Below are positions 1 to 64,000 of a stretch of DNA of 64,000 nt, piece after piece. The notes under the pieces were generated by a model. The model was not told the DNA's origin, searched no databases, and worked only from the letters and a program-made list of their open reading frames with translations. Position 1 is the stretch's first letter, and every line of letters begins with the position of its first letter. A program made the translations under genes and the position numbers. Origin of the DNA: a virus; IMG/VR virus record IMGVR_UViG_3300037493_006316, positions 22,224 through 86,223 of that record; one strand, given 5' to 3'.

Positions 1-9
1 GGGCGCGCC

Positions 10-753
10 GTGAACCTGCCCTGGCCGACGCTCGCTGAGGAGTCGCGGACCGCCCTGCGCCTGATCTCCACGCAGCTCAGTGGGCGCGAGGTGGCCGCCC
101 TCGACTGGCTCCTGGCCGAGACGGTCGGCAAGGGCGTGTGGTGGGTGAGCTTCCGGCCGCGCGACCTCGCCGAGGTCGTCGGCATGTCCGAGCGGCGCGC
201 GTCGGACATGCTGCAGCGCTTCATCGGCGAACGCTACCTCGAGCTGCCGTCCATCGAGCGCACCACGCAGGACCCGTGGACGGTGCGCCCGGCGCTCTAC
301 GAGGACTGGCCCTGGCCAGCCGAGCTCAAGGCCAAGCTGCCGATCCGCATCCATGCCGTGCTGTGCGGCCCTTGGTGCAGCGGCGCGGTCATCGCGGCCG
401 CGAACGACCTGTGGGACCTGGCCCGGGACACCGGCGCCGAGCGTGACCAGCCCAGCACGGACCTGCCCGAGCGCACGCCCTACGACGAGACCTGGCGGCG
501 GTGGTGCGCCACGCTGTGCGACCTCATCGACCGCCCGCCGAAAATGGGCGGCACGCTGCCGACCTTCCGGCGCGTGTTGGCCTTCCTGCGCACCGACCCG
601 CGTGAGCGCCAGCGCGTGCACGGGCCCTACGCTGACCGTCTGCTCGCCGTCCGCTACGAGCAGCTCTACCGCACGACGCGCATGCAGCACGTCGTCGCCA
701 CCACCCGCTACCGGGACCATGAGCGTGGCCGGTACTCCAAGGAGCCCACGTGA
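10..753 (+). CDS. Winged-helix-like DNA-binding protein, possibly replication or regulation
   Basis: A 247-residue protein starting at GTG. That GTG overlaps a TGA, so an earlier gene probably ends at this point, outside the window. Residues about 35-85 read like a winged helix-turn-helix: a strand-rich stretch, then RDLAEVVGMSERRASDMLQR, as in replication initiator or MarR-like DNA-binding domains. The rest has no family I recognise. Its stop overlaps the GTG of the RdgC-like gene (GTGA), so the two are co-translated and may act together in DNA metabolism. The function is inferred only from this fold-like pattern and its neighbour. Confidence 0.6.
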   Translation: MNLPWPTLAEESRTALRLISTQLSGREVAALDWLLAETVGKGVWWVSFRPRDLAEVVGMSERRASDMLQRFIGERYLELPSIERTTQDPWTVRPALYEDWPWPAELKAKLPIRIHAVLCGPWCSGAVIAAANDLWDLARDTGAERDQPSTDLPERTPYDETWRRWCATLCDLIDRPPKMGGTLPTFRRVLAFLRTDPRERQRVHGPYADRLLAVRYEQLYRTTRMQHVVATTRYRDHERGRYSKEPT

Positions 754-2198
754 GCACGATCCCCATGGTCGCCGTCATTCTTCGCACCGTCGACGGCAAA
801 CCCCAACGCGAGCGGATGCCGAGCAAGCGGCGGATCGCCCAGGCGATGGCCACGATGAGCGGCCATCCGGTGTTTCCGGCGCACTACCCGTTGCGCGACG
901 CCACCGAAGATGACGGCCCCTTCGCCATCCTCGGCAAGGTCTACGACCTGCACATTCCCGTGCGCAAGGTCGGAGACAAGGAGGTGCGCGCCATCGCAGG
1001 CTGGCACATGCCGGGCCTCGACGGCCCCGGACACCCGCTGGGCCCGCCGGCCGAATGGCCGCTCGACGCGCAGTTCTTGGAGCCCCTGGAGCACGCGATC
1101 AGCTTCGACCGCGTCGTCTTCACCGCGAGCGCGCCCACCGTCGCAGTTCAGGCGTGGCAGTGGTTGGGCCGGCGCACCGTCGAAGCCCAGCGCGAGGCTG
1201 GCGTGCACGCCGACGTTGCGGTCGCAGCTGTGGATGAGGCCGTCGCGGCCATCGTCGCAGCCATGAACCGCTACAACCCCTCGATCAAGCGCATCGCCCA
1301 GCCGGTCTACATGGACCTGAAGCGCGGCCTGATCACCGTCGACACCAGCGGCGCCGCGCGCGACGCAGCCCTGTCGGCCATGCGCTCGCTGTTGAGCACG
1401 GCATCCCTGCCCGAGGACTGCACCGAAGACGTGGCCACCAAGCTCAGCCCCGACGTGCTCCTGCGACCACTCGACATCGTGACGTGGGTCATCGCCACGC
1501 ACCCCGATGACCGGACGCTGACGGCGTCCGAGTGGCGCGACCGCTTCGGCCGGTGGCTGCTCGACACCATGCGCGGCGGGCCGCTGTACGTGTCCCTGCG
1601 CGACCCGGACTGCGTGTACCGCGTGAGCTTCGGCAACCGCATGAAGCTCACCGCCGGCGAGGGTGCGTTCAAGCAGAAGGTCCAGGCCGAGCTGTCCGAC
1701 TCGCGGCGCGAGCGGCTCGCCGAAGTGGTCGACCTGGCCCGCGAGGTGGGGATGCAGGAGGCCACCATCGGCGCGACCTTCGACCTCGAGATCGCCACGC
1801 CTGACGACACCGAGCCCGTCTACCTGACCCTGTCCGGCGGCGCCGTGATCGACGTGGACGTGCGCATCAAGCCGCTCGACATGAAGTACGACGCGCCCGA
1901 GCCGGGCACGATGGAGGCGAGCACGCAGGCCCCCGAGCGCCTGTCGGTCGCCGCCGACCGTGGCCTGCGCTTCGGCGCGGTCTTCGACGCGTTCTGCGTC
2001 ATGGAGGCGCTGTGGACCGCGTGCTTCGGCGCGCTGCGAGACACGCGGCAGGCCACGATTCCGGCGGTGCCTGACCCCACCTACACCTGGCCGTTGCCCG
2101 CGCGCGGGGCGATCCTCTACACCGAGGCGGACCTCGACGCCTCGCAGTCCAGCGACAAGCGCGCCGCGGAGGTGCGCCGGGCCTGGGGCGTCTTGTAG
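750..2198 (+). CDS. rdgC: RdgC-like recombination-associated DNA-binding protein
   Basis: A 482-residue protein starting at the GTG that overlaps the upstream stop. Its middle (about residues 185-225) resembles the RdgC core, with an aromatic-rich strand, the GLITVDTSG turn, and a helix ending in a LP-rich segment before a WV motif. The C-terminal part has the paired strands and final acidic-aromatic helix of that family. RdgC forms a ring around duplex DNA and modulates RecA-dependent recombination. Phage versions are thought to assist recombination or protect ends. The protein is longer than the usual 300 or so residues, with an extra N-terminal section. The assignment is by remembered family pattern only. 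It could be another DNA-binding protein. Confidence 0.5.
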   Translation: MSTIPMVAVILRTVDGKPQRERMPSKRRIAQAMATMSGHPVFPAHYPLRDATEDDGPFAILGKVYDLHIPVRKVGDKEVRAIAGWHMPGLDGPGHPLGPPAEWPLDAQFLEPLEHAISFDRVVFTASAPTVAVQAWQWLGRRTVEAQREAGVHADVAVAAVDEAVAAIVAAMNRYNPSIKRIAQPVYMDLKRGLITVDTSGAARDAALSAMRSLLSTASLPEDCTEDVATKLSPDVLLRPLDIVTWVIATHPDDRTLTASEWRDRFGRWLLDTMRGGPLYVSLRDPDCVYRVSFGNRMKLTAGEGAFKQKVQAELSDSRRERLAEVVDLAREVGMQEATIGATFDLEIATPDDTEPVYLTLSGGAVIDVDVRIKPLDMKYDAPEPGTMEASTQAPERLSVAADRGLRFGAVFDAFCVMEALWTACFGALRDTRQATIPAVPDPTYTWPLPARGAILYTEADLDASQSSDKRAAEVRRAWGVL

Positions 2199-2209
2199 CG
2201 GTTTCGCGC

Positions 2210-2238
2210 TTGCATCCCCGCCGGCCCCGTGGTAGCCT
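2210..2238 (+). promoter_or_regulatory. Sigma70-like promoter
   Basis: TTGCAT (2210-2215) and TAGCCT (2233-2238) are separated by exactly 17 bases, in the gap between the RdgC-like gene and the next small gene. The same TTGC-N17-TAG(N)CT arrangement recurs at 8997 and on the minus strand at 60885, which supports it as a real phage promoter type. The -10 box lies in the loop of the hairpin at 2224-2255. Confidence 0.6.
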
Positions 2239-2258
2239 CTGCAGGCGCACGGGGCTTT
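2224..2258 (+). terminator. Hairpin, likely intrinsic terminator of the rdgC-like operon
   Basis: GCCCCGTG (2224-2231) pairs perfectly with CACGGGGC (2248-2255), followed by TTTCG. It follows the RdgC-like stop by 25 bases. The U-tract is short, so termination may be partial. The loop contains the -10 element of the promoter for the next gene. Confidence 0.55.
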
Positions 2259-2291
2259 CGCCTTGAGCGCCACCACCCTGAACGGAGGCGC

Positions 2292-2513
2292 ATGGTCCAA
2301 GAGCAGCTCTTCGCTGACGTCGAGGTTGACGTGCGGGTGGTGTGGGTGTCGCTCATCGACCGCATGGCGCGGTTGGCGGTGGGCGGCGCCTACTACGAGG
2401 TGCACGAGGGGCAGGCGGCTCCGGCGCGTGGGCGGTTGGGCCGCGCGTTGGAGGCGGCGCTGCGGCGTGCCTTGCGTGAGGCTGCGGCCTCGGGGGTGTG
2501 TTTTGGGCAATGA
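2292..2513 (+). CDS. Small hypothetical protein
   Basis: A 73-residue protein whose ATG is preceded by GGAGG at a good distance (2284-2288). It is therefore chosen over the longer in-frame reading from 2229. The N-terminal half is mixed strand-like with alternating valines; the C-terminal half is an Arg/Ala-rich helix. No family is recognised. It is the first gene after the promoter at 2210-2238 and overlaps the next gene slightly, so it probably heads the operon that leads to thyX. Confidence 0.6.
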   Translation: MVQEQLFADVEVDVRVVWVSLIDRMARLAVGGAYYEVHEGQAAPARGRLGRALEAALRRALREAAASGVCFGQ

Positions 2514-3213
2514 ACGGACGACTGGCGCTAGCCTGAGCCCCGAAGACCTCGCCGCGATCAGCGCGGCCTTAAGGATGGACGTGGTTCCGGTGAGGAGGGC
2601 GCCCGACCCCAGCGACCGGACCACCACAATGGGGTTTGACCCCGTGTCGGGGTCGGCGGAGCAGTTGCCGCCCGTTTTGGACGAGGGCCTCGCCGAGCTT
2701 ATGGAAGAGCCTGACGCGGACGAAACCAAGCCGCTCCCGAGCGAGGGGGCCGACGATTGGGTCGCCGTCCTGACGGAGCGCCTCCGCGACTGTCCAGGGG
2801 TCTTTCTCGTTGCTCCCGACACCACGCGGCAACAGGTTGAGTCTAAATGGACCGATGCCGTGTTTTTGGTGGAGCGCGCTGAGGGCGGGTTTCGCTGGTT
2901 TCAACGGGGCGCCAGCGGTCTTGGCTGGGTTGCTGCCGGCAGGGTGGTTGCGACCTATAACGAGCTGCTCTCGAAACTGCGGTTTGCCAACGATCTGGCG
3001 GCCGAGGTGGCGAAATCGACGCCACCAGCCAAGAAGGCCGTTTCCTTCTGGCAGCATCGCGCTGAGCGACTCAACGACCACCTGGTCCTGCTTATGCAGC
3101 GCTCGACCCAGCGGCTTCATGATGACCTCTGCGCCGAAGAGTTTGACCTTGATGGGGTCGCAGTCCGAGCCGCCGACATCGCCGAGACCCTCCGCGTCCT
3201 GGCGGAGGCCTGA
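2503..3213 (+). CDS. Hypothetical protein of unusual composition
   Basis: About 236 residues from a TTG at 2503 behind a GGGGGTG stretch. An ATG at 2575 is the alternative start, but the preceding LSPEDLAAISAAL segment looks coding. The early part is acidic and Pro-rich (to about residue 85). The middle has a FxW-rich segment near GFRWFQRG. The C-terminal half is helical and charged. Codons ending in A or T are clearly more frequent than in neighbouring genes, which suggests recent acquisition. Its TGA overlaps the ATG of thyX. No family is recognised. Confidence 0.6.
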   Translation: MGNERTTGASLSPEDLAAISAALRMDVVPVRRAPDPSDRTTTMGFDPVSGSAEQLPPVLDEGLAELMEEPDADETKPLPSEGADDWVAVLTERLRDCPGVFLVAPDTTRQQVESKWTDAVFLVERAEGGFRWFQRGASGLGWVAAGRVVATYNELLSKLRFANDLAAEVAKSTPPAKKAVSFWQHRAERLNDHLVLLMQRSTQRLHDDLCAEEFDLDGVAVRAADIAETLRVLAEA

Positions 3214-4064
3214 TGCGCCCGCACTCTCCCGCCCTTGACGCGATCCTGGGCCAGCGCTTCGACGTCCTCGATCACGGCTTCGTCCGCGTGATCGACTACA
3301 TGGGGGACGACGCTGCGGTGGTCCAAGCCGCGCGGGTGTCCTACGGCGAGGGCACTCGGGCCGTGCGCGAAGACCGCGGGCTCATCCGCTACTTGATGCG
3401 GCACCGCCACACGACGCCCTTCGAGATGTGCGAGCTGAAGCTCCACGTCAAGCTGCCGGTCTTCGTGGCCCGCCAGTGGATCCGCCACCGGATGGCGAAC
3501 GTCAACGAGGCCAGCGCCCGCTACAGCGTGATGGATCGGGAGTTCTACCTCCCGGCGCCCGAGGCTGTGGCGCTCCAGTCCGCCGACAACAAGCAGGGCC
3601 GGGGGGAGGCGGTCGACCCGCACACCGCGGCGTCGTTCATTGAGGTCCTGACCAAGGTCTCGGCCCAGGCCCGCGAGGACTATGACGGCGCGCTCGAAGC
3701 CGGCATCGCCCGGGAGCTGGCCCGGATCGGCTTGACCTTGAACACCTACACCGAGTGGTACTGGAAGATCGACCTGCACAACCTGCTGCACTTCCTCGCG
3801 CTGCGCATGGACGCGCACGCGCAGATGGAGATCCGCGTCTACGCCGACATCATCGCCGGCATCGTGGCGCAGTGGGTGCCGCTGAGCTGGGAGGCCTTCG
3901 AGGACTACCGGCTGCACGCGGTGACCTTCAGCCGGGGGCAGCTCTCCGCCCTGCGGGTCGCCCTCAAGGGCCAGCCGGTGTCGCTCGCCGAGCACGGCAT
4001 CACCGCCCGCGAGCTGCGGGACCTTGTCGAGGCCACGGGCCTCGAAGACGTGGAGGTCCGATGA
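3213..4064 (+). CDS. thyX: Flavin-dependent thymidylate synthase ThyX
   Basis: Makes dTMP from dUMP using methylene-tetrahydrofolate and reduced FAD, independently of ThyA. The 283-residue protein carries the signature RHRX7S as RHRMANVNEAS, preceded by RQWI. The FAD/dUMP-binding HTTPFEM segment lies upstream and the C-terminal LLHFLALRMDAHAQMEIR helix downstream. Length is slightly above the typical 220-260. The ATG overlaps the upstream TGA by one base. With the NrdB at 60922 and the MazG-like protein at 55959 it belongs to the phage's nucleotide-supply set. Confidence 0.97.
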   Translation: MRPHSPALDAILGQRFDVLDHGFVRVIDYMGDDAAVVQAARVSYGEGTRAVREDRGLIRYLMRHRHTTPFEMCELKLHVKLPVFVARQWIRHRMANVNEASARYSVMDREFYLPAPEAVALQSADNKQGRGEAVDPHTAASFIEVLTKVSAQAREDYDGALEAGIARELARIGLTLNTYTEWYWKIDLHNLLHFLALRMDAHAQMEIRVYADIIAGIVAQWVPLSWEAFEDYRLHAVTFSRGQLSALRVALKGQPVSLAEHGITARELRDLVEATGLEDVEVR

Positions 4065-4660
4065 GCCTGATCATCAGCAACCGCGACGCCCTCGTTGCGC
4101 ACGCCGCGGGCTGTTTGGCCGCCCGCCAGGCACAAGCCCCGGCGCCGCGCCTGCGCCTGGGCAACATCAGCGGCCTCGACTTCTCGGGGCTCAACCTCGA
4201 AGGGTTGACGCTGTTGGCGCCCTTTCTCGCCGGCGGGTACAACATCTCTCGCTGCAAGTTCCGCGGCAGCAACCTGCGGGGCGCGCGGCTGACGTTCCAC
4301 GACCTGACGGGCGTGGACTTCACCGAGGCGGACCTGACCGGCGCGACGCTCTTCGGCGCCGACCTGCGCCGCGCGACGATGGCGGGCGCCAAGGTCGCCG
4401 AGGGCGTGGTGCACGCGACCGCGCCGCTTCTCGCCAGTTTTGAGACCCGCGAGAACGACGAGATGTGGCACGCCTACGCGCTCACCGACGGGCGCGTCAT
4501 CCTGACCCTCGGCAACGAGCGCCAGCCGCTGGAATGGTGGCTGGCGAACGTCAAGGCTTGGGCCAAGGCCCGCGCCTATGCGGACTGGCAGTTCCGGCAG
4601 AAGGTGGAGCCTGCCATCCGCAAGGCCCAGGAGCTGGCGGCAGAGGTGGCTCGTGGGTGA
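4061..4660 (+). CDS. Pentapeptide-repeat protein
   Basis: A 199-residue protein with an ATGA overlap to thyX and a GGAGG site eight bases upstream. Residues about 35-110 are a run of A(D/N)LxG-type pentapeptides (such as LDFSGLNLEG and ADLTGATLFGADL), expected to fold as a right-handed quadrilateral beta-helix. The C-terminal third (NDEMWHAYAL onwards) is a separate charged helical part seen in phage relatives. Some pentapeptide proteins mimic DNA and inhibit gyrase, but nothing here identifies the partner. Confidence 0.85.
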   Translation: MSLIISNRDALVAHAAGCLAARQAQAPAPRLRLGNISGLDFSGLNLEGLTLLAPFLAGGYNISRCKFRGSNLRGARLTFHDLTGVDFTEADLTGATLFGADLRRATMAGAKVAEGVVHATAPLLASFETRENDEMWHAYALTDGRVILTLGNERQPLEWWLANVKAWAKARAYADWQFRQKVEPAIRKAQELAAEVARG

Positions 4661-4811
4661 GCTCGCGGATGACGAGCGGGGCCTGTTGTGGGCCCTGCGG
4701 TGGACGCTGTTGGCCCTGGTGGTTGTGTGGGTGACTGCCGGGGGTCTGTTTGCGGTGAATCAGGAGAGCCGCGCGGTGGCGCGGTGGGAGGTGAGCGATG
4801 GGAGCCAATGA
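4653..4811 (+). CDS. Small single-pass membrane protein
   Basis: A 52-residue protein from a GTG that overlaps the end of the pentapeptide gene. A hydrophobic segment (about residues 10-34, LLWALRWTLLALVVVW core) is followed by a short charged tail. It is translated between two overlapping genes. Unknown membrane function; a holin-like or superinfection-related role is possible but not shown. Confidence 0.5.
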   Translation: MGELADDERGLLWALRWTLLALVVVWVTAGGLFAVNQESRAVARWEVSDGSQ

Positions 4812-5316
4812 CACGATCGTGAGGCCCGCGTACGAGATGAATCTGTGCTCCGGGCTGGTTGAGGCAGCGAACATGCTGGCCGCCGAGGCTGCAGCAGAAA
4901 GGCGGGTCATCGAGCGCCCATTCAACGGGCTGGCCATGAAGGCGTGGCCCGGCATCACTGGCGCGCAGGTCGTGGTCGACTGGCAGTACGGCCTTGGCTG
5001 CCGTCGTGAGACGAAGCAGCGCGCCGAGCGCGACGCCCTCCGCACCCGCGCCGAGGCCGCCGAGCAGCGCGCCGAGGCCGCCGAGGCCGCGCTGGCACAG
5101 GCCCGCGCCGACCGCGCGCTCATGACCGGCCTGTGGCTCGCCACGGTGCCGCCGGACGTGCTGCCTACGCTGCTCCCGGCAGACCCGGGCGACCGAGACC
5201 GGCTGGTCGCCGCGCTCGACGCGGTGGACCTGCAGTCGGGCACCGCGTCGCACACGGCGGCGGCGCGCGCGGTCATCGCGCGCATCGTGGCGGAGACGGC
5301 TGGGGGTGCGCGGTGA
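4798..5316 (+). CDS. Coiled-coil hypothetical protein
   Basis: A 172-residue protein starting within the end of the preceding gene behind GGAGGTGAGC. Residues about 80-108 are an Arg/Glu/Ala heptad-like coiled coil (RAEAAEQRAEAAEAAL), followed by a short globular helical C-terminus. The same coiled-coil style appears in the protein at 6711-7259. No enzyme motif is visible. Confidence 0.65.
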   Translation: MGANDTIVRPAYEMNLCSGLVEAANMLAAEAAAERRVIERPFNGLAMKAWPGITGAQVVVDWQYGLGCRRETKQRAERDALRTRAEAAEQRAEAAEAALAQARADRALMTGLWLATVPPDVLPTLLPADPGDRDRLVAALDAVDLQSGTASHTAAARAVIARIVAETAGGAR

Positions 5317-5531
5317 CCCTCCGCCACCTCCTCCGCCGACCCCGCACCACCGCCGAGCGCCGCGCTGCCTGCGCTGCCGCGGCCGACGTGCGGAGCGGCG
5401 AGGACGTGGTGCCGGTGCGGGCCTGGTGGCGGCCGACGGCGTGGGATGACCGCCCGGTCAGCGCGCGCGGCGACAGGTCGCGGCGGTGGCCGGGGTGGTG
5501 GCCCTGTCCGCGTGGTGCGGGTGGGGCGTGA
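5313..5531 (+). CDS. Small basic hypothetical protein
   Basis: A 72-residue Arg-rich reading frame beginning at a GTG that overlaps the previous stop (GTGA), the arrangement used by many genuine gene pairs here. Its tail is Trp/Arg-rich and of low complexity, so it could be a chance open frame. No family recognised. Confidence 0.35.
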   Translation: MTLRHLLRRPRTTAERRAACAAAADVRSGEDVVPVRAWWRPTAWDDRPVSARGDRSRRWPGWWPCPRGAGGA

Positions 5532-5567
5532 GGGTAGAGGCGCCGATGGGGCGCGATGGAGGTGAGC

Positions 5568-5912
5568 ATGGGCGATATCAGCATCAGCGACCTGCTGCGG
5601 TGCATTCCGAGCACGCGCGCGCAGATCGCCTACACCGGCGACCCGCTGGTGTACCTGCAGGCCGCGTTCGAGGCGGTGGCGCGGGAGGCTGCCGAGGACG
5701 CGCTGAAGGTCCCGCCGGGGGCGAGACGGCAATTGTTCATCCAGCCGCAGGCCGGCGGCGGGTGGTTCCACCTCGGGCCCGCCGACCGGGTGCGGACTGG
5801 CGATCTGCGGGACTCGTTGGTTGATTTCGAGGCTGAGGAGGGCGTTGAGTTCGACGTGCGCCCGATGACCCAAGCAGCCGTTGACGCTCTGCCCGAGTTT
5901 GACGGCTGGTAG
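5568..5912 (+). CDS. Hypothetical protein
   Basis: A 114-residue protein starting at the second of two in-frame ATGs, because GGAGGTGAGC lies immediately before it. It is mixed alpha/beta with a short LFIQPQAGGGWFHLGP segment and an acidic middle. No family is recognised. It is followed by about 100 bases with no strong gene before the next GTG. Confidence 0.6.
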   Translation: MGDISISDLLRCIPSTRAQIAYTGDPLVYLQAAFEAVAREAAEDALKVPPGARRQLFIQPQAGGGWFHLGPADRVRTGDLRDSLVDFEAEEGVEFDVRPMTQAAVDALPEFDGW

Positions 5913-6009
5913 TTGTCACCCGCTGAAATCCGCCGGCGCCCTCCGGGTGCTACGCTCCGCCCAGGCCCGAGCCCCCACCACACCCGGGGGACGTGCGCCC
6001 GGGGGGAGC

Positions 6010-6258
6010 GTGGCACCGCACCGCACACGGCAGGCCCTGCTCCTCACCCTCCGCGACGCCGCGCGCCTGCTCCGGGCGCCGGTCGCGGGGCCGGACGGGC
6101 CGCTGGCCGACCGGGCGGCGGTGGCGCAGCATGAGGCCGTGGGCCTGCTGCTGACGGTGGGTGGGCTGCGGGGTGGCTGGACATGGTGGGCCGCGGTCCG
6201 GGTGGTCTGGGCCGCGGGGAGACTGTACGAGAGGGCGCGAGGGGCGCCGAAGGGGTGA
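6010..6258 (+). CDS. Small protein, paralogue of 9234-9494
   Basis: An 82-residue protein from a GTG preceded by GGGGGGAGC. The longer upstream reading (from 5881) overlaps the previous gene and is not used. The C-terminal region has a hydrophobic stretch followed by (W/F)AAGRLY and a basic tail. The same layout occurs in the protein at 9234-9494, so the two appear to be diverged copies. A weak transmembrane segment is possible (residues about 40-65). Confidence 0.5.
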   Translation: MAPHRTRQALLLTLRDAARLLRAPVAGPDGPLADRAAVAQHEAVGLLLTVGGLRGGWTWWAAVRVVWAAGRLYERARGAPKG

Positions 6259-6261
6259 GGG
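6233..6261 (+). repeat. Left boundary repeat, copy 1 (RBS region)
   Basis: A 29-base sequence directly before the GTG of the gene at 6263. It is repeated with one mismatch at 6682-6710 before the ATG of the gene at 6711. It carries the GGGGTGAGGG ribosome-binding region, so both unrelated genes share a start context. Confidence 0.8.
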
Positions 6262-6262
6262 C

Positions 6263-6637
6263 GTGTCTGAACTTGAACAAGCTATCGCGAACATCAAGGC
6301 GCACGTTGATGTCGACGACTACGAGGGTCGCTGCGGTCTTGCGCTAGCTCTGTCACTTCTGGAGGCCATGCAGGCTGCGGACCATGCATCTATGGTCGGG
6401 CAGATGCTGGGCTACCGATGGGCGGTCAGCCCTGCCGTCGGGCACCCAGCCGGGTGCGGGCTGTTCCTGAGCTACCAGCGCGGAGCGTTCGACATGCTCG
6501 CCGCTCGGGACACCGACACCGACCCGTGGGACCTGCTGACGAGCGACAGCACGCGGGCCGGTCTGACGACTGCGCAGATGGTCGCCGAGGCGCGCGCAGC
6601 CGCCGCCCGGTTCGAGCGGGAGTCCACTGAGGACTGA
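6263..6637 (+). CDS. Hypothetical protein in repeat-bounded cassette
   Basis: A 124-residue protein from a GTG just after the left boundary repeat. It is helical and acidic at the N-terminus (SELEQAIANIKAHV). Its Gly/Tyr-rich middle and Ala/Arg-rich C-terminal helix match no family I know. Its stop codon lies inside the first copy of the right boundary repeat (6634-6658). Confidence 0.65.
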   Translation: MSELEQAIANIKAHVDVDDYEGRCGLALALSLLEAMQAADHASMVGQMLGYRWAVSPAVGHPAGCGLFLSYQRGAFDMLAARDTDTDPWDLLTSDSTRAGLTTAQMVAEARAAAARFERESTED

Positions 6638-6658
6638 CAGCACCAAGCCCCGGCCTGC
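6634..6658 (+). repeat. Right boundary repeat, copy 1 (stop and hairpin arm)
   Basis: A 25-base sequence starting CTGACAGCAC and containing the TGA of the upstream gene. It is repeated with one mismatch at 7256-7280. CCCGGCC in its 3' part pairs with GGCCGGG downstream (to about 6674), giving a GC-rich hairpin with no U-run. Confidence 0.8.
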
Positions 6659-6681
6659 CGATGCGGGCCGGGCAACACGAC

Positions 6682-6710
6682 GGGCGCGAGGGGCGCCGAG
6701 GGGGTGAGGG
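6682..6710 (+). repeat. Left boundary repeat, copy 2 (RBS region)
   Basis: The second copy of the 29-base sequence at 6233-6261, differing at one base and ending immediately before the ATG at 6711. Confidence 0.8.
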
Positions 6711-7259
6711 ATGGGCGACATAGAGAAGCTTGAGGCGAGGCTTGATGCGGCCCTGGTGAGAGTCAAGGCGGCGCGAGCCGATGGTCAGCGCGCCGAGAAT
6801 GAGGCGCTTGACCTGATGATTCAGATCGGCACCCATTCGGCGCGCAAAGCCGAGGTCGAGCGAGACGCCGCCGTGGCCCGCGCCGAGGCTGCAGAGGCCC
6901 GCGCGACGCTCGCCGAGGCGGACCTCGACGCGCTCGCCCGCACCGTCGGAGCCGCCATCGTGGCGGGCTCGCTCGCCTCGGGCGAGTCGCTGACCAGCCC
7001 ACCACAGCACGCCATCGTCTCAACGGTGAACCGGCTGCGCGCCCGCGCTGAGGCTGCGGAGGCAGCGCTGGCCGCCGCCAATGCGCGCGCCGACCATGCC
7101 GTACACCGCGCGGCCAAGGCTGAGGTCGACGTGGATGAGGCTGACGTGCGCTGCGACGGTTTCGAACGCCTGCTTAGCGAGGGGCTGGAGATCGTCGAGA
7201 GCCTGAGCGCCGGGCATGACGTGTGGGCGGCGCAGGTGCGCCGCGCTCTGGGTGTCTGA
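6711..7259 (+). CDS. Coiled-coil hypothetical protein in repeat-bounded cassette
   Basis: A 182-residue protein, almost entirely predicted helical. Two Ala/Glu/Arg coiled-coil stretches (about residues 45-80 and 105-145) flank a Gly/Ser-rich hinge. It is unrelated to the gene at 6263 but bounded by the same 29-base start repeat and 25-base stop repeat. Function unknown. Confidence 0.7.
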   Translation: MGDIEKLEARLDAALVRVKAARADGQRAENEALDLMIQIGTHSARKAEVERDAAVARAEAAEARATLAEADLDALARTVGAAIVAGSLASGESLTSPPQHAIVSTVNRLRARAEAAEAALAAANARADHAVHRAAKAEVDVDEADVRCDGFERLLSEGLEIVESLSAGHDVWAAQVRRALGV

Positions 7260-7280
7260 CAGCACAAAGCCCCGGCCTGC
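7256..7280 (+). repeat. Right boundary repeat, copy 2 (stop and hairpin)
   Basis: The second copy of the 25-base repeat, containing the TGA of the gene at 6711. Here the hairpin is CCCCGG...CCGGGG with an extra CTGCT/AGCAG stem inside. It has no U-tract and may act as a 3' end or weak terminator. Confidence 0.8.
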
Positions 7281-7368
7281 TGGTAGCAGACCGGGGCCAG
7301 AACGCCCGTGCGCCGGGATGCCGCAGCCCATCACACCGTCACCCACAACCAACCCAAACGGAGCCTCA

Positions 7369-7854
7369 ATGCTAACCACGGCTTTCGCCCTGGCCTCCTA
7401 CATACACGCGGGCCAACGCTACGGCAACCGTCCGTTCATCAGCCACGTCATCGACGTGCACGAAGTCATCGCCGCGCTCTACCCCGACGACGTCGAGCTT
7501 CAGGCCGCCGCCTACCTCCACGACGCCATCGAAGACGCCCCTGAAGGCATGGACGCGCGGCAGATGATCGCCGTGCGCTGCGGCGCCGGTGTGCTCGCCT
7601 TGGTCGAGGCCGTCACCGACGAGCCCGGCGAGACCCGCGCCGAGCGCAAGGTCAAGACCCTGCCGAAGACCGCCGCGGCCGGCTGGCGCGCGGTGGCCCT
7701 GAAGCTGGCTGACCGCAGCTGCAACATGCGCGGCCAGGCCCACGCCGCCATGTACCGGGCCGAGCTGCCCGCCTTCCGCGCCGCGCTCTTTCCGGTCACC
7801 GCTGAGCGCCCCGAGTTGGCGCCGCTGTGGGCCGGGCTGGGGGTGGTGTCGTGA
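7369..7854 (+). CDS. Small alarmone hydrolase-like HD protein (Mesh1/SpoT type)
   Basis: A 161-residue single-domain HD hydrolase like Mesh1/SAH, which removes pyrophosphate from the 3' position of (p)ppGpp. Motifs in order: HAGQRYG (His13), PFISHV (His26), YLHDAIED (His51-Asp52, Glu55-Asp56) and LKLADRSCN (Asp115). These are the metal and substrate residues of the family, and the short length means there is no synthetase or TGS domain. The start is an ATG with GGAG upstream. Its stop overlaps the GTG of the ATP-grasp gene. In a phage it could counter host stringent response. Other HD substrates, such as dNTPs or nucleotide signals, cannot be excluded. Confidence 0.85.
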   Translation: MLTTAFALASYIHAGQRYGNRPFISHVIDVHEVIAALYPDDVELQAAAYLHDAIEDAPEGMDARQMIAVRCGAGVLALVEAVTDEPGETRAERKVKTLPKTAAAGWRAVALKLADRSCNMRGQAHAAMYRAELPAFRAALFPVTAERPELAPLWAGLGVVS

Positions 7855-8609
7855 TCGCCTGGATTGCCACCGACAACTCGGATGGCGGCCCGCTCGCCTT
7901 CGACCATGACTTTGTGGCCATCGCCGAGGGCTACGAGCGCCTCGGCTACGAGGTCAAGGCCCTGCGGACCACGATCAACCCGCACCAGACCCGCCCGGTG
8001 GACATGGGCGGGGTGACGGCCGAGACGCCCGTGGTCGGCGACCTGCGGCTGCTGCCGCGGCTGGTGACCGCCCTTGGCGGTCGGTGGGAGCCGATGCCGT
8101 CGTGGCCGGAGCAGCTCCGGTACTACATGCGCCGCGACCTGTCCGAGATCCGCGCCGAGGATGCCATCGACCGCATCCTCAACGGCGAGCGCCTGTTCCT
8201 GAAGCTCGATCACAAGTGGCTGCCGGGCGCGATCTACGACCTGGGCAACGTCGAGGCGCTGATGAACATCCACGAGGGTACGTTGCTCATGCGGTCGGAG
8301 ATCGTTGACTTTGCGGCTGAGTGGCGCATCTTCTACGATGAGCACGGCGAGGTGGAGCACATGGCGCAGTATCGCGGTGAGGCCCATCCCATCGGTGACG
8401 CGCACTTCGAGCACGTCCGGTCGGCCGGCAAAGCCTTCGGCCGCGCTCCGGCCGGGCTCAGCATTGACTTCGGCGTCACGCGCGGCTGGCACCTGCGCGT
8501 CGTCGAGGCGCACGCCGGGCCCGCCCTGGGGCTCTACGGCCTGCCCCCGCTTCTGGCTGCCCAACGGCACCTCCGCGCATGGCGCGCGTGCTTCGAGGTG
8601 GCGCCATGA
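7851..8609 (+). CDS. ATP-grasp protein of the R2K/DUF4343 type
   Basis: A 252-residue protein from a GTGA overlap. The C-terminal half has the ATP-grasp pattern: FLKLDHKW near the phosphate-binding lysine, SEIVDFAAEWRIFYDEHG, then SIDFGVTRGWHLRVVEAHAG with the late acidic metal ligands, ending GLYG. Related phage proteins (R2K clade) are predicted ATP-dependent ligases or kinases acting on peptides or nucleic acids, often in conflict operons. The substrate is unknown. It lies between the HD hydrolase and a receiver-like gene, each overlapping by four bases, so the three are probably one functional unit. Confidence 0.7.
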   Translation: MIAWIATDNSDGGPLAFDHDFVAIAEGYERLGYEVKALRTTINPHQTRPVDMGGVTAETPVVGDLRLLPRLVTALGGRWEPMPSWPEQLRYYMRRDLSEIRAEDAIDRILNGERLFLKLDHKWLPGAIYDLGNVEALMNIHEGTLLMRSEIVDFAAEWRIFYDEHGEVEHMAQYRGEAHPIGDAHFEHVRSAGKAFGRAPAGLSIDFGVTRGWHLRVVEAHAGPALGLYGLPPLLAAQRHLRAWRACFEVAP

Positions 8610-9022
8610 CGCCCTGGGTCGCCCTCCTGGCCATCGACGACGACCGCGACCGCTACGCAGAGCTGGCCCGCCGGCTGGCGCCGCACCGCGTGGCGGTGCT
8701 GGTCATGCACGAGGTCACCCGCGTCGAGCGGCGCCTGTCGACCGCGTCGACCGCGCTGCCCCTGGTCGGGATCTTCCTCGACCGAGACATGCCGGAGCGC
8801 GTGGGCGAGGACTGGGTGGCGCACCTGCCCGTCGATCTGCCGGTGTGCGTGTCGAGCGCCAACCGGGCCATGGCTCGGGTCGTCGCGGCGCGCCTGCGCG
8901 GCCGGGGCATCCACCACGTCGTGATGAGCGCGCTGGACGCCTCGCCCGAGTGGCCGTGGATGGGGTGGGCGCTCGACGTGGTCGGTCGACATCGGCTTGC
9001 GGCCGCCCAGGCCCCGCGGTAG
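8606..9022 (+). CDS. Receiver-like domain protein (cyclic-phosphate-processing type suspected)
   Basis: A 138-residue protein with an ATGA overlap to the ATP-grasp gene. It opens with a hydrophobic strand and an acidic cluster (LLAIDDDRDR), then a later strand GIFLDRDMPE, and strands ending in serine/arginine loops. This resembles receiver-fold domains (CheY-like or the cPPRD branch found with RNA-repair and conflict genes). There is no output domain. The family assignment is tentative. The stop codon lies inside the spacer/-10 area of the promoter at 8997-9025. Confidence 0.5.
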   Translation: MTPWVALLAIDDDRDRYAELARRLAPHRVAVLVMHEVTRVERRLSTASTALPLVGIFLDRDMPERVGEDWVAHLPVDLPVCVSSANRAMARVVAARLRGRGIHHVVMSALDASPEWPWMGWALDVVGRHRLAAAQAPR

Positions 9023-9025
9023 GCT
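8997..9025 (+). promoter_or_regulatory. Sigma70-like promoter
   Basis: TTGCGG (8997-9002), a 17-base spacer and TAGGCT (9020-9025), at the very end of the receiver-like gene. Same layout as 2210-2238. The expected transcript would run through the hairpin at 9061-9089 before the gene at 9234. Confidence 0.6.
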
Positions 9026-9060
9026 GGCGACGTTCTTCGCCGTCGCGCTTTCGGCGCTTG

Positions 9061-9091
9061 AGGCCCGCTGGGATGTCCCCGGCGGGCCTTT
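9061..9091 (+). terminator. Intrinsic terminator or leader attenuator
   Basis: AGGCCCGC (9061-9068) pairs with GCGGGCCT (9082-9089), followed by TTC. It lies 39 bases after the stop of the receiver-like gene and about 30 bases after the expected start of transcription from the promoter at 8997. It may end the upstream operon or yield a short leader RNA. Confidence 0.6.
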
Positions 9092-9233
9092 CGCTGTTGG
9101 CCTTGTTGCTGTTCCAGGGCCCTGGCTGCAACAAGGCGCGCCGAACCGTCCCCATGTTGCAGCCCGTTGCCATCGCAGCCGCTGCCGCGGCGCGCTACCT
9201 TCTCGCTCGGCTCGAACGGACGGAAGGTGCCCC

Positions 9234-9494
9234 ATGGCGCCACGGAGGGACGTGCACCGCGCAGACCCACCGCCCGCCGACGACCCGCGCCACCGGCTCT
9301 CGCTTTGGCTCCTGTCGCAGTTGACCCGGCCGAAGATCGGCGAACCGATGCTGATGCACCTGATGGTCGGGATTCTGCTGCTGCTCATGATGCAAGGAGG
9401 CCCCCGGTTGGGGAGCCTCCTCAGGTTGGCCTTCGCGGCCGGCCGGCTCTACGGACAGACCGCAGAGCGGCTTAGAGCGGCTCGGGGTAGGTGA
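9234..9494 (+). CDS. Small putative membrane protein, paralogue of 6010-6258
   Basis: An 86-residue protein from an ATG with GGAAGG eight bases upstream; the longer in-frame reading is rejected for lack of an RBS. A hydrophobic stretch (MLMHLMVGILLLLMM, about residues 40-54) is followed by FAAGRLYGQTAE and a basic tail, matching the layout of the protein at 6010-6258. It ends tail-to-tail with the minus-strand gene, overlapping it by 23 bases. Confidence 0.6.
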   Translation: MAPRRDVHRADPPPADDPRHRLSLWLLSQLTRPKIGEPMLMHLMVGILLLLMMQGGPRLGSLLRLAFAAGRLYGQTAERLRAARGR

Positions 9495-9825
9495 AGCCGT
9501 TGTAGCGCTTCGCGTGGTTGCGCAGGGCCTGCCGCGCGGCCGTCGCGGTGATGCCCCGCGCGCCCGCCCCGCTGATGACCCGGGCGTACCAGGCCGGGCT
9601 CTTGTCTTCGAGGTCCTCGGCCCAGTCGAGCGTGGTGACCTGGTCGTTGGCCGCGCTCGACCGCAGGGTGTTCCACTGCGCCATGGACAGGAACTCGTCT
9701 GGACTCATCGCGACGTGCAGCATGGCACCCTGGGACGGACTCTCAATGCCGAACGACAGCTCGATCATGACCGTGCCGTTCTTCTTGACCTTGTCGCTGC
9801 CGCAGTTGGTGATGTCGTGGCCCAT
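9472..9825 (-). CDS. Hypothetical protein at the end of the late minus-strand cluster
   Basis: A 117-residue protein, the last gene of the long leftward cluster. The N-terminal half is strand-rich (VMIELSFGIESPSQGAMLHV) and the C-terminal half helical. Its ATG overlaps the stop of the preceding small gene. No family recognised. No clear U-rich terminator follows in the convergent overlap. Confidence 0.6.
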   Translation of the reverse strand: MGHDITNCGSDKVKKNGTVMIELSFGIESPSQGAMLHVAMSPDEFLSMAQWNTLRSSAANDQVTTLDWAEDLEDKSPAWYARVISGAGARGITATAARQALRNHAKRYNGFTYPEPL

Positions 9826-10043
9826 CAGGCCTCCATGGGTTCGGGTTGGTGGTTGACGGTCGGGGTGGGCTCGGGGTCGAGGTCCAGCGGCTCCTCCGCG
9901 GTCTCTGCGGCCCGCAGGAGCAGCAGCAGCAGTGCGCGCTGGGGGGACATGCGGTTGGGTCCAGGCGGCGCGCCCGGGGCGACAGCGACGCGGCGCATCG
10001 CGCTCGACGTCCCCACCGACCGGGCCTCCATCGGTTGGCTCAT
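9825..10043 (-). CDS. Small hypothetical protein
   Basis: A 72-residue protein with a basic N-terminus, a short leucine-rich helix (RALLLLLLRAA) and an acidic Pro-rich tail. It lies downstream of the two membrane proteins of the lysis region. The coding call rests on tight packing (one-base overlap with the next gene) rather than on similarity. Confidence 0.45.
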   Translation of the reverse strand: MSQPMEARSVGTSSAMRRVAVAPGAPPGPNRMSPQRALLLLLLRAAETAEEPLDLDPEPTPTVNHQPEPMEA

Positions 10044-10122
10044 GAGGTCTCCTTGGGGGCCCAGCGCCCCCGACGCGCCGCCGCCCGGGAGAGCGCCCCG
10101 CGCGCCATCCGGGCCGCGCGGC

Positions 10123-10416
10123 TCACTTCGTGTCCTCGACGATGTCGTGGATGTTGCGGATCTCCTTGCCCAGGCCGCCGATCCGACCGGCGAGCTTCTG
10201 GTCAGCGAGGCGCCGCTCGGCCTCCTCGCCCTTCAGCGCCAGCGCCTGGGCGTCGACCTTGTCCTCGACGGCCTTCATCCGGGCGTCGAGCTTCTGGTCA
10301 ACGCCCGCGGTGACGTGCTTGACCATCCAGCCCAGCAGGCCCAACAGGCCGGCTACCAGCATGCCCAGAATGCCGACCGTGGTGGCCGGCACCTCCATCG
10401 GCATGCCCTCAGGCAT
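10123..10416 (-). CDS. Membrane-anchored coiled-coil protein, holin- or spanin-like
   Basis: A 97-residue protein with one transmembrane segment near the N-terminus (about residues 10-33, VGILGMLVAGLLGLLGWMV core), then a charged helix with heptad-like Lys/Glu/Leu spacing. This topology is seen in phage holin-like and inner-membrane spanin-like proteins. It overlaps the upstream membrane protein by 8 bases and sits two genes after the putative endolysin, so a lysis role is likely. Confidence 0.6.
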   Translation of the reverse strand: MPEGMPMEVPATTVGILGMLVAGLLGLLGWMVKHVTAGVDQKLDARMKAVEDKVDAQALALKGEEAERRLADQKLAGRIGGLGKEIRNIHDIVEDTK

Positions 10417-10774
10417 CGGGCCCGCCCTTGCGGCCGGCGGCGACCCGCTGGGCCAGGCGCCCGAGCGCAGTGTCGTCGTCGTCGGCCGCCCGGTTGGCGA
10501 GCAGGGCGAGCTCGAGCAGGCCGCGAACGATGGTGTCGCGGCGCGCCTCGCTCAGCTCGGCCCAGCCGGCCGGCATGCTGTCGACGTCGTCCACGGCCCT
10601 GGCGACCCGCTGCAGCACCAGCGCGCGCCGCTCGGCGCCCGACAGGTCCTCGCGGCCCTCAAGCTCGCGCACGAGGTCGAAGACCAGCATCAGCAGGGTG
10701 GCCAGGAGCGGGGCGATCCAGCGCGCGTGCGAGGGCAGGAGCGCGTTGAGCAGGGTCTTGACGATGAGGGTCAA
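10409..10774 (-). CDS. Putative holin-like membrane protein
   Basis: A 121-residue protein with an N-terminal amphipathic helix and one hydrophobic segment (about residues 17-35, RWIAPLLATLLMLVFDLV), followed by a cytoplasmic helical domain rich in Arg, Asp and Leu. It is directly coupled to the putative lysis enzyme (ATGA overlap) and to the second membrane protein. Assigned to lysis by position and topology only. Confidence 0.55.
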   Translation of the reverse strand: MTLIVKTLLNALLPSHARWIAPLLATLLMLVFDLVRELEGREDLSGAERRALVLQRVARAVDDVDSMPAGWAELSEARRDTIVRGLLELALLANRAADDDDTALGRLAQRVAAGRKGGPDA

Positions 10775-11391
10775 AGGTCACTCTCCTCGATGAGGGTGTA
10801 GGTGAAGCGCTTGCCGCGGCCAGCCATGACCTGCAGGTCCGCCAGCCGCATCAGCTCGTCAAAGTCGCGCTTGTGGCGGAAGACCTGGCACCCAGCCGAG
10901 GCCGATCCCACCCAGTCGTCAGACGCGCCCGAGCCCTGGTGGTGGACGTTGGTCTTGATGTTGCCCTCGAACACCGGCCCGCCGATGTCGAGCACGCCGT
11001 CGCCGTTGTTGTCCCGGGCGTAGCGGGCAGGCACCCGCTGCTCAAGCGCGCGGTGGCCGCCGCCGGGCTTGGAGCGACCGTGGATGCCGATCTCGTAGAG
11101 CCCGCGGTACTGGCCCGGCAGCAGGATGGCTGTGCCCTGGCTGTGTCGCGCGCCCGTCAGACTGGTGAGGCCCGGGTCGGTCGTGATCGGGAACGCTTTG
11201 GCCACCGGAGCGCCGGACGTGTCGCGGTAGGCGATGACGAACGCGTCGTCGAAGCTGCGCGGCTCGCGGCTGCGGCCGCGGATGCCGATCAGGTTGAGGT
11301 TGTAGGTGCCGACGTCGAAGAAGACGTAGCCCTTGCGCTCCAGCACGAGCTTCATCCGCTGGTAGAGGGGTGTGGCGCCTTCGAGCTGCAT
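10771..11391 (-). CDS. L,D-transpeptidase-like protein, candidate lysis enzyme
   Basis: A 206-residue protein. His150 in NVHH and Ser165-Ala-Gly-Cys168 in SASAGCQVF reproduce the H...SxGC arrangement of YkuD-fold L,D-transpeptidases. An Asp/Asn-rich DNNGDGVLD loop precedes it. No signal peptide is visible, so it would reach the wall through the holin-like proteins next door. Similar proteins occur in phages and are usually unnamed. It may cut or exchange peptidoglycan cross-links, but activity is inferred. It is the first gene of the lysis set after the tail fibre. Confidence 0.55.
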   Translation of the reverse strand: MQLEGATPLYQRMKLVLERKGYVFFDVGTYNLNLIGIRGRSREPRSFDDAFVIAYRDTSGAPVAKAFPITTDPGLTSLTGARHSQGTAILLPGQYRGLYEIGIHGRSKPGGGHRALEQRVPARYARDNNGDGVLDIGGPVFEGNIKTNVHHQGSGASDDWVGSASAGCQVFRHKRDFDELMRLADLQVMAGRGKRFTYTLIEESDL

Positions 11392-11427
11392 GGGGCCTCC
11401 GGGTTAGCGTCGGGCCTGGGGGCCGAC

Positions 11428-12204
11428 ATGGTGATCGCGTGCGACCTGGACAACCAGCACTCCGGCCTCGCCCTTCTCGCTGGCGAGCCCGGCCGTGAAC
11501 AGGTGCTCGACGTGCGGCGCGTGGTCATGGGCCCCGACCCCTTCGAGGCCATCATGTGCCGAGTCGCGCCCGTCGTCATCGGCTGGCTTGAAGAGCAGCC
11601 CACCGCGCGGCTGCTCATCGAGCGGCCGCCCGGCAAGGTCAGCGCGAGCCTGCAGCACGGCCCTCAAGCGGTCATCGGGGAGGCGCAAGGGTGGGTCGCC
11701 GGCGTCCTGGCGGGCGCTGTGGCCTCCAGGCTGGTCGCTCCGCCCGTCCGCGTGCCCAACGGGGCCTGGCACGACACGCTGGCCCTGGTGGCCGCCAGGC
11801 GGGGCGTCAGCCTGCCCACGGCCCACCGCAAGGGCGCGGGCCCGCCACCCGACCTGGTGCGGGTCGGCGGCGCCCTGCGCCTGCACTGGGCCTGCGGTCA
11901 CGAGCTGCCCTTCAACCCGGCCGAGGCCGCCCGGGCGCCGCAGGCCTGCCCCACCTGCGCCAAGGCCCCAGCCGACGCGCGGCGCGACCTGCGCAAGCAG
12001 CGGGCGTGGGCGCTGGCCCAGGCGCTGGCCCCCGAGCTCATGGCTGGTGTCGTGGCCGAGGCCACCGCCAAAGCCCGCAGTGAGCGCGAGCCGTGGCGCC
12101 TCGCCGGCGTGGATGATGTCGCCGACGCTGTGGGCGTCGGCCTTCACGGCTTGAACACGAAGCTCGACACGAGCCCGAGCGGGACCGGCGTGGCCTGCGC
12201 GTAG
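11428..12204 (+). CDS. RuvC-like Holliday-junction resolvase with zinc-knuckle insertion
   Basis: A 258-residue protein with the RuvC/RNase H-fold nuclease layout. The first-strand acidic pair is at Asp6/Asp8 (CDLDNQHSG), Glu65 lies in LLIERPP, and Asp230 and Asp233 form the final DDVADA helix, matching the four catalytic acids of RuvC. Between them is an insertion, residues 150-185, with CGH and CPTC (Cys156, His158, Cys174, Cys177) that should bind zinc. Resolvases clear branched DNA before packaging. It is the only plus-strand gene inside the leftward virion cluster. It overlaps the 3' end of the tail-fibre gene by 61 bases tail-to-tail, and has no strong RBS apart from a G-rich stretch. 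Confidence 0.7.
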   Translation: MVIACDLDNQHSGLALLAGEPGREQVLDVRRVVMGPDPFEAIMCRVAPVVIGWLEEQPTARLLIERPPGKVSASLQHGPQAVIGEAQGWVAGVLAGAVASRLVAPPVRVPNGAWHDTLALVAARRGVSLPTAHRKGAGPPPDLVRVGGALRLHWACGHELPFNPAEAARAPQACPTCAKAPADARRDLRKQRAWALAQALAPELMAGVVAEATAKARSEREPWRLAGVDDVADAVGVGLHGLNTKLDTSPSGTGVACA

Positions 12205-14090
12205 TGCACGTTGATGTGGCGGCTGGTGGTCGTGTAGAAGTCCTGATCCAGCGCGAAAATCAGCGCCCCCTCGGGGGTGAACTGTGCGTGGCCAGTCCGG
12301 GGCATGGTCGTGTAGCCGCAGCCGAACACACCGACCTTGCGCAAAATGCGCCGCTCGCGCTGGTAGGTGTAGGTCAGCGCGAGCAGAACGTACTCCTCAG
12401 GGACGACGACAGCCCTGCTCTCCACCGCTCCGGTGATGACGAGCTGCTCGCCGATGAAGTGCGGCTCCACGAGCACCACGTCGTCGCCAATGGCCTGCAT
12501 TTGCGCCGGCGAGCTCCACGTCGAGGGGTTGTCGCTGGTGAACCGGTAGACGCGCCACTCGCTGTCCGTCGTGCTGTAGATCGTGAAAATCGGCAGCTGG
12601 TCAAGCGGGTCGAACGTCATGCGGAAGTCGCGATCCGCCCCCGTCGTGAGCACGTTGAACCCGTTGTTGCTGTTCGTGCTCCAGGTCTCGCAGTAGTCGT
12701 CGCTGTAGATGACCCGGGAGCGCGTCGTGGTCGCGCTGTTGTCCACGTAGGTGGCCGAGAGGTAGACGCGCCCGTTCAGAGACTGCGTGATGGCCAGCTT
12801 GCTGATCGTGTCGGCCGCGTCGACCGCCGCCGGGTTCCAGATCGTGCCCAGCACGGTCCAGCTGGCGCCGCCGTCGAGGCTGCGGGCGGCCAGCACGCTG
12901 TTGGTGGACCCGATGTAGAAGGCCATGATCCGACCGTCGGTGTGGCCGGGCTGCAGGCCGACGGGCTCGGTGGCCGCGGTGTTGCTGGTGACCTGCACGT
13001 CGGTGAACGTCGACCCGTCGAAGTCGAGGTACTCAGGCGCCATGGAGCCGACCGAGCCGTCCCGGTAGCGGAACCGGATGCCGCCACCGGTGAGCTTGAA
13101 CAGCACGCCCATCGTGGGCGAGGCCCACGTGTCCAGGTAGCGGAAGAAGACCGGCCAGGGGTTCAGCAGGTCACCGGCCGCGTCGGTCCGCACCCGGGCG
13201 TATCGGCCCTCCACCCCACCCACGGGACCGGTGCCGTCCGGCGGGTTGAGCACGTCGATCATAGGCTGGAAGGTGAAGCTGAACGGCAGCCGCGGCCGGG
13301 CCCAGCTCTGCGCGCGCCGGTCGATGACCTGGATGGTCGAGCTCGCGCCGGTGTCGAGCATGACGTCAGCCAGCACGTAGCTGCCCGAGGCCGGGGTGCG
13401 CGTGCGGGACGCCAGCTCGTAGACCGGGCGCCAGCGCTGGACCGCGTCGGGCGCCGCAGGCGGGGTGACCCCCTCGGGGTAGTAGCCGCCGAGGCGCCAC
13501 TTGCTGGCCGTCTCGCTGAAGCCGGGCGCCGTGGCTACGGTCAGCTCGGTGTCGCTGACGACCGTCAGGACCTCGAACTCGCCCACGTTGGCCGCGTTGA
13601 CCTCGCCGGACACGAGCCGGATCTTCGATGGCAGGGTGTTGCCGGCCGGGTTGCGCGGAGTCAGCATCGTGAACCGCGTGTTGGTGCCGGTGATCGTCGT
13701 GCTGCCCGACGTCAGCACCAGGCTCCCGCGCATGTAGGTCGTCTGCTCGAAGCGCACCGTGAGCGTGCGCCACGTCGCGTCGTCGGTCACGGTCGGCAGG
13801 GTGCGCTGATCGATCTCGACGGTGACCATGCCCTCGGGGGTGTACGCCACCAGCGGGTCCGTCGTGCGGAAGCCCAGGTAGGCGCCCGACCCGCCGACGA
13901 GGCTCTCGACCCGCCACTCGTCGCCGCCCACGCCGTCGGCCTCGGGGGCCACGACCAACCCGTAGGTCCGCAGGGCCGACCGCGCCGCGGCGAGGATCTC
14001 GTCGGACATCATCACGCTGCCCATCGACAGCTCGGCTTGGCCGACCTTGAGGTTCTTCTTCCAGGCGATGCCCTGCCGGTCGATGGTCAT
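12144..14090 (-). CDS. Tail fibre or receptor-binding protein with sialidase-like repeats
   Basis: A 648-residue, Ser/Thr/Gly-rich beta protein at the distal end of the tail gene order. Asp-box-like motifs SLDGGASW and SDDYCETW, each between strand pairs, suggest a six-bladed beta-propeller in the C-terminal half (about residues 390-560). The N-terminal 30 residues (WKKNLKVGQAELSMG) probably attach to the tail. Whether the propeller is catalytic or only binds glycans cannot be told from sequence. It is coupled to the upstream tail gene by an ATGA overlap. Confidence 0.75.
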   Translation of the reverse strand: MTIDRQGIAWKKNLKVGQAELSMGSVMMSDEILAAARSALRTYGLVVAPEADGVGGDEWRVESLVGGSGAYLGFRTTDPLVAYTPEGMVTVEIDQRTLPTVTDDATWRTLTVRFEQTTYMRGSLVLTSGSTTITGTNTRFTMLTPRNPAGNTLPSKIRLVSGEVNAANVGEFEVLTVVSDTELTVATAPGFSETASKWRLGGYYPEGVTPPAAPDAVQRWRPVYELASRTRTPASGSYVLADVMLDTGASSTIQVIDRRAQSWARPRLPFSFTFQPMIDVLNPPDGTGPVGGVEGRYARVRTDAAGDLLNPWPVFFRYLDTWASPTMGVLFKLTGGGIRFRYRDGSVGSMAPEYLDFDGSTFTDVQVTSNTAATEPVGLQPGHTDGRIMAFYIGSTNSVLAARSLDGGASWTVLGTIWNPAAVDAADTISKLAITQSLNGRVYLSATYVDNSATTTRSRVIYSDDYCETWSTNSNNGFNVLTTGADRDFRMTFDPLDQLPIFTIYSTTDSEWRVYRFTSDNPSTWSSPAQMQAIGDDVVLVEPHFIGEQLVITGAVESRAVVVPEEYVLLALTYTYQRERRILRKVGVFGCGYTTMPRTGHAQFTPEGALIFALDQDFYTTTSRHINVHYAQATPVPLGLVSSFVFKP

Positions 14091-16042
14091 GAGGTCCCCA
14101 GGATGATGCGCATGCGGTCGCCAGAGCTCCAGGCCCCAGCGGTGCGCGTGGTGGTGATGGTCAGGCCGGTGATGTTGGTGATCGTCGCCCGCTCATAGCC
14201 CGAGCTGCTCACCAGCTCGACCACGTCGTCGACCGCGAAGCCAAGCGTGCGCGTGACGTCGAAGGAGATGAGCCCCGCGCCGGCAGACGCGCTCGAGGAG
14301 GTCAGCAGCGTGTAGAGCCCGACCCGGTAGGTCAGCTCGGCCGTGCTGATGGGCAGGATGTAGCGCAGGGCCAGCCGCGCGATGTCGCTCGGGGTCAGCA
14401 GCAGCGACTGCGCCGGGAACTCGTAGGTCACCCGGTGCGAGGCGCCCTCGGCGTCGAGGTAGATCGGCGTGACGTCGGGAAAGGACACGTCGAGGTACCA
14501 GCAGGCCGGCGCGCTGTCGTCGGTCTCGAACACGCTGGCGTTGCAGGTCAGGCGCTCCATCTCGACGATGATGCCCCGGCTGGTGCCGCGCATGGACGCG
14601 TTGTCGAGGCGCGACCGCTTCCACGTCTCGAGCTCCCCGTTGCTCTCGCAGCCGCCGCGGAAGACCAGCCGCTCGATGGCTGTCTGGTAGAGCATGGACC
14701 GCTGCTCGCGCGAGAAGACCTCGCGAGTCGCGACCACGGCGCCGAAGTCGGCGACAACATCACGGCAGGTGCCGTCCTGCTGCACCGTCAGGTGCGCCCG
14801 GGCCGACGTCGCGCTCGACGGGAAGTCGGTCAGCGGTGTGCGGTCGACGATCCGTCCGTCGATCACCAGCAGCACGACGCCATCGGCCTCGGCCCGGAGC
14901 TGAACGGTGTGCTCCTGGCCTGCGTTCACCCGCCACTGCCGACCGATGGGCGCCGCGTTGAGCCCATCGGTGAACGCCCAGAAGGCCGCCTCGTTGCGCC
15001 ACGTGCCTGCGTCGGCCGCGTACAGCGCGACGCGCACGGCTCGCCCGCCGGTGAACAGCTCCAGCAGCGGGCCCAGCTCATCGTCGGCGCCCGGGGTGCC
15101 GCTGTGCCAGATGACCGTCGTCTGGATGGTCGACTCGGTCGCGGCTGCGGTGGGCGCCACAGACAGAGCCGGGAAGATGGCCACGGCCCGCTGCAGGTTC
15201 ACTCCGGCCGCAAAGCGCACGCGCTGCCGCACCAACGAGGCCGTGCCGGTGACGGTCCAGGCCGGGGACTCCGCCGTCGGCGCCCGCAGGCCGGTCAGCT
15301 CAAAGCGGCTGACGACCTCCCGGGCCGCCTGCAACTCAAGCCAGGCCTCGCTGAGCGCCGCGTCGACCGTGGAGTAGGCGCCAGCCATGCCGCGCAGCAG
15401 CGCGTCCCCGACGTTGCCCCAGGCCTGCTGCATCCGGGCGGGAATGCGCGCGACGAAGCGGTCAAGCAGGAAGCTCTGCGGCTGGAAGGCGTCGACGGAC
15501 ACCCGGGCCGCGGTGATCCGCAGGTCGGCGCCGGTCGCGCTCGCGTCGATGACGCCGACAGTCGCCGAGCCCCAGGGCAGGGTGCTGGCCGCCGCGCGCT
15601 CGTAGGCGATCCGCATCAGCTCCCGGCCGTCCACCTCGACGATCCACCACGCCGCGGTCCACTTCCGCACGCGCAGGTCGAACGGTCGGGTGCCGAGCGG
15701 ATGGGCCACGTTCGCGACGACGTTGCCCGCAGAGTCGACCGCCTGAACGCTGGTGCCGCCGACAACGACGGCGAGCTCGCGCGTGCCGTCGGTCAGGAAA
15801 ATGCCCACCGGGGGCGCGCCAGAGGCCCAGCCCGCGGCGCTGTACGACGCGAGCTCGACGCGCACCTCGGAGTCAAGGTGCGACGCGCTGGTCACGTTGC
15901 CCAGCGCGCGCGTCATCTTCGCGTCGCCCAGGAACTTCAGCGCGGTCGCGGTGAGCGTGATCGACCCCGTGCCGGCGTCCTCGGTCCAGTCCGTGCCGTC
16001 GGGGCGGACACCCTTGAGGCGGCTCCAGTCGGCGAAGGTCAT
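14087..16042 (-). CDS. Tail/baseplate-periphery protein
   Basis: A 651-residue protein directly after baseplate J, the place of gpI/tail-fibre-adaptor proteins. Residues about 1-190 and 260-430 look like concanavalin-type jelly rolls (for example WWIVEVDGRELMRIAYE and VVLLVIDGRIVDRTP). Between them lies a helical segment PARMQQAWGNVGDALLRG that may dock on the baseplate. The C-terminus is again beta-rich. The role is inferred from position and domain style; no enzymatic motif seen. Confidence 0.65.
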   Translation of the reverse strand: MTFADWSRLKGVRPDGTDWTEDAGTGSITLTATALKFLGDAKMTRALGNVTSASHLDSEVRVELASYSAAGWASGAPPVGIFLTDGTRELAVVVGGTSVQAVDSAGNVVANVAHPLGTRPFDLRVRKWTAAWWIVEVDGRELMRIAYERAAASTLPWGSATVGVIDASATGADLRITAARVSVDAFQPQSFLLDRFVARIPARMQQAWGNVGDALLRGMAGAYSTVDAALSEAWLELQAAREVVSRFELTGLRAPTAESPAWTVTGTASLVRQRVRFAAGVNLQRAVAIFPALSVAPTAAATESTIQTTVIWHSGTPGADDELGPLLELFTGGRAVRVALYAADAGTWRNEAAFWAFTDGLNAAPIGRQWRVNAGQEHTVQLRAEADGVVLLVIDGRIVDRTPLTDFPSSATSARAHLTVQQDGTCRDVVADFGAVVATREVFSREQRSMLYQTAIERLVFRGGCESNGELETWKRSRLDNASMRGTSRGIIVEMERLTCNASVFETDDSAPACWYLDVSFPDVTPIYLDAEGASHRVTYEFPAQSLLLTPSDIARLALRYILPISTAELTYRVGLYTLLTSSSASAGAGLISFDVTRTLGFAVDDVVELVSSSGYERATITNITGLTITTTRTAGAWSSGDRMRIILGTS

Positions 16043-16048
16043 GGGGCC

Positions 16049-17434
16049 TCAGTAGGTCTGCAGGAGAGTGGCGTTGATCTGGTCGCCGCTGGTCGCGTCG
16101 ATCAGCCACAGCCGGGTCAGCACGGGCAGGCTGTCGGCCGCCACGTCGACGTTGGCGGCGGGCTCGAAGGTCGCGGTCTCCAGCGAGCCAACCCCGGGCG
16201 TCTGCCGCACCAGCACAAGCAGATCGGCCTCGTCGACGTCGTCGCCAAACTCGCGCTTGCGGATGTCGAGGAACTCGGCGATGCGGCTGGCCGCCGAGGC
16301 GTAGACCTGCCGCAGCGTGAAGCTCGGCCGCAGGGTGATGGTCGCTTTGACCTCCACCGCCGTCATCGTGGCGTTGATGACGTCGATGCCAAGGTGCGAG
16401 CGCACCCGAGCCGCGATGAAGTCCTCGAGGGCTGCGAGCCGCGCCGCAGACATCGCCCCGCCGCCGCGCCCGACCACTGCGATCTGCATGACGCCCACAG
16501 CGATGGACGTGGTCCGCACGGCGCGCAGGACCTCTTCGTCGCCCACCTGCGCCACCGACTCCACCCAGGCCAGGGTCTCCTGGGCCGCGCCCTGCGTGGT
16601 GTTGGCTGCCCGGCGCTTGGCCGCAAAGTCGCTCTCGGTGTCGGCGCCGCCCGTCGCCGCGTTGGGGTTGTTCACCGCGGTGATGGCCGCCACCGCCGGC
16701 GACAGGGTGGTCAGCGTGCCCGCAGCGACGTTGCCCGCGGCGCCGGCGGTGGTGCACTCAGCCCAAGCCTTGTCCGCAAGGGCCAGCGCGACGCTCTCGC
16801 CGGCGAGCACGGGGTTGGCGTCGCCGACCGACACCGCGTCGAGCAGCTCGAAGGTCTGGTTGCCGCCCGTGACCTGCTGCCCGACGGCAAGCACGCTGCG
16901 CAGGATCACCGCGCAGTCGTCTGTGCTCGGGGTGTAGGTTCCGCTGAGCGTGGCAACCTCGAGCTCATCGCCGCCGGCCGGGCCCGTGCCTGAGGTGACG
17001 GCGATCACCGTCGCGATCTCGGTCTCGGTGCCGTCCGAGTTGCGCACCCGGATCGACGAGCCCACGCTGAAGTTGGCGCCGTCGCCCGCGGCGATCTCAA
17101 GCAGGTCCGTCGCCCCGGACGTGATGTCGATCAGGGGCGTCGTGTAGGGCTGGAAGCAGACGAGCGCCTTGGCGCGCTGGGCGCCGCGCCGGGGCGCCCC
17201 GCTCTCGACAAGCACCTGGTCGAGCTGCTCACCGTCGGCCGCCTGCAGGGTGAAGCGCCGCAGCACACCGGTGTAGAGCTGCCCGGTGTAGCCGCCAAGC
17301 TGCGCCGACACGTCGAGAAGCGACCGCGCGACGCCGCCCTCACCGAACCACGTCAGCAGCGGCGTCGCGGCCACGGTGCGGCGGATGCCCTCCTGGGCGA
17401 GCTCCACCGCGTCAAGCACCCTGGGGAACGCCAT
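16049..17434 (-). CDS. Baseplate J-like protein (gp47/gpJ family)
   Basis: A 461-residue baseplate wedge protein. The family hallmark appears as NVAAGTLTTL followed by NPNAATGGADTESD and the adjacent FAAKRR helix (around residues 230-275). It forms the inner ring of the baseplate that triggers sheath contraction. N-terminal helices and the EQLDQVLVESGAPRR segment are also typical. It follows the gp25-containing gene, as in P2/Mu-like gene order. Confidence 0.93.
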   Translation of the reverse strand: MAFPRVLDAVELAQEGIRRTVAATPLLTWFGEGGVARSLLDVSAQLGGYTGQLYTGVLRRFTLQAADGEQLDQVLVESGAPRRGAQRAKALVCFQPYTTPLIDITSGATDLLEIAAGDGANFSVGSSIRVRNSDGTETEIATVIAVTSGTGPAGGDELEVATLSGTYTPSTDDCAVILRSVLAVGQQVTGGNQTFELLDAVSVGDANPVLAGESVALALADKAWAECTTAGAAGNVAAGTLTTLSPAVAAITAVNNPNAATGGADTESDFAAKRRAANTTQGAAQETLAWVESVAQVGDEEVLRAVRTTSIAVGVMQIAVVGRGGGAMSAARLAALEDFIAARVRSHLGIDVINATMTAVEVKATITLRPSFTLRQVYASAASRIAEFLDIRKREFGDDVDEADLLVLVRQTPGVGSLETATFEPAANVDVAADSLPVLTRLWLIDATSGDQINATLLQTY

Positions 17435-17435
17435 C

Positions 17436-19142
17436 TCAGACTCCGAACGTCAGGGGGCCAGTCGAGTTGATCGCGCGCGCTTCGATGCTCACCACCAGGT
17501 CGCCGTCGTTGTGGGTGACGGTGGCCACGGCTGACTCTATCCGGCGGTCCGAGCGCACGAGCGCCTCAATGCGCCTGGACAGGTAGACGAGCCGCACAAC
17601 GTCCGGCACCGCCTGCGACGCGGTCAGCAGGGCGTCCGCGTTGTCGGCGAGCAGCATCGCCATGCCCTGCTCGAGCACTGCCGGGCCGCTCAGGACCTCA
17701 AGGTCGCCCGCGCCGGTCACCCGCAGGGCGGCAGACAGGTCGGCGCCCCACGCCGCCTGCCCTCGGTGCGAGCCGAAGGTCGGCAGGCCGTCAATGGGCT
17801 GCGGGCCCAGCGGGCGCGTCACGGGGATGAGCAGCTGCCGGTCCCGCTGCAGAGCCTCGACGGGGGTGAGCCGGTTCAGCGCCAGGATGTCGCCCTCGGC
17901 GGCGCCATAGGTCTCAGCGATGCTGGCCAGCGTGTCGGTGGCGATGACGACGTGCACCGTCGTGCCCGACACCGCGGGGCCCAGGATGCCCGCCCGGGCG
18001 CCGCCGGTCAGGTAGAGCAGGTACTCGTCGCGGCTCATGCCGAAGAGCGCGCCGGCGGCGAGCTGCCACCGGCAGGCCGAGGCCACTTCGCGCAGCTGGT
18101 AGACCTGCTCCACGCGGTCGAGCTCGAGGTTGGTGCCCTCACTTGGCGCGCCTGCGTAGTCCGGGTAGCCGCCGTCGTCGGACGGAGACCGGCCGCCGCG
18201 GCCCAGGTCATCCGCTGCGGCGTCAGCGGCCGCCGCGGCCTCGCCGGCCAGGTCAGGGAAGTCCTGCGTGGGGCGCGAGGCCGCGGTCGTCGCTTGCGCA
18301 CCAGAGCCCGCCGCGGTGCCCGGGCGCGCGGCCGTGCCGTAGGTCGGGGGCCCGGCCATGACCCTGCGGGCAGCCTCGAGCTGCCCCTCGAGCGCGTCGA
18401 GCGTCTCCCCAACCAGCGTCTTGACCGGGCCCGCGAGCGCCTTGAAGCTGTCGAGGATGGTCTCCAGCGTGTAGCTTTCGAGCACGTTGTTGACGTTCTT
18501 CCACAGCGTCAGCGCCGTGAAGAGCACGTCGAGGATCTTGGTGCCCAGCGAACCCTCGACGATGGGCCCGGCCTCGTCGAGCTGCATCCGGTAGAAGACC
18601 GCCCCGGATGCGCCGCCGCGGGCGGCCTGTCGGCCGTCGCTCCACGAGCGCACCACGACCTGAAAGCGCCGCTGGTTCCAGAAGTCCCAGAAGTTGATGT
18701 AGGGCGTGGGGCTCAGCTCGGCCACGTACTGGCGCGCCAGCAGCGACACGAACGGGGTGCCGGTCAGGATGTTGATGCAGTCGTCGAACTCGGCCTGCGT
18801 CAGCGCCTCGCCCATCTTGACGACCTCGTTGACGAAGCGCTGATGGAGCATGTCGCCGTTGCCGATGTAGGGGCCCAGGCCGCGGGGCTCGACGCCGAAG
18901 GTGCCTGCGAGCGAGACCCGCCACGGCGCCCGGCCGCCGCGGGTGCCCGACCAGCCGCCGGCGGTGCGGGTCACCGTCGACATCGAGCCCGTGGCGTAGT
19001 CGATGGACGAGGGGCCCTTCACCAGCGGGTGGATGCCCATCGTCTTCGGGATCTGCGAGCCGGTGACGGGGTCGCGAAGAAGGATGCCCACCTCGAACAT
19101 GAAGATGTTGAGGTTGCCGCCGGTGTTGGCGCCGATGCTCAT
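17436..19142 (-). CDS. Fusion of LysM tube-baseplate protein with gp25-like wedge
   Basis: A 568-residue protein. Residues 1-230 are a beta-rich domain with aromatic clusters near INFWDFWNQRRFQV, resembling tube-baseplate connector proteins. Residues 240-335 are a long Ala/Gly linker. Residues about 395-440 are a LysM motif (HVVIATDTLASIAETYG, then ILALNRL, LLIPV). Residues about 450-568 resemble gp25/XkdS wedge proteins, ending with SRRIEALVRSDRRIESA and paired strands. In most myoviruses LysM and gp25 are separate neighbouring genes. Here they appear joined. ATGA overlap with the spike gene upstream. Confidence 0.7.
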   Translation of the reverse strand: MSIGANTGGNLNIFMFEVGILLRDPVTGSQIPKTMGIHPLVKGPSSIDYATGSMSTVTRTAGGWSGTRGGRAPWRVSLAGTFGVEPRGLGPYIGNGDMLHQRFVNEVVKMGEALTQAEFDDCINILTGTPFVSLLARQYVAELSPTPYINFWDFWNQRRFQVVVRSWSDGRQAARGGASGAVFYRMQLDEAGPIVEGSLGTKILDVLFTALTLWKNVNNVLESYTLETILDSFKALAGPVKTLVGETLDALEGQLEAARRVMAGPPTYGTAARPGTAAGSGAQATTAASRPTQDFPDLAGEAAAAADAAADDLGRGGRSPSDDGGYPDYAGAPSEGTNLELDRVEQVYQLREVASACRWQLAAGALFGMSRDEYLLYLTGGARAGILGPAVSGTTVHVVIATDTLASIAETYGAAEGDILALNRLTPVEALQRDRQLLIPVTRPLGPQPIDGLPTFGSHRGQAAWGADLSAALRVTGAGDLEVLSGPAVLEQGMAMLLADNADALLTASQAVPDVVRLVYLSRRIEALVRSDRRIESAVATVTHNDGDLVVSIEARAINSTGPLTFGV

Positions 19143-19801
19143 GTGGCCCTCGTTGCGCGCGTGGAGAGGGTGCCGCCCCCGGCCGCCTGATCGGCCGCGA
19201 GCCGGATCAGTGCAGACGCTGTGTCGGGGGTGAGCGTGCCGGCCGCGAGCCCGATGGCCACGACCTCGGTGAACACGCTGATGAGCAGGTCGAACAGCTC
19301 AGGCGCGAAGGCCAGTCGATGGCCGCCCGGCCCGCCAAGCTCCACACGGGGCGCGTAGGCCTTGATCGCCTTGCTGGCGTCGAGTCGCACTCCGGCGCCC
19401 TGGCCGCCGCCGACCTCGAGGTTGACCGTGCCGGTCGACACGCCAGCGTCGGACTTGAAGTCCAGCGCGAGCTTGAGGTTGTCGCGCGCCGGTGCGTCGC
19501 TGGGCTTCTTGGCCAGGCCCGACTCGTCGGTGGAGGGCCGGATCGACCCGAGCACCACCGGTGAGCGCGCCTTGCCGCGGATGAAGCCGACGACGACCAA
19601 GTCGCCCTCGACGATGAAGGCCGCCCCCGACGTGCCCAACGGCACCCAGATCCGCGGGAACCACTGCGCGCCGGACGGCTGCACGATGGAGTAGGTGTCC
19701 TCATCGAACTGGCCGCCGCTCTCGATGCGCAGCACGCGCCGACCGCCGACCAGCACGATCCGGCCGGTCTCGATGGTCGGAAACGTGCCGCCCTGGCCCA
19801 T
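19139..19801 (-). CDS. Baseplate spike-like protein (gp5/gpV OB-fold)
   Basis: A 220-residue protein using the ATG that overlaps the hub stop; a longer in-frame reading upstream overlaps the hub gene and is rejected. The N-terminal OB-fold strands (RIVLVGGRRVLRIES; GDLVVVGFIRGKARSPVVLG) match gp5/gpV-type spikes, followed by a short beta-rich stalk and a helical C-terminus. It forms the central puncturing tip with the hub. No lysozyme domain is present. Confidence 0.75.
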   Translation of the reverse strand: MGQGGTFPTIETGRIVLVGGRRVLRIESGGQFDEDTYSIVQPSGAQWFPRIWVPLGTSGAAFIVEGDLVVVGFIRGKARSPVVLGSIRPSTDESGLAKKPSDAPARDNLKLALDFKSDAGVSTGTVNLEVGGGQGAGVRLDASKAIKAYAPRVELGGPGGHRLAFAPELFDLLISVFTEVVAIGLAAGTLTPDTASALIRLAADQAAGGGTLSTRATRAT

Positions 19802-21360
19802 CAGGTCTCCGCGAAGTGCAGGGGGTTCGTCGGCGGGGCGTCGAGAGTGATCTCGACCTTCAGCGCGTCGATGAGCGGCCCGTTGTAGCCCCGGGTGAGC
19901 CGCAGCGTGCACTCGTAGGGTGAGCCCACCGACCACGACCACGTCACCTGCGTGCAGTAGAAGTGCACGCCCTCGCGCAGGCCGAAGGTCGCCGCCGGCG
20001 GCAGGGGAGGGACCTCCTCAGGCAGGAACACCGGGTCGCCCGGGCGGTAGTTGTCGTTGCCCTCAACGGTGATGGACCCGCTGAGCATGCGCGCCGACGC
20101 CCAGTACCAGTTGAACAGGCGGTTGCGGGCGTTCGTGGCCTCGTTGACCAGCTGGCTGTCGTAGGCGGCCGCGCCCTCGGCGCGCTGTGCCAGGTCGCCA
20201 CCCACAAGGCTCAGGGCGGCGCGGTAGCTGCGCAGGCCGTACCTGCGGGCCGCCCAGGTGTCGACCAGCGGGTAGCTCAGGCCGGCGCCACCAGCGTCGG
20301 AGCCCAACAGGTACTCGCTGGTCACGAGGTAGTGCGAGCACACCGACCGGTCGTCGATCCCCAGCGCTGTGCGCCAGATCTGGTCGTTGGTGAACTCGTG
20401 GTAGGGCTTGGCCTCGATGAGCGTGACGAGGTCCTCGCGCCCCGAGTAGGCGCTGGTGACGCGTGCGCGCTCGAGCTTGGGGTCGTCGAACGGCTTGGGC
20501 CGGATGATGAGCACCGGCTGGCACACCGGATCGAACTTGCCCGGCAGGGTCTCCCGCGGGATGTCGTCGACCCGCAGCTCGAACAGGTCGGCGTCGATCA
20601 ACGTCTGCAGGAAGCCCCACACCGTGCCCGCGTACTGGTTGAGGCTCTGGTTCCACAGCCGCACGTCGGTCGGGGCGATGAACGTCTCGGCGTCAATGAT
20701 CTCGGCCGCGCTCGCTGCCGAGCGGGGCGACGTCGGCGCGCCGAACGCGTTCCGGAGCGCAGGGACCTGCAGCGTCGAGCCGAACCGCAGCGCAAAGAGG
20801 GCCGCCTGCGACACTTCGGCGCCCAGGAAGGTGAAGCCCTCGTCACCCTCTGCGCCCCGGGCGGGCCCGCGCAGGCCGTAGATCATCTGCAGCAGAGGGT
20901 GGTCGCTGCCCAGCGCCGCGGCGATCTTGCGCTCGAAGTCGGCCTGCGTGGGGCCCAGCACCGTGCTCAGCACGATGTGATCGTTCACGAGCAGCTTGCC
21001 CATCGTCCGGCCGCTCAGGGTGACGGCCACCGATGCCGTGCCGCTCCCGTTGCGAATGGCCTGCTGCCGCTGCACCTCGACACGGTCGACGAGGCCCAGC
21101 GTGATGCCGCCGGGGCGGTCGTAGCCGATGCTGACCACGTCGTTGGGCTGCACGGCCCGCAGCCACCAGGACTGGTCACGGGTCTTGCCCGGCAGATCTG
21201 CGGGGCCCGACGTGCGCGGGGCCAAGCGCAGGGTCCAGGTGCCGACGGGGCCGTCCACGTCCTTCTGCACCTGCAGGGCGAGCACCTCGCCGCTGATGTC
21301 GACCTTGCCGACGAACGGGTCGGCGGCGAACAGCCAGACGTGGGGGCGACCGAGGTTCAA
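19801..21360 (-). CDS. Baseplate hub protein (gp27/gpD-like)
   Basis: A 519-residue protein between tape measure and spike. N-terminal strands LALQVQKDVDGPVGTWTLRL and GLVDRVEVQRQQ reflect the tube-like barrels of hub proteins. The C-terminal part contains YRPGDPVFLPE and FYCTQVTWSWSVG, the late-hub pattern before the spike. The assignment uses position and these motifs. It is translationally coupled to both neighbours. Confidence 0.8.
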   Translation of the reverse strand: MNLGRPHVWLFAADPFVGKVDISGEVLALQVQKDVDGPVGTWTLRLAPRTSGPADLPGKTRDQSWWLRAVQPNDVVSIGYDRPGGITLGLVDRVEVQRQQAIRNGSGTASVAVTLSGRTMGKLLVNDHIVLSTVLGPTQADFERKIAAALGSDHPLLQMIYGLRGPARGAEGDEGFTFLGAEVSQAALFALRFGSTLQVPALRNAFGAPTSPRSAASAAEIIDAETFIAPTDVRLWNQSLNQYAGTVWGFLQTLIDADLFELRVDDIPRETLPGKFDPVCQPVLIIRPKPFDDPKLERARVTSAYSGREDLVTLIEAKPYHEFTNDQIWRTALGIDDRSVCSHYLVTSEYLLGSDAGGAGLSYPLVDTWAARRYGLRSYRAALSLVGGDLAQRAEGAAAYDSQLVNEATNARNRLFNWYWASARMLSGSITVEGNDNYRPGDPVFLPEEVPPLPPAATFGLREGVHFYCTQVTWSWSVGSPYECTLRLTRGYNGPLIDALKVEITLDAPPTNPLHFAET

Positions 21361-23171
21361 TTGCCGCTCCCGGCCGGGCCAACCCCGGACCCAGGCGTGT
21401 TCATGGCGCGCCCGGCGTTGTCTGGCGACTGGCCGAGAATGCCGATCCGCGTGGCGTATTCGGAGGGCGAGAAGTCACGCACCCAAGCTGCGGTCTCGCC
21501 TGCTTGGTTGACCATCTCGGGCACCCCGCGCTGGACGCCTTGCGCGGCGCCGCGGAAGAACTCTGGCGCGCCCATGTTGCGGCTCGCCCCTTCAATGGCG
21601 CCGGTGAGCTCTTTCAGCGCGCCGACCGCGCCGCTGACCATGCCCGGGATGTCGCTCGCCTTGAAGCCCGTCAGGTTGCCTAGGGTCTTGACGAGGTCCA
21701 TGACCATGTCCCGCAGGCCCATGATGAGCGTCGTGGCCGGCCCACCGATGGCCATCTGGATCGCCTCGGTCTCGACGGCGAACCCTTCACCAGCGCCGAT
21801 GCGCCCGGGGGCCCGGCCAAGGCCCGCGAACCCGCTCTTGCCGTAGGTCGCGCGCTCGCCCTGGTCGAGGCTGCCCATGAACGCGCGCAGAGCCTCGGGG
21901 TCGCCCTCGCCGATGACCCCTTGCAGCTGCGCAAGGCCCTCCGCCGTCCCGAAGCGGTCGACCATGGCCTCGAGCTCGTGCGCCTTGAGCGCGCCGCCCG
22001 TGGCGCTTTTGAGCGCCTGGAAGGTCGCCGTCCGGCCAAGCCCCATGCGCTGGAAGCCGGCGAACATGTCGGCGATGTTGCGCGGGTCGTAGGCGCCGGC
22101 CTCCAGACGCTTCTGGGCCTCGATGTAGCCGGGCCCGCCCTCTTCGCCGTAGCCCATCATCCGCAGCCGGAAGACGTCGGTGGCTGGGTTGCGCATGCCC
22201 TCGGACAGGCGCCCGAGCAGCTCGGCTGCCGAGCGTCCGCGCCCCCGCTCGTCGCCGGGGCCGAACGCCATCCCGGGGATCTGCGTCAGGGCGGCGAGCT
22301 GATCCAGGTCAGCGCGACCGGTCTGCCGGAACATGGCCTCGGCCAACGTCGTCTGCGACTCCAAGAACTCGCCCAGGCGGCCCTGGCCCATGCCCTGCAG
22401 CGAGGCCCGGCCGGCCATGCGGGCCATCTCCGAGCTGGTCAACTGCCCGCCCGACAGGTTGCCGATGCGCCCCAACGTGGCCGCGGCGGTCTGCGGGTCC
22501 AGGCCGCGGTCGCGGGCGAACCCGACGATGCGGTTGTAGTCGCCGCGGGTCACCTGGTCGGTTTGCCGGCCGAGAGCCTCGACGATGGCGGCGTTCTTGC
22601 TGATCGTGTAGCCGTAGCTGTAGCCGAAGGTCGCGACCTCGCTGCCGGTCTCGCGGAACTGGCGCCCCAGCTGCGTGACGGTGCCCGACAGCTCCATGAA
22701 CTTCGAGGCCGCTGACGACAGGATGCCGATCAGGCTGGTGCCCAGGCCGAAGCCTGCGGCGGCCGCGGCGCCCTGCGCCAAGCTCGACGCCGTGTCGCGC
22801 CAGCCCGAGCCCTCTCGCTGCGGCGCCTGGGGCCGCCCCAGGCTGCCACCCTGGCCGCCCTGGGCCGGCGCGGGGCCCGGCGCCGGAGCGCCGCCCTGTG
22901 GGCCGCCAGCGCCGGGAGGCGGGGGGCCAAGGCCGCCACCGGCCGGCGGCGGGGTGCCTGGCGGCGCCGGCGGCGCGGCCGAGGGGGACGGCGGGGCGCC
23001 TGCGTTGGCGCCTCCGCCCACAGCGCCCGCGCCGCCCGGGGCGCCCGCCAGAGAGGCCAGGGCCATGCTCAGCGCGTCGGTGTCCGCCTTGGCGCCGCGC
23101 AGCTCGGCACGGAGCGCCTGCAAGCCCGCCAGCTCGGCCTGTGTGCGGATCTTCAGGGTGGTCTCACCCAT
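21357..23171 (-). CDS. Tail tape measure protein
   Basis: A 604-residue protein immediately downstream of the tail chaperone pair, where tape measure genes always lie. It has an N-terminal coiled-coil, a long Pro/Gly/Ala linker (about residues 45-125), a hydrophobic segment (AAAAAGFGLGTSLIGILSSA) and a helical remainder. At roughly 0.15 nm per residue it predicts a tail of about 90 nm, short for a myovirus. It acts as ruler and is ejected with DNA. Confidence 0.85.
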   Translation of the reverse strand: MGETTLKIRTQAELAGLQALRAELRGAKADTDALSMALASLAGAPGGAGAVGGGANAGAPPSPSAAPPAPPGTPPPAGGGLGPPPPGAGGPQGGAPAPGPAPAQGGQGGSLGRPQAPQREGSGWRDTASSLAQGAAAAAGFGLGTSLIGILSSAASKFMELSGTVTQLGRQFRETGSEVATFGYSYGYTISKNAAIVEALGRQTDQVTRGDYNRIVGFARDRGLDPQTAAATLGRIGNLSGGQLTSSEMARMAGRASLQGMGQGRLGEFLESQTTLAEAMFRQTGRADLDQLAALTQIPGMAFGPGDERGRGRSAAELLGRLSEGMRNPATDVFRLRMMGYGEEGGPGYIEAQKRLEAGAYDPRNIADMFAGFQRMGLGRTATFQALKSATGGALKAHELEAMVDRFGTAEGLAQLQGVIGEGDPEALRAFMGSLDQGERATYGKSGFAGLGRAPGRIGAGEGFAVETEAIQMAIGGPATTLIMGLRDMVMDLVKTLGNLTGFKASDIPGMVSGAVGALKELTGAIEGASRNMGAPEFFRGAAQGVQRGVPEMVNQAGETAAWVRDFSPSEYATRIGILGQSPDNAGRAMNTPGSGVGPAGSGN

Positions 23172-23586
23172 GCGCCCTCCCGAGGCTCAGCCGCGGCGCC
23201 TTGGGCGGCGCAGGCTCTGCTGGGGCAGCACCTATCGCGCGCAGGCGCGCCAAGGTCGCCGGGTCGCTGAGCCAGGCCTGCGCGTTCGACGTCATCTCCG
23301 CCTGCGCCTGCTTGTTGGTGGCGATCTTCCACACGTCCGAGAGGCCCGGGTTGCGCCGGAGCATCTCCCGCTCGTCAGCCAAGCGGTCGGCGTAAAGGTC
23401 CACCAGCATGTCGGTCTCGGTGAGATCCAACAGCGCAGGGTCGGCCGCAGAGAGGTTCCACCGCCGCCTGTAGGCGAAGCGCAGCGAGCTCGCCCGCTCG
23501 CGCGCCTGCTCGATCAGCCAAGCGTCCTTGCCGCCCTCCAGGTCCGGCAAAGGGCCGGCGACGCTCAGCGCCCGGAGGACAGCGCT
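23164..23586 (-). CDS. Tail assembly chaperone frameshift extension (T part)
   Basis: An open frame of 140 residues, read by a -1 shift from the upstream chaperone at the slippery site 23586-23592. Frame and phasing are exact and no stop intervenes. The only independent start visible is a TTG (23550), which has no convincing RBS, so expression as a fusion (about 312-319 residues in total) is favoured. Its sequence is helical with RYRRRWNL-like basic stretches (AYRRRWNLS). The long product bridges tape measure and tube subunits during tail assembly, as lambda gpGT does. Confidence 0.75.
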   Translation of the reverse strand, partial: SAVLRALSVAGPLPDLEGGKDAWLIEQARERASSLRFAYRRRWNLSAADPALLDLTETDMLVDLYADRLADEREMLRRNPGLSDVWKIATNKQAQAEMTSNAQAWLSDPATLARLRAIGAAPAEPAPPKAPRLSLGRAHG

Positions 23587-24101
23587 TTTCCCGCGCGGAA
23601 GTCGACCACAGCCTCGTCGTAGGCGGCCTGCAGGGCGTCAATGGCAGCGTCACCCGCCACCACGCCGTCGAGCTTGCGCCAGGACTCAGGCCCGCGCAGG
23701 AAGCACGCGTTCCAGCGCCCCACCCACTCAGCCCGCTGAACGCTCGCCCGGGCGCGCAGGAACGCGTCCTTGAGCGGGCTGTTCAGTCGGCGGAACACCT
23801 CGTCACGCGCGGCCTCGCGCTCGTCGTCGGGGATGCCGGGGCCGGCCTCCTCGTCGCACTCCTGCGCCACCGCGGAGTACAGGTCGCGCACAGCCGCAGC
23901 CAGCTCGGCCTGCTCACGGAAGCCGCCGAGGAAGGCGGTCATCGCGCGCTCGGCCGCGGCCTGCTGCCGCACGGTGGGGTCGCCCTCGAGCACAACCTCG
24001 AGGGCCTCGGCCGGGTCGGTCGACCACCCACCGCCTGCGGTGACGAAGTGCGCCACGCCGTCGACGATGCGCGTGCCGCGCACCTTGACCGGGAAGCTCA
24101 C
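23565..24101 (-). CDS. Tail assembly chaperone (G part)
   Basis: A 178-residue protein from a GTG that overlaps the tube gene stop (GTGA); another GTG at 24122 would add seven residues. It is helical and acidic, and lies between tail tube and tape measure, the position of chaperone G. Near its 3' end is GGGAAAA in X_XXY_YYZ phase, leading to the -1 fusion product. Without the shift it ends six codons later (ALSSGR). Confidence 0.8.
   Translation of the reverse strand: MSFPVKVRGTRIVDGVAHFVTAGGGWSTDPAEALEVVLEGDPTVRQQAAAERAMTAFLGGFREQAELAAAVRDLYSAVAQECDEEAGPGIPDDEREAARDEVFRRLNSPLKDAFLRARASVQRAEWVGRWNACFLRGPESWRKLDGVVAGDAAIDALQAAYDEAVVDFRAGKALSSGR
23586..23592 (-). promoter_or_regulatory. Programmed -1 ribosomal frameshift site
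   Basis: The coding strand reads GGGAAAA with codons GCG GGA AAA, a canonical X_XXY_YYZ heptamer of the lambda G/GT type (lambda uses GGGAAAG). The -1 frame is open from here through the downstream chaperone frame to 23164. Confidence 0.8.
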
Positions 24102-24577
24102 GAGCCCGCCAGGGCGGCCCACTCGGCGCCGTTGTAGGCGCGCGAGAAGACCATGCTGAGGTTCGTGGTCATCGCGCCGCGGGCCCCGTGGCTGTCGCTG
24201 ACGCCGGTGATCCGCGCCTTGGTGAGCACCCGCAGGGGGGTGCCCGCGCCGGCGCGCCCGGGGGCGATGCGCTCGATCACGGTGTAGCTCTTGCCGATGA
24301 AGCTCTGGCGGGTCGGGATCGACTCCGCCCAGGCGGGGGTGAAGAAGGCCGAGATGTCGGCCCGGCCGGTGTGCCGGTCCTGCACGAACTCGTCAACACC
24401 GTCGTTGCCGGCCTCTTCGACGGGGGTGACGGCGAACTCTTGGGTGAGGTTCATCGAGCTCGCGGCGCCGATGATGGGCGCGCCCGGGTCCGCTGCGTCG
24501 AAGATGAGGATCTCGACGCCGGCGCCGGACTGCTTCTCGCGGAACTCCGGCAGGGCCTGGAAGTCGCTGTAGGACAT
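24098..24577 (-). CDS. Tail tube protein
   Basis: A 159-residue protein directly after the sheath gene, the usual place of the tube. Size and beta-strand pattern (LRVLTKARITGVSDSHGARG, strands around MTTNLSMVFSRAYN) fit the tube fold that stacks as hexamers around the DNA channel. No catalytic motif. Two bases separate it from the sheath gene, and it overlaps the chaperone gene. Confidence 0.8.
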   Translation of the reverse strand: MSYSDFQALPEFREKQSGAGVEILIFDAADPGAPIIGAASSMNLTQEFAVTPVEEAGNDGVDEFVQDRHTGRADISAFFTPAWAESIPTRQSFIGKSYTVIERIAPGRAGAGTPLRVLTKARITGVSDSHGARGAMTTNLSMVFSRAYNGAEWAALAGS

Positions 24578-24578
24578 G

Positions 24579-26339
24579 TCACACCAGCAGGTTGAGGGTG
24601 GAGCCGATGAAGTCGACGGTCTTCGGCGGCGAGCCGGTCCAGGTCACGTTGTAGCCGGCGCCCGAGGCGTCCTCGGTCACCGTCAGCACCCGGCCGGTGC
24701 CGGCCCGCAGCCAGCCGCGGTCGGCGATCTGGCCGAGCTTGGCCACCATCACCGACCGGATGCTGTCCGGGTCCACGCCGTCGGCGCCCTGCTGCGCACC
24801 CAGCGCATCGAGCATGGCCGCGTCGACCGCGTCGGCGAGGTCCCGCTGCATCACGAGGCAGCTCGCGTTGGCCGCGGTGTCCCAGGCCTGCAGGTTGGTC
24901 TGGTAGGTGCTCAGGCCCTGCTGGATGACGTAGCGCTTCTCCCGGTCGTACCGCAGGCGGTTGGTGACCACGCCCGCGCGGGTGAGCGACGTCAGCTCAC
25001 CGAGCCCGTCCTCATTCCAGGTGACCTCGCTCGGCTCGATGGGGTAGGCGTCGCCGGTCAGGTTGTGGGCGACACCGCCCGCGCACCGCGCGCCCCAGAC
25101 GAAGGCGGCCCGGGTCAGGTGCGCGCCCAGGTAGCCCATGCCGTTGGCCACCAGACAGAAGTCCTGGCTGTTGAGCGCCCGCGCCCGGAAGACCGGGGAC
25201 GTGGAGTCGCTGGCCGAGACCACGACGTCGCCCCAGCCGCAGCCCGCGGTGACGTTGACCGGCCGGCGCCGGCTGCGCATGGAGCGGGCCCAGGTCGCGA
25301 ACGACGCGTGCGCCGTCGTCGAGCTCGTGGCGATGAAGAACGCCCGCATGAGGCGGCCCTCGGCGAGGGCAAAGTCGTCGTACATGCCCGCGTCGAGCAG
25401 GCTGATCAGGTCGGCGTAGTCGGTGGCGGTCGCGGCCGGGCTCTCGCCCGGGGTGACGGTACCCCACGTGCTGATCTGCTTGAGCGGGGTCGCGCTCGAC
25501 AGGTAGGCCACCGGCGCGGCGCCCGTGTAGGTGCCGGTCTTGGTGCAGTCGATCAGCCTGGACGTGTAGCGCGCCCAGGTGAAGAACTGCGCCGTGGTCG
25601 TGATGCCGGTCGCGGTCTCGCTGGCGGTCGTGTCGTACACCACCGCGTAGGGGAAGTCGGCCAGGGTCAGCGTCACGGTCACGCTCGACGCGAGGTCGAT
25701 CCAGTACCGCTTCTGCCCGTTGGCCAGCGTCTCCTCGCCGGAGCCCGACACGACGGCGGCCACGTTGTTCGTGTCGTTGTCGCCGAGCTCCATCGCGAGG
25801 CCGGGCACGGCCCAGCTGTTGTCGGCCACGTAGATCCGCGTGCCGGAGCTGAACGCCTCGGTCACCGCGGTGAAGCGCTTCAGCGGAATGACCTCAACCG
25901 CCCCGCCCGACGTCCACTTCAGCTTCATGAACGTCGGGGGCGCCCCGAACAGGCGCGGAAACACGTTCAGCTCGGCGACCGGGCCCGTGCTCGGGCACAC
26001 CACGTTGCCGCGCACCAGCGCCGAGGCGTTGATGAAGAACGACCCCTCATGTCCAGCCCGCGCGGCCCACTCGGCGGCCTGGACGGCCTCAGCGTCCCGC
26101 GCCTGGCCCATCACCGACGCGGCCGTGGTGTTGGTGCCGAAGAAGGTCCAGGGCGCAAAGCTCTCGTGAGCCTCCCGCTCGGCCTTGGCCGTGTACGGGA
26201 TGCCCTGGGGCGCGCTGCCGACCAGGATCGGCGTGTGGAACTCGGGCAGCGGGGTCGGGGTCCCGCTCACCGCTCGCACCAGGCTGTAGACGCCCGGAAC
26301 GTAGACCTCAGCGCCATCCGGGGTAGTGAACAAGGGCAT
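24579..26339 (-). CDS. Contractile tail sheath protein
   Basis: A 586-residue sheath subunit that surrounds the tube and contracts on adsorption. The N-terminal VYVPGVYSLVRAVSG opening (sheath proteins typically begin with a PGVY motif) and the C-terminal domain with FIATSSTTAHASFATWARS and QIADRGWLRAGTGRVLTV fit the family. Its presence marks the phage as a myovirus. The gene lies between the terminator-like and tube genes. Confidence 0.93.
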   Translation of the reverse strand: MPLFTTPDGAEVYVPGVYSLVRAVSGTPTPLPEFHTPILVGSAPQGIPYTAKAEREAHESFAPWTFFGTNTTAASVMGQARDAEAVQAAEWAARAGHEGSFFINASALVRGNVVCPSTGPVAELNVFPRLFGAPPTFMKLKWTSGGAVEVIPLKRFTAVTEAFSSGTRIYVADNSWAVPGLAMELGDNDTNNVAAVVSGSGEETLANGQKRYWIDLASSVTVTLTLADFPYAVVYDTTASETATGITTTAQFFTWARYTSRLIDCTKTGTYTGAAPVAYLSSATPLKQISTWGTVTPGESPAATATDYADLISLLDAGMYDDFALAEGRLMRAFFIATSSTTAHASFATWARSMRSRRRPVNVTAGCGWGDVVVSASDSTSPVFRARALNSQDFCLVANGMGYLGAHLTRAAFVWGARCAGGVAHNLTGDAYPIEPSEVTWNEDGLGELTSLTRAGVVTNRLRYDREKRYVIQQGLSTYQTNLQAWDTAANASCLVMQRDLADAVDAAMLDALGAQQGADGVDPDSIRSVMVAKLGQIADRGWLRAGTGRVLTVTEDASGAGYNVTWTGSPPKTVDFIGSTLNLLV

Positions 26340-26348
26340 GGGGGCCTC

Positions 26349-27107
26349 TCAGTAGAAGGTGCCAGGGAGGACTTGGAACCCGCCGGGCTTCGGGCCGATG
26401 CGGTCGGTGTAGGTCACAGCATAGCGCGCCGAGACCTTGAGCACCGGCACCGACGCTATTGCCGGCTGCATCTGCGGGGATGGGGCGATGCCGCCATGGG
26501 ACATGTCGAGCGCCAGCAGGCCGAGCGTGTCGATCAGCCAGCCCTTGCGCTCAAACAGCACCCGGTGCGCCGCGGCGTGGAGCGCCTCGGCGAGCTCACC
26601 GCTCAGCGACCACACGGCGATCTCGACGCTTTCGGCGATGATGCCGGCCCGCACGCGGTGCTCGATCACCGGGGCCAGCCGCACGGACTCGTAGCCGTCC
26701 GGCGCGGGCCCGATGAACTCCTGCTCGGTGCCGTCGGGCATGACCGCCACCGCCGGCCGGAGCTGCTGCGTGCTCGAGTACAGGTGGTCGGCCGCGGTGG
26801 CCTCGTCGGGCTGCTCGCCGCCGGTCATGACGTTGATCGACAGCGCGGGCATCTGCGCGTCGCCAGCCGGGTAGGCCGACACGATGCGCAGGCGCTGGTC
26901 GGTGCTGAGCACGCACGCCTTCAGCTTGGTGCGCAGCTCGGCCGCACGCTCTGCGTAGTCCGGGGTGCGCAGGCGGGTCTGCTCGGTCAGCAGCTCGATC
27001 AGCGCGGCGTCGTCGTTCACCAGCTCGACAAGGCCGCGCCAGAGCACATCGCGGAGCGCGCGAGACAGGGTCCCGAGCGAGCGGGCGCCGTTGGGTCGAA
27101 CGGTCAT
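26349..27107 (-). CDS. Tail terminator or completion-like protein
   Basis: A 252-residue protein from the ATG overlapping the stop of the preceding gene. Located between neck and sheath genes, where tail terminator proteins occur. It has an N-terminal helix pair (SRALRDVLWRGLVELVNDDAALIELL in outline) and strand-rich centre with VEIAVWSLSGELAEALHAAA. Assigned mainly from position. Confidence 0.55.
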   Translation of the reverse strand: MTVRPNGARSLGTLSRALRDVLWRGLVELVNDDAALIELLTEQTRLRTPDYAERAAELRTKLKACVLSTDQRLRIVSAYPAGDAQMPALSINVMTGGEQPDEATAADHLYSSTQQLRPAVAVMPDGTEQEFIGPAPDGYESVRLAPVIEHRVRAGIIAESVEIAVWSLSGELAEALHAAAHRVLFERKGWLIDTLGLLALDMSHGGIAPSPQMQPAIASVPVLKVSARYAVTYTDRIGPKPGGFQVLPGTFY

Positions 27108-28087
27108 CGCGAGCCCCCAGGGGCGGCCGAGGGGTCGATCACGGACATAACGGCCTGCGAGAACAGCTCGCCCAGCTCGGGTCCGCTGTCGATGGCGGCC
27201 GCCGTGCGCGCCGCGACGTAGTAGCCGGTCATCGCGGGGATGTTCCACCCGTCGCTGTCGGGCGTGAGGGTGCGGATCGTCAGGTAGCGCGTGTGGCCCG
27301 GGCCGCCGGTCTTGATCATCCCCTCGAAGCGGCTGGTCTTCCACTCGGGGTTGACGAGGTCCTTGCCGCGGCGGCCGGCGGCGACCACGCGGGCGCCCCG
27401 GCGCTCTTGCACCAGCTGCCCGGTGTGCGGGTCCGGCGCGAATGACGTCGAGGTCTGGCCCCGCCGCATGCGCGTCTCGGTGCCGCCCTTGCCGAGGTCC
27501 TCGGTCCGGTAGGTGTCCCGCTGCAGGAATCGGCCCTGGCCGCCGCCGGCCGGCGCCGGCGCGCGCACGGGGCCGCGGTTGTTGGCCACCCGCCAGACCT
27601 GCCGCTTGGCCTGCTCGTACACCGCCTGCGGCATCTGCGCCTTGGAGGCAGACTTGGTCATGCCGCCACCGGGCTGACCTGGCACGGTGTGGCGGAAGGG
27701 GATGTGCAGGTAGGGCCGGCCCGACTCGCCGATCTTGATGCTGCCCCCGGTGTTACCCCAGTCGATCTTGTCGGCCAGCCGGAACGCGCCGTGGCCCTCT
27801 TCGACGATGGAGGCATGGGGTGCGGTGTTGGTGACCATCAGCTCCACACCCACGCCCACGCCGCCGTCGGGCATGCGGGTGACCTCGACGCGGCCCTCGT
27901 CGGTGATGCCGTTGCGGTACTCGCCGGTGTCGAACGCGCCGAGCTCGATGGCAGCCAGGCCCCACACCTGCTTGACGTACTCGCCCGCCAACAGCGCGCC
28001 CCGCTCGAGCGCGGCCGAGAGCCGGCCAGCGTCGAGGTCCATGTCCAGGGGCGCGCCCTCGATCCGCACGTCGCTCAGCAGAGGCAT
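27104..28087 (-). CDS. HK97 gp10-like neck/tail-completion protein
   Basis: A 327-residue protein. The segment FDTGEYRNGITDEGRV followed by TNTAPHASIVEEGHGAF is characteristic of HK97 gp10-like head-tail joining proteins (residues about 50-110). The remainder is a longer basic region than usual. It sits between the zinc-ribbon neck gene and the terminator-like gene, overlapping both by three or four bases. Confidence 0.75.
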   Translation of the reverse strand: MPLLSDVRIEGAPLDMDLDAGRLSAALERGALLAGEYVKQVWGLAAIELGAFDTGEYRNGITDEGRVEVTRMPDGGVGVGVELMVTNTAPHASIVEEGHGAFRLADKIDWGNTGGSIKIGESGRPYLHIPFRHTVPGQPGGGMTKSASKAQMPQAVYEQAKRQVWRVANNRGPVRAPAPAGGGQGRFLQRDTYRTEDLGKGGTETRMRRGQTSTSFAPDPHTGQLVQERRGARVVAAGRRGKDLVNPEWKTSRFEGMIKTGGPGHTRYLTIRTLTPDSDGWNIPAMTGYYVAARTAAAIDSGPELGELFSQAVMSVIDPSAAPGGSR

Positions 28088-28896
28088 CAGCGCAGACCCT
28101 CCTCGCCCCAGCGGTCCAGGCGGTGTAGTTGCGCGTGGTAGGGCATCGACGCTCCGGCCTCCATCCGCGCCCGGGGCGCGCTCTCGGCGACCATGTAGAC
28201 CGCCTGCGCGCGGTAGCGCAGGGACACGGCGCGGCCACGCTCGGGGCCCTGGCCCGGCCTCCAGACGATGTAGGTCTGGCGGTCGACCCGCTCAAGCGTG
28301 AAGTGCACGCCCTGCCGCAGCTCAATGGCGCCGGTCGGCCCGCGCACCGCGCAAAACTCGACCGCCAGGACGTTCGGGTAGAGCAGGCGGTCGCGCTCGG
28401 GCTCAACCGCCCGCGGGGGCGGCTCGGGGCCCCAGTCCATCTCGGACCGGTCAGCGAGATCGGGCATGCCGCCGCGGTAGAGCAACTGCGCGACCACGTG
28501 CTCCTCACCCTCTGGCCAGAGCTGATCGCCGCGCCCAGGGATGAGCGGCACGTCCTCGCTGATGGACGACTGGAAGGTGGCCGACAGGTGGCCCGTGGTC
28601 ATCTGCCCAACCGACAGAGCGCGCGTGCTGGCGTCCCGGGACGTCAGCAGCACGGTCGTGTGCACGTCGAGGCTCGACGGGTACAGCAGGCCCGTGCCGA
28701 AGCAGTCGGGGCAGTCGACGGCGGCCTGCTCGCTCGCCGCGCGGCGGCAGGGGCAGACCATCGCCCGACGCAGGCGCCCGCAGGTGCCGTGCTGGGCGAT
28801 GAAGCTGTCGAACTCTTCTGGATCGAAGTGCACCGGCGTGAAGCTGGTCGCCTTCGCGAACAGCTCGTCAACGCTCGGCAGCCCGCGCTGGCTCAT
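28087..28896 (-). CDS. Neck/head-tail connector protein with zinc ribbon
   Basis: A 269-residue protein with CPC at about residues 48-50 and CPDCFGTG at about 62-69, a zinc-ribbon pair, followed by a beta-rich domain (HFTLERVDRQTYIVWRPG). Phage neck proteins with such N-terminal zinc motifs are common between capsid and tail genes. The exact role (stopper or adaptor) is inferred from order. ATGA overlap with the upstream gene. Confidence 0.65.
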   Translation of the reverse strand: MSQRGLPSVDELFAKATSFTPVHFDPEEFDSFIAQHGTCGRLRRAMVCPCRRAASEQAAVDCPDCFGTGLLYPSSLDVHTTVLLTSRDASTRALSVGQMTTGHLSATFQSSISEDVPLIPGRGDQLWPEGEEHVVAQLLYRGGMPDLADRSEMDWGPEPPPRAVEPERDRLLYPNVLAVEFCAVRGPTGAIELRQGVHFTLERVDRQTYIVWRPGQGPERGRAVSLRYRAQAVYMVAESAPRARMEAGASMPYHAQLHRLDRWGEEGLR

Positions 28897-29852
28897 CGCA
28901 GGCTCCGCGTGCTCATCGCGATCACGCGCATGGGGTTCTTGTAGGCCCGCAGCGCCTTCCAGTCGATAGAGTCGGCGGCCTCTTTGTAGACGGCCTCCAG
29001 CGCGCTGTTGAGGCCGTACATGGCGCTTGCGGTGGTCGAGAACGACTTGCTCAGCCCGTCCACCGACAGCGAGGCTGACGCGATGCCGCCACCCGACGCC
29101 GTGCCGGCAAGGCTCAGCAGGCGCACGCCGGCCGTGAGCCCGATCCAGTCGGCGATGGCGAGCTCAATGCGCCCGGGCATGTCCTTGCCGTCGTACTTGG
29201 CCCAGGGCCCGCAGGTGAAGTCGCAGCGCCAGAACCCCGGGATGGGTCGGTTCTGCGCCAGAACGGCCGGGCCGACGGCGCCGAACGCCACCGACAGGCT
29301 GCGCAGCTCGGTCGGTGTGACCGACACCTCGCCGCGCTGGCCGTCGACGATGTCGATGTGCACCCCGGTCGTCTCGGGGGTCCAGTCGAGCACCACGTTG
29401 CCCCACGCGACCCCGCGGATGCGCTCCACGCTGAGCAGCGAGGGCGGCAGGTCCAGGCGGATGAAGTCGCGGGACGTCGCGGGGTTGAAGGCGATGGGCT
29501 CGCTGCGCAGGTCATAGTCCCGCTGCAGGACGAAGCCGTCCTCGGTCGGCATGCCCTTGTAGCGGCGGATGGCCATGCTGATGCCGAGCTTGATCTCGGC
29601 GTCGGACAGCGCCGACCGCAGGTGCCACGCGATCACGTCGAGGGGGATGCCCTCGACGAGTCGCTTGAGGTCCTCGAGGTCGCGCTCGGTGCCGCCGCAC
29701 CGGCGGATGGCCGCTTTGAGGTCCACGGAGCCGCCGAGAGCGACGCCCCACGCGTACCGCTTTCGCCAGAGGGCCGGATCGATGGCCTCGGCGACCGAGC
29801 AGGTGGTGCCCAGGCAGCGATAGGACGGGGGGTCGTCGGTCCCGATGGTCAC
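28893..29852 (-). CDS. Head-tail connector-like protein
   Basis: A 319-residue protein from a GTG, just downstream of the capsid-associated genes. The N-terminal two-thirds are helical with an acidic middle. RFDFTCG-like strands (FWRCDFTCG) and a C-terminal Ala-rich helical part follow. Position suggests an adaptor binding the portal. No recognisable motif, so the function is tentative. Confidence 0.5.
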   Translation of the reverse strand: MTIGTDDPPSYRCLGTTCSVAEAIDPALWRKRYAWGVALGGSVDLKAAIRRCGGTERDLEDLKRLVEGIPLDVIAWHLRSALSDAEIKLGISMAIRRYKGMPTEDGFVLQRDYDLRSEPIAFNPATSRDFIRLDLPPSLLSVERIRGVAWGNVVLDWTPETTGVHIDIVDGQRGEVSVTPTELRSLSVAFGAVGPAVLAQNRPIPGFWRCDFTCGPWAKYDGKDMPGRIELAIADWIGLTAGVRLLSLAGTASGGGIASASLSVDGLSKSFSTTASAMYGLNSALEAVYKEAADSIDWKALRAYKNPMRVIAMSTRSLR

Positions 29853-29859
29853 AGTGTCC

Positions 29860-30351
29860 TCAGAGCCGGCGGAGGTAGACGGTGGTCCGCTGCGTGTTCA
29901 GCGCGCCGCCGCTGCCGCTGGTGCCGCTGATGCGCAGGCGGTCGCCGGCGGCCAGCGTGTGCTTGGTGTCGTCGATGGCCGCGTCGACCTCGGTGCCGAC
30001 CGCGGTCTTCACGTCGGTCGCCGCCGTCTGGATGGTAGCGAAGGTGGTCGGGGTGGCCAGCGCGGCCTTGTGCAGCGCCATGGTGCCGGTGGCGCCGGCA
30101 GCGGTCATTGCAGAGTGGTGGACCTTCACCACCTCACAGGCGAACGGCACCAGGTACGAGGGCCCGGTGGTCGTGGTGCCAGCCGAGGCGTCGGCGCCGT
30201 GCAGCTCGAGCGGGATGATGCCGGCCTGCTCGTCGAACCGGTTCAGGTCGATGCCGATGGTGTTGAGCGCGGCGCGCGCCAGGGCGGCCATCGCCGAGGT
30301 GAAGCGGAGGGTGACGTTGCTGAAGAAGACCGGGGGCACAACGGCGGCCAT
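29860..30351 (-). CDS. Small virion-like protein, possible capsid decoration or fibre
   Basis: A 163-residue protein of Ala/Thr/Gly-rich composition with regular short strands and no catalytic motif. It ends with a LRISGTSGSGG segment and basic tip. It lies between the capsid-proximal 274-residue gene and the neck genes. A structural role is inferred from composition and location. Confidence 0.5.
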   Translation of the reverse strand: MAAVVPPVFFSNVTLRFTSAMAALARAALNTIGIDLNRFDEQAGIIPLELHGADASAGTTTTGPSYLVPFACEVVKVHHSAMTAAGATGTMALHKAALATPTTFATIQTAATDVKTAVGTEVDAAIDDTKHTLAAGDRLRISGTSGSGGALNTQRTTVYLRRL

Positions 30352-30359
30352 GATGGACC

Positions 30360-31184
30360 TCAGGGGTATAGGTTGTCGAACAGGGACTTCAGCTGCAGCT
30401 TGGCGGTCTCGTCATCGTCCGACAGCGGCGGCAGCTTGTTGCGCTGCAGGGCGGCCTGCACCTTCGCCAGCGACGGGCGGGGGCCTCGGCCGCTCCACAG
30501 GTTCTTGAGGGTGTTGACGGCCTCCTCAGTGGCCTCGTAGCGCATGGCCTCAGGCAGGGTGATGGCCCCGCGCTTGACCGGCGCCGGCGCGGCCTCCTCG
30601 GCGGCCGCCACGATGGCAGCGACCTCCTCGATCACCACGACCGGGTCGGCCGCGGCGGCGGGCTGCACCTTCGGCTGCACGGCGGGCTGCTTGAAGTTGG
30701 GCGGGGGCGCCCAACCCGGCACCTGCCAGGGCCACAGGGTGGCGACCACACCGCCCCAGCCCTCGGGCGCCGGGGCCATGACCATCTGGCCAAGGTTCAG
30801 GCCCGTGGTCGCGCTCACCCCGCCTGCGGGCCCGGGATCGCCGTGGGCGCCCGTGCCGACAAGGTCCTCGGCGAACCAGCCGTTGGCCAGCGCGAGGTCT
30901 GCAGGCGTGGTCGACACGACAGGCCGGGCCGCGGCCGGGCGCGACACCGGGGCATCGACGGCCAGCGGCTTGCGGTCGAACATCTTGTCGTCGACGAGGC
31001 GGTACGACGGATGCCCGGCCGCGCGCTGCTTGACCTCGGCCTCGGCGCCGGCCGGGACCTCCGCGACGAGGCGAGCCATGCCGCGGCGGTCCAGGAGGAG
31101 GGCGAACTCGAGCGCAACCGAGCCCAGCGACGTGCGAAACTCGGTGGACCGGACGCCCGGGGGTTGGATGCGCTCGACGAACAT
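30360..31184 (-). CDS. Hypothetical capsid-adjacent protein
   Basis: A 274-residue protein whose ATG overlaps the capsid stop by one base. The N-terminal 70 residues form a small strand-helix domain. The middle is an extended Pro/Ala-rich linker. The C-terminal 60 residues (EATEEAVNTLKNLWSG onwards) are helical. No family recognised. Conserved placement beside the capsid gene suggests a virion or assembly role. Confidence 0.55.
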   Translation of the reverse strand: MFVERIQPPGVRSTEFRTSLGSVALEFALLLDRRGMARLVAEVPAGAEAEVKQRAAGHPSYRLVDDKMFDRKPLAVDAPVSRPAAARPVVSTTPADLALANGWFAEDLVGTGAHGDPGPAGGVSATTGLNLGQMVMAPAPEGWGGVVATLWPWQVPGWAPPPNFKQPAVQPKVQPAAAADPVVVIEEVAAIVAAAEEAAPAPVKRGAITLPEAMRYEATEEAVNTLKNLWSGRGPRPSLAKVQAALQRNKLPPLSDDDETAKLQLKSLFDNLYP

Positions 31185-32716
31185 CAGTAGCTCCGACGGC
31201 CAACGTTGGTGAACACGTAGTTCTTGCGCGGGTCGCGCACCTCGACGCCGTAGACCGACGCGAGGAGCTGCCGGCTGACCACGAAGCCGAGCTTGGCCAG
31301 GTCCATGGTCATGAGCTGCGGGCCCAGGTGGGCCAGCGCGACCGTGTTCATGGGGGCGTCAGCCATCTGCGCGAAGGCGGCGCGGCGCTGCCAGGCGGCG
31401 TCGTAGGCCTCGGCCGAGGGGTTGGCCAGGGCGTTGACGGCCGGGCTGACGATCCGCAGGGCGAACGCGGTGGACAGGCCGGGGCGCACGTAGTTGAGGT
31501 CGTCGAAGGTCACCGACGCGGCGCTCGGCACGCGGACCTCGCCGATCAGCTGCGCGGCGGTCGTGGCGCCATCGCCGCTCGCCGGGGCGCTGCCGCGGTA
31601 GATGCGGAAGCTCTCCACGTTGGAAGCGCCGGGGGTGATGGTCAGGCGCGCGCGCTCGCCCACCGCCACGGCCTGGTGACCCGACGAGGGCACGCGGACG
31701 CCGGCGCCCTCGCGCTCGCCGACGACGGGGGTGACGACCCAGTAGAAGTCGCCGGCGCCGCCCGGGTTGCTGTCGAAGCGCGAGTTCGAGTCGCTCGAGG
31801 CAGCCACGCTCGCGATGGGGACGGTGATGGGCGCGCCGTCCTCGAGCTCGTCGGTGTAGAAGGGCTGCGCGAACGACGGGTCCAGGGTGTTGTCGGTGAG
31901 GAACGCCACCCGGTTGCCGTTGGTCTGGACGCCCGCGACCATCTGGCCCATGAACATGGGCGACAGGCCGGCGGGGATCTCGAGGCGGGCCGCGCCGTCC
32001 AGCGAGCTCTCGAAGTCCGCGCGGGTGAGCGCGTCCATGAAGATGCTGTTGATGCTGCCGAACGCGCGGATACCGCCCGCGACGACGTTGCGGATGTTGA
32101 TCAGCGACAGGGGCAGGCCCCGCATGTCGATGATGTGCGACTGGCCGTCGACACCGGTGCCGGAGGTGCCGTCGGTGCCCTCGCGGATCTGCTGCTGCAG
32201 GCCAGCCACGCGCAAGCCCGCGGTCAGGCTGCGGGTCTTGCTGTCGTCGCTGAAGTAGATGTTGCGGGCCTTCTTCCGCAGCATCAGGTTGAGGGTCGCC
32301 GCCAGTTGGAAGGCCGCCGGGGAGCCGCTCCCCATGACGCTGACCATCTTCTGCAGCTCGGCGAGCTGCGTGGTGCTGCTCTCCTCGCCCTGCAGCTTGA
32401 GGTTCACCGTCTTCTTGTCGGTCGACGGGGTGTTGCGGTTGGCCGACCCGGTCTCGCTGAAGAAGCCGTTGCCCTTGGCGTTGCCGTAGCTGAGCACCCG
32501 CGCGTACTCGTGGACGACCTTGGTCGCCTGGACGCTCGGGATGCACTTCAGCAGGGTGAGCTCGTTGGGGCTGTTCTGGTCCCACTGGGTGTTGAACGCG
32601 ACCTCCTCAAGGCTCTGGGGGACGACGCTGCTGATGCCGTCCGACGTGGTGGCCTTGGCGAGGGCGGTCCAGTCCTGGGTCTCGAGCTGGGCGAGGATCT
32701 GTGCGGCGGTGATCAT
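31184..32716 (-). CDS. Major capsid protein with Ig-like insertion
   Basis: A 510-residue HK97-fold capsid protein, following protease and scaffold. The N-terminal arm is DGISSVVPQSLEEVAFNTQW. The spine-helix region and E-loop lie near residues 60-170. The typical IFMDALTRADFESSL segment is present. Residues about 300-420 form an inserted beta domain (FYWVVTPVVG, FRIYRGSAP) like a fibronectin/Ig fold expected to project from the capsid. Start ATG is preceded by GGAGG. It assembles the icosahedral head. Confidence 0.88.
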   Translation of the reverse strand: MITAAQILAQLETQDWTALAKATTSDGISSVVPQSLEEVAFNTQWDQNSPNELTLLKCIPSVQATKVVHEYARVLSYGNAKGNGFFSETGSANRNTPSTDKKTVNLKLQGEESSTTQLAELQKMVSVMGSGSPAAFQLAATLNLMLRKKARNIYFSDDSKTRSLTAGLRVAGLQQQIREGTDGTSGTGVDGQSHIIDMRGLPLSLINIRNVVAGGIRAFGSINSIFMDALTRADFESSLDGAARLEIPAGLSPMFMGQMVAGVQTNGNRVAFLTDNTLDPSFAQPFYTDELEDGAPITVPIASVAASSDSNSRFDSNPGGAGDFYWVVTPVVGEREGAGVRVPSSGHQAVAVGERARLTITPGASNVESFRIYRGSAPASGDGATTAAQLIGEVRVPSAASVTFDDLNYVRPGLSTAFALRIVSPAVNALANPSAEAYDAAWQRRAAFAQMADAPMNTVALAHLGPQLMTMDLAKLGFVVSRQLLASVYGVEVRDPRKNYVFTNVGRRSY

Positions 32717-32727
32717 GATGGGCCTCC

Positions 32728-33534
32728 TCAGGCCTTGAGGGACTTGTTGAGGGCCTCGCGGATCGCCGCGTCCGTCGCGGCGTCAGCGGAGAAGACCCCG
32801 TTGAACTTGAACTTGACGGCTGCGTCGGGCGACAACACGCCCTGCTCGACACCCTTGCGCAGGTCTTCGTCGCTGAAGGCAGCGGGCGCAGACTTGCCCT
32901 CGGTGCCCATGCGGGCCGCGGCCGCCGCGGGGGACGACTGCAGCGAGGTGCCGGCCGGGACGCCGGCGGGGCGCGTGGTCATCGACTTGACCAGCGGATC
33001 GACGATGCTCTCGCCGAGCTTGGCCAGCGCGAGGTGGCCCGCGCCGACCAGGGTCTGCAGCGCTGCGTTCTCGGCGCGCACAACCTGAAGCTCGGCACGA
33101 ATGACGGCGATGTCGGCCGCGTTGGTGGCAGAGGCGTCGGTGACGCTCTTGGCGAGAGCTTGCAGGCTGGCCGTGAGGTTGGCCACAAGCTCGGTGGCGT
33201 CGACATAGGCCTGGCCGTCGGCGCCCTTCTCGAGGTCATCGTAGCCGGCCTCGCTGCCGGGTTTCTCCATGTCCTCGTCGGACTTGGCGTCGCCCTCCTC
33301 CTTCTCGACGTCAGGCATCTCCTTGCCCTCGTCGCCCTTGTCGTCGGACTTGGCCTTGTCGTCGGCGTCGTCGCTGTCCTTGTTCTTGGCCATGTCCTCG
33401 GTCTTGTCCTCGGCCTTGCCGAGTTTCAGCAGGCCGAGCATGTCGCCCAGGCCCTGCTTGAGGCCGGCGCCAAGCTCGCGGCCGATGAGGGCGAGGCCGG
33501 AGCGCTCAAGCTCCGTGGGGGTGATGTCAGGCAT
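32728..33534 (-). CDS. Scaffold-like capsid assembly protein
   Basis: A 268-residue protein between prohead protease and capsid gene. Residues about 45-100 are a dense Asp/Glu/Lys tract, residues 110-170 a coiled coil (IRAELQVVRAENAALQTL), and the C-terminal 50 residues a small capsid-binding-like domain. This is the usual make-up of myovirus scaffolds removed by the protease. The ATG at 33534 is chosen over a longer reading; it overlaps the protease stop by 8 bases. Confidence 0.8.
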   Translation of the reverse strand: MPDITPTELERSGLALIGRELGAGLKQGLGDMLGLLKLGKAEDKTEDMAKNKDSDDADDKAKSDDKGDEGKEMPDVEKEEGDAKSDEDMEKPGSEAGYDDLEKGADGQAYVDATELVANLTASLQALAKSVTDASATNAADIAVIRAELQVVRAENAALQTLVGAGHLALAKLGESIVDPLVKSMTTRPAGVPAGTSLQSSPAAAAARMGTEGKSAPAAFSDEDLRKGVEQGVLSPDAAVKFKFNGVFSADAATDAAIREALNKSLKA

Positions 33535-34276
33535 GGACGGCTCCGGCCGCGACGATGGCCGCGGCAATCTCAGGGGTGTAGCCCCGCGTTTCAGCCAACA
33601 GCCGGGCCACCTCGGCTCGGCGAAGAGGATCGGCCAGCTCGGCCCGACTCAGCGGCGTGTCAAGCGTCAGCCGGCGAGACAGCGCGAGCGGCTGGGCGGT
33701 CGCCTGGGGGTTCATCGGGATGGAGCACACCGCGGCCTGCGTGATCCGCGCACCGACGATGGTGTTGTTCCGCACCTTCGACTGGCCGTGCGCCGAGAAG
33801 CCGATGCCGCGACCCAGGGCCTCAATGGACTTGGCGAGGCCCCAGTACATGGACGCGCGGCCGAGCTCAGCCTCGGTGGGTCGCAGCGGCGCCGAGGGCT
33901 GCGGGATGGCGCCCCAGATGTCCGCCGGACGCCCCTTGGCGAACTGCTCCCAGGACGCCGGGTCGTCGCCGTCGAAGAGGTGACCCTCGGTCCACAGGCC
34001 GACCTTGCCGTGCTCCCGGGCGAGCGGATGGTCGGGCCCGCAGAACTCCAAGAAGGTCGGCACGCCCACGAACGTAGGCCGGTGCTCGTCGTTCCAGAGG
34101 CCCCAGCCGATGTAGGGCGCGAGGTCGACGGCGTCGACGCTGCCGCTGGCGAGGAAGACCTGCCCCTCGCGGTCGGACACCGGCCGCAGGCTGCCGTCGG
34201 CCATGATCTCGTGCGAGGTCGCCAGCCAACCGCCAAGGGGCCGCGTGGGGGTCCACGAGGCCTTGCGCAGGTCCAT
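33527..34276 (-). CDS. Prohead maturation protease (S78-like)
   Basis: A 249-residue serine protease directly upstream of the scaffold. GHLFDGDD provides the conserved His and GFSAHGQSK the nucleophilic Ser region, separated by helix SMYWGLAKSIEALG; this matches HK97-type U35/S78 proteases. It cleaves scaffold and capsid N-termini during maturation. The ATG at 34276 has no good Shine-Dalgarno; an in-frame TTG at 34291 behind GGGG is an alternative. It is the first gene after the promoter at 34380-34408. Confidence 0.85.
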   Translation of the reverse strand: MDLRKASWTPTRPLGGWLATSHEIMADGSLRPVSDREGQVFLASGSVDAVDLAPYIGWGLWNDEHRPTFVGVPTFLEFCGPDHPLAREHGKVGLWTEGHLFDGDDPASWEQFAKGRPADIWGAIPQPSAPLRPTEAELGRASMYWGLAKSIEALGRGIGFSAHGQSKVRNNTIVGARITQAAVCSIPMNPQATAQPLALSRRLTLDTPLSRAELADPLRRAEVARLLAETRGYTPEIAAAIVAAGAVHA

Positions 34277-34305
34277 GAGGGCGGCGGACTTCAAGCGTGG
34301 ACCCC

Positions 34306-34349
34306 AAAACGACGAAGGCCCACCGGCCGCCCGTAGGCGGTCGTGGGCC
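34306..34349 (-). terminator. Hairpin in the leader of the head operon
   Basis: On the minus strand GGCCCAC (34349-34343) pairs with GTGGGCC (34323-34317), with an inner CCGCC/GGCGG stem, and a TTTT run at 34309-34306 after an eight-base gap. It lies between the promoter at 34380-34408 and the protease start, so it could terminate read-through from the Cas-like operon, attenuate the head transcript or be a processing structure. Confidence 0.5.
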
Positions 34350-34379
34350 GTTGCTCTCGGTGGAGCGGCTGCTGCTGCC

Positions 34380-34408
34380 AGACTACGGCGTGCCCGTCGG
34401 CCTGTCAA
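34380..34408 (-). promoter_or_regulatory. Consensus sigma70 promoter reading into capsid genes
   Basis: On the minus strand TTGACA (34408-34403), 17 bases, TAGTCT (34385-34380). The -35 is a perfect consensus, unlike the rest of this GC-rich window. The TAG of the -10 is also the stop codon of the zinc-ribbon gene. It separates expression of the virion genes from the accessory block upstream. Confidence 0.75.
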
Positions 34409-34646
34409 CCCCAACGCGCACCACAAGGCGCCTGCGGGGCGTAGGCGCGGCCGGCGCCGGCGGCATAGTCAGGGCCAGGAAGGGCAGCGGAACGACCTCA
34501 GAGCACCTGTCGCCGGGGCACCGCAGGCTCATGGAGCCGTCGGCCTCCACGCGCAGCATGGCGCCCGCGAAGGTGAGCTGACCCGACCGCACGGCCGAGA
34601 TGGGCGTGCTGCAGCGGGGGCAGCGTAGGCGGAAGGGGTCGTCCAC
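34383..34646 (-). CDS. Small zinc-ribbon protein, Com-like
   Basis: An 87-residue protein from a GTG. CPRC at about residues 9-12 and CPGDRC at about 42-47 would bind one zinc. The arrangement (short lead, first knuckle, about 30 residues, second knuckle, basic tail) recalls Com of phage Mu, the zinc-finger RNA-binding activator of mom translation. A Mom-like gene is 5 kb upstream on the same strand. The resemblance is in spacing only and could be a generic zinc ribbon. It follows cysH by 32 bases, and its stop forms part of the next promoter. Confidence 0.5.
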   Translation of the reverse strand: MDDPFRLRCPRCSTPISAVRSGQLTFAGAMLRVEADGSMSLRCPGDRCSEVVPLPFLALTMPPAPAAPTPRRRLVVRVGVDRPTGTP

Positions 34647-34678
34647 GTGGCCTCGCGGGCGCAGGCTATCGCGAGACG

Positions 34679-35482
34679 TCAGCCGATGTGGCGGATGTCG
34701 GGCCAGATCAGCGCCGCCCGGCGGTAGGTCGCCGGCCACCAGCGTTGCAGCCACTGGAAGTGCAACTCGGCCATGTAGGTGTCGAGCCCGACGACGAACC
34801 ACGAGTGCCGCATGGCCAACGCGTCGGCGCCGATGTCGATGCAGCCGTAGACCGGGTGCAGCGGCACCTTGTTGGCCCACAACATTGCGTGCACGTCCAG
34901 CGCGGTCCACGCCCGCAGAGGCGCGGCGCGCCAGGTGCCGTCGGCGATCTGGTAGAACGCGCCGCGCGACCACAGCAGCATGCGGCGGCGCTTGTTCTCC
35001 TCGGCGCGCAGGCCCCAGAACATCGAACGCCCCGCGCGTGTGCGGTTGGCGGCATCGAACCAGGGCCCGGACAGCGCGCCGCGGCGCTGGTCATCGGTGG
35101 AGCCGTCGAGCGGCCGCGAGGTGTCGATCTGCACCCACGGCAGCTCCAGCGAGCATTCGACCTCGAGCGCAACACGCTGCAGGTAGGTCTCCTCTCCCTC
35201 CCAGCACAGATCGTCGCGCAGCGACAGCAGCGGCACCCGAACGCCGGCCTCTCGCAGGATCAGCGCCAGCGCCGTCGAGTCCTTGCCGCCGGACACGCTG
35301 GCCTGCCAGGCGTCTGCTCGGGTCATGGCTGAGCGGACCACGTCAACGGCCTCGGCGCGGCGCCGGGCGAACTCGCGGCTGTTCGCGTGAAGCATCACCT
35401 GCCGCGCCGGGTAGCGAACGCCCCAGTCGTCGCGGTCGGGCATCGGGCCGTCCCACCAGCCCTCAAGCGCCTCACGCCGCAT
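34679..35482 (-). CDS. cysH: CysH/PAPS reductase-like protein of the type IV-B Cas locus
   Basis: A 267-residue protein of the PP-loop ATP-pyrophosphatase superfamily with SGGKDST at residues 64-70 and DLCWEGEETYLQR following. The C-terminal part has FWGLRAEENKRRR and a LHPVYGCIDIGADA segment like phosphoadenylyl-sulfate-reductase relatives. A CysH-like protein is the standard partner of type IV-B CRISPR-Cas loci; its role there is unresolved (nucleotide or tRNA/DNA modification has been suggested). It is the last enzyme gene of the Cas-like operon, overlapping the Cas6-like gene by 11 bases. Ordinary sulfur metabolism is unlikely in this context. Confidence 0.8.
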   Translation of the reverse strand: MRREALEGWWDGPMPDRDDWGVRYPARQVMLHANSREFARRRAEAVDVVRSAMTRADAWQASVSGGKDSTALALILREAGVRVPLLSLRDDLCWEGEETYLQRVALEVECSLELPWVQIDTSRPLDGSTDDQRRGALSGPWFDAANRTRAGRSMFWGLRAEENKRRRMLLWSRGAFYQIADGTWRAAPLRAWTALDVHAMLWANKVPLHPVYGCIDIGADALAMRHSWFVVGLDTYMAELHFQWLQRWWPATYRRAALIWPDIRHIG

Positions 35483-36218
35483 GCAGCACGCCCCACCCTT
35501 CGCTCCGATGGGCCCCCAGCGCAGTGTGCGGCGGCAGCACGGCGTTGCAGACGAAGTCGCAGACGAAGCCCACGGCGCGCGCGCCTTGGCCGCGGGCTGG
35601 CCGCTCGAAGGACACCGGCACCAGCCGCAGCGTCGACGAGTCGATGACGACGTGGGGCACGATGGACTGCCGCAGCACGCCGAGCTCGCCCAACAGCGTC
35701 ACCACCGCGGCCGACAGGTAGTGCCCAGCCCAGGCCAGCTCGAGCATGTCGTTGCCGCGCGGGCGCCGCTGATCCACGACGCTGCTCGGGAAGATCGGCG
35801 ACCGCAGGCTGTAGCGCCGCCAGGACTTGCCCAGGTACTGCGCGTCGGTCTCGCCGACCTCAAGCTCGCACCCGCGCACCTCGAGGACCTCGCCGGCCGG
35901 CAGGCGCAGAGCGCGCACCCGGCCCAACAGCGCGGCGTTGGTCGCGGCCCGCGGCCCGACGAAGTACAGCTCGGGCACGTCAAACACGCGGTAGTGCACC
36001 TCGGACGGGCGCGCCGACGACTGCGCATCGTCGCCGTGGTTGTGCCACGACACGGACGCGCCGCAGAGGTCCTCGATCTGCTTGACGACCGCGCCGCGCA
36101 GGATGCGCGCCGGTTTGCGCCGCCAGTCGCAGTCGAGCCGCGCCAGCGCCCAAGGGGTGCGGCGCACCCAGGGGTAGCCCTCGACCTCGGCGCCGAGCGG
36201 CGGCAGCTCGGGCGTCAC
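35472..36218 (-). CDS. Cas6-like protein in the type IV locus
   Basis: A 248-residue RAMP-like protein from a GTG overlapping the csf3 stop (GTGA); the longer reading from 36239 is not needed. ILRGAVVKQI (about 39-48) is followed by WHNHGDD (His59, His61), then YRVFDVPELYFVG, a Tyr-rich middle and a C-terminal glycine-rich loop GAHRSEGWGV (235-244). This is the layout of Cas6-type crRNA endonucleases, in which a histidine often catalyses and the G-loop follows the second ferredoxin domain. Type IV-B loci as known lack cas6, so either this is an unusual addition or another RAMP subunit. Activity is not shown. Confidence 0.6.
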   Translation of the reverse strand: MTPELPPLGAEVEGYPWVRRTPWALARLDCDWRRKPARILRGAVVKQIEDLCGASVSWHNHGDDAQSSARPSEVHYRVFDVPELYFVGPRAATNAALLGRVRALRLPAGEVLEVRGCELEVGETDAQYLGKSWRRYSLRSPIFPSSVVDQRRPRGNDMLELAWAGHYLSAAVVTLLGELGVLRQSIVPHVVIDSSTLRLVPVSFERPARGQGARAVGFVCDFVCNAVLPPHTALGAHRSEGWGVLHAA

Positions 36219-36877
36219 CGCGACACCGTCTGCCAGCACGCCACCGCGCGCCCCACCTGGTGGTAGGGCGGCCGGGTTGGCACGAAGGTTTGCCGCACGC
36301 GCCCACGGGGCAACTCCGCCACCGCGTCGACCGGCAGGTGCCGCAGGCGCACCTCAGCGGCGTAGGCCGCAAGCTCAGGCCCGCCCGGGTCGTCGATGAC
36401 CTCCCAGCGGCGCACCCAGCCCCACCCGTGCGTGCGGCGGGCTCCGATGCCGTCGATGTAGCTGAGCGCCGTCGCAATGGCCTCGGGATCACCGATGCAC
36501 GTCCACGACACCTCGTTCATCTCCACCCGCGAGTAGAGCGGCACCCGGAGGCTCTTGTCCGGGCCGGCGCCGCTGTCGATGTTGCGCACGCCGTCGAGCA
36601 GCTCGGCGATGTGCCCCGCGTGCCGGCGGTGCGCGTAGCTGAGCGCCTCCATGCCGTGGAGCACCGCCTGCGACGCGGCCCACCACCAATCGCCCCCGGC
36701 CTCGACCCGGGCGAGCGGCAGGGGCAGCGCGTCGGCCTCGTCGAGGTCCATGATGCCGCCCGGCAAGTTGTGGCAGGCCACCTGCGCCACGCCGGCGAGA
36801 AGCAGCCCGTCGAGCATCGGCGGCACCTTGAGCAGCGCGGGCTGCGCAAGGTGCGCGGTGACCCTGAGCTTTCTCAC
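36215..36877 (-). CDS. csf3: Csf3-like (Cas5 of type IV) protein
   Basis: A 220-residue protein from a GTG overlapping the csf2 stop. N-terminal strand KLRVTAHLAQPALL with MLDGLLLAG, a centre with RVEMNEVSWTCIG, then YIDGIGARRTHGWGWVRRW (the RAMP glycine-rich loop) and a C-terminal LPRGRVRQTF...PPYHQVGR tail agree with Csf3. In type IV complexes it caps the 5' end of the guide RNA next to Csf1. Four-base overlaps with csf2 and the Cas6-like gene imply fixed stoichiometry. Confidence 0.8.
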   Translation of the reverse strand: MRKLRVTAHLAQPALLKVPPMLDGLLLAGVAQVACHNLPGGIMDLDEADALPLPLARVEAGGDWWWAASQAVLHGMEALSYAHRRHAGHIAELLDGVRNIDSGAGPDKSLRVPLYSRVEMNEVSWTCIGDPEAIATALSYIDGIGARRTHGWGWVRRWEVIDDPGGPELAAYAAEVRLRHLPVDAVAELPRGRVRQTFVPTRPPYHQVGRAVACWQTVSR

Positions 36878-37899
36878 AGGTTCAGCTCCTTGCGGATCTG
36901 CTCCGCGTTGGCCCGCACGTGCTCCGCGTAGGCCGTGGCAAAGGCCTCGGCCGACGGGTCGATGCTCTCGGCGTGCTCGAGGGCCTCGGCGGACGCGACC
37001 GTGACCGGCACCGGGCCGCCCACGCCCCGGGTGCGGCTGGCGACGGCGATCCGCACCGCGCACTGACCGTGCCCCTTCGAGGACGCCCCGCCCAGGTGCG
37101 CCCCGCTCGAGATCCAGCGTGTCAGCGCGAGCATCAGGCAGGCGGCTTCGTTGTCGGTGGCGTCGGTGAGCCGGATGGTGCACACCATCGGCGTTCCGGG
37201 CGCGATGGCTTGGAACGCGTGGGGCATGCTCTCGTTGGCCTCGCGGCGCTCATCCTTGCCAGCCGCCTTGCCCTTCCGGGCCGCGGCCGCGTCCTCGATC
37301 TGCCGGAGCTCGGCCGGGGGCAGCAGCGCCGCGGCGTGCGAGGTCTTCAGGTCGTGCCGGTAGTAGGTGATCGGCGTGGGGCTCTCGATCAGGTGGTGCG
37401 GCAGAGGCGGCTGGCCACCGAACAGCAGAGGCTTGAGCCCGGCGGCGCCGACGTCGATCAGGCCGCTGCCCACCGTCAGGTCGGTGTAGGGCATGACCGT
37501 CGAGACCTGCACACGGCCGCGCATGATCATCGCGCCATCCATCGCGCCAAAGACGCTGAGCACGGGCAGCAGGTCGCGCATGCGCCGGGCCTCGTCGAGG
37601 TTGGCCACGCGGTCGCTGCCCTCCATTTTGCCGCCCTTGAACAGCAGGCGCAGGCCGTCGCGGTTGACCTCGGAGATGCCTGCGAGCTGCAAGAACAGCA
37701 GGCCCGCGTGCTCGCGCAGGGTGGCCTTCATCGCGGCGCCGGACACGCAGGCGACGTCCTCCTGGCCCCAGCGGCCGTCGCGACAGACGTTGAGCGTTCG
37801 GCGGTGCAGCTCTTGCTCGTTGCCGTTGTTGCCGGCCCCATGGGTCAGGGCCGTGCGGGGCGTGATCTCGAGCACGAAGGTGTAGCTGTGGCGGGTCAT
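36874..37899 (-). CDS. csf2: Csf2-like (Cas7 backbone of type IV) protein
   Basis: A 341-residue protein from an ATGA overlap with the Cas11-like gene. Motifs: THGAGNNGNEQELHRRTL, CVSGAAMKATLREHAG (RAMP helix), SVFGAMDGAMIMRGRVQV and C-terminal SSGAHLGGASSKGHGQCAV (G-rich loop). These match Csf2, the subunit that polymerises along the guide RNA in type IV effector complexes. Length is typical. No nuclease residue is expected in this subunit. Confidence 0.88.
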   Translation of the reverse strand: MTRHSYTFVLEITPRTALTHGAGNNGNEQELHRRTLNVCRDGRWGQEDVACVSGAAMKATLREHAGLLFLQLAGISEVNRDGLRLLFKGGKMEGSDRVANLDEARRMRDLLPVLSVFGAMDGAMIMRGRVQVSTVMPYTDLTVGSGLIDVGAAGLKPLLFGGQPPLPHHLIESPTPITYYRHDLKTSHAAALLPPAELRQIEDAAAARKGKAAGKDERREANESMPHAFQAIAPGTPMVCTIRLTDATDNEAACLMLALTRWISSGAHLGGASSKGHGQCAVRIAVASRTRGVGGPVPVTVASAEALEHAESIDPSAEAFATAYAEHVRANAEQIRKELNL

Positions 37900-38402
37900 T
37901 CGGTCTCCTTGGCGTAGGCGCGGACCTGCCGCAGCCAGTCGATGAGCAAGCCGGTGGCCTGGATGACCTGCTCCATGCCCTCCCGGCTGCGGAGGGTGGT
38001 CCAGGTGTCGAGGCCGAGCTCCTGCCCGGCGCCGGCGGTGCCGCAGGCCCTGCGCCACCACAGAGCGCTCTCTGCGTGCAGCGCGTCGCCGCGGCAGCCC
38101 AGGCCTTGCAGGACGTTCAGGCCCCAGGCCTCGAGGCTGTGCGAGCGCGAGCGCGCGCCGCGCATGCGGGCGCCCAGCCGCTCCTGCGCCTCGAAGCCCT
38201 TGAGGCTCTTGAGGTTGCCGGTCGTGTAGCCGGCCCGCCAGGCGAGCACCCCGAAGTAGGCCGGAGCGATGACCTCAGCCGAAAAGGCTGAGCTGTCGTC
38301 GAGCAGGCCCGTCGGCACGAGGGCGCGCAGCAGGTGCGTCGCTCTCTCGGGCTCGCTCAGGGGCTTGAGGTACTCCAGCGCCGGGGTCGGCAGCTCGATC
38401 AT
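37896..38402 (-). CDS. cas11: Cas11-like small subunit of type IV-B
   Basis: A 168-residue, mainly helical protein located between csf1 and csf2, where type IV-B loci carry cas11. An ATG with AGGAG eight bases upstream (38402) is used, which makes the gene overlap the end of csf1 by 128 bases. Helices include PALEYLKPLSEPERATHLLRA in outline and EQVIQATGLLIDWLRQVRAY at the end. There is no sequence motif for this fast-evolving subunit, so the call rests on position, size and helical content. Confidence 0.65.
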   Translation of the reverse strand: MIELPTPALEYLKPLSEPERATHLLRALVPTGLLDDSSAFSAEVIAPAYFGVLAWRAGYTTGNLKSLKGFEAQERLGARMRGARSRSHSLEAWGLNVLQGLGCRGDALHAESALWWRRACGTAGAGQELGLDTWTTLRSREGMEQVIQATGLLIDWLRQVRAYAKETE

Positions 38403-39453
38403 GGATGGGCTCCTGCGGCGCGGGCGCCGCCTTGGGGGTGACGGGCGCCGGGGGCGTGGCCCTGATGGCGTCGGTCGACGGGCGGATGGCCTCGGCCAGC
38501 TCAAGCAGCGCCGAGCCGCGCCAAAGTCGGATGATGGGGTCCCAGGTGCGCGCCGCCAGCACGATCTGCGCGTCACCGCGAGGCCGATAGGCGCCGCTGA
38601 GCACCTCTTCGGGGTGCGCGCCGGCGCGGATCAGCTCTTCCATCGCCCGCAGCACGGCGGCCAGATCGGCAGGCGCGTAGCAGACGAGGCCCGGGCCGTT
38701 GCAGTAGACGCTCTGCACCTCGACGCGCCCGTCGCTGATGGGCGCGAGGTAGGCGCAGTGCTTCTGGCCGTCGCCCATGCTGAGCGACCAGGGCGCCGCC
38801 GGGGGGTTGAGCAGCACGCCGCGGATGACCTCGCGGTCGGCCGGGCGCTGAGCCTTGAGTGCGTGCCAAGCGCCGTCGATGACCAGGTGGTCGTAGTTGC
38901 GGAACTTGCCCACCATGGCCGCGCCGACGTCGGCCTCATCCAGCGTCGCCAGCAGCGGCAGCTCGGGCGGCATCGTCGACAGGTCGCCGCCGGCGGCCGC
39001 TGCTCGAGCCGCAAGCCAGGCCGCCTCAAGCGGCGCGCCGCGCTTGCCCTGTGGCGGCCGCGCGAAGACGTAGACCGTCGAGCCGGGCCCGCGGCAGATG
39101 GATGCCTTCGCGCCGCGGTCGCCGCCGAGGCTCAGCGAGACCTTGCCGTCGCCGTCGAGAGCCGCCTGCAACTGCGGCGCCCAGACCGCGCGCGGCAGGC
39201 TCACCCAGTCGGACAGCGACCACCCGCAGGCGTGGCAGAGGAACGCGCTGTCGAGGATGGCGGGCCCGCGCGGGATTGTCGCGTGGAAGCTGTCTGGCAG
39301 CGTCGAGATCGGCCGGCCGGAGCCGCCCAGGTCAACGCCGCACCACCAACACCCGGCGCCTTGCGGCGCGGGCTCGGCCTGCTCTGCGGTGGGGCGACCG
39401 GCGGCGCGCCACATGAGCGCGACGCCGGTCCTGGGGCTGGTCGAGGGCTTCAT
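38275..39453 (-). CDS. csf1: Csf1-like (type IV large subunit) protein
   Basis: A 392-residue protein heading the Cas-like operon. Cys35/Cys38 (CWWCG) and Cys73/Cys76 (CHACG) form the four-cysteine zinc site typical of Csf1. The middle has FRNYDHLVIDGAWHAL and SLSMGDGQKHCAYLAP as in the family. Csf1 is the Cas8-like signature subunit of type IV. The last 70 residues are Pro/Ala/Arg-rich, lie mostly over the cas11 start in another frame, and end QLSLFG, which resembles a sliding-clamp-binding motif. A promoter-like site sits only six bases before the ATG. Confidence 0.82.
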   Translation of the reverse strand: MKPSTSPRTGVALMWRAAGRPTAEQAEPAPQGAGCWWCGVDLGGSGRPISTLPDSFHATIPRGPAILDSAFLCHACGWSLSDWVSLPRAVWAPQLQAALDGDGKVSLSLGGDRGAKASICRGPGSTVYVFARPPQGKRGAPLEAAWLAARAAAAGGDLSTMPPELPLLATLDEADVGAAMVGKFRNYDHLVIDGAWHALKAQRPADREVIRGVLLNPPAAPWSLSMGDGQKHCAYLAPISDGRVEVQSVYCNGPGLVCYAPADLAAVLRAMEELIRAGAHPEEVLSGAYRPRGDAQIVLAARTWDPIIRLWRGSALLELAEAIRPSTDAIRATPPAPVTPKAAPAPQEPIHDRAADPGAGVPQAPERARESDAPAARPRADGPARRQLSLFG

Positions 39454-39459
39454 GCCCTC

Positions 39460-39488
39460 TGCGTAATCTCAGGCCCCGGAGGGTGCAA
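39460..39488 (-). promoter_or_regulatory. Promoter of the Cas-like operon, probably leaderless
   Basis: On the minus strand TTGCAC (39488-39483), 17 bases, TACGCA (39465-39460). The -10 ends six bases before the csf1 ATG at 39453, so a transcript would start at or next to the start codon and carry no Shine-Dalgarno. It overlaps the end of the Mom-like gene. Confidence 0.55.
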
Positions 39489-40758
39489 CGAGAGACCAGT
39501 CCGCCGGGCCCGCCTTCGGCCCGGCCTCCCACCGGATCTTGTCCTGCCGGGCCAGCGCCGGATCGCCCACCACGCCCGCGCGGGCGCCGCCCGGGTCGCG
39601 GCCGGGGATCTTCGCGACGGGGCGCAGGCCCTTGTCGGCGAGAGCCTTGTAGGTCGCGCCCTCCTCGCTGCTCAGGCTGTAGGTCACCAGCTTGCTGGGC
39701 ACCGCACGCGCAGCGAGCTGCCAGACGTCGAGCACCCGGGCGACCAGCTTGCTGGCCGCGCCCTTGACCGTGCCGTCGGTCGCCACCCGGGTCAGCTCCA
39801 CGACGCCGTGCGGGTCCGCGTACCGCGCCGTCGGGGCGTTGCAGACCGCAACACCCACAAGCCGAGCGCCACGGGCGACCCCGATGCAGAACAGCAGCCC
39901 GCGCGGGTTCGCCTCGGGCAGTGCGCTATGGTGCCGCTGCACGAAGTCGAAGGCGTCGCGCTTGCTCACCGGAACCAAGCGCAGTTCGGCGTCATCGCTG
40001 AGACTGTCGACCAGCACGGCCAGGGCCGCCCACTCCGGGAGCTCGAAGCCGTCGCCGATGGTCTTGCCGCCGCGGCCCGCGCCACCCACGCGCCACCGCC
40101 AGTCGGGCTCGTGTCGGCCCCAGACGTGAAGCGCCAAGCAGGTGACCAGCACCGCCAGATCAGCTTGCTCAACCGCGCTCAGCTCGCGGCCCGCTGCGTC
40201 CTGACCGGGCACGCCGACCAGCTCGGCCAGGGTCCACGCGTCGGGCTCTTCATAGGGGTCGTCGGGGTCGTCGAGGTCGTCGACCTGCCCCATCTCGCGG
40301 TCCCACGCCCACTTCATCTCGGGCTCGTTCATCATCGCGTGCGCCAGCGACAACATCGCCGAGGCCATGCCGAACGCGCGCACGTCGGCGTCGGGCAGCG
40401 GACGGAACGCCCGCGTCCCGGGCACGGGCTCAGCTACCGCGCCGAAGCGGTCATGCAGCGTGACGGGGGCGGCCTGGAACATCGTGGCCTGGGCGCCGAC
40501 GGCGCCGCGGAAGCGCTCGGCGTCCCCCATGGCCTCGACGTCGGACGCGAACCGCCCCTCGATCACCCCGTCGCGCCGCAGCTCGTAGCGGAGCGCAGCC
40601 TTGACGAGGTCCACATCAAGCCGGTTAGCCACAGCCACCACGAACGACGCGCCGTGGCGCCGGACCGTCCAGGTGCCGTCTTCCTGTCGCCGCCAGGGGT
40701 CGTCGCGCAGGCCGTCGAGCTTGGCCTCGCGGGGCAGGATGTGCAGGCGCATGGTCAC
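39469..40758 (-). CDS. Mom/XF1762-like acyltransferase-fold protein with unknown N-terminal domain
   Basis: A 429-residue protein. Residues 261-412 carry the Mom/XF1762 pattern: VSKRDAFDFVQRHH (His276-His277), FCIGVARG, LVGVAVCNAPTARY, ELTRVATDGT, AASKLVARVL, LVTYSLSSEEGATYKAL and a final QDKIRWEAG. Mu Mom uses a GNAT-type fold to modify adenines in phage DNA against restriction; XF1762-like proteins are its close relatives. Residues 1-250 are extra, with no family recognised (mixed domain with an Asp-rich loop DDLDDPDDP). It lies just upstream of csf1. Substrate and nucleic-acid target are inferred. Confidence 0.75.
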   Translation of the reverse strand: MTMRLHILPREAKLDGLRDDPWRRQEDGTWTVRRHGASFVVAVANRLDVDLVKAALRYELRRDGVIEGRFASDVEAMGDAERFRGAVGAQATMFQAAPVTLHDRFGAVAEPVPGTRAFRPLPDADVRAFGMASAMLSLAHAMMNEPEMKWAWDREMGQVDDLDDPDDPYEEPDAWTLAELVGVPGQDAAGRELSAVEQADLAVLVTCLALHVWGRHEPDWRWRVGGAGRGGKTIGDGFELPEWAALAVLVDSLSDDAELRLVPVSKRDAFDFVQRHHSALPEANPRGLLFCIGVARGARLVGVAVCNAPTARYADPHGVVELTRVATDGTVKGAASKLVARVLDVWQLAARAVPSKLVTYSLSSEEGATYKALADKGLRPVAKIPGRDPGGARAGVVGDPALARQDKIRWEAGPKAGPADWSLVAPSGA

Positions 40759-41345
40759 CGCCGAGGCCGGGTTGCGCGGAGGGCGCCCTCCATCGCCGCG
40801 GCCTGTTTGAGGACCTCGTCATAGCGCGCTGGGTCGTGCGATACCACGCGCTGCAGCGCGCTCATCGCCTCGTCGTAGGCGCGAAGCATGGCCGCGGGCG
40901 GCATTTCGCCGCGCTCGATCAGCGGCATCATCTCGGCGCGCCGCAGCTCGACGGCGGCCGCCGCCTCGACGTCGTCGCACAGAGCCACCGGCGGCGCGAA
41001 GGCTGCCAGCGAGAGCTGCGCCGACCCGACGCGCACCGGCTCGCAGCCGTCTGGGCGCGGCTCGAGCGCCAGCTGCTCGCCCTTCGGCTCACCCGTGCCG
41101 GCCGGCGGCGCCGGCGGCAGGCGCCGCTCTGTGGGCACCCGGCCGTGCGGCCGCACCGTCACCGCGCCAGCCTCCGTGCGCCGGACGTGACCCCGCACAG
41201 GCACGCCGGGCGCCTTGGGGATGGGCAGCAGCGCCAGCGGGCGCCCAGGGCCCGCCACGCGCACTGCGGCGCCCTCCAGGCCCTGGGGCGTCGCCGGCGC
41301 CGTCGCGGCAGATTCCGCCTTGCGCAGCACGAGGCGGGCCTGCAT
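40755..41345 (-). CDS. Hypothetical protein with clamp-like motifs
   Basis: A 196-residue protein from an ATGA overlap. The first 110 residues are basic, Pro/Gly-rich and probably disordered, containing EQLALEP and AQLSLAAF stretches that resemble bacterial sliding-clamp ligands. The last 80 residues are helical (VELRRAEMMPLIERGEMPP). No family recognised. It overlaps the Mom-like gene by four bases and probably shares its mRNA. Confidence 0.55.
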   Translation of the reverse strand: MQARLVLRKAESAATAPATPQGLEGAAVRVAGPGRPLALLPIPKAPGVPVRGHVRRTEAGAVTVRPHGRVPTERRLPPAPPAGTGEPKGEQLALEPRPDGCEPVRVGSAQLSLAAFAPPVALCDDVEAAAAVELRRAEMMPLIERGEMPPAAMLRAYDEAMSALQRVVSHDPARYDEVLKQAAAMEGALRATRPRR

Positions 41346-43438
41346 CAGTCCTCCACGGTGGCGTAGCCGTAGGCGGCGAACGCGCTCACGCTGCGGTCGG
41401 GAATGGCTTCGACGGCAGCCCACTGCTGCTCGGCGACCTCGACAACGCGAGCGAACTCGGCCTGCGCCGGGGTGTTCTGGTACGTGTCGCCCGTGGCGAG
41501 GATCACCAAGCGGATCTGCTCGCCGCCCACCTCGAGCTTGTCGTTCAGTCCCAGCGAGGCCTTGGTCCCAAACACCTTCCGCGCATGCGCGGTCGGCTCG
41601 TCGGCGCCGAACACCCTGTCGAGCACGTCGCGCGTCGGGCACTCGCCGACCCGCATGGTCAGCGTGCGCGTCGCCGGGCTCCAGTCCATGCCCACGAGGT
41701 GACCCTGCAGGCCCCCGGGCTCGGGCTGCACCCACCCGTCGGACTCGGCCGAGGCCCAGGCGTCGGCAGCAGCCGCCTGCGGGCGGCAGTCCTTGAGCCC
41801 CCGCGCCGCGCCGGCCAGGCGCCGGGCCAGCCGCACGGCCAGGGTCTCACCCTGCTTGCTCGGGCCCAGGAAGCGCAGCCGCGCGATGCAGTCCCGGGCG
41901 GTCTCGGCCGCGGCGAGGTCCTCCATCGCCTTCGTCGCCCACAGGTGCGTGGCGCCCTCCATGCGGAAGGCGGACGCCACAGGGTCGCCGGCCTCGATGT
42001 CGAGCCGGGCGTGGCCCTCGATCCAGGCCGCCGGAACCGACACGGGCTCGTCGCCCAGCAGGGCGCTCACCGCCTCGCGCATGGCCCAGGACGCGGCGCA
42101 CTGCGCGCGCCAGAGGTTCGCGCTGGCCCGGGGGTGCAGGGCATCGTCGAGCGCGCCGGCGCGGGTCGCCGGCAGGGTGTAGGCCATGTCGTGGCTCACC
42201 CAGGCGATGAGCGCCGCGGCGCGCGGGCCGGCGGCGATCTCCATTGCGTCGAGAATGGCCGCAAGGTGCATCATCCCGGCGTGAATGTGCCGCGCACCGC
42301 GGTCGGCCTGCCGCGCGCGCCAGGCTTCGACCTCCTGGTGGAGGATCTTCTGCGCAACGTCGGCGATGATGACCGCCGCAGTGATCGGCGCCACCTGCGC
42401 CATAGCCAGGGCCCGCGCGACCTCGGTCACCGCCTTGGTCGCCCGCCCCGCGTTGGTCTGGTCGATCCAGCCCGCGGTCACCGCCTCTGCGAAGTAGCGG
42501 CCGGCTTGGCTGGCGATGGAGTACCCGGGCTCAATCTCGATGGGGTAGCGGCGCGCCATCTCGGCTTGCACCACGGTCCAGTCGGCCGCGGCGTCCACCC
42601 GCTCGGCCGGGCCCATGGTGGCCCACCCGGGCGGCAGCTTGAACGGGGCATCGGCGAACTCCAACCCGTCGCCCCACGTCGCCGCCGACACCGACTCGGA
42701 CGTGCTCACCGACTCAGAGCTGTCGTCGTCGTCGCCGAGCTCCTCGCCCACCTGCGCCCACTGGTAGGTGCCGTGGGCGGCCTTGACGGACTGGCCGCCG
42801 ACGTCGACCGTCAGGCCCATGCCGCCGACACCGGTGATCGTGCCGGCGCGCTGCTTGCCGTCGACCATGACGAGCACCGTCTCGCCCTGGGCCTTGGCCA
42901 GGCGCTCGGCGATGGCGCTCGGGCGGTCCAGGCGCGGGATCGTGCCCCCGGCGCGCAGCAGGTTGGCCAGCTCTTCGGCCGGCCACGCGGTCAGGCCGTG
43001 GAAGAACCCGCCGGCCGTGTAGGCGCTGCGGTAGAGCGCCTCGGCGTCGGCCGCGCTGGCCACCCCGATCACGACCTTGTCTTCGTCGATGGCCTGCGTT
43101 CCGGGGTGCTTCTGGTGCACCACGAAGGCCATCGGAGCTCCGAGGTCCGGCCCGACGAAGACGTCGACCGGATCGCCGTCGAGCGCGCTAATGGTGCCGG
43201 CCACCTCGCCGTAGTGCGCGGGCATCGTCACCCGCCAGCCGGGGCCGCTGCGGTCCTCGCCCTCGGCCGTCTCGATCAGCAGGGTCAGACCGCGCCAGAG
43301 CAGTGAGCCGACGTAGGGGTGCTCTTCGCGCCCGGGCGTCGGCGCCGGGGGCGGGAGCAGGACCGGGCTCTTGCGTGCGCCGCGGCTGTCGGCGAGCCGC
43401 TGCACCGCGCTTGGATCGAACACGTTGCGGCCCCTCAT
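41345..43438 (-). CDS. Polyvalent protein with inorganic-pyrophosphatase-like (InPase) domain
   Basis: A 697-residue multi-domain protein. Residues about 38-150 (EEHPYVGSLLWRGLTLLIE; HYGEVAGTISALDGDPVDVF; FVVHQKHPGTQ) match the InPase domain of phage polyvalent proteins, which are thought to be packaged and injected. An acidic Ser-rich linker (about 235-250, DDDDSSESVS) is followed by a long helical region. The C-terminus has a small beta domain (IRLVILATGDTYQNTP). Polyvalent proteins typically neutralise host defence early in infection. Function of the later domains is unknown. Confidence 0.65.
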   Translation of the reverse strand: MRGRNVFDPSAVQRLADSRGARKSPVLLPPPAPTPGREEHPYVGSLLWRGLTLLIETAEGEDRSGPGWRVTMPAHYGEVAGTISALDGDPVDVFVGPDLGAPMAFVVHQKHPGTQAIDEDKVVIGVASAADAEALYRSAYTAGGFFHGLTAWPAEELANLLRAGGTIPRLDRPSAIAERLAKAQGETVLVMVDGKQRAGTITGVGGMGLTVDVGGQSVKAAHGTYQWAQVGEELGDDDDSSESVSTSESVSAATWGDGLEFADAPFKLPPGWATMGPAERVDAAADWTVVQAEMARRYPIEIEPGYSIASQAGRYFAEAVTAGWIDQTNAGRATKAVTEVARALAMAQVAPITAAVIIADVAQKILHQEVEAWRARQADRGARHIHAGMMHLAAILDAMEIAAGPRAAALIAWVSHDMAYTLPATRAGALDDALHPRASANLWRAQCAASWAMREAVSALLGDEPVSVPAAWIEGHARLDIEAGDPVASAFRMEGATHLWATKAMEDLAAAETARDCIARLRFLGPSKQGETLAVRLARRLAGAARGLKDCRPQAAAADAWASAESDGWVQPEPGGLQGHLVGMDWSPATRTLTMRVGECPTRDVLDRVFGADEPTAHARKVFGTKASLGLNDKLEVGGEQIRLVILATGDTYQNTPAQAEFARVVEVAEQQWAAVEAIPDRSVSAFAAYGYATVED

Positions 43439-44745
43439 GCGGCCTTCCGTGCGGTCTTGAGTTGACCGACCTTGGCGATCAGCGCGCGGGCCGGAGCGAG
43501 GCCGGACAGCACGCGGGCGAGCTCGTCGGTGCCGTCACGCAAGGCCAGGGCCAAGTCTGCAGCCAGCACCAGCAGCGACTTGCCCGACGCAAGCGGGATC
43601 TGCAGCACACCCAGGCCCGTGCCGTTCTCGCGCCAGTAGGCCAGCGTGTCGCCGACCCGCACCTGTTGGGCGGGGGTGGCCACGGGGGCGAGGGTGGACT
43701 TGGCGAGGCGTTGGGTGATGGGAATGATGAGGCGAGCCTTGAAGAGGGGCGCCTGGGCCCCGGGGGGTGGGCCGCCCTGGCCGCCGCGCTTGGCCGGCTT
43801 GCGCGCCGACAGGTGATCCACCCGCTCTTGAACCGCCTTGGCGTCGTCGGGCGCGGGCGGCTCGTGCTTCAGGTTTTCGCTGTAGGCGTTTTCGATGAAG
43901 CCGCCGATCTTGGCGTGCTCGTGCCGCGGGTACGTGTCGATGACGGCAGACTCAGCTCGCGAGGCAGCCGTTTCAGCCTTGCGGCGCGCGTCCTGCCAGC
44001 GCTTGTGGTTGGCGGGGGTTTGCTCGGCCGCCTCGAACATCTTGTCGACGTGCTTGACGCGCTCCCAAGACTGATGCAGTTGCAGCACGGCGCGCTCTGT
44101 CAGCTCCGGATCAGAGGATCCTGCCGGAATTGCGCGGCCGCGCAGCGGGTAGCCCTTAGTTGGGGTCGGCGACTTTGGGTCGCGCGGCTCGGCGGCCTCC
44201 GCCTTGTGCTCCCGCGTGTTCTTCGCCTCCCCGCCTGCCCCAGGCTTGAGCTTGCCCAACTCCTGCCCGTTGAGCTTGCCACCCGCCCCGCCGATGATCT
44301 TGGCCCCGCCCCCGGCGGTCGACTCGATCAGCAGCGGGATGCCGCGCGAGCCGGGCCCGTTGGGGTGCCCCGTGATCCAGCGGCGGGCCTTTGCGAGGTC
44401 CCCAACGCTGCCCTCCAACGTGCCGCGCCACGTGCGCGCCGAGGCGATGAGCCCGCCGAGGTAGGCCGCGCCGTCGCCGTTGCCGCGCGACAGGACCGCC
44501 GCCACAGCGTCAAGCTCTGACAGCGGCACTTCCTGCGAGCCCACGGCGGACAGCGCGAGCGCGCGCCGCCACGTCGCCAAGTGCGGCCGGGCCTCGGGCG
44601 CGAACGCGGCCTCGGCCTCGGGGTCAGGCTCGGCCAGGGCCTCGACGGACAGCGCCAGCACCTGCGCCTCTTCCTCGCGGAGCGGGCGCACCTCGCCGAA
44701 GCCGTCGTCGATGTGCGGCACGCCGCCGCGGAGGAAGATCAGCAT
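43435..44745 (-). CDS. Hypothetical polyvalent-like protein
   Basis: A 436-residue protein coupled to the InPase gene by an ATGA overlap. It has an acidic N-terminus, a basic Gly/Lys-rich middle (GGAGGKLNGQELGKLKPGAG), a helical part with HEHAKIGGFIENAY and a beta-rich C-terminal region with VRVGDTLAYWRENGTGLGVL. It looks like an extension of the polyvalent gene set, possibly injected with the DNA. No confident domain. Confidence 0.55.
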   Translation of the reverse strand: MLIFLRGGVPHIDDGFGEVRPLREEEAQVLALSVEALAEPDPEAEAAFAPEARPHLATWRRALALSAVGSQEVPLSELDAVAAVLSRGNGDGAAYLGGLIASARTWRGTLEGSVGDLAKARRWITGHPNGPGSRGIPLLIESTAGGGAKIIGGAGGKLNGQELGKLKPGAGGEAKNTREHKAEAAEPRDPKSPTPTKGYPLRGRAIPAGSSDPELTERAVLQLHQSWERVKHVDKMFEAAEQTPANHKRWQDARRKAETAASRAESAVIDTYPRHEHAKIGGFIENAYSENLKHEPPAPDDAKAVQERVDHLSARKPAKRGGQGGPPPGAQAPLFKARLIIPITQRLAKSTLAPVATPAQQVRVGDTLAYWRENGTGLGVLQIPLASGKSLLVLAADLALALRDGTDELARVLSGLAPARALIAKVGQLKTARKAA

Positions 44746-44752
44746 GGGAACC

Positions 44753-45112
44753 TCAGCTCAGGTCAGAGGCGGAGCGGCCGTCAACGAACCAGGCCACCTC
44801 GGCATCGGCGCCGGGGTCGGTGTCGACGGTGATGGTCAGGTTGCCGGAGCCGTCCCACACGGCCCACACGCCGGTCGCGCTGCCGGGGGAGCCGTTGAAC
44901 GACACCAGCGCCGGCTTGGCGTCGTAGGCGGCGCCGACCGCGACGACTTCGGTGGTGGTGCCGTTCGCGATGGTCGCCACGCCGGACTTCAGCTTGCTCA
45001 GCTGGTTGAGGCGGGCGCCGAGCTTGACGAGCTCAGCGCGCAGGCCCATCGGCGAGCCGGGGCCGTGGTCGAGCTCTTGCACAAGCGAGGTGGAAAGGGC
45101 GGTGGTGCTCAT
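44753..45112 (-). CDS. Small virion-like protein
   Basis: A 119-residue protein with a short N-terminal helix (LRAELVKLGARLNQLSKL) and a Gly/Ala/Val-rich beta domain, the make-up of small head fibre or decoration proteins. Located between the MuF-like and polyvalent genes. Structural role inferred. Confidence 0.5.
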   Translation of the reverse strand: MSTTALSTSLVQELDHGPGSPMGLRAELVKLGARLNQLSKLKSGVATIANGTTTEVVAVGAAYDAKPALVSFNGSPGSATGVWAVWDGSGNLTITVDTDPGADAEVAWFVDGRSASDLS

Positions 45113-45136
45113 GGTGGCCTCCAGGCCAGGGGGTGA

Positions 45137-45517
45137 TCAGGAACCGACGCGGACAGCCCAGATCTCGATCCGCGCCGCGTTGCTGCCGTTGCCAGACATC
45201 AGCACGTTGCCGGACGCCAGTGCGGCGGTGTCGGCATCTTGGCCGGCCAGCGTGAACATGCGCAGGCCAGCCATCGCCGTCTCGCCGGAGCGCAGCTTCA
45301 TGCTGAAGGGGTAGTCCTTGCTGACGATGATCAGCGAGGTGCAGGCGGGCAGGGCGTGGACCTCGTCAGAGGCCGCCGCGCCCAGGGTGAAGGCGTCGAC
45401 CAGCGTGCCGCCGGTGCCGGACAGGATGGCGGTCAGGTCGATCTCGCCCACAGGGTCGGCGCCCGGGGCGTCGCGGCGGTAGGCGATGAGGCGGATCTCG
45501 GCGGTGTCGGTGGACAT
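45137..45517 (-). CDS. Small virion-like protein
   Basis: A 126-residue beta-rich protein without catalytic residues (strands around SLIIVSKDYPFSMKLRSGE and RIEIWAVRVGS). It precedes the small gene at 44753 and follows the MuF-like gene. Probably a minor virion component. No family recognised. Confidence 0.5.
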   Translation of the reverse strand: MSTDTAEIRLIAYRRDAPGADPVGEIDLTAILSGTGGTLVDAFTLGAAASDEVHALPACTSLIIVSKDYPFSMKLRSGETAMAGLRMFTLAGQDADTAALASGNVLMSGNGSNAARIEIWAVRVGS

Positions 45518-45527
45518 GCAGGGGCTC

Positions 45528-46751
45528 CTATCGGCGCAGGCGGGCCATCGTGCTCTGCACCGCCGCCGCGATCTCGGGGCGGTAGAGCTGCAGCGGGCCC
45601 TCAGTGCAGTTGGGGTGGGTTGGTCCGATGGTCGGGCCCCACTGTGACCGGGGCTTGCCGAAGTTGCCGCCAGCGAAGGACGCGCCCTCGACGTCGGTCA
45701 GCTTGTAGAGCTTGGGCGCTGTGTGCGGGCCCCAGATGCGCATGCAGTCCGAGCACGCGGTCGGCTGCGTGAGCTTGAACACCTGCTGCTCTTCGGGGGG
45801 CAGCTCGGCCGCCTCCAGGCGCTCACGGAGCGAGGCGTGCGCGCCGTGCGCATGCGCGAAAGACAGCTCAGTGCGCGCAATCCGGTCGACGTCGTTGATC
45901 AGCGTCGGGTTGCCCTCGAGCGCGTCGTGGATCTTGGCGCCCAGCGTGCGCCAGCCCTCGCCCGCGCGGATCTGCGCCTCGACGGCGTCGCGGATCTTCT
46001 TCTCCTCGCTCGGGAACAGGCGCCGCAGGTCACCGCTGGCGTCGACCACTTCGCCCAGCACGGCGCCGGTCGCGGTCGCCACCGGGCGCCGAATGTAGAT
46101 CGCGCCCCGCTGCTGGATGTAGGCCAGCGCGCGCTTGTCGCGGGTCGTCAGCGGGACCTCGACAAGCTCTCGCACCACCCGGGCCAGCTGGGGCTCAGGC
46201 TGGGCCTCATCGCCGGGCAGGGGCGGGGCCACGGGGGCATCAGCGGCCGAGGCGATCTGGTCCCACCGCTTGCCGGCCTTGTAGGCGAGCGTGATGGCCG
46301 ACCGCTCAGCGAGCGCCGCGGGATCGCCGCCGATGGCGCCGCTGGCCTTGGCTGCTTCAAGCTCGGCCGGAGTGGGCAGCACCCCGAACAGCCGCAGGCG
46401 CAAGCTCACCCGGTGCGAGGCGAACAGCCGGTCCAGCTCGGCCAACTCTTCGGCGTGGAAGGGGAACAGCCGCCCGCGGTCCACGAGCTTGCGGACCTCC
46501 TCCACCAAGGCGTCGCCGTACTCCTCCCACGACCGCCGCGCGAGCTTCAGCAAGGCCTTGAGCTCGGGGAAGCGCGGGTCGAAGGGCGCGGGCAGGGCCC
46601 GCACGGCCAGGGCCAGCACAGGCCCGTCGAGCTGCAGCCGGTCGCCCACCGCCTCGAAGACCTCGGGCAGCCCGCACGGGTCCAGGCCGCCGAGCACCTC
46701 GGCGACCTGAGCGGCCAGCGCAGCCGGGTCGTGGTGGGCGTGACAGCTCAA
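45528..46751 (-). CDS. MuF-like minor head protein
   Basis: A 407-residue protein using a TTG that overlaps the preceding TGA; no better start is visible. The C-terminal third has the MuF/SPP1 gp7 pattern: IARTELSFAHAHG, then CSDCMRIWG and PTIGPTHPNCTEGPLQLY. The region before is helical. Such proteins sit inside the head near the portal and may be ejected. It lies downstream of portal in the usual order, though an Ig-repeat gene intervenes. Confidence 0.8.
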   Translation of the reverse strand: MSCHAHHDPAALAAQVAEVLGGLDPCGLPEVFEAVGDRLQLDGPVLALAVRALPAPFDPRFPELKALLKLARRSWEEYGDALVEEVRKLVDRGRLFPFHAEELAELDRLFASHRVSLRLRLFGVLPTPAELEAAKASGAIGGDPAALAERSAITLAYKAGKRWDQIASAADAPVAPPLPGDEAQPEPQLARVVRELVEVPLTTRDKRALAYIQQRGAIYIRRPVATATGAVLGEVVDASGDLRRLFPSEEKKIRDAVEAQIRAGEGWRTLGAKIHDALEGNPTLINDVDRIARTELSFAHAHGAHASLRERLEAAELPPEEQQVFKLTQPTACSDCMRIWGPHTAPKLYKLTDVEGASFAGGNFGKPRSQWGPTIGPTHPNCTEGPLQLYRPEIAAAVQSTMARLRR

Positions 46752-46963
46752 GGGGCGTCCTCGAGCTGCCCGGCGGCGTTGGCGGACGTCAGGACCTCCG
46801 CCATCGCGTCGGCGGCGGCAGCCTTGGCGGCGGCCTGGGCCACAGCGTCGGCGCCACCCAGCACGCGGGCACGCGCCGGGGACATGCGGACGACGACGGA
46901 GACTTGCTCGTCGAGCTTGTTCTTCGGGTCGTTCCACTCGAAGGCGACGTTGTAGTCCGACAT
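46748..46963 (-). CDS. Small hypothetical protein
   Basis: A 71-residue protein with a strand-like N-terminal half (YNVAFEWNDPKNKLDEQVSV) and an Ala-rich helical second half. One-base ATG/stop contact with the Ig-repeat gene upstream and TTGA overlap with the MuF-like gene downstream support it as real. Function unknown. Confidence 0.55.
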   Translation of the reverse strand: MSDYNVAFEWNDPKNKLDEQVSVVVRMSPARARVLGGADAVAQAAAKAAAADAMAEVLTSANAAGQLEDAP

Positions 46964-48975
46964 CAGCGGCTCCCCCGGGGCATGCGGTAAAGCTCCAACC
47001 CGACCAGCTCAATGTAGGAGCCTGTGGTCGCGCTGCCGTCGTGGTAGAGGGTGAACGCCGTGCGGCCGCCGATCGTCGTCGCGAACCACGATGCCGACGT
47101 GGTGATGTCCGCCCCGGGCGCCGTCATCGTCCCCGTCGCGGACTGGCACCGCACACGCTGGCCCGTCTCGGGATCGCGGAAGGACGTGGCGCCGACGTTG
47201 GTGAACACGTCGTGGCGGCGGCTGTCGCAGATGCTGACCTGCAACTCGGCAGCCCAGGTGCGGGTCGAGCCGGCGGTGACCGTCTGGACAAGCTGCTCGG
47301 CGAACGTGGTGACGTAGCAAGCGGCCCGCAGGGCGGTGTTGCTGCCGCTGTTCGTCAGCCGCAGGCCCGTGGTGGGCGTGGTGGGCGCCGCGTTGGCGGT
47401 GGTGATGCCGCAGATGTGCACGAACCCTGCGGTGCCGGAGGGCTCTTCACCGCGCACCAGCGCCTTGATGAGCCACGCATCGCGCCGCGAGCCCCCCAAC
47501 AAGGCCGTCCAGCCGGCGGGCCACACCTGGATGCTCGGGCTCTGGGTGGTGCCGCCGTTGACCAGCCGCAACCCGGTCGCGCCCAGCGTCATCGTCCGGG
47601 TGTCCGACGACCCGTTGCGGACGTAGGCGCGTGTCGTCACGCCGTCCGCGGCTTTCAACTCGGCCAACCAAGCGACGCTCGACACCGTGTCGGCGGTCGA
47701 CGACCCCAGCGTCCAGTTGCCGTCGTTGAACATCAGCCGGTCGACCAACTTGTAGCCGCCCAGTGCGCTCGACGGGCTGACGGACACGGTGACGACGCTG
47801 TAGCCCTTGACCAACGCGGCGTCGGTGATCGTCAACAGGAAAACGTAGGTCTGCCCGTCGACCAGCCCGGCTGCCGTGTACGGCCCGAGGCCCGAGCCGC
47901 TGATGGTGACGCCGGAACCGCTGGACTCGGTGAGTGCGTAGTTGTATGGCGCGGTTCCGCCCGATGCCGCGCCCCACGTCCCGATGGTGACCGTGGTCGT
48001 CCCAGCGGCAAGCGCTTGGCCGGCGGGCGCGGCGCCCGATGTGACGCCGGCCGCGGTGGCCGCCACGGTGACTGCGCCCTGAACCACACGGCTTGTGCCG
48101 TTGGCGTCGGTGACAGTCCGCTGCATCACGACCGTTTGGCCGTTCACCAAGCCGCTGACCGTGGTTGCGCCTGCGCCTGCGCCCGCAGTGCTGAGGCTGG
48201 CGGTGGTGCTCGCGGCCTGCGAGTCGTAGACCACGCCGGGGTCGCTGTACTCGTAGGGCGCCGTCCCCCCGGTCGGCGTCGTCCAGGTCAGCACCGCCGA
48301 CGTGTTGCCGGCCGTGACCGAGGCCGCCGCGGGGGCCGCCCACGACAGCGCCGGCGACTCCGAGACCTCGATCCAGTGCGGATCGGCGGCGGCCTCTTGC
48401 AGGTCCAGCGTGCGCACCGCGGTCAGCACCGCCATGGCGCCCAAGCCGTTGGACACCGGGATGACGTAGGGCCCGAGGCCCGACCCGCTCACCGGGGTGA
48501 TGGAGTCGCCGGTCGCCGTGTCGGTCACCACCAAGACGTAGGTGATGCCGCTGGCGGGCGCGCCAGGGTGCGTCCAGGTCCGCGTGACCGTCGCCGTGCC
48601 CGACGCCTCGGGCGGGCCCTGCGCGGGCGGCGTGGGCGCCGTCAGCGGCGCCATGCGCACCGCCAGAGCGACGGTCACCACGGAGCTGCCGGAGCTTGCG
48701 GCGCCAGTCAGCGTGTAGCCGTAGACCTTGCCGGACTCCAGGCCCGACGCGACGCTCATGCTGTACGGCCCAGCCCCCGAGCCCGAGACGGTGGCCACCG
48801 GGGCGGGCGCGCCGGACTGGTCGACCCCTTCGACGGTGACGGTGACCGACTCGGACCACGACCCGACGACGATGGGGCCCGCGCCCGTCTCGTCCCAGGC
48901 GATGAGCACCGGTTCAGGCGAGTCGGGCGGCGTGGGGCCGCTGGTGTCGCGGCCGTAGAGCGAGCCGTAGAGCAT
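46963..48975 (-). CDS. Ig/fibronectin-repeat surface protein
   Basis: A 670-residue Ser/Thr/Gly-rich protein in the head gene region. At least three repeat units share GSGxGPY followed by a GLxxGxxY hydrophobic turn (near residues 65, 160 and 360), typical of Ig- or fibronectin-like domains on phage surfaces. The C-terminal 230 residues form a jelly-roll-like domain (NDGNWTLGS; RTAFTLYHDGSATTGSYIEL). It may be a capsid fibre or decoration that binds glycans; an early tail fibre is the alternative. Confidence 0.6.
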   Translation of the reverse strand: MLYGSLYGRDTSGPTPPDSPEPVLIAWDETGAGPIVVGSWSESVTVTVEGVDQSGAPAPVATVSGSGAGPYSMSVASGLESGKVYGYTLTGAASSGSSVVTVALAVRMAPLTAPTPPAQGPPEASGTATVTRTWTHPGAPASGITYVLVVTDTATGDSITPVSGSGLGPYVIPVSNGLGAMAVLTAVRTLDLQEAAADPHWIEVSESPALSWAAPAAASVTAGNTSAVLTWTTPTGGTAPYEYSDPGVVYDSQAASTTASLSTAGAGAGATTVSGLVNGQTVVMQRTVTDANGTSRVVQGAVTVAATAAGVTSGAAPAGQALAAGTTTVTIGTWGAASGGTAPYNYALTESSGSGVTISGSGLGPYTAAGLVDGQTYVFLLTITDAALVKGYSVVTVSVSPSSALGGYKLVDRLMFNDGNWTLGSSTADTVSSVAWLAELKAADGVTTRAYVRNGSSDTRTMTLGATGLRLVNGGTTQSPSIQVWPAGWTALLGGSRRDAWLIKALVRGEEPSGTAGFVHICGITTANAAPTTPTTGLRLTNSGSNTALRAACYVTTFAEQLVQTVTAGSTRTWAAELQVSICDSRRHDVFTNVGATSFRDPETGQRVRCQSATGTMTAPGADITTSASWFATTIGGRTAFTLYHDGSATTGSYIELVGLELYRMPRGSR

Positions 48976-48978
48976 GGG

Positions 48979-49410
48979 TCAGCTCCGCTTGGTCAGGCCG
49001 CGAACCCCGATGAAGCCGTCATCGGTCGGGGTGCCGGCGATGTTTTTGACCGTGCAGGTCAGGCCGATGCCGTTGCCGTACTGCAGGATGAACGTGTCCG
49101 CGGTGATCGCGACCTCGGTCTCCAGCCGCCACGACCCGTCTGGGTAGTCGCGGGGCGTAGTGATCTTGGTGCGGTCCACCACGAACTCCACCCACCGCCA
49201 GAGGCAGAGGTCGGCGCCCGTCGCGCCCGGCGGCAGCAGCACCACCCACTCGACCTCGGTGTTGGTGAAGCCCTCGGGCCGGGCCTGCAGCGAGGTCGTC
49301 GGGTCCGCCATGTTCGCGGAAAACCGCGCCACCGCAGAGAACTTGGCGTCCGGGTTGCCAACGCGCGCGTCCGGCGCCAGTCCGCGGAGGTTCTGGTCGT
49401 GGGTGCTCAA
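48979..49410 (-). CDS. Hypothetical virion-region protein
   Basis: A 143-residue beta-rich protein just after portal (ATGA overlap). It contains aromatic strands (DLCLWRWVEFVVDRTKI) and a YPDGSWRLETEVAI stretch. No family recognised. Position suggests a small virion protein associated with the Ig-repeat protein. Confidence 0.5.
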   Translation of the reverse strand: MSTHDQNLRGLAPDARVGNPDAKFSAVARFSANMADPTTSLQARPEGFTNTEVEWVVLLPPGATGADLCLWRWVEFVVDRTKITTPRDYPDGSWRLETEVAITADTFILQYGNGIGLTCTVKNIAGTPTDDGFIGVRGLTKRS

Positions 49411-51206
49411 GTGCGCTCCTGGGGCCAGGCAAAGCGCGAGCGCGCCGCCTTGGCCAGCGGGGTCGGTGTGGGCGCCGGGGGGCGCGGCGAGGGGGCCGGG
49501 GGGCGCGGCGAGGGGGCCGGAGCGGCCGGCGGCGCCTCGGGCGCCGCACCAAAGCCGTCATCGGTGGCAGAGGGCTGCAGCTTCGCGGTCATGGCTGCGG
49601 AGAAGGTCCCGTTCTGGATCCAGTTCCACGGGTTCGCGTCGTAGGCCGCCCGCTCGGCCGGGCTGCACTGGCCCAGCTCGCGCGCGGGCCAGTAGGGAGG
49701 CACCGGGACATCGCCGCGCAGCACGCGGGCCTCGTTGGGCGTGCAGTCGGTCGCGACGCGCATCTGGTAGACCTTGGCGTCCCGCTCGGGGTCCATCTCG
49801 CCGTAGTGCCAGCGCACCACGAGGTCAGGATGGCAGCGGCGCGCCATGGGCGTCAGGATGTGGTCGGTGATGTGCCCGAGCAGCGACTGCAGGCCGTCGG
49901 CGCGAGCCAGCTCGATCTCGGTCGCGCGGTTCGCCTCGTTCATCGACGCGCCCGAGCCGCCGGCCCAGGGCTTGGCGTTGATGCTGCTCGGGTCCTCGCG
50001 GTAGACCGCGCAGGTGAGCGCGACCAGCGCAGAGAGCCACGTCTCGAAGCCCATCTCGTTGTTGCTGCGCTTGAGCTCGATCCGATCCATGCCGCTGTCG
50101 GCGTCCGGCGCCGTCAGCACCAGCGGCTGGTGCGCGCGGTCCACGCCCTGGGCGGCGCTCTGCAGCTGCTGGATGAACCGGCTGGCGGCGTCGGGGTCCT
50201 GGGCGCCCTTGAGCAAGATCGCGAAGTCGGGCTGGAAGCCGTCGCGGAAGAAGTTCGCGTTGTACTGGAAAACTCCCATGAACGCGGCAATCAGCTCGGC
50301 GGCCGTCTCCACGGTCGACGGGTTGTACCCGGCCCACTGGATGTCCGTGCGCGTCTTCGCGTCGCCGACGATCAGCTCGTCGTCCTTGTAGAACCGCTCG
50401 GGGATGCCGTCGCGAATGAGCACCCAGCGCATGGAGTCGACGTGCGCGCCATAGAGGTCCCGCAACAGGGCCTTGCGGCCCTCAGGTGTGACCGGCACTT
50501 GGCGCTCGATCCAGCCCGAGCCGAAGGTGCTCTGGGCGATCCAGTCGGCCAGGGGCAGGATCAGAGCGCCATCGACAGGCTCCCAGCCCACGATCCGCCG
50601 GTCGTCGGCCGCCCAATAGAGCGGCGCCACTACCGGGCGGTTGATCGTGAGGTAGTCCTCGGCGAGCCTGATCATGAAGTCCGACAGGGTGTCCCCCTGC
50701 TTCGGCTCCTCCATGAAGGTCTCAAACTGCCGTATGACCGGCCCGAAGCCGCGCGGCACGCGGCCGTCGGGGCGCAGGGCGTCGCGGTGCGTGATCTCCC
50801 AGCCCACCTCGTGGCGCTGGCCATCCCAGCGGCGGCACACCCGGCGCAGCTTGGCGTGCACCGCGGCGTGCACCACCTGGATGATCGCCACGCCCTCACG
50901 CAGGCGCCGCAGCGCATCGAAGGTCAGCAGGGCCCGGCCGGAGCCTGCGCCGCGCGGCACGGCGCCGCCCATGTCGCGGGCCATCGTCCGGGGCAGCTTC
51001 GGGACCGGGCTCACCGCGCCGGCGCGCTGGGACCGCCGCTGCAGCTCGGCGTAGGCCTCGGGGGTCAGCTGCAGCCCACCGTCCGCCAGCCGGCGCATGC
51101 CTGCGGCGATGATGTCTTCGCCCATCGCCCGCAGCTCGCGCCGCTCGGAGTTGCGCTGCACCTCGGCGCTGATGGTGCCCGGCAGGTCCGTCGGGTCGTA
51201 GGTCAC
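49407..51206 (-). CDS. Portal protein
   Basis: A 599-residue protein between terminase and MuF-like genes, starting at a GTG overlapping the preceding stop. The portal pattern is seen in the N-terminal clip/wing region (AIIQVVHAAVHAKLRR), PVDGALILPLADW, the central YNANFFRDGFQP...LKG, and the CAVYREDPSSIN segment with the following stem helix. The C-terminal 70 residues are Pro/Ala-rich. It forms the dodecameric DNA channel at the head vertex. Confidence 0.88.
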   Translation of the reverse strand: MTYDPTDLPGTISAEVQRNSERRELRAMGEDIIAAGMRRLADGGLQLTPEAYAELQRRSQRAGAVSPVPKLPRTMARDMGGAVPRGAGSGRALLTFDALRRLREGVAIIQVVHAAVHAKLRRVCRRWDGQRHEVGWEITHRDALRPDGRVPRGFGPVIRQFETFMEEPKQGDTLSDFMIRLAEDYLTINRPVVAPLYWAADDRRIVGWEPVDGALILPLADWIAQSTFGSGWIERQVPVTPEGRKALLRDLYGAHVDSMRWVLIRDGIPERFYKDDELIVGDAKTRTDIQWAGYNPSTVETAAELIAAFMGVFQYNANFFRDGFQPDFAILLKGAQDPDAASRFIQQLQSAAQGVDRAHQPLVLTAPDADSGMDRIELKRSNNEMGFETWLSALVALTCAVYREDPSSINAKPWAGGSGASMNEANRATEIELARADGLQSLLGHITDHILTPMARRCHPDLVVRWHYGEMDPERDAKVYQMRVATDCTPNEARVLRGDVPVPPYWPARELGQCSPAERAAYDANPWNWIQNGTFSAAMTAKLQPSATDDGFGAAPEAPPAAPAPSPRPPAPSPRPPAPTPTPLAKAARSRFAWPQERT

Positions 51207-51583
51207 TGGCGCCTCTCGACGGTGGTGCTGATCCGCCACTGCGTCCCGCACACGCAGGCGAAGTCGTAGGGCAGCCGCAGCGTCTCGACCTTGCGCAGCT
51301 CGCTGTCGGCCCGGTCGTAGCAGCACGGCTTGCCGTTCAGCGTGTACTTGCCGTCGATGAAACGCGGCACCTCAGGGTGCAGCAGCGTCGAGGCGTTTGA
51401 CGGCGCTCGGCCGTTGGCGGCTTGGTAGGCAGCCACGCCCAGAGCGGCGATGTCGCGCGTGTCGCGGATCAGCTCGATCTTGTAGTTGAGCTGCATCCGC
51501 TCGGCCTGCGGCGCCTGCACGTGCCGATCCATCGCGCCCGTGCGCATCAAGGCTCGCTGCAGGTTGGAGGTCAGGCCGTGCAC
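51203..51583 (-). CDS. Small zinc-binding hypothetical protein
   Basis: A 126-residue protein between the large terminase and portal. The second half holds CCYDR and CVCGTQW (cysteines about residues 87-88 and 110-112), likely one zinc site. The first half is helical and basic. Its GTGA contact with portal suggests coupled translation. Role unknown, possibly packaging-related. Confidence 0.55.
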   Translation of the reverse strand: MHGLTSNLQRALMRTGAMDRHVQAPQAERMQLNYKIELIRDTRDIAALGVAAYQAANGRAPSNASTLLHPEVPRFIDGKYTLNGKPCCYDRADSELRKVETLRLPYDFACVCGTQWRISTTVERRQ

Positions 51584-51596
51584 GGCGCCACTGTAC

Positions 51597-51615
51597 CCCC
51601 GGCGCGGCGCCGGGG
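51597..51615 (-). other. GC-rich hairpin directly after terL
   Basis: CCCCGGCG and CGCCGGGG form a perfect 8-bp stem with a 3-base loop, beginning one base after the terL stop. No U-run follows, so it may slow transcription or protect the 3' end rather than terminate fully. Confidence 0.5.
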
Positions 51616-53529
51616 CTACTCAGCGGCGATCTGCGCGGGGTTCTGACCGCTCATCGGGGGCGCCAGCCGCGACAGAGCCACGTCGGCGTAGAGCTCGGCG
51701 TGCGCGAAGTGCGGGTCCAGCCCGATGTGCTCGGCCCGCAGCGTGAAGCGGCCCGTCCGGCCCTCGGGGTCGGTGGCGAGGTTCGACCGCAGGATGGCCA
51801 CGCGCTGCAGGTGAAGCGCGTAGAGGTCCAGTGCCACCCGCACCGGCTGCCAGGCGCCGCCCGAGAGGTTGGCCGCCAGCACGGGCTGGCCCTTCTGCAC
51901 AGGCAGCTTCTGCAGCAGCTCGTCAGGCTTGGGCCAGCACTTCAGGCCCTGTTTCCACATGCCCAACGACCACTGAAAACCCGTTGTCCGCGCGACATTG
52001 ACCACGTAGGGGAACTTGGCCTCGCCCTTCTCTCGCTTCTTCTTCGTCGCGTCGCCCCAGGCGACCATCGACGCGCCCGGGCCACTCTCGACGTAGTTGC
52101 ACAGCCAGACCTTGCCTCGGAACGCCGTCGCGAACTTGCGCGCGTGGTCCCACTCGGGCTGGCTGTCGACCACGCAGTAGCGCACGCGGTAGCGGCCCAT
52201 CATCTCGGCGAGGCGCTCCCACGGGTCTCCGGCGCCCTGGTTGCGGTGCACCACCTCGACGTGCACCGTCGCGTAGTGCCCCGAGGCCGTGCGCTGCTTG
52301 AGCACCGCCACGAGGTAGCCGCGCTGCACGTCCACGCCCATCGCCGTGTAGCCGCCGTTCTCCTCCAGCCACTCGGGCGGCTGCAGGGCGATCCACCGCA
52401 GGCGCGGGTCCACGCTTGCGGCCAGCGCGTCTGCCGAGACCGGAACGCTCTCGGTCGACAGGTAGGGCATGCCCCGCTTGCTGTTGTGGAACTCCTGAAC
52501 GTCGAGCCCAGGCTGGTTGAATGCGTCCCACATCCGCGCGGCCGGCCACATGGGGTTCAAGAACTGCGGCAGCTGGTAGCTGCGCTGGCCGTGGTTCTGC
52601 GCGGCGTGCGGCTCCCACCAGCCAACGCGCGGGTCGGTCAAGATCGTGCCGCACTTCGGGCACCAGTAGACCACGTCGCCCCAGCGGCGCCGCTCGAGCG
52701 GCGTCATGCCGCCAAAGGGGACGCCGGCGTGGGTGAAGGCGTGCTCGGCCTTGGCCCGGAGCTGCGGCGTGGCGGAGCGCAGGTCCAGCACGCACTCGGG
52801 CCAGGACAGCGACAGCACGATGCCGTCGACGCAGCCGCAGTCGCTGTGAAAGAAGCGCTGATCGCCGCGCAGGAAGTACTTGTGGATGTCGCTGTCGGGG
52901 AACATCGCCGTGCTGACGTAGCGGGACAGCGGGTCCTTTTGCGCCGACGTGCGCTCCTCCGCGCGCTGGATGTCGCCCGCGTCCATCCGGCGCACCTCGT
53001 CGAAGAACACGCCCTGCATCGGGGTGCCCTCCGTCGTGCTCTTGCCGGCCACCGACAGGAACATGAACGTCGTGGCGCCGAACGCCTTGATGTGCGCGGT
53101 GTCGACGTCGTCCTTGTCGGCGGTGCCGCGGCCCAGCCACGCGCCGAGCTCGGGCGAGGACCGCACCATCGGCGAAAACCGCGACCGAGAGAAGGTCACC
53201 GGCAGGTGGTTGTCGGGGAAGTAGTACCCGATGTTCGCGCCCCAGCGCACGATGCCGGCCCGCAACAGCTCGGCCATGATCCACACCGACTTGCCCGACT
53301 GTGCGCCGGCCATGACCACGATGTAGGCGGCCGTCGCCTCGTAGAGCTCGCGCAGGTGCGAGAACGTTGCAAGGTCGAAGGGTCGGCCGTCGATGACAAG
53401 GCCGTAGTGCTGCACGAACTGGTGAAGGTTTGCGCGCGGGTCGAACGGGCAGGCCGTCGACCGGAACATCGACAGCACCTGCATCAGCGTCGCGAGCTGC
53501 AGGTCGGCGGCGCCGATCGGCTGCTTCAT
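51616..53529 (-). CDS. terL: Terminase large subunit (GpA-like)
   Basis: A 637-residue packaging motor. Walker A is AGAQSGKS (residues 74-81), Walker B GVFFDE (173-178), a zinc knuckle CPKC at 290-293 and the nuclease domain begins with MGVDVQRG (Asp400). These are features of lambda gpA-like large terminases, which pump DNA into the prohead and cut it. The length is typical. ATGA overlap with the small-subunit-like gene. Confidence 0.93.
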   Translation of the reverse strand: MKQPIGAADLQLATLMQVLSMFRSTACPFDPRANLHQFVQHYGLVIDGRPFDLATFSHLRELYEATAAYIVVMAGAQSGKSVWIMAELLRAGIVRWGANIGYYFPDNHLPVTFSRSRFSPMVRSSPELGAWLGRGTADKDDVDTAHIKAFGATTFMFLSVAGKSTTEGTPMQGVFFDEVRRMDAGDIQRAEERTSAQKDPLSRYVSTAMFPDSDIHKYFLRGDQRFFHSDCGCVDGIVLSLSWPECVLDLRSATPQLRAKAEHAFTHAGVPFGGMTPLERRRWGDVVYWCPKCGTILTDPRVGWWEPHAAQNHGQRSYQLPQFLNPMWPAARMWDAFNQPGLDVQEFHNSKRGMPYLSTESVPVSADALAASVDPRLRWIALQPPEWLEENGGYTAMGVDVQRGYLVAVLKQRTASGHYATVHVEVVHRNQGAGDPWERLAEMMGRYRVRYCVVDSQPEWDHARKFATAFRGKVWLCNYVESGPGASMVAWGDATKKKREKGEAKFPYVVNVARTTGFQWSLGMWKQGLKCWPKPDELLQKLPVQKGQPVLAANLSGGAWQPVRVALDLYALHLQRVAILRSNLATDPEGRTGRFTLRAEHIGLDPHFAHAELYADVALSRLAPPMSGQNPAQIAAE

Positions 53530-54203
53530 CGACCGACCTTGTGCGCGGCGTCGACCAGCTCGTGCTTGGCCGACTGCATGCGGCCCACCGCGGCGGCGAC
53601 CGCGGCGGCGACGTCGGCCTCGAACCGGCTGTGCAGCTCGGTCGGGATGTACCGCTTGGCGGCGGCGCCCATCATCTTGGCAAGGTCAAGCATCAGCGGC
53701 AGCATCTCGCCGCGCATGACCTCCTCTGCGTCGAGCGCCTTGCGCGCGAAGCCCACCATCTCGCCGTGGTCGATGGCGGCCCGGCTCGTGAGCTTGTAGG
53801 CCCGCACCCGGGCGTGATGGAAGTCCAGGTCGGTGACCTGCTGCGCCGCGCCCTCGAAGGCGACGCCGAGACGCGAGGCCGCCTCCTCCTGGGCCAGCAT
53901 GGCCAGCATGCGGTCGCTGAGCTCGAAGGGCAGGTCCTGCATCGACAGTGCGTGGAGCGCGACCGGGACCTTGACGTCCAGCAACTGCGGGTCGGCGGTC
54001 ATGCGCTCGACCGTCTCGCGGCCCTTGGCCGACAGGCTCTTGAGGAACCAGGCGGCCCCCTGCGGCCCGCGGTCGCGCTCCGCCTTGTGCCGGAAGCACC
54101 GCCCGGTGTCCGGGTTGGCCTTGGCCTGGCACCGCAGGCCCGAGGCCAGCGCGGCGCCGCACGCGCCGGGCTTGACCTGCATGCTCCCGCGGGGCTTGGC
54201 CAT
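53526..54203 (-). CDS. Terminase small subunit-like protein
   Basis: A 225-residue protein immediately before terL. The N-terminal 45 residues hold Cys-x8-Cys and CFRH (CGAALASGLRCQ; GRCFRH), a small zinc finger common at the start of phage terminase small subunits. The rest is helical with a likely oligomerisation region. It would recognise the packaging site. Assigned from position and the zinc motif. Confidence 0.65.
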   Translation of the reverse strand: MAKPRGSMQVKPGACGAALASGLRCQAKANPDTGRCFRHKAERDRGPQGAAWFLKSLSAKGRETVERMTADPQLLDVKVPVALHALSMQDLPFELSDRMLAMLAQEEAASRLGVAFEGAAQQVTDLDFHHARVRAYKLTSRAAIDHGEMVGFARKALDAEEVMRGEMLPLMLDLAKMMGAAAKRYIPTELHSRFEADVAAAVAAAVGRMQSAKHELVDAAHKVGR

Positions 54204-54988
54204 CAGCCCTCCCCGTCGTAGGACTCGCGGTTGCCGTTCAGGCGATCGCGGTGCCGGCCGATGGCCTTCAGCACCGCGGGGGCGTTGAGGAGCACGCTCG
54301 GCGGTGCCGCCATGTCGACGCGCAGCGCGTCGAGTCGCACGGCCAGGTCAGGGGTCAGCTCCCGCGGGTCAATGACAGGCAGCCCGTCGAGGGCCAGCCA
54401 GGACAGGGCCAGGGCGCGGGCGCCATCCTGACCCCCACCGAAGGCGCCCGTCACCCCGTTGAGGGCGCGCACGGTCGGGCGATCGGCGTCGGACAGGTGG
54501 CCCGGCACGATGCGACCGAAGCCCGTCGTATGAGGCGTCGAGCTCACCAGGTGCAGCCCGACGTCGTTGAGCAGCTCGAGCCAGAAAGAACCGACCCAGT
54601 CGGCCAGCTGCTCCACCCACACCTCGCCCGACGCACGCCGCGGCAGCATGGTCGCGAAGTCAATGGCCGCAGCCCAGCCGCCGTGCGCCAGATCGTCGCC
54701 CCAGGCTGGGACGTGGGTCGACGACATCCGCGGCGACCACGCCGTGCTCCGGCCCACCTGCGGGCAGCCCGCGTCGAGCCAGTCAGCGTAGCGGTGGTGC
54801 TCGATCCGCCAGACCTGCTGTGGGATCTGCCCGTGGGCCAGGGTGATCGGCACGCGCAGCCGGTGGTCTGCGGCGCGCGCGACGAGGTCAGCAAGCGCGG
54901 CGGCGAGCGCCGGCGCGACCTTGCAGTCCTTGGCGGCGTGAATGCCGACGGGCGGCGCGACGGTGGCGATGATGGTGGGGCTCGACAT
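54203..54988 (-). CDS. Hypothetical protein
   Basis: A 261-residue protein preceding the terminase pair, overlapping it by one base. It contains an aromatic/histidine-rich segment (WRIEHHRYADWLDAGCP, then DDLAHGGWAAAIDF) and a C-terminal helical region. No family recognised. It may belong to the replication-side gene set rather than packaging. Confidence 0.55.
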   Translation of the reverse strand: MSSPTIIATVAPPVGIHAAKDCKVAPALAAALADLVARAADHRLRVPITLAHGQIPQQVWRIEHHRYADWLDAGCPQVGRSTAWSPRMSSTHVPAWGDDLAHGGWAAAIDFATMLPRRASGEVWVEQLADWVGSFWLELLNDVGLHLVSSTPHTTGFGRIVPGHLSDADRPTVRALNGVTGAFGGGQDGARALALSWLALDGLPVIDPRELTPDLAVRLDALRVDMAAPPSVLLNAPAVLKAIGRHRDRLNGNRESYDGEG

Positions 54989-55006
54989 GCATGCTCCGAG
55001 GGATGG

Positions 55007-55420
55007 TCAGCCGAACAGCCCGCGCTGTGCGGGCGCCAGCGGCGTGGTGGGTGGCTTGCGGGGTGGCGCCGGCGCCGGCCAGGGGGTGGGCTCGAGCTCT
55101 GGCGCCCGGGCGGGCTGCAGCGCCTTGGGCACGGCCACCGGCGGCGAGGCGAAGACGCCCAGGCTCTCCGCCGGCGGCTCGCTGGCTCGGTCGTAGCCGT
55201 CGAGCACCGTCAGCCGCAGGCCGAAGGTGCCGTCGGGCTGCTCGACCATGGCGCCGGGCTCCATTGCCCACACGCGGTCGCCGTCCTCATCGAACGACTC
55301 GCGGAAGACCCGCCAGCCGCGCTCGTTGGCCTCCCACACCGCCGCCCTCAGCGAGGGGGCGCGCAGGAAGCCGCCGCGGGCGCCGGACCGCGGGGCCACG
55401 ATCCACAGGCGCTCGCTCAC
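55007..55420 (-). CDS. Hypothetical protein with C-terminal clamp-like motif
   Basis: A 137-residue protein from a GTG overlapping the upstream stop. The first 85 residues form a small alpha/beta domain (WIVAPRSGARGG; VWAMEPGAMVEQPDG). The remainder is a Pro-rich tail ending QRGLFG, similar to the last residues of Csf1 and to clamp-binding peptides. Function unknown. Confidence 0.5.
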   Translation of the reverse strand: MSERLWIVAPRSGARGGFLRAPSLRAAVWEANERGWRVFRESFDEDGDRVWAMEPGAMVEQPDGTFGLRLTVLDGYDRASEPPAESLGVFASPPVAVPKALQPARAPELEPTPWPAPAPPRKPPTTPLAPAQRGLFG

Positions 55421-55959
55421 TCGGCCACCGCGCGCCGGACCTCGGCCGCGAAGACTTGGGCGCGGGCATCTGGCAGGACCCACAGGCCGGGCTGCGCCGG
55501 AAGCTCAACCTCGCCGCCGACGTAGACCGCGCTGTGCACCGGCCACGTCTGCCCGACCGCGACGCCGGTCCACGGCTGCGACCACGTCGAGGGCTGCAGG
55601 TCCTCGACTGGCCCGACGCGCACCAGCCCGACGACCCGGTTGGCCGTCGAGCCCCAAAACAAGGCGCGGTCGCGACGCCCCATTACGACGTACTTCTCGT
55701 CGCCGCGCACGAAGACGTAGCGGTCGAGCAGCGGCGAGCGCGTGCGCGCCACCGCCCAGCCGGCCCGCTCGGCCGCCTGCACAAGCAGCTCGCGGCGCTC
55801 GTCGGTCTGCGCTGCCGTCTCCGCCTCGACGGCCCCGTGGTGGATGGCCACGGGCGACACACCCCGCATCACGGGCAGGGCCGCAGCGACGGTGAAGCGG
55901 TCGGCGCGCAGGAGCATGAGCCCGAAGGCAACCTCGCCGGGAACGGAGACGGCGCGCAT
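55417..55959 (-). CDS. Hypothetical protein
   Basis: A 180-residue alpha/beta protein with strands YVFVRGDEKYVVMGRRDRALFWG and GQTWPVHSAVYVGGEVEL. Overlaps both neighbours by a few bases within a tightly coupled replication-side operon. No family recognised. Confidence 0.55.
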   Translation of the reverse strand: MRAVSVPGEVAFGLMLLRADRFTVAAALPVMRGVSPVAIHHGAVEAETAAQTDERRELLVQAAERAGWAVARTRSPLLDRYVFVRGDEKYVVMGRRDRALFWGSTANRVVGLVRVGPVEDLQPSTWSQPWTGVAVGQTWPVHSAVYVGGEVELPAQPGLWVLPDARAQVFAAEVRRAVAE

Positions 55960-56324
55960 CAGGCCACCTTCCCGCCGTGGCGGTAGCTGCGGGTCTCGTT
56001 GAACGCCATCTTGGCCCGCACTTCGCGCTCAAGGTCGATGCCCAGGGCGCCCGCGAGGTCCATCACGCGGATGACGATGTCGGCCAACTCGGTGGGGAAG
56101 CCCTCGGGCTTGCCGTCGGACTCCCGGACCACCGTCTGCATCTTGCCAACGCGGTAGTCCTCGAGGGCCTCGCTGGTCTCGCTGTGGATGAGGCACAGCT
56201 TCTCGGGGACGGTCGCGGCCACCGCCTGGCGGTTGAGACCGCCGGGCTCGCACTGCGCGTCCCACCACCCCTTGGAGACGGCGGTGCTGTGGGCGCGGTT
56301 GGCGAGGTCTTGAAGACTGCTCAT
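55959..56324 (-). CDS. MazG-like nucleotide pyrophosphohydrolase
   Basis: A 121-residue all-helical protein. PEKLCLIHSETSEALEDYR followed by FPTELADIVIRVMDLAG supplies the ExxE...D acidic metal-binding pattern of MazG-type enzymes, and the end NETRSYRHGGK is a common family tail. Such enzymes hydrolyse (d)NTPs and possibly alarmones; phages use them to clean up nucleotide pools or blunt stress signalling. Start ATG 56324 overlaps the previous stop. Confidence 0.85.
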   Translation of the reverse strand: MSSLQDLANRAHSTAVSKGWWDAQCEPGGLNRQAVAATVPEKLCLIHSETSEALEDYRVGKMQTVVRESDGKPEGFPTELADIVIRVMDLAGALGIDLEREVRAKMAFNETRSYRHGGKVA

Positions 56325-56935
56325 GCGAATGCTCCTGCGGGCTCGGCCCGCTGCGACAGAGAGGCGGCCCACTGGGGCCATTCAGTGGGGCCGACCACGA
56401 TCCATCGCTCGGTCTCGACGTCCGCGCTCGGCTGGATCGCCGCGGCCCAGCCGCTGGCGTGGTGGACGGTGACGTGCATGTAGCGGGCCGCCGTGACCAG
56501 CTCGACGGTGGCGAGCTCGCCCCGGCCGCGCACGGCCTCCATGGCCGCGGCCATGCTCGGCATCGAGCGCGCCGCCAGCAGGTCCGCATCAGTGAAGACA
56601 GCCAGCGGCCGGTCGCGCCAGATCCGCAGCTCCACCCCGCCGGCCAACAGGTCGCTGCGGTAGGTGAGCCGCTCCGTGCACAGGTGCTGCACCTCGTCGA
56701 GAAGCGCGGCCGCCTCGTCATGCTGGCCGAGGTCCAGCATGCGCCGGATGGTCGCGTCGAGCGAGCCGACGAAGCCGCCGAGCCGCCCGAGCATGCGCAC
56801 CTGCGCCGACATCAGGCACAGCGCGCTCATCGAGCACTGAGCGACCGGCGAGTGACCCAACAGGCGCCGCAGCAGGTTGAGGCTGTCGAGGCCGGCAGGG
56901 TAGTCCGCCGACGGGTTGCCGCGCTCACGAGTCAT
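56321..56935 (-). CDS. Hypothetical protein
   Basis: A 204-residue protein from the ATG at 56935. It is helical in its first half (LLDEVQHLCTERLTYRSDLL) with strands later (WRDRPLAVFTDADLL, RYMHVTVHHASGWAAAI). No family is recognised. Coupled by overlap to the MazG-like gene. Confidence 0.55.
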   Translation of the reverse strand: MTRERGNPSADYPAGLDSLNLLRRLLGHSPVAQCSMSALCLMSAQVRMLGRLGGFVGSLDATIRRMLDLGQHDEAAALLDEVQHLCTERLTYRSDLLAGGVELRIWRDRPLAVFTDADLLAARSMPSMAAAMEAVRGRGELATVELVTAARYMHVTVHHASGWAAAIQPSADVETERWIVVGPTEWPQWAASLSQRAEPAGAFA

Positions 56936-57518
56936 GCTGGGCCTCCAAAGCGTCGAGCTGGGCCTGAATGTTGAGCACCACGCTCGCAAGCAGCTCGACG
57001 GCCTCGCTGCCGTGAAGCACGGTCTCGGCCTGCTGCTCGGCCGACCACACCAGCACCGTGTCCCGCAAGATGAGCAGCCCGAAGTGCGCCCGCTGCTGCC
57101 AGCCGAGCAGCTGCGGCACGACACCGTGGCCGGTGCGGAACGCCGTCACCGCAGACACCGCGGTGGAGAACACCTGGATGGCGGGGCCGACGTCCGCCTG
57201 AACGACCAGCAGCGGCCGCTGCCAAGGCGGCAGGGGCGGCCGGGCTGGGCCGACGAACGCGACGGGGTCGAAGCTCGCCATGCGCTTGGCGAGCAGGAAG
57301 TGCTGCCCGCTCTCGGTCAGGATGGCGGCCCGCTGCCGCTCCTCGCTGATGATGTCGAGCCGGTGGGCAATGTCAGGCACCCTTCGACCCTCGACGCCGA
57401 GGAAGGCGCGCTCGAGGTCTTCAAGGCGCGAGAGGATCGCCTGCGCCTCTGGCGGCCGCGGAGGCGGCACGCTGGATGGGTCGCGCAAGCGCGCAAGCGC
57501 CGGGGGCAGTTCGAACAT
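56925..57518 (-). CDS. Hypothetical protein
   Basis: A 197-residue protein starting at ATG 57518. It has a Pro-rich beginning, a helical middle with RLDIISEERQRAAILTES, and a C-terminal alpha/beta region (RPLLVVQADVGPAIQVF, FGLLILRDTVLVWSAEQQ). It follows the helicase gene after a 68-base gap containing no clear promoter. No family recognised. Confidence 0.55.
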   Translation of the reverse strand: MFELPPALARLRDPSSVPPPRPPEAQAILSRLEDLERAFLGVEGRRVPDIAHRLDIISEERQRAAILTESGQHFLLAKRMASFDPVAFVGPARPPLPPWQRPLLVVQADVGPAIQVFSTAVSAVTAFRTGHGVVPQLLGWQQRAHFGLLILRDTVLVWSAEQQAETVLHGSEAVELLASVVLNIQAQLDALEAQHDS

Positions 57519-57586
57519 CGGGGCTCCTGTCGGGGGAGGGTGGCCCATGGTGGGCGCAGGGGTGGTCTAACGCAAGCGGTCGGCCG

Positions 57587-59032
57587 CTACCAGCGGTCAC
57601 GGGCGGCGGGCTTGGTCTTCGGGCTCGACTTGGCCGGCGCCTCGCTGTGCGTGTAGTCGATCTCGAGCGCGCGGCCGATGGTCCAGTCGACGGAGAGCTT
57701 CAGTGCCCACCCGGACTCCCCCGAGCGCGCCTTGCGCATGTAGATCCACAGCGGATCCTCTGCGGCATCGTCGTCACGCTGTGAGGGGCGGTCCAAGCAC
57801 ACGACCCAGTCAGCCGCAGCGGCGATCCGGTCGCTGCCCGCAAGGTGATGCAGCTGCGGCGGCCCATCGGCGCCCTGGCGGTTGATCTGCACCAGGCCCA
57901 CCATCGTGCACGTGTGCCGCTTCCCGCGCGCCTTGAGCGCGTCGCTGATCTCGCCGAGCAGCTGGTGCTCGTCGAGGTGACGGTAGGCCGGGCCGCCCTT
58001 GACCAAGCCCAGGTGGTCGATCACGATCAGCTCGGCCGGGTCAAGCGTCTGCCCCACGTCGATGTCGACGATCAGCTCGTCGAACGTCATGCCTGGCTTG
58101 TCGACGATCCGCAGGCGGTTGGTACGCATGGCCTCCAGTGCCGTGTGGAGTTGATCGACGTTCTCGGCGGGTAGCTGCCCGTTGAGGGCCGACGTGTAGG
58201 ACACCTGCGCGTCGTGGCCGGCGATCCGCAACAGCCACTCGAAGTAGGGCACCTCGAGGCTGTAGACCACGACCCGCTTCCCGGCCCGCAAGGCGGCGTG
58301 CACCGCTTGGGCGGCGATCATGGTCTTGCCCACCCCGGTCCGGGCCGCAATGACCCCGAAGTGCGTCGGTCGCCAGGGGTTGCGGCGGCGCCAGGTCAAC
58401 CACGGGACCGGCAGCCCGACCTCGGTGCCGCTGAGTCGGTCGGTGAAAGCCGCCTCAATGAGTCGCCGCGCTTCGTCGATCTGCTCGTCGAGCAGCAGGC
58501 CCTTGGTAGCCGACGACTGCGACAACGCCGCGGTGAAGATCGCCCGAGCGCTCTCGCCATCGCCATCGGCCGCCGCCGCGGCGGCCAGCTTCCCGGCCGC
58601 AGCCATGCGGCGGAACTCGGCAGCCGACTGGATCCGGCGGATGAGGTAGCCCAGCGACTGCATGCTGGGCGCGGCCACGCGGCTCAGCTCGTGGAAGTAG
58701 CCGTGGCCGCCGACCTTCTCGAAGAAGTCCTGACCGCAGCCGAGCGCGATGGCCATCTCGTCGAACGGCTCGCCGCGCATGCGGCGCCGCTCGATCTCGA
58801 CCGCCAGCACCCGGTGGCCGTCGCGGTGCCAGTCGTCGGGGTCGGGCATGCGCGGCAGGCGCGCGCCGTCCGCGGCGTCGAGCATGGGGGCGAGGAACGC
58901 CCCCAGCACGGACCTTTCGGCATCGACGGTGCGGGTGTGCACCGCGGCGTCGGGGTCGACTTGCACCGTGCGGGAGGCTGCGCTGATCAGCTCCCGGGGG
59001 GCCTTGGGTCGGCCCTGTGTGCGCGGGCTCAT
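57587..59032 (-). CDS. DnaB-like replicative helicase
   Basis: A 481-residue RecA-fold hexameric helicase. Walker A AARTGVGKT, Walker B ELIVIDHLGLV, the LVQINRQG sensor-like strand and the arginine-containing SDRIAAAADWV end are typical of DnaB. The N-terminal domain (ERSVLGAFLAP...) matches the DnaB collar. It unwinds DNA at the fork and is likely loaded by the initiator next door (ATGA overlap), as in lambda O/P-like modules. It is not a DinG-type helicase. Confidence 0.88.
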   Translation of the reverse strand: MSPRTQGRPKAPRELISAASRTVQVDPDAAVHTRTVDAERSVLGAFLAPMLDAADGARLPRMPDPDDWHRDGHRVLAVEIERRRMRGEPFDEMAIALGCGQDFFEKVGGHGYFHELSRVAAPSMQSLGYLIRRIQSAAEFRRMAAAGKLAAAAAADGDGESARAIFTAALSQSSATKGLLLDEQIDEARRLIEAAFTDRLSGTEVGLPVPWLTWRRRNPWRPTHFGVIAARTGVGKTMIAAQAVHAALRAGKRVVVYSLEVPYFEWLLRIAGHDAQVSYTSALNGQLPAENVDQLHTALEAMRTNRLRIVDKPGMTFDELIVDIDVGQTLDPAELIVIDHLGLVKGGPAYRHLDEHQLLGEISDALKARGKRHTCTMVGLVQINRQGADGPPQLHHLAGSDRIAAAADWVVCLDRPSQRDDDAAEDPLWIYMRKARSGESGWALKLSVDWTIGRALEIDYTHSEAPAKSSPKTKPAARDRW

Positions 59033-60645
59033 CGGGCCGCCTGTGCCGACTGATCGGCCTCATCGTCGAACCAGGCGGCCACGAAGGCGGCCTCCTGCGC
59101 CGGCGTCGGGGCGAACGGATCGAAGGCCACCCCAGCGGCCTTGGCGAAGACCTGGGCCACTCGCAGGCGCTGAGCGGTGCCATCGGGCGTGGCCGCCGCT
59201 TGGGCCCACTCCGACCGCGCCTGCCTGCGGACCTCCAGGCCGGCGCTGGCCGGCACCCGCCGGCGGGCGGACAGGTACGAGGTCCACGCCTCGAGGCTCG
59301 CGCTGTCGTGGCCCAGGGGCCGACCGCCGGTGTCCCAGGCCTGTGCGGCCTCGAGGTTGCGGTCGACCTCGCGGAGGATCACCACGAAGTCGGGCGCTTG
59401 GCCGATGGGCTGCGGGTACTGAGGCGAGGTCGCCATCCATCGCCGGTTGCTCGGCGAACGCAGCATGAACGCGTGGACGAGGTCAATCTCGTGCCCCCGC
59501 GCCACAAGCTCCTGGGCCAGATCGGCCCGGGCGGCGAGGGCCTCGGCGGCGGTGACCGCTGCCGACAGGCCCGACTGCCGGGAGTCCAGGCGCAGCAGCG
59601 CCTTGGCCATGGCCGCCACGCTGGCCTGCGCGAACGACTCGCGCGGGGTGCCGCCCATGCCGAACACTGCGCGCCGGCGGCTGTCCAGGCGGGCCAGCAC
59701 TGTCTCGGCGCAGGCCACCACCGCGGCCTCCACCTCGGCCCGCGGCGCCCGCACAGCGCGACTGCGCGCTGGCAGGGTCTGCCCCCCTGCCACCAGCGTG
59801 AGCACCGGCCGGCAGGGGGCCTCGACGACCTCAAGCGCCTCTGGCGCTGGCGCGGCCGCCACGGGCTCTGCGGGCTCCTCCAGGCGCGCCTGGGCCTCGT
59901 GTGGGGCCTCCGGCTGGGCCTGCGCCATCGGCTGTGCCGTCAGGGCCGCCAAGGCAGCCTGCAGGCTGCCCAGCTGGGCCTCCAGGCGCCTGCGGGCCTC
60001 GCGCTCCGCTTCAAGCTCTGCCCTCAAGCTCTCGACGATGTCCATCAGCCCTCCGGCCGCGTCAGCGGCGGGGGTGGCGCCGACAGGCGCAGGGGGCGTA
60101 GCCCCCTTTGGGCCCCGGCCCCGAGCTCTATGTGTGAGGGGTTCTTGGAGCGGGTTGTATGGAGCGGGTTCGGTGCCACCGTGTGGCATACCCCCCTGCC
60201 ACCGCGTGGCAGCCCCCCTGCCATCCTGTGGCATACCCCCTGCCACGGGGCCGGGCTCCTCTGCCACCGCGCGGCAGGGGTCAGCGACCGTGGCAGGGGT
60301 GCCACGGCGTGGCAGGGTCAGGCGCTCGGCGCGCAGCTGGGCCACGCACTGCAGGCGGTCGGCGTCGAGATCGACCGTGCACCGCAGCGGCTCCCCGCGA
60401 CGCTGCGGCCGCTTGAGGAGCACGCCAGCCTCGAAGAGCAGGCGGCGCTCGGCCTGCACCTTGCCGCGGCTGGCCCGCGCGGCCTCGCACAGGTGCTTCA
60501 GGCCGGGCCAGGACTCACCCTGCTCTACTGGCAGGGTCGACGACTGGCAGGCGATGTACGCCCGCATGATCGCCACCTGAACCAAGCTCAGCGGGGCCCT
60601 GTCGAGCAGGTCGTAGGCCTGCAGCCGGGTCAGGGGCGCGCTCAA
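59029..60645 (-). CDS. Replication initiator protein with internal origin iterons
   Basis: About 538 residues from a TTG at 60645 with GGGTGG upstream. The frame stays open to an ATG at 60756, but that would read through the terminator at 60669-60692. The N-terminal 100 residues look like a winged-helix domain (AYDLLDRAPLSLVQVAIMRAY; LKHLCEAARASRGKVQAERR). Then a low-complexity linker encoded by the iteron array, a coiled coil (LRAELEAEREARRRLEAQL) and a helical C-terminal region. By analogy with lambda O it would bind the iterons and load the helicase. Start is uncertain. Confidence 0.7.
   Translation of the reverse strand: MSAPLTRLQAYDLLDRAPLSLVQVAIMRAYIACQSSTLPVEQGESWPGLKHLCEAARASRGKVQAERRLLFEAGVLLKRPQRRGEPLRCTVDLDADRLQCVAQLRAERLTLPRRGTPATVADPCRAVAEEPGPVAGGMPQDGRGAATRWQGGMPHGGTEPAPYNPLQEPLTHRARGRGPKGATPPAPVGATPAADAAGGLMDIVESLRAELEAEREARRRLEAQLGSLQAALAALTAQPMAQAQPEAPHEAQARLEEPAEPVAAAPAPEALEVVEAPCRPVLTLVAGGQTLPARSRAVRAPRAEVEAAVVACAETVLARLDSRRRAVFGMGGTPRESFAQASVAAMAKALLRLDSRQSGLSAAVTAAEALAARADLAQELVARGHEIDLVHAFMLRSPSNRRWMATSPQYPQPIGQAPDFVVILREVDRNLEAAQAWDTGGRPLGHDSASLEAWTSYLSARRRVPASAGLEVRRQARSEWAQAAATPDGTAQRLRVAQVFAKAAGVAFDPFAPTPAQEAAFVAAWFDDEADQSAQAAR
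60147..60173 (-). repeat. Short direct repeats beside the iterons
   Basis: GGAGCGGGTT occurs at 60147-60156 and again at 60161-60170, in a stretch with more A and T than usual next to the iteron array. It could be part of an unwinding region of the origin. Confidence 0.35.
60174..60314. other. Iteron array, candidate replication origin
   Basis: Fifteen-base palindromes TGCCAC-N3-GTGGCA start at 60174, 60197, 60219 (one changed base in the left arm), 60262 (one changed in the right arm) and 60300. A left-half site starts at 60241 and a right-half site at 60281. Spacing is 23, 22, 22, 21, 19 and 19 bases, about two helical turns and not a multiple of three. They lie inside the initiator gene, as lambda iterons lie in gene O. 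C-rich spacers (ACCCCCC, GCCCCCC) separate the first copies. Confidence 0.75.
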
Positions 60646-60668
60646 AGCGCACCACCCGCGCTGGGCGC

Positions 60669-60692
60669 AAAAAAACCGGGCACAGCCCGGTT
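60669..60692 (-). terminator. Strong Rho-independent terminator in the initiator leader
   Basis: On the minus strand AACCGGGC, loop TGT, GCCCGGTT, then a run of T's (seven T in all at 60675-60669). It is the clearest intrinsic terminator in the window. It stands between the promoter at 60885 and the initiator start at 60645, so it could attenuate initiator expression. Confidence 0.88.
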
Positions 60693-60884
60693 GCGTGCAA
60701 AACTCTGGGGCGTCTGCCCCGTCTGTGATGGCATTGACTTTCCTTGGTGAAGTCACTCGGAAAGTGCGAGGGCACCGCGGTTTCGTCTGGCCGGACTACA
60801 CCGCGGTTGCCGCTTCTGCGGCCGCCCTCGACACCCACCAAGGACACAATGGACACCGCCAACCTCATGCCGGTCGGCACGACA

Positions 60885-60913
60885 AGGCTACCACCAGCGC
60901 CCCCGCGGCGCAA
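60885..60913 (-). promoter_or_regulatory. Promoter for the replication operon
   Basis: On the minus strand TTGCGC (60913-60908), 17 bases, TAGCCT (60890-60885). The -10 is identical to that at 2233-2238. It starts nine bases after the nrdB stop. The leader to the initiator start is about 230 bases and contains the terminator at 60669-60692. Bases 60693-60884 hold no gene I can support. Confidence 0.65.
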
Positions 60914-60921
60914 GCGGCCGG

Positions 60922-61917
60922 TCAGAACTCTTCGTCGAAGTCGACCTCGCCGGTGAGGCCGATCTGGTAGGCGCTCACCCGGCGCTCGAAGAAGTTGGCC
61001 AGCTCTTGGGTGCCGAGCATGACCATGAAGTCGAAGGGGTTGCGGCTGCCGTAGAGCGGCGCGTAGCCGAGGCGGGCCAGCCGCTGGTCAGCGACGTGCT
61101 GCAAGTACTCGCGCATCAGGGCCGGCGTCATGCCTGGCAGGCCGCCGCTCAGCACGTCGGCGGCGAAGGCGGCCTCGGCGTCGACCGCCTCGGCGATCAT
61201 CGCCCGAACCTCTGCCTCGAGCTCGGGCGTGAACAGCTCGGGCTCCTCCTGGCGGATCACGTCGACCGCCGCGAAGGCCACCTCCATGTGGCCGCTCTCG
61301 TCGCGGAAAACCCAGTTGGTGCCGACGGCCAGCCCGTCGAGAAGACCCTTGCCGCGCAGGTAGAAGACGTAGGCGAAGGCGCCGAAGAAGAACAGGCCCT
61401 CGACGCACGAGCTGAACGCGATCAGCGTCAGCAGGAAGCTGCGCCGGTCGTCAGGCGTGTTCAGCGCCGGCAGGGTCGCCGAGCGCGCTGTCCAGCGGTC
61501 GCAGAACTGCGCCTTGAGCCGGATGCTCGGGACCGTCTCGACGGCGCGGAACATCTCCTCGCGCTCGGCCGGGTCGGGGATGTAGGTGTCGAGCAGCAGC
61601 AGGTAGAACTGGACGTGAAGCGCCTCCTCAAAGAGCTGGCGCGAGAGGTACATGCGGACCTCCGGCGCGTTGAGGTGGCGGTAGAGCGTGAGCACGAGGT
61701 TGTTGCCCACGATGCTGTCGCCGGTGGCGAAGAAGGCGACCAACCGCTTGATGAGGTGGCGCTCCTCCGGGCTCATGTCGGCCAGGTGGCCGGTGTCGCG
61801 CGAGAAGTCGACCTCGCCCACGGTCCAGGTGTTCTTGATGGCGTCCTGGTAGGCCGAAAAGGCCCACGGGTAGCGCATGGGGCGCAGGGTGAGGCTGAGG
61901 CCAGGGTCAAGCAGCAT
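60922..61917 (-). CDS. nrdB: Ribonucleotide reductase beta subunit (class Ia-like)
   Basis: A 331-residue R2 protein that holds the di-iron centre and tyrosyl radical used to make deoxyribonucleotides. Ligands visible: Asp67, Glu98 and His101 (EEALHVQFY), radical Tyr105 (four residues after the His), Glu173, Glu207 and His210 (RDESGHMEVAF). The acidic-aromatic C-terminus (EVDFDEEF) differs from typical E. coli tails. RBS GGAGG. The alpha subunit is not in the window and may lie further right, upstream in the operon, or come from the host. Confidence 0.95.
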   Translation of the reverse strand: MLLDPGLSLTLRPMRYPWAFSAYQDAIKNTWTVGEVDFSRDTGHLADMSPEERHLIKRLVAFFATGDSIVGNNLVLTLYRHLNAPEVRMYLSRQLFEEALHVQFYLLLLDTYIPDPAEREEMFRAVETVPSIRLKAQFCDRWTARSATLPALNTPDDRRSFLLTLIAFSSCVEGLFFFGAFAYVFYLRGKGLLDGLAVGTNWVFRDESGHMEVAFAAVDVIRQEEPELFTPELEAEVRAMIAEAVDAEAAFAADVLSGGLPGMTPALMREYLQHVADQRLARLGYAPLYGSRNPFDFMVMLGTQELANFFERRVSAYQIGLTGEVDFDEEF

Positions 61918-61989
61918 GGGGGCTCCTCCGGGCAGCGGGAGCCGCCCATGTAACGGCGGCGCCCTGTGGGGACTTAGGCGGCCGACTGA

Positions 61990-63135
61990 TCAGCGGCGCC
62001 GCCGGCGCCAGACCTCGATGTCGCTCCATCCGGCGCACAGCCGCCCGCTCTCGCCAGCGGGCTCGCGGTCGGTGTGCCGCAGCGCGGGCTCGGCGCAGGC
62101 CTGGTCGAGCAGGCGCAGGCACTCAATCACCAGCCGCATGTCCATGTCATCGTAGGCGACCGCATAGTTAGCGGCGTCGGTGATCTCGATCAGAAAGTCG
62201 TCGCAGGCCCTGCGCAGCTCCGCCGGCGAGGCCTCGCGCTCGTCGAGCAGCGACGCCGTGCGCCCGTAGCGCAGCACCCCGAGCCGCAGCCGGGCCAAGA
62301 CGGCGCCGTTGACGCTGTAGCGCGGCAGGCCGCAGTCGAGCGCGATGCGCAGCAGCGACCGCGGGTGGACGCGGTAGCGCGCCAGGTTTTCGATGCTGGT
62401 CCGCACCCGCGGCCGGTCGTCGAGCTCGAACACCAGCGGGGGCTGGTGGCCAAAGTCCGAGCCGTCGAGCACGTCTTCGTGGACCGCGAGCGCGCGGTCG
62501 CCGACGTAGACGCCGACGTACTCGGTCGCGGGGCCGCCGCCCTCGTCGTGGACCCAGGCGTAGTCGGCGGCGTCAAGCTCAAACACCGGCGCGAAGGCGG
62601 CGTAGTCGCTGACCGGGGATGCGCGCGCCAGGGCCAGGTCGAGCACGTCGATCAGGTCGAGGACCAGGGCGCCGACGCCGGGGCTCACCTGCCACAACCG
62701 CCAGCGCAGGGCGCCGATCAGGGCGTCGGTCAGCTCCTGCACCACCTCCCACTTCGCCGGCCGCCAGCCCACGCGCAGCTCGACGCCGTAGCAGGTCAGC
62801 CCGTGGGCCAGGCGCGCAGCCATGCGCTGGCGCGCGGCCTCGGTGGCGTCCACGGCATCGAGAGCGTCGGCCACGCTGCGCCGGCCCGCGTGGTCGGCGC
62901 AGGGGCCGGCCCAGCGCACGGCCGGGTGCGGGCAGTATGCGTTGTGGCTCGCACGACTCATGCGCTCGAAGGTGAGCGGCCCGCTGCCGGCGTCGTTGTC
63001 CCAGGCCACCAGGCAGCTATCGGCGTCCTCGCCGATGACGGTGCCTTGCATGTGGAGCAGGCGGGCGTCGCGCAGGCGCTGGAACAGGCCCAGGCCACGG
63101 CCCGGGCGGCGGTGCTCGGTCGTCAGCTCGGACAC
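61990..63135 (-). CDS. Hypothetical protein
   Basis: A 381-residue protein from a GTG preceded by GGAG (the longer reading from 63501 is rejected). The N-terminal 120 residues have a small beta domain (QGTVIGEDADSCLVAWDND) and a Cys/His pair region. Later come acidic and aromatic stretches (DYAWVHDEGGGPATEYVGVYVG) and a C-terminal helical Asp-rich part (YDDMDMRLVIECLRLL). No family recognised. It precedes nrdB with a 72-base gap. Confidence 0.55.
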   Translation of the reverse strand: MSELTTEHRRPGRGLGLFQRLRDARLLHMQGTVIGEDADSCLVAWDNDAGSGPLTFERMSRASHNAYCPHPAVRWAGPCADHAGRRSVADALDAVDATEAARQRMAARLAHGLTCYGVELRVGWRPAKWEVVQELTDALIGALRWRLWQVSPGVGALVLDLIDVLDLALARASPVSDYAAFAPVFELDAADYAWVHDEGGGPATEYVGVYVGDRALAVHEDVLDGSDFGHQPPLVFELDDRPRVRTSIENLARYRVHPRSLLRIALDCGLPRYSVNGAVLARLRLGVLRYGRTASLLDEREASPAELRRACDDFLIEITDAANYAVAYDDMDMRLVIECLRLLDQACAEPALRHTDREPAGESGRLCAGWSDIEVWRRRRR

Positions 63136-63683
63136 AGGATCTCCAGTCGAGCGCGTGCGCTCGCTGCACGGGTGTTGACCTCGCCCTGCAGGCAGCGGAG
63201 CGCCGCCGCAAGCTCGAGGTCGGTCCAGGCCTCGACAGGCCCGGCGGGAAACAGGTCGGCTGCCGCGGGGGCGGCCTCGGGCTCGACGGCGGCCCGCAGG
63301 CTGGCGCTGAGCGGGAGCGCGAGCTGCGTGTCCGGGTCGCGCGCCGCGGCGGGCCCTGGGAGCGTCGGCGGCCGCTCGGGGCGCTCCAGCGTCCAGTCGG
63401 CGGGCGGCAGAGTGACGTCGTCGGTCGCGTTGACCGACCGCGCAACGAAGCGCTGCCAGCCCCAGTAGCCCTCGCCCTCCTTGTAGACGCGAACGACCCA
63501 CCAGCCGTTCACGCGGTCGATCAACGTGTCGCGGGGTTTAGGGCGGGTCGCGCCTTCGGTGAGCTTCAGCGCGGCGATGAGCGCGCGGGTCGCGCCGCGC
63601 GGAGTGCTGCCGGTGGCCTTGCACGCGGCGACCGTGTCGATGCGGCGCCACGCGCCGACGGGAATGAGGTCCAACAGGTGCAT
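63123..63683 (-). CDS. Hypothetical DNA-associated-like protein
   Basis: A 186-residue protein. The first 70 residues look like a winged helix (RIDTVAACKATGSTPRGATRAL then a strand hairpin WWVVRVYKEGEGYWGW). A linker with TQLALPLS resembles a clamp-binding peptide. The C-terminus is helical. Possibly replication-linked, but no family is recognised. Confidence 0.5.
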   Translation of the reverse strand: MHLLDLIPVGAWRRIDTVAACKATGSTPRGATRALIAALKLTEGATRPKPRDTLIDRVNGWWVVRVYKEGEGYWGWQRFVARSVNATDDVTLPPADWTLERPERPPTLPGPAAARDPDTQLALPLSASLRAAVEPEAAPAAADLFPAGPVEAWTDLELAAALRCLQGEVNTRAASARARLEILCPS

Positions 63684-63704
63684 GCGGTGCTCCAGGCGGG
63701 ATGG

Positions 63705-64000
63705 TCAGAGGGCCAGGAAGAACACCCGGAAGTGCGTGCGGCCCTGGCCGGTGTCGGGCACGATCCGGTGGTCGTCGTAGCGGAAGCCGACCGGCGCGCA
63801 GTCGGCGTCCTGGCTGTCGGGCAGCATCTGGCAGCCCCAGATGGCCACGACGGGGCCCTCGGCCGGCACGCCTTCGAGCGCGCGGTCGGCGCCGAGCACG
63901 TCGACGAAGGTGACGCCGGCCACCGCCGGCGGGCCATCGGGGATGACCAGCACGTCGGGGCCGGTGTCGTCGGGGTTGCCGCACGCGGACAGCACCGCGC
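63705..64000 (-). CDS. Putative lipoprotein, 5' end cut by the window
   Basis: The visible part encodes a short beta-rich protein beginning VLSACGNPDD, where LSAC is a lipobox-like sequence followed by a Gly-Asn start of a mature lipoprotein. The upstream signal sequence would lie beyond 64000, though the GTG at 63995 is an in-frame start candidate. The domain (VVAIWGCQMLPDSQDADCAP) carries two cysteines that may form a disulfide. No family recognised. Outer face of the membrane is likely. Confidence 0.45.
   Translation of the reverse strand, partial: AVLSACGNPDDTGPDVLVIPDGPPAVAGVTFVDVLGADRALEGVPAEGPVVAIWGCQMLPDSQDADCAPVGFRYDDHRIVPDTGQGRTHFRVFFLAL

Follow-up and report, generated by a model that had tools for sequence, protein, structure and literature searches.

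The replication origin of the phage described here very probably lies within the coding sequence of its own initiator, in an array of hyphenated palindromes arranged in the manner of lambda and P22. Independent lines converge in support of this assignment, namely the winged helix of an initiator family in the encoded protein, a scan for the palindromes that was blind to protein information, preservation of the palindromes regardless of reading frame, and a position within the gene like that in lambda and P22. Among the features expected of such an intragenic origin, the gene carries repeated sites which, to judge from their sequence, appear to be of the initiator-binding type, and an easily melted region, modest in AT, adjoins these iterons on the 3' side of the gene; the next gene codes for a helicase (DnaB-type, 4-nt overlap). 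The coordinates of all features are compiled in Table 1.

The window, a stretch of 64,000 nucleotides, comprises bases 22,224-86,223 of an 86,223-bp viral record (IMGVR_UViG_3300037493_006316). The structural and packaging genes recognised in it, those of a tail sheath (PHROG match, E=1e-10), a major head protein, a portal and a terminase, identify the phage as contractile-tailed. With a GC content of 71.6% in the window, a third-position GC of ~93% in the genome, and a helicase matching Pfam DnaB_C (E=1.5e-30) and phrog_19 (6e-53), it agrees with the earlier note's description of a contractile-tailed, very GC-rich phage with its own DnaB-like helicase. In IMG/VR, neither the complete initiator nor its winged helix found a homologue, and the same was true of the helicase and of the major capsid protein; tblastn of the initiator against phages and plasmids likewise gave no match. 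Relatives of NrdB were found without the replication module of the window, relatives of the terminase (phages of ~84-96 kb, e.g. Bordetella PHB04 and Aeromonas ST4) carry another annotated replication set, and the sequence of the sole close terminase relative found (75%) is too short to include the initiator. Elsewhere in the window, a large protein encoded at 41345-43438 (- strand) has an N-terminal InPase (inorganic pyrophosphatase) Pfam domain as well as PHROG matches to DarB-like antirestriction and minor head proteins. A DUF5131 protein (L002 9907-10824, - strand, E=1.8e-81) adjoins a C-5 cytosine DNA methylase gene (L002 10845-12485).

Table 1. Features of the initiator gene and its surroundings (positions in the window; assignments of function are predictions).
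Feature	Position	Strand	Details
DnaB-type replicative helicase gene	57587..59032	-	ATG overlaps initiator stop by 4 nt
O-like replication initiator gene (predicted)	59029..60645	-	538 aa from TTG at 60645
Least stable 50 bp of initiator gene, on the gene's 3' side of the iterons	60121..60170	.	nearest-neighbour profile
Tandem AACCC repeats (GAACCCGCTCCA / CAACCCGCTCCA / GAACCCCTCACA, coding strand), proposed unwinding element	60133..60171	-	
Iteron, perfect palindrome TGCCACCGTGTGGCA	60174..60188	.	
Iteron, perfect palindrome TGCCACCGCGTGGCA	60197..60211	.	
Iteron, one mismatch TGCCATCCTGTGGCA	60219..60233	.	
Half-site in register	60241..60255	.	left arm TGCCAC only
Iteron, one mismatch TGCCACCGCGCGGCA	60262..60276	.	
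Half-site in register	60281..60295	.	right arm only, GTGGCA at 60290
Iteron, perfect palindrome TGCCACGGCGTGGCA	60300..60314	.	
Winged-helix DNA-binding domain, coding part (approximate limits)	60370..60645	-	hhalign, profile search, AF2
Intrinsic terminator, between ribonucleotide reductase small-subunit gene and initiator gene	60674..60692	-	

Of the seven palindromic units that the earlier note had proposed for 60174-60314, the coordinates and the seven positions in periodic register stand, whereas the palindromes of the form TGCCAC-N3-GTGGCA number five, three of them perfect, and the other two positions hold half-sites. Successive units are spaced 23, 22, 22, 21, 19 and 19 bp, exactly within the 19-23 bases previously given; the mean is 21.0 bp, and strict helical phasing of the iterons is not claimed, since the individual steps differ, ranging from 19 to 23 bp. 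From left to right the seven units fall into codon phases 1,2,1,0,0,2,1, so that all three phases are used and the encoded peptides (MPHGGT, AATRWQ, MPQDGR, PGPVAG, CRAVAE, PATVAD and LPRRGT) are unrelated; the linker that the array encodes is rich in G, P, A and R. When the amino-acid sequence was kept fixed and codons were drawn from the phage's own usage in 20,000 trials, the observed count of units or of half-sites was reached in none. Elsewhere in the 86,223-bp record there is no match to TGCCAC-N3-GTGGCA with ≤1 mismatch, and no other short-repeat cluster of the record is as strong as the array, which is also the top-scoring tandem array of the window.

The gene that hosts the array appears to code for a divergent winged-helix O-like initiator of the phrog_1032 / HTH_36 type, an assignment supported by comparisons of its N-terminal part. 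Taken without the array-encoded linker, the winged-helix part gave four PHROG matches, all of them to replication-initiator families (phrog_4617, 1032, 8540 and 391), weak singly (E 0.0096 to 0.26) and consistent as a set. A profile of 22 O-like initiators, trimmed before the linker, matched the window ORF and no other at E<1 among the 785 ORFs of the record (E=0.0006), and hhalign aligned the initiator with the family wHTH profile at a probability of 94% (E 1.4e-7, 34% identity over 44 columns). The AF2 model of the protein, of moderate confidence (mean pLDDT 67), shows a winged-helix-like order of elements. A Foldseek search with this model gave no significant match, a phage 'replication protein O' ranking third among the viral models (E=0.13). 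Against Pfam the ORF had no significant match, with a sub-threshold coiled coil and no HTH_36 listed at E<0.1, and no convincing match, nor any initiator family, was obtained for the 380 C-terminal aa beyond the linker. Homology of the protein is weak beyond the 44 winged-helix residues; similarity to the family does not extend over the full length, and the protein is therefore filed as a divergent member on its N-terminal winged helix and origin layout only, the iteron array lying, as in the family, in the linker directly after the winged helix.

The open frame of the initiator reaches upstream to a GTG at 60756 (59029-60756), and the TTG at 60645 is the probable start, since it yields a protein beginning with MS, as in nearly all relatives, and the upstream terminator then falls outside the gene. 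This terminator is strong and lies ~30 nt upstream of the probable TTG. A sigma-70 promoter scan of the initiator/terminator region found none, and Rfam gave no match over 58.5-62.5 kb. The intergenic region upstream of the initiator (60700-60920) contains two CACCGCGGTT repeats and a 17-bp inverted repeat (60774-60807). At the opposite end of the gene, the junction with the helicase gene reads GATGAGC.

When 2.9 million viral contigs were scanned for a pair of neighbouring TGCCAY-N3-RTGGCA units, with no protein information used, 61 contigs matched. Wherever the gene was read, its product belonged to phrog_1032 or sister families of winged-helix initiators, and the array was located just after the winged helix. 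The iterons of 60 of the 61 contigs have C/G-run spacers and a spacing of 22-24 bp, and a CC-GAACC junction follows the array in the same proportion (58 computed, L046 and L070 by eye); the one exception among the 61, L072, is unrelated. In these contigs the two selecting units are conserved by construction, gene context and the other two units being unselected; near-duplicates abound among the contigs, the arrays amounting to 37 distinct sequences, and as many relatives fall in few close groups, they are not independent. The covariation of the palindromes that the earlier note had put forward as a check was found in the unselected units, whose arms show the compensatory changes TGCAAT-GAC-GTTGCA and TGTCAT-CAG-ATGACA. 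Furthermore, genes of the L069 type have a spacing of 22 bp versus 24 bp, and the last palindrome is therefore read in another frame, encoding CATRWH versus PPDGTR with the palindrome intact. Relatives that keep the peptide and lose the palindromes had been named beforehand as the observation to speak against an origin; what is seen is the opposite, the palindromes being kept while frame and peptide change.

A set of 19 O-like initiator genes was drawn from enterobacterial, Salmonella, Vibrio, Pseudomonas, Aeromonas, Psychrobacter, Stenotrophomonas, Rhodobacter, Arthrobacter and Bifidobacterium phages. In every one of them the densest short-repeat window lies at ~nt 240-510, directly after the winged helix, and in 17 (the exceptions being SI5 and D65) the repeat density is above that of every codon shuffle. 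The iteron sequence itself varies by subgroup, with TGTCA/TGACA in several Vibrio and Bifidobacterium phages and a GCAGnnnTGC type in MD8 and AsaM-56. The sequences of the units, their significance, the conservation of position and motif across the family, and the frame-independent preservation are established. The array is not a by-product of the peptide, and selection acts on the DNA, as the earlier note had argued, given the use of all three codon phases, the outcome of the synonymous resampling and the survival of the palindromes across frame shifts in relatives.

Genome contigs retrieved by the same pattern carry unrelated repeats. In Bacteroidales contigs (L105, L106, L108, L109, L112-L114, L117-L119, L122, L125, L127, L130, L132 and L135) there are arrays of TGCCATACTATGGCA-like palindromes with exactly 23-bp spacing and 2-5 units, at several places per genome and mostly outside obvious genes, which have the appearance of a REP-type element scattered through the genomes and without relation to the phage origin. 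Akkermansia contigs (L104, L107, L111 and L131) contain pairs of TGCCAC-N3-GTGGCA-like palindromes 22 bp apart, within a larger ATGCAAATT...AATTTGCAT inverted repeat.

Adjacent to the iterons, the AACC-repeat stretch is likely to be the unwinding element. It coincides with the least stable region of the gene, although this proposed melting region is, at ~42% AT, modest in absolute terms. Its three AACCC copies are spaced 14 and 13 bp and occupy two reading frames; three copies were reached in 9 of 20,000 synonymous resamplings, and 8 of the 15 codons of the stretch end in A/T, which none of the 20,000 resamplings matched. On the coding strand, the last iteron is followed by GGCACCAGAACCAGTCA...GAACCAGTCA...GAACC in enterobacterial genes and by GGCACCGAACCCGCTCCATACAACCCGCTCCAAGAACCCC in the window. 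About 16 of 22 genes, several of them closely related, have three or more AACC copies after the array, in mixed frames; AsaM-56, two Vibrio phages, mEp044 and the Bifidobacterium phage have fewer than three, and in RcMeacham the AACC copies belong to the array itself.

The persistence of AACC repeats in mixed frames from enterobacterial to Arthrobacter phages, with a GC-rich version, AACCCGCTCC, in the window phage, raises the possibility, here regarded as a tentative one, that they act as a sequence-specific element for unwinding or for binding of single-stranded DNA by the initiator, and are more than AT-rich filler. Each group of O-like initiators (L136-L153) has its own tandem short repeat directly after the iterons, GAACCAGTCA in most, and the lambda and P22 origins (L154, L155) have ACAAAAGACA-like repeats directly after theirs. 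If the proposal were true, the AACC element would correspond, in a phage, to the ordered repeats found where bacterial origins unwind, and an AACC-type element would co-evolve with each initiator type, the repeats of lambda and P22 occupying the same place.

From these features the following course of initiation is inferred, from protein binding and melting to the loading of the helicase and the activity of the origin. Dimers of the initiator would bind the TGCCAC-N3-GTGGCA palindromes via the N-terminal winged helix, and because the sites lie about two helical turns apart on average, the iteron-bound dimers could assemble into a nucleoprotein array like the O-some of lambda. Such an array would strain the adjacent, relatively AT-rich AACC-repeat stretch (60121-60171) until it opens, whereupon the DnaB-type helicase that the phage itself encodes in the next, overlapping gene would be loaded at the opened stretch. 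The protein linker may be free to vary because its DNA is, as proposed, under selection as a binding array. The GC-skew peak anticipated at the array in the earlier note is absent; cumulative GC skew climbs from one end of the record to the other with no turning point at the array, and is for this reason uninformative with regard to the origin. Transcription is mostly one-directional.

Other functions of the array have to be weighed. The palindromes might form an intragenic operator cluster, through which the winged-helix protein or another phage regulator controls transcription of the replication operon, no origin being present. Autoregulation of initiators is common, a winged-helix protein could serve as regulator, and the sites do lie inside the operon and near a terminator. 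Operators, however, are normally found near a promoter, the record contains no further copy of the site, the upstream intergenic region included, and relatives keep both the AACC repeats right after the array and a position as in the annotated lambda and P22 origins; an operator cluster is accordingly considered unlikely. Tandem dyads are also found in partition, packaging and incompatibility sites, one of which could happen to sit in the initiator gene. This is improbable, as the array accompanies initiator genes of this family in unrelated phages, the genes scanned include no recognisable ParA/ParB, and the large terminase gene is ~6 kb off. The dispersed TGCCATACTATGGCA arrays of Bacteroidales genomes, with their 23-bp spacing, could be taken to suggest that a mobile array of REP-like palindromes has inserted into the gene, but the array occurs as a single copy in the record and its position in relatives is fixed, right after the winged helix, which makes an insertion very improbable. 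That the repeats reflect a low-complexity repetitive peptide, by protein-level selection or replication slippage, would suit the G-, P-, A- and R-rich linker but is scarcely credible in view of the unrelated peptides in all three frames, the resampling result (0/20,000) and the palindromes kept across frame changes in relatives.

Read as a replication origin, the array belongs to a known kind, the intragenic origin of lambda/P22 type, with no earlier record found for this lineage; a literature search with the motif sequences gave nothing relevant among the matches listed. It would extend origins of this type to a deeply divergent, contractile-tailed phage with 72% GC that is represented solely by an entry in a sequence collection, and it supplies an exact predicted origin position for this phage. 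The iteron identity (TGCCAC-N3-GTGGCA) and the adjoining AACC repeats persist where protein similarity is almost gone, and a DNA motif that outlasts protein similarity can therefore be used to locate origins and to identify initiators in phages that are hard to annotate.

The iterons are closest to those of the phrog_1032 / HTH_36-type enterobacterial initiators, such as the 'primosomal protein I' of Klebsiella phage ST15-VIM1phi2.1, with which the window has the consensus TGCCAY-N3-RTGGCA in common, together with C/G-run spacers, the location of the array in the linker after the winged helix, the GGCACC(A)GAACC junction and the mixed-frame tandem AACC repeats. On the other hand, proteins of this type comprise ~240-275 aa and are found in phages of ~50% GC, with up to four units, several of them degenerate, in contrast to the 538 aa and the five palindromes plus two half-sites in a contractile-tailed phage of 72% GC. 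The next gene in ST15-VIM1phi2.1 codes for a 258-aa 'replication protein', whereas that of the window codes for a DnaB-type helicase. The initiator of Stenotrophomonas phage BUCT708 has a related iteron (TGCCGCC...) and GAACCAGTCA repeats, and its next gene is annotated as a replicative DNA helicase, which shares 27% identity with the window helicase across 197 aa; its initiator gene differs in a GC content of 52% and a C-terminal half unlike that of the window.

The earlier note had drawn the parallel to lambda, which holds for the layout of an intragenic origin and for its position in the gene. In lambda, the iterons are 18-bp inverted repeats, each bound by two O proteins, beside a 39-bp unwinding region of high AT (PMC6022878), and both the iterons and the AT-rich tract are placed centrally within gene O (PMC7466680). 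Hyphenated-palindrome iterons inside the initiator gene, spaced 20-24 bp and with an AT-rich element on their 3' side (PMC6022878, PMC7466680), are thus common to both phages, the lambda iterons occupying nt 349-433 of gene O with spacings of 20, 24 and 23. The iteron sequences differ, however, lambda employs a helicase loader (P) with host DnaB, and lambda O gave no match to the family profile that finds the window ORF; by analogy, the window initiator probably works like lambda O, without being classed as its orthologue. P22 offers the closer parallel, having an initiator and a DnaB-like helicase of its own (genes 18 and 12), which overlap by 4 nt as in the window. The annotated P22 origin lies inside the initiator gene at nt 353-497 of gene 18, nearly the same position as the array of the window, at nt 332-472 counted from the inferred TTG start. 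The iteron sequence of P22 is different, and in a 3-sequence search with the family winged-helix profile its initiator scored E 0.023 versus 1.9e-6 for the window protein. In the polarity from iterons over the melting region to the helicase gene, it is P22 that the window matches most closely.
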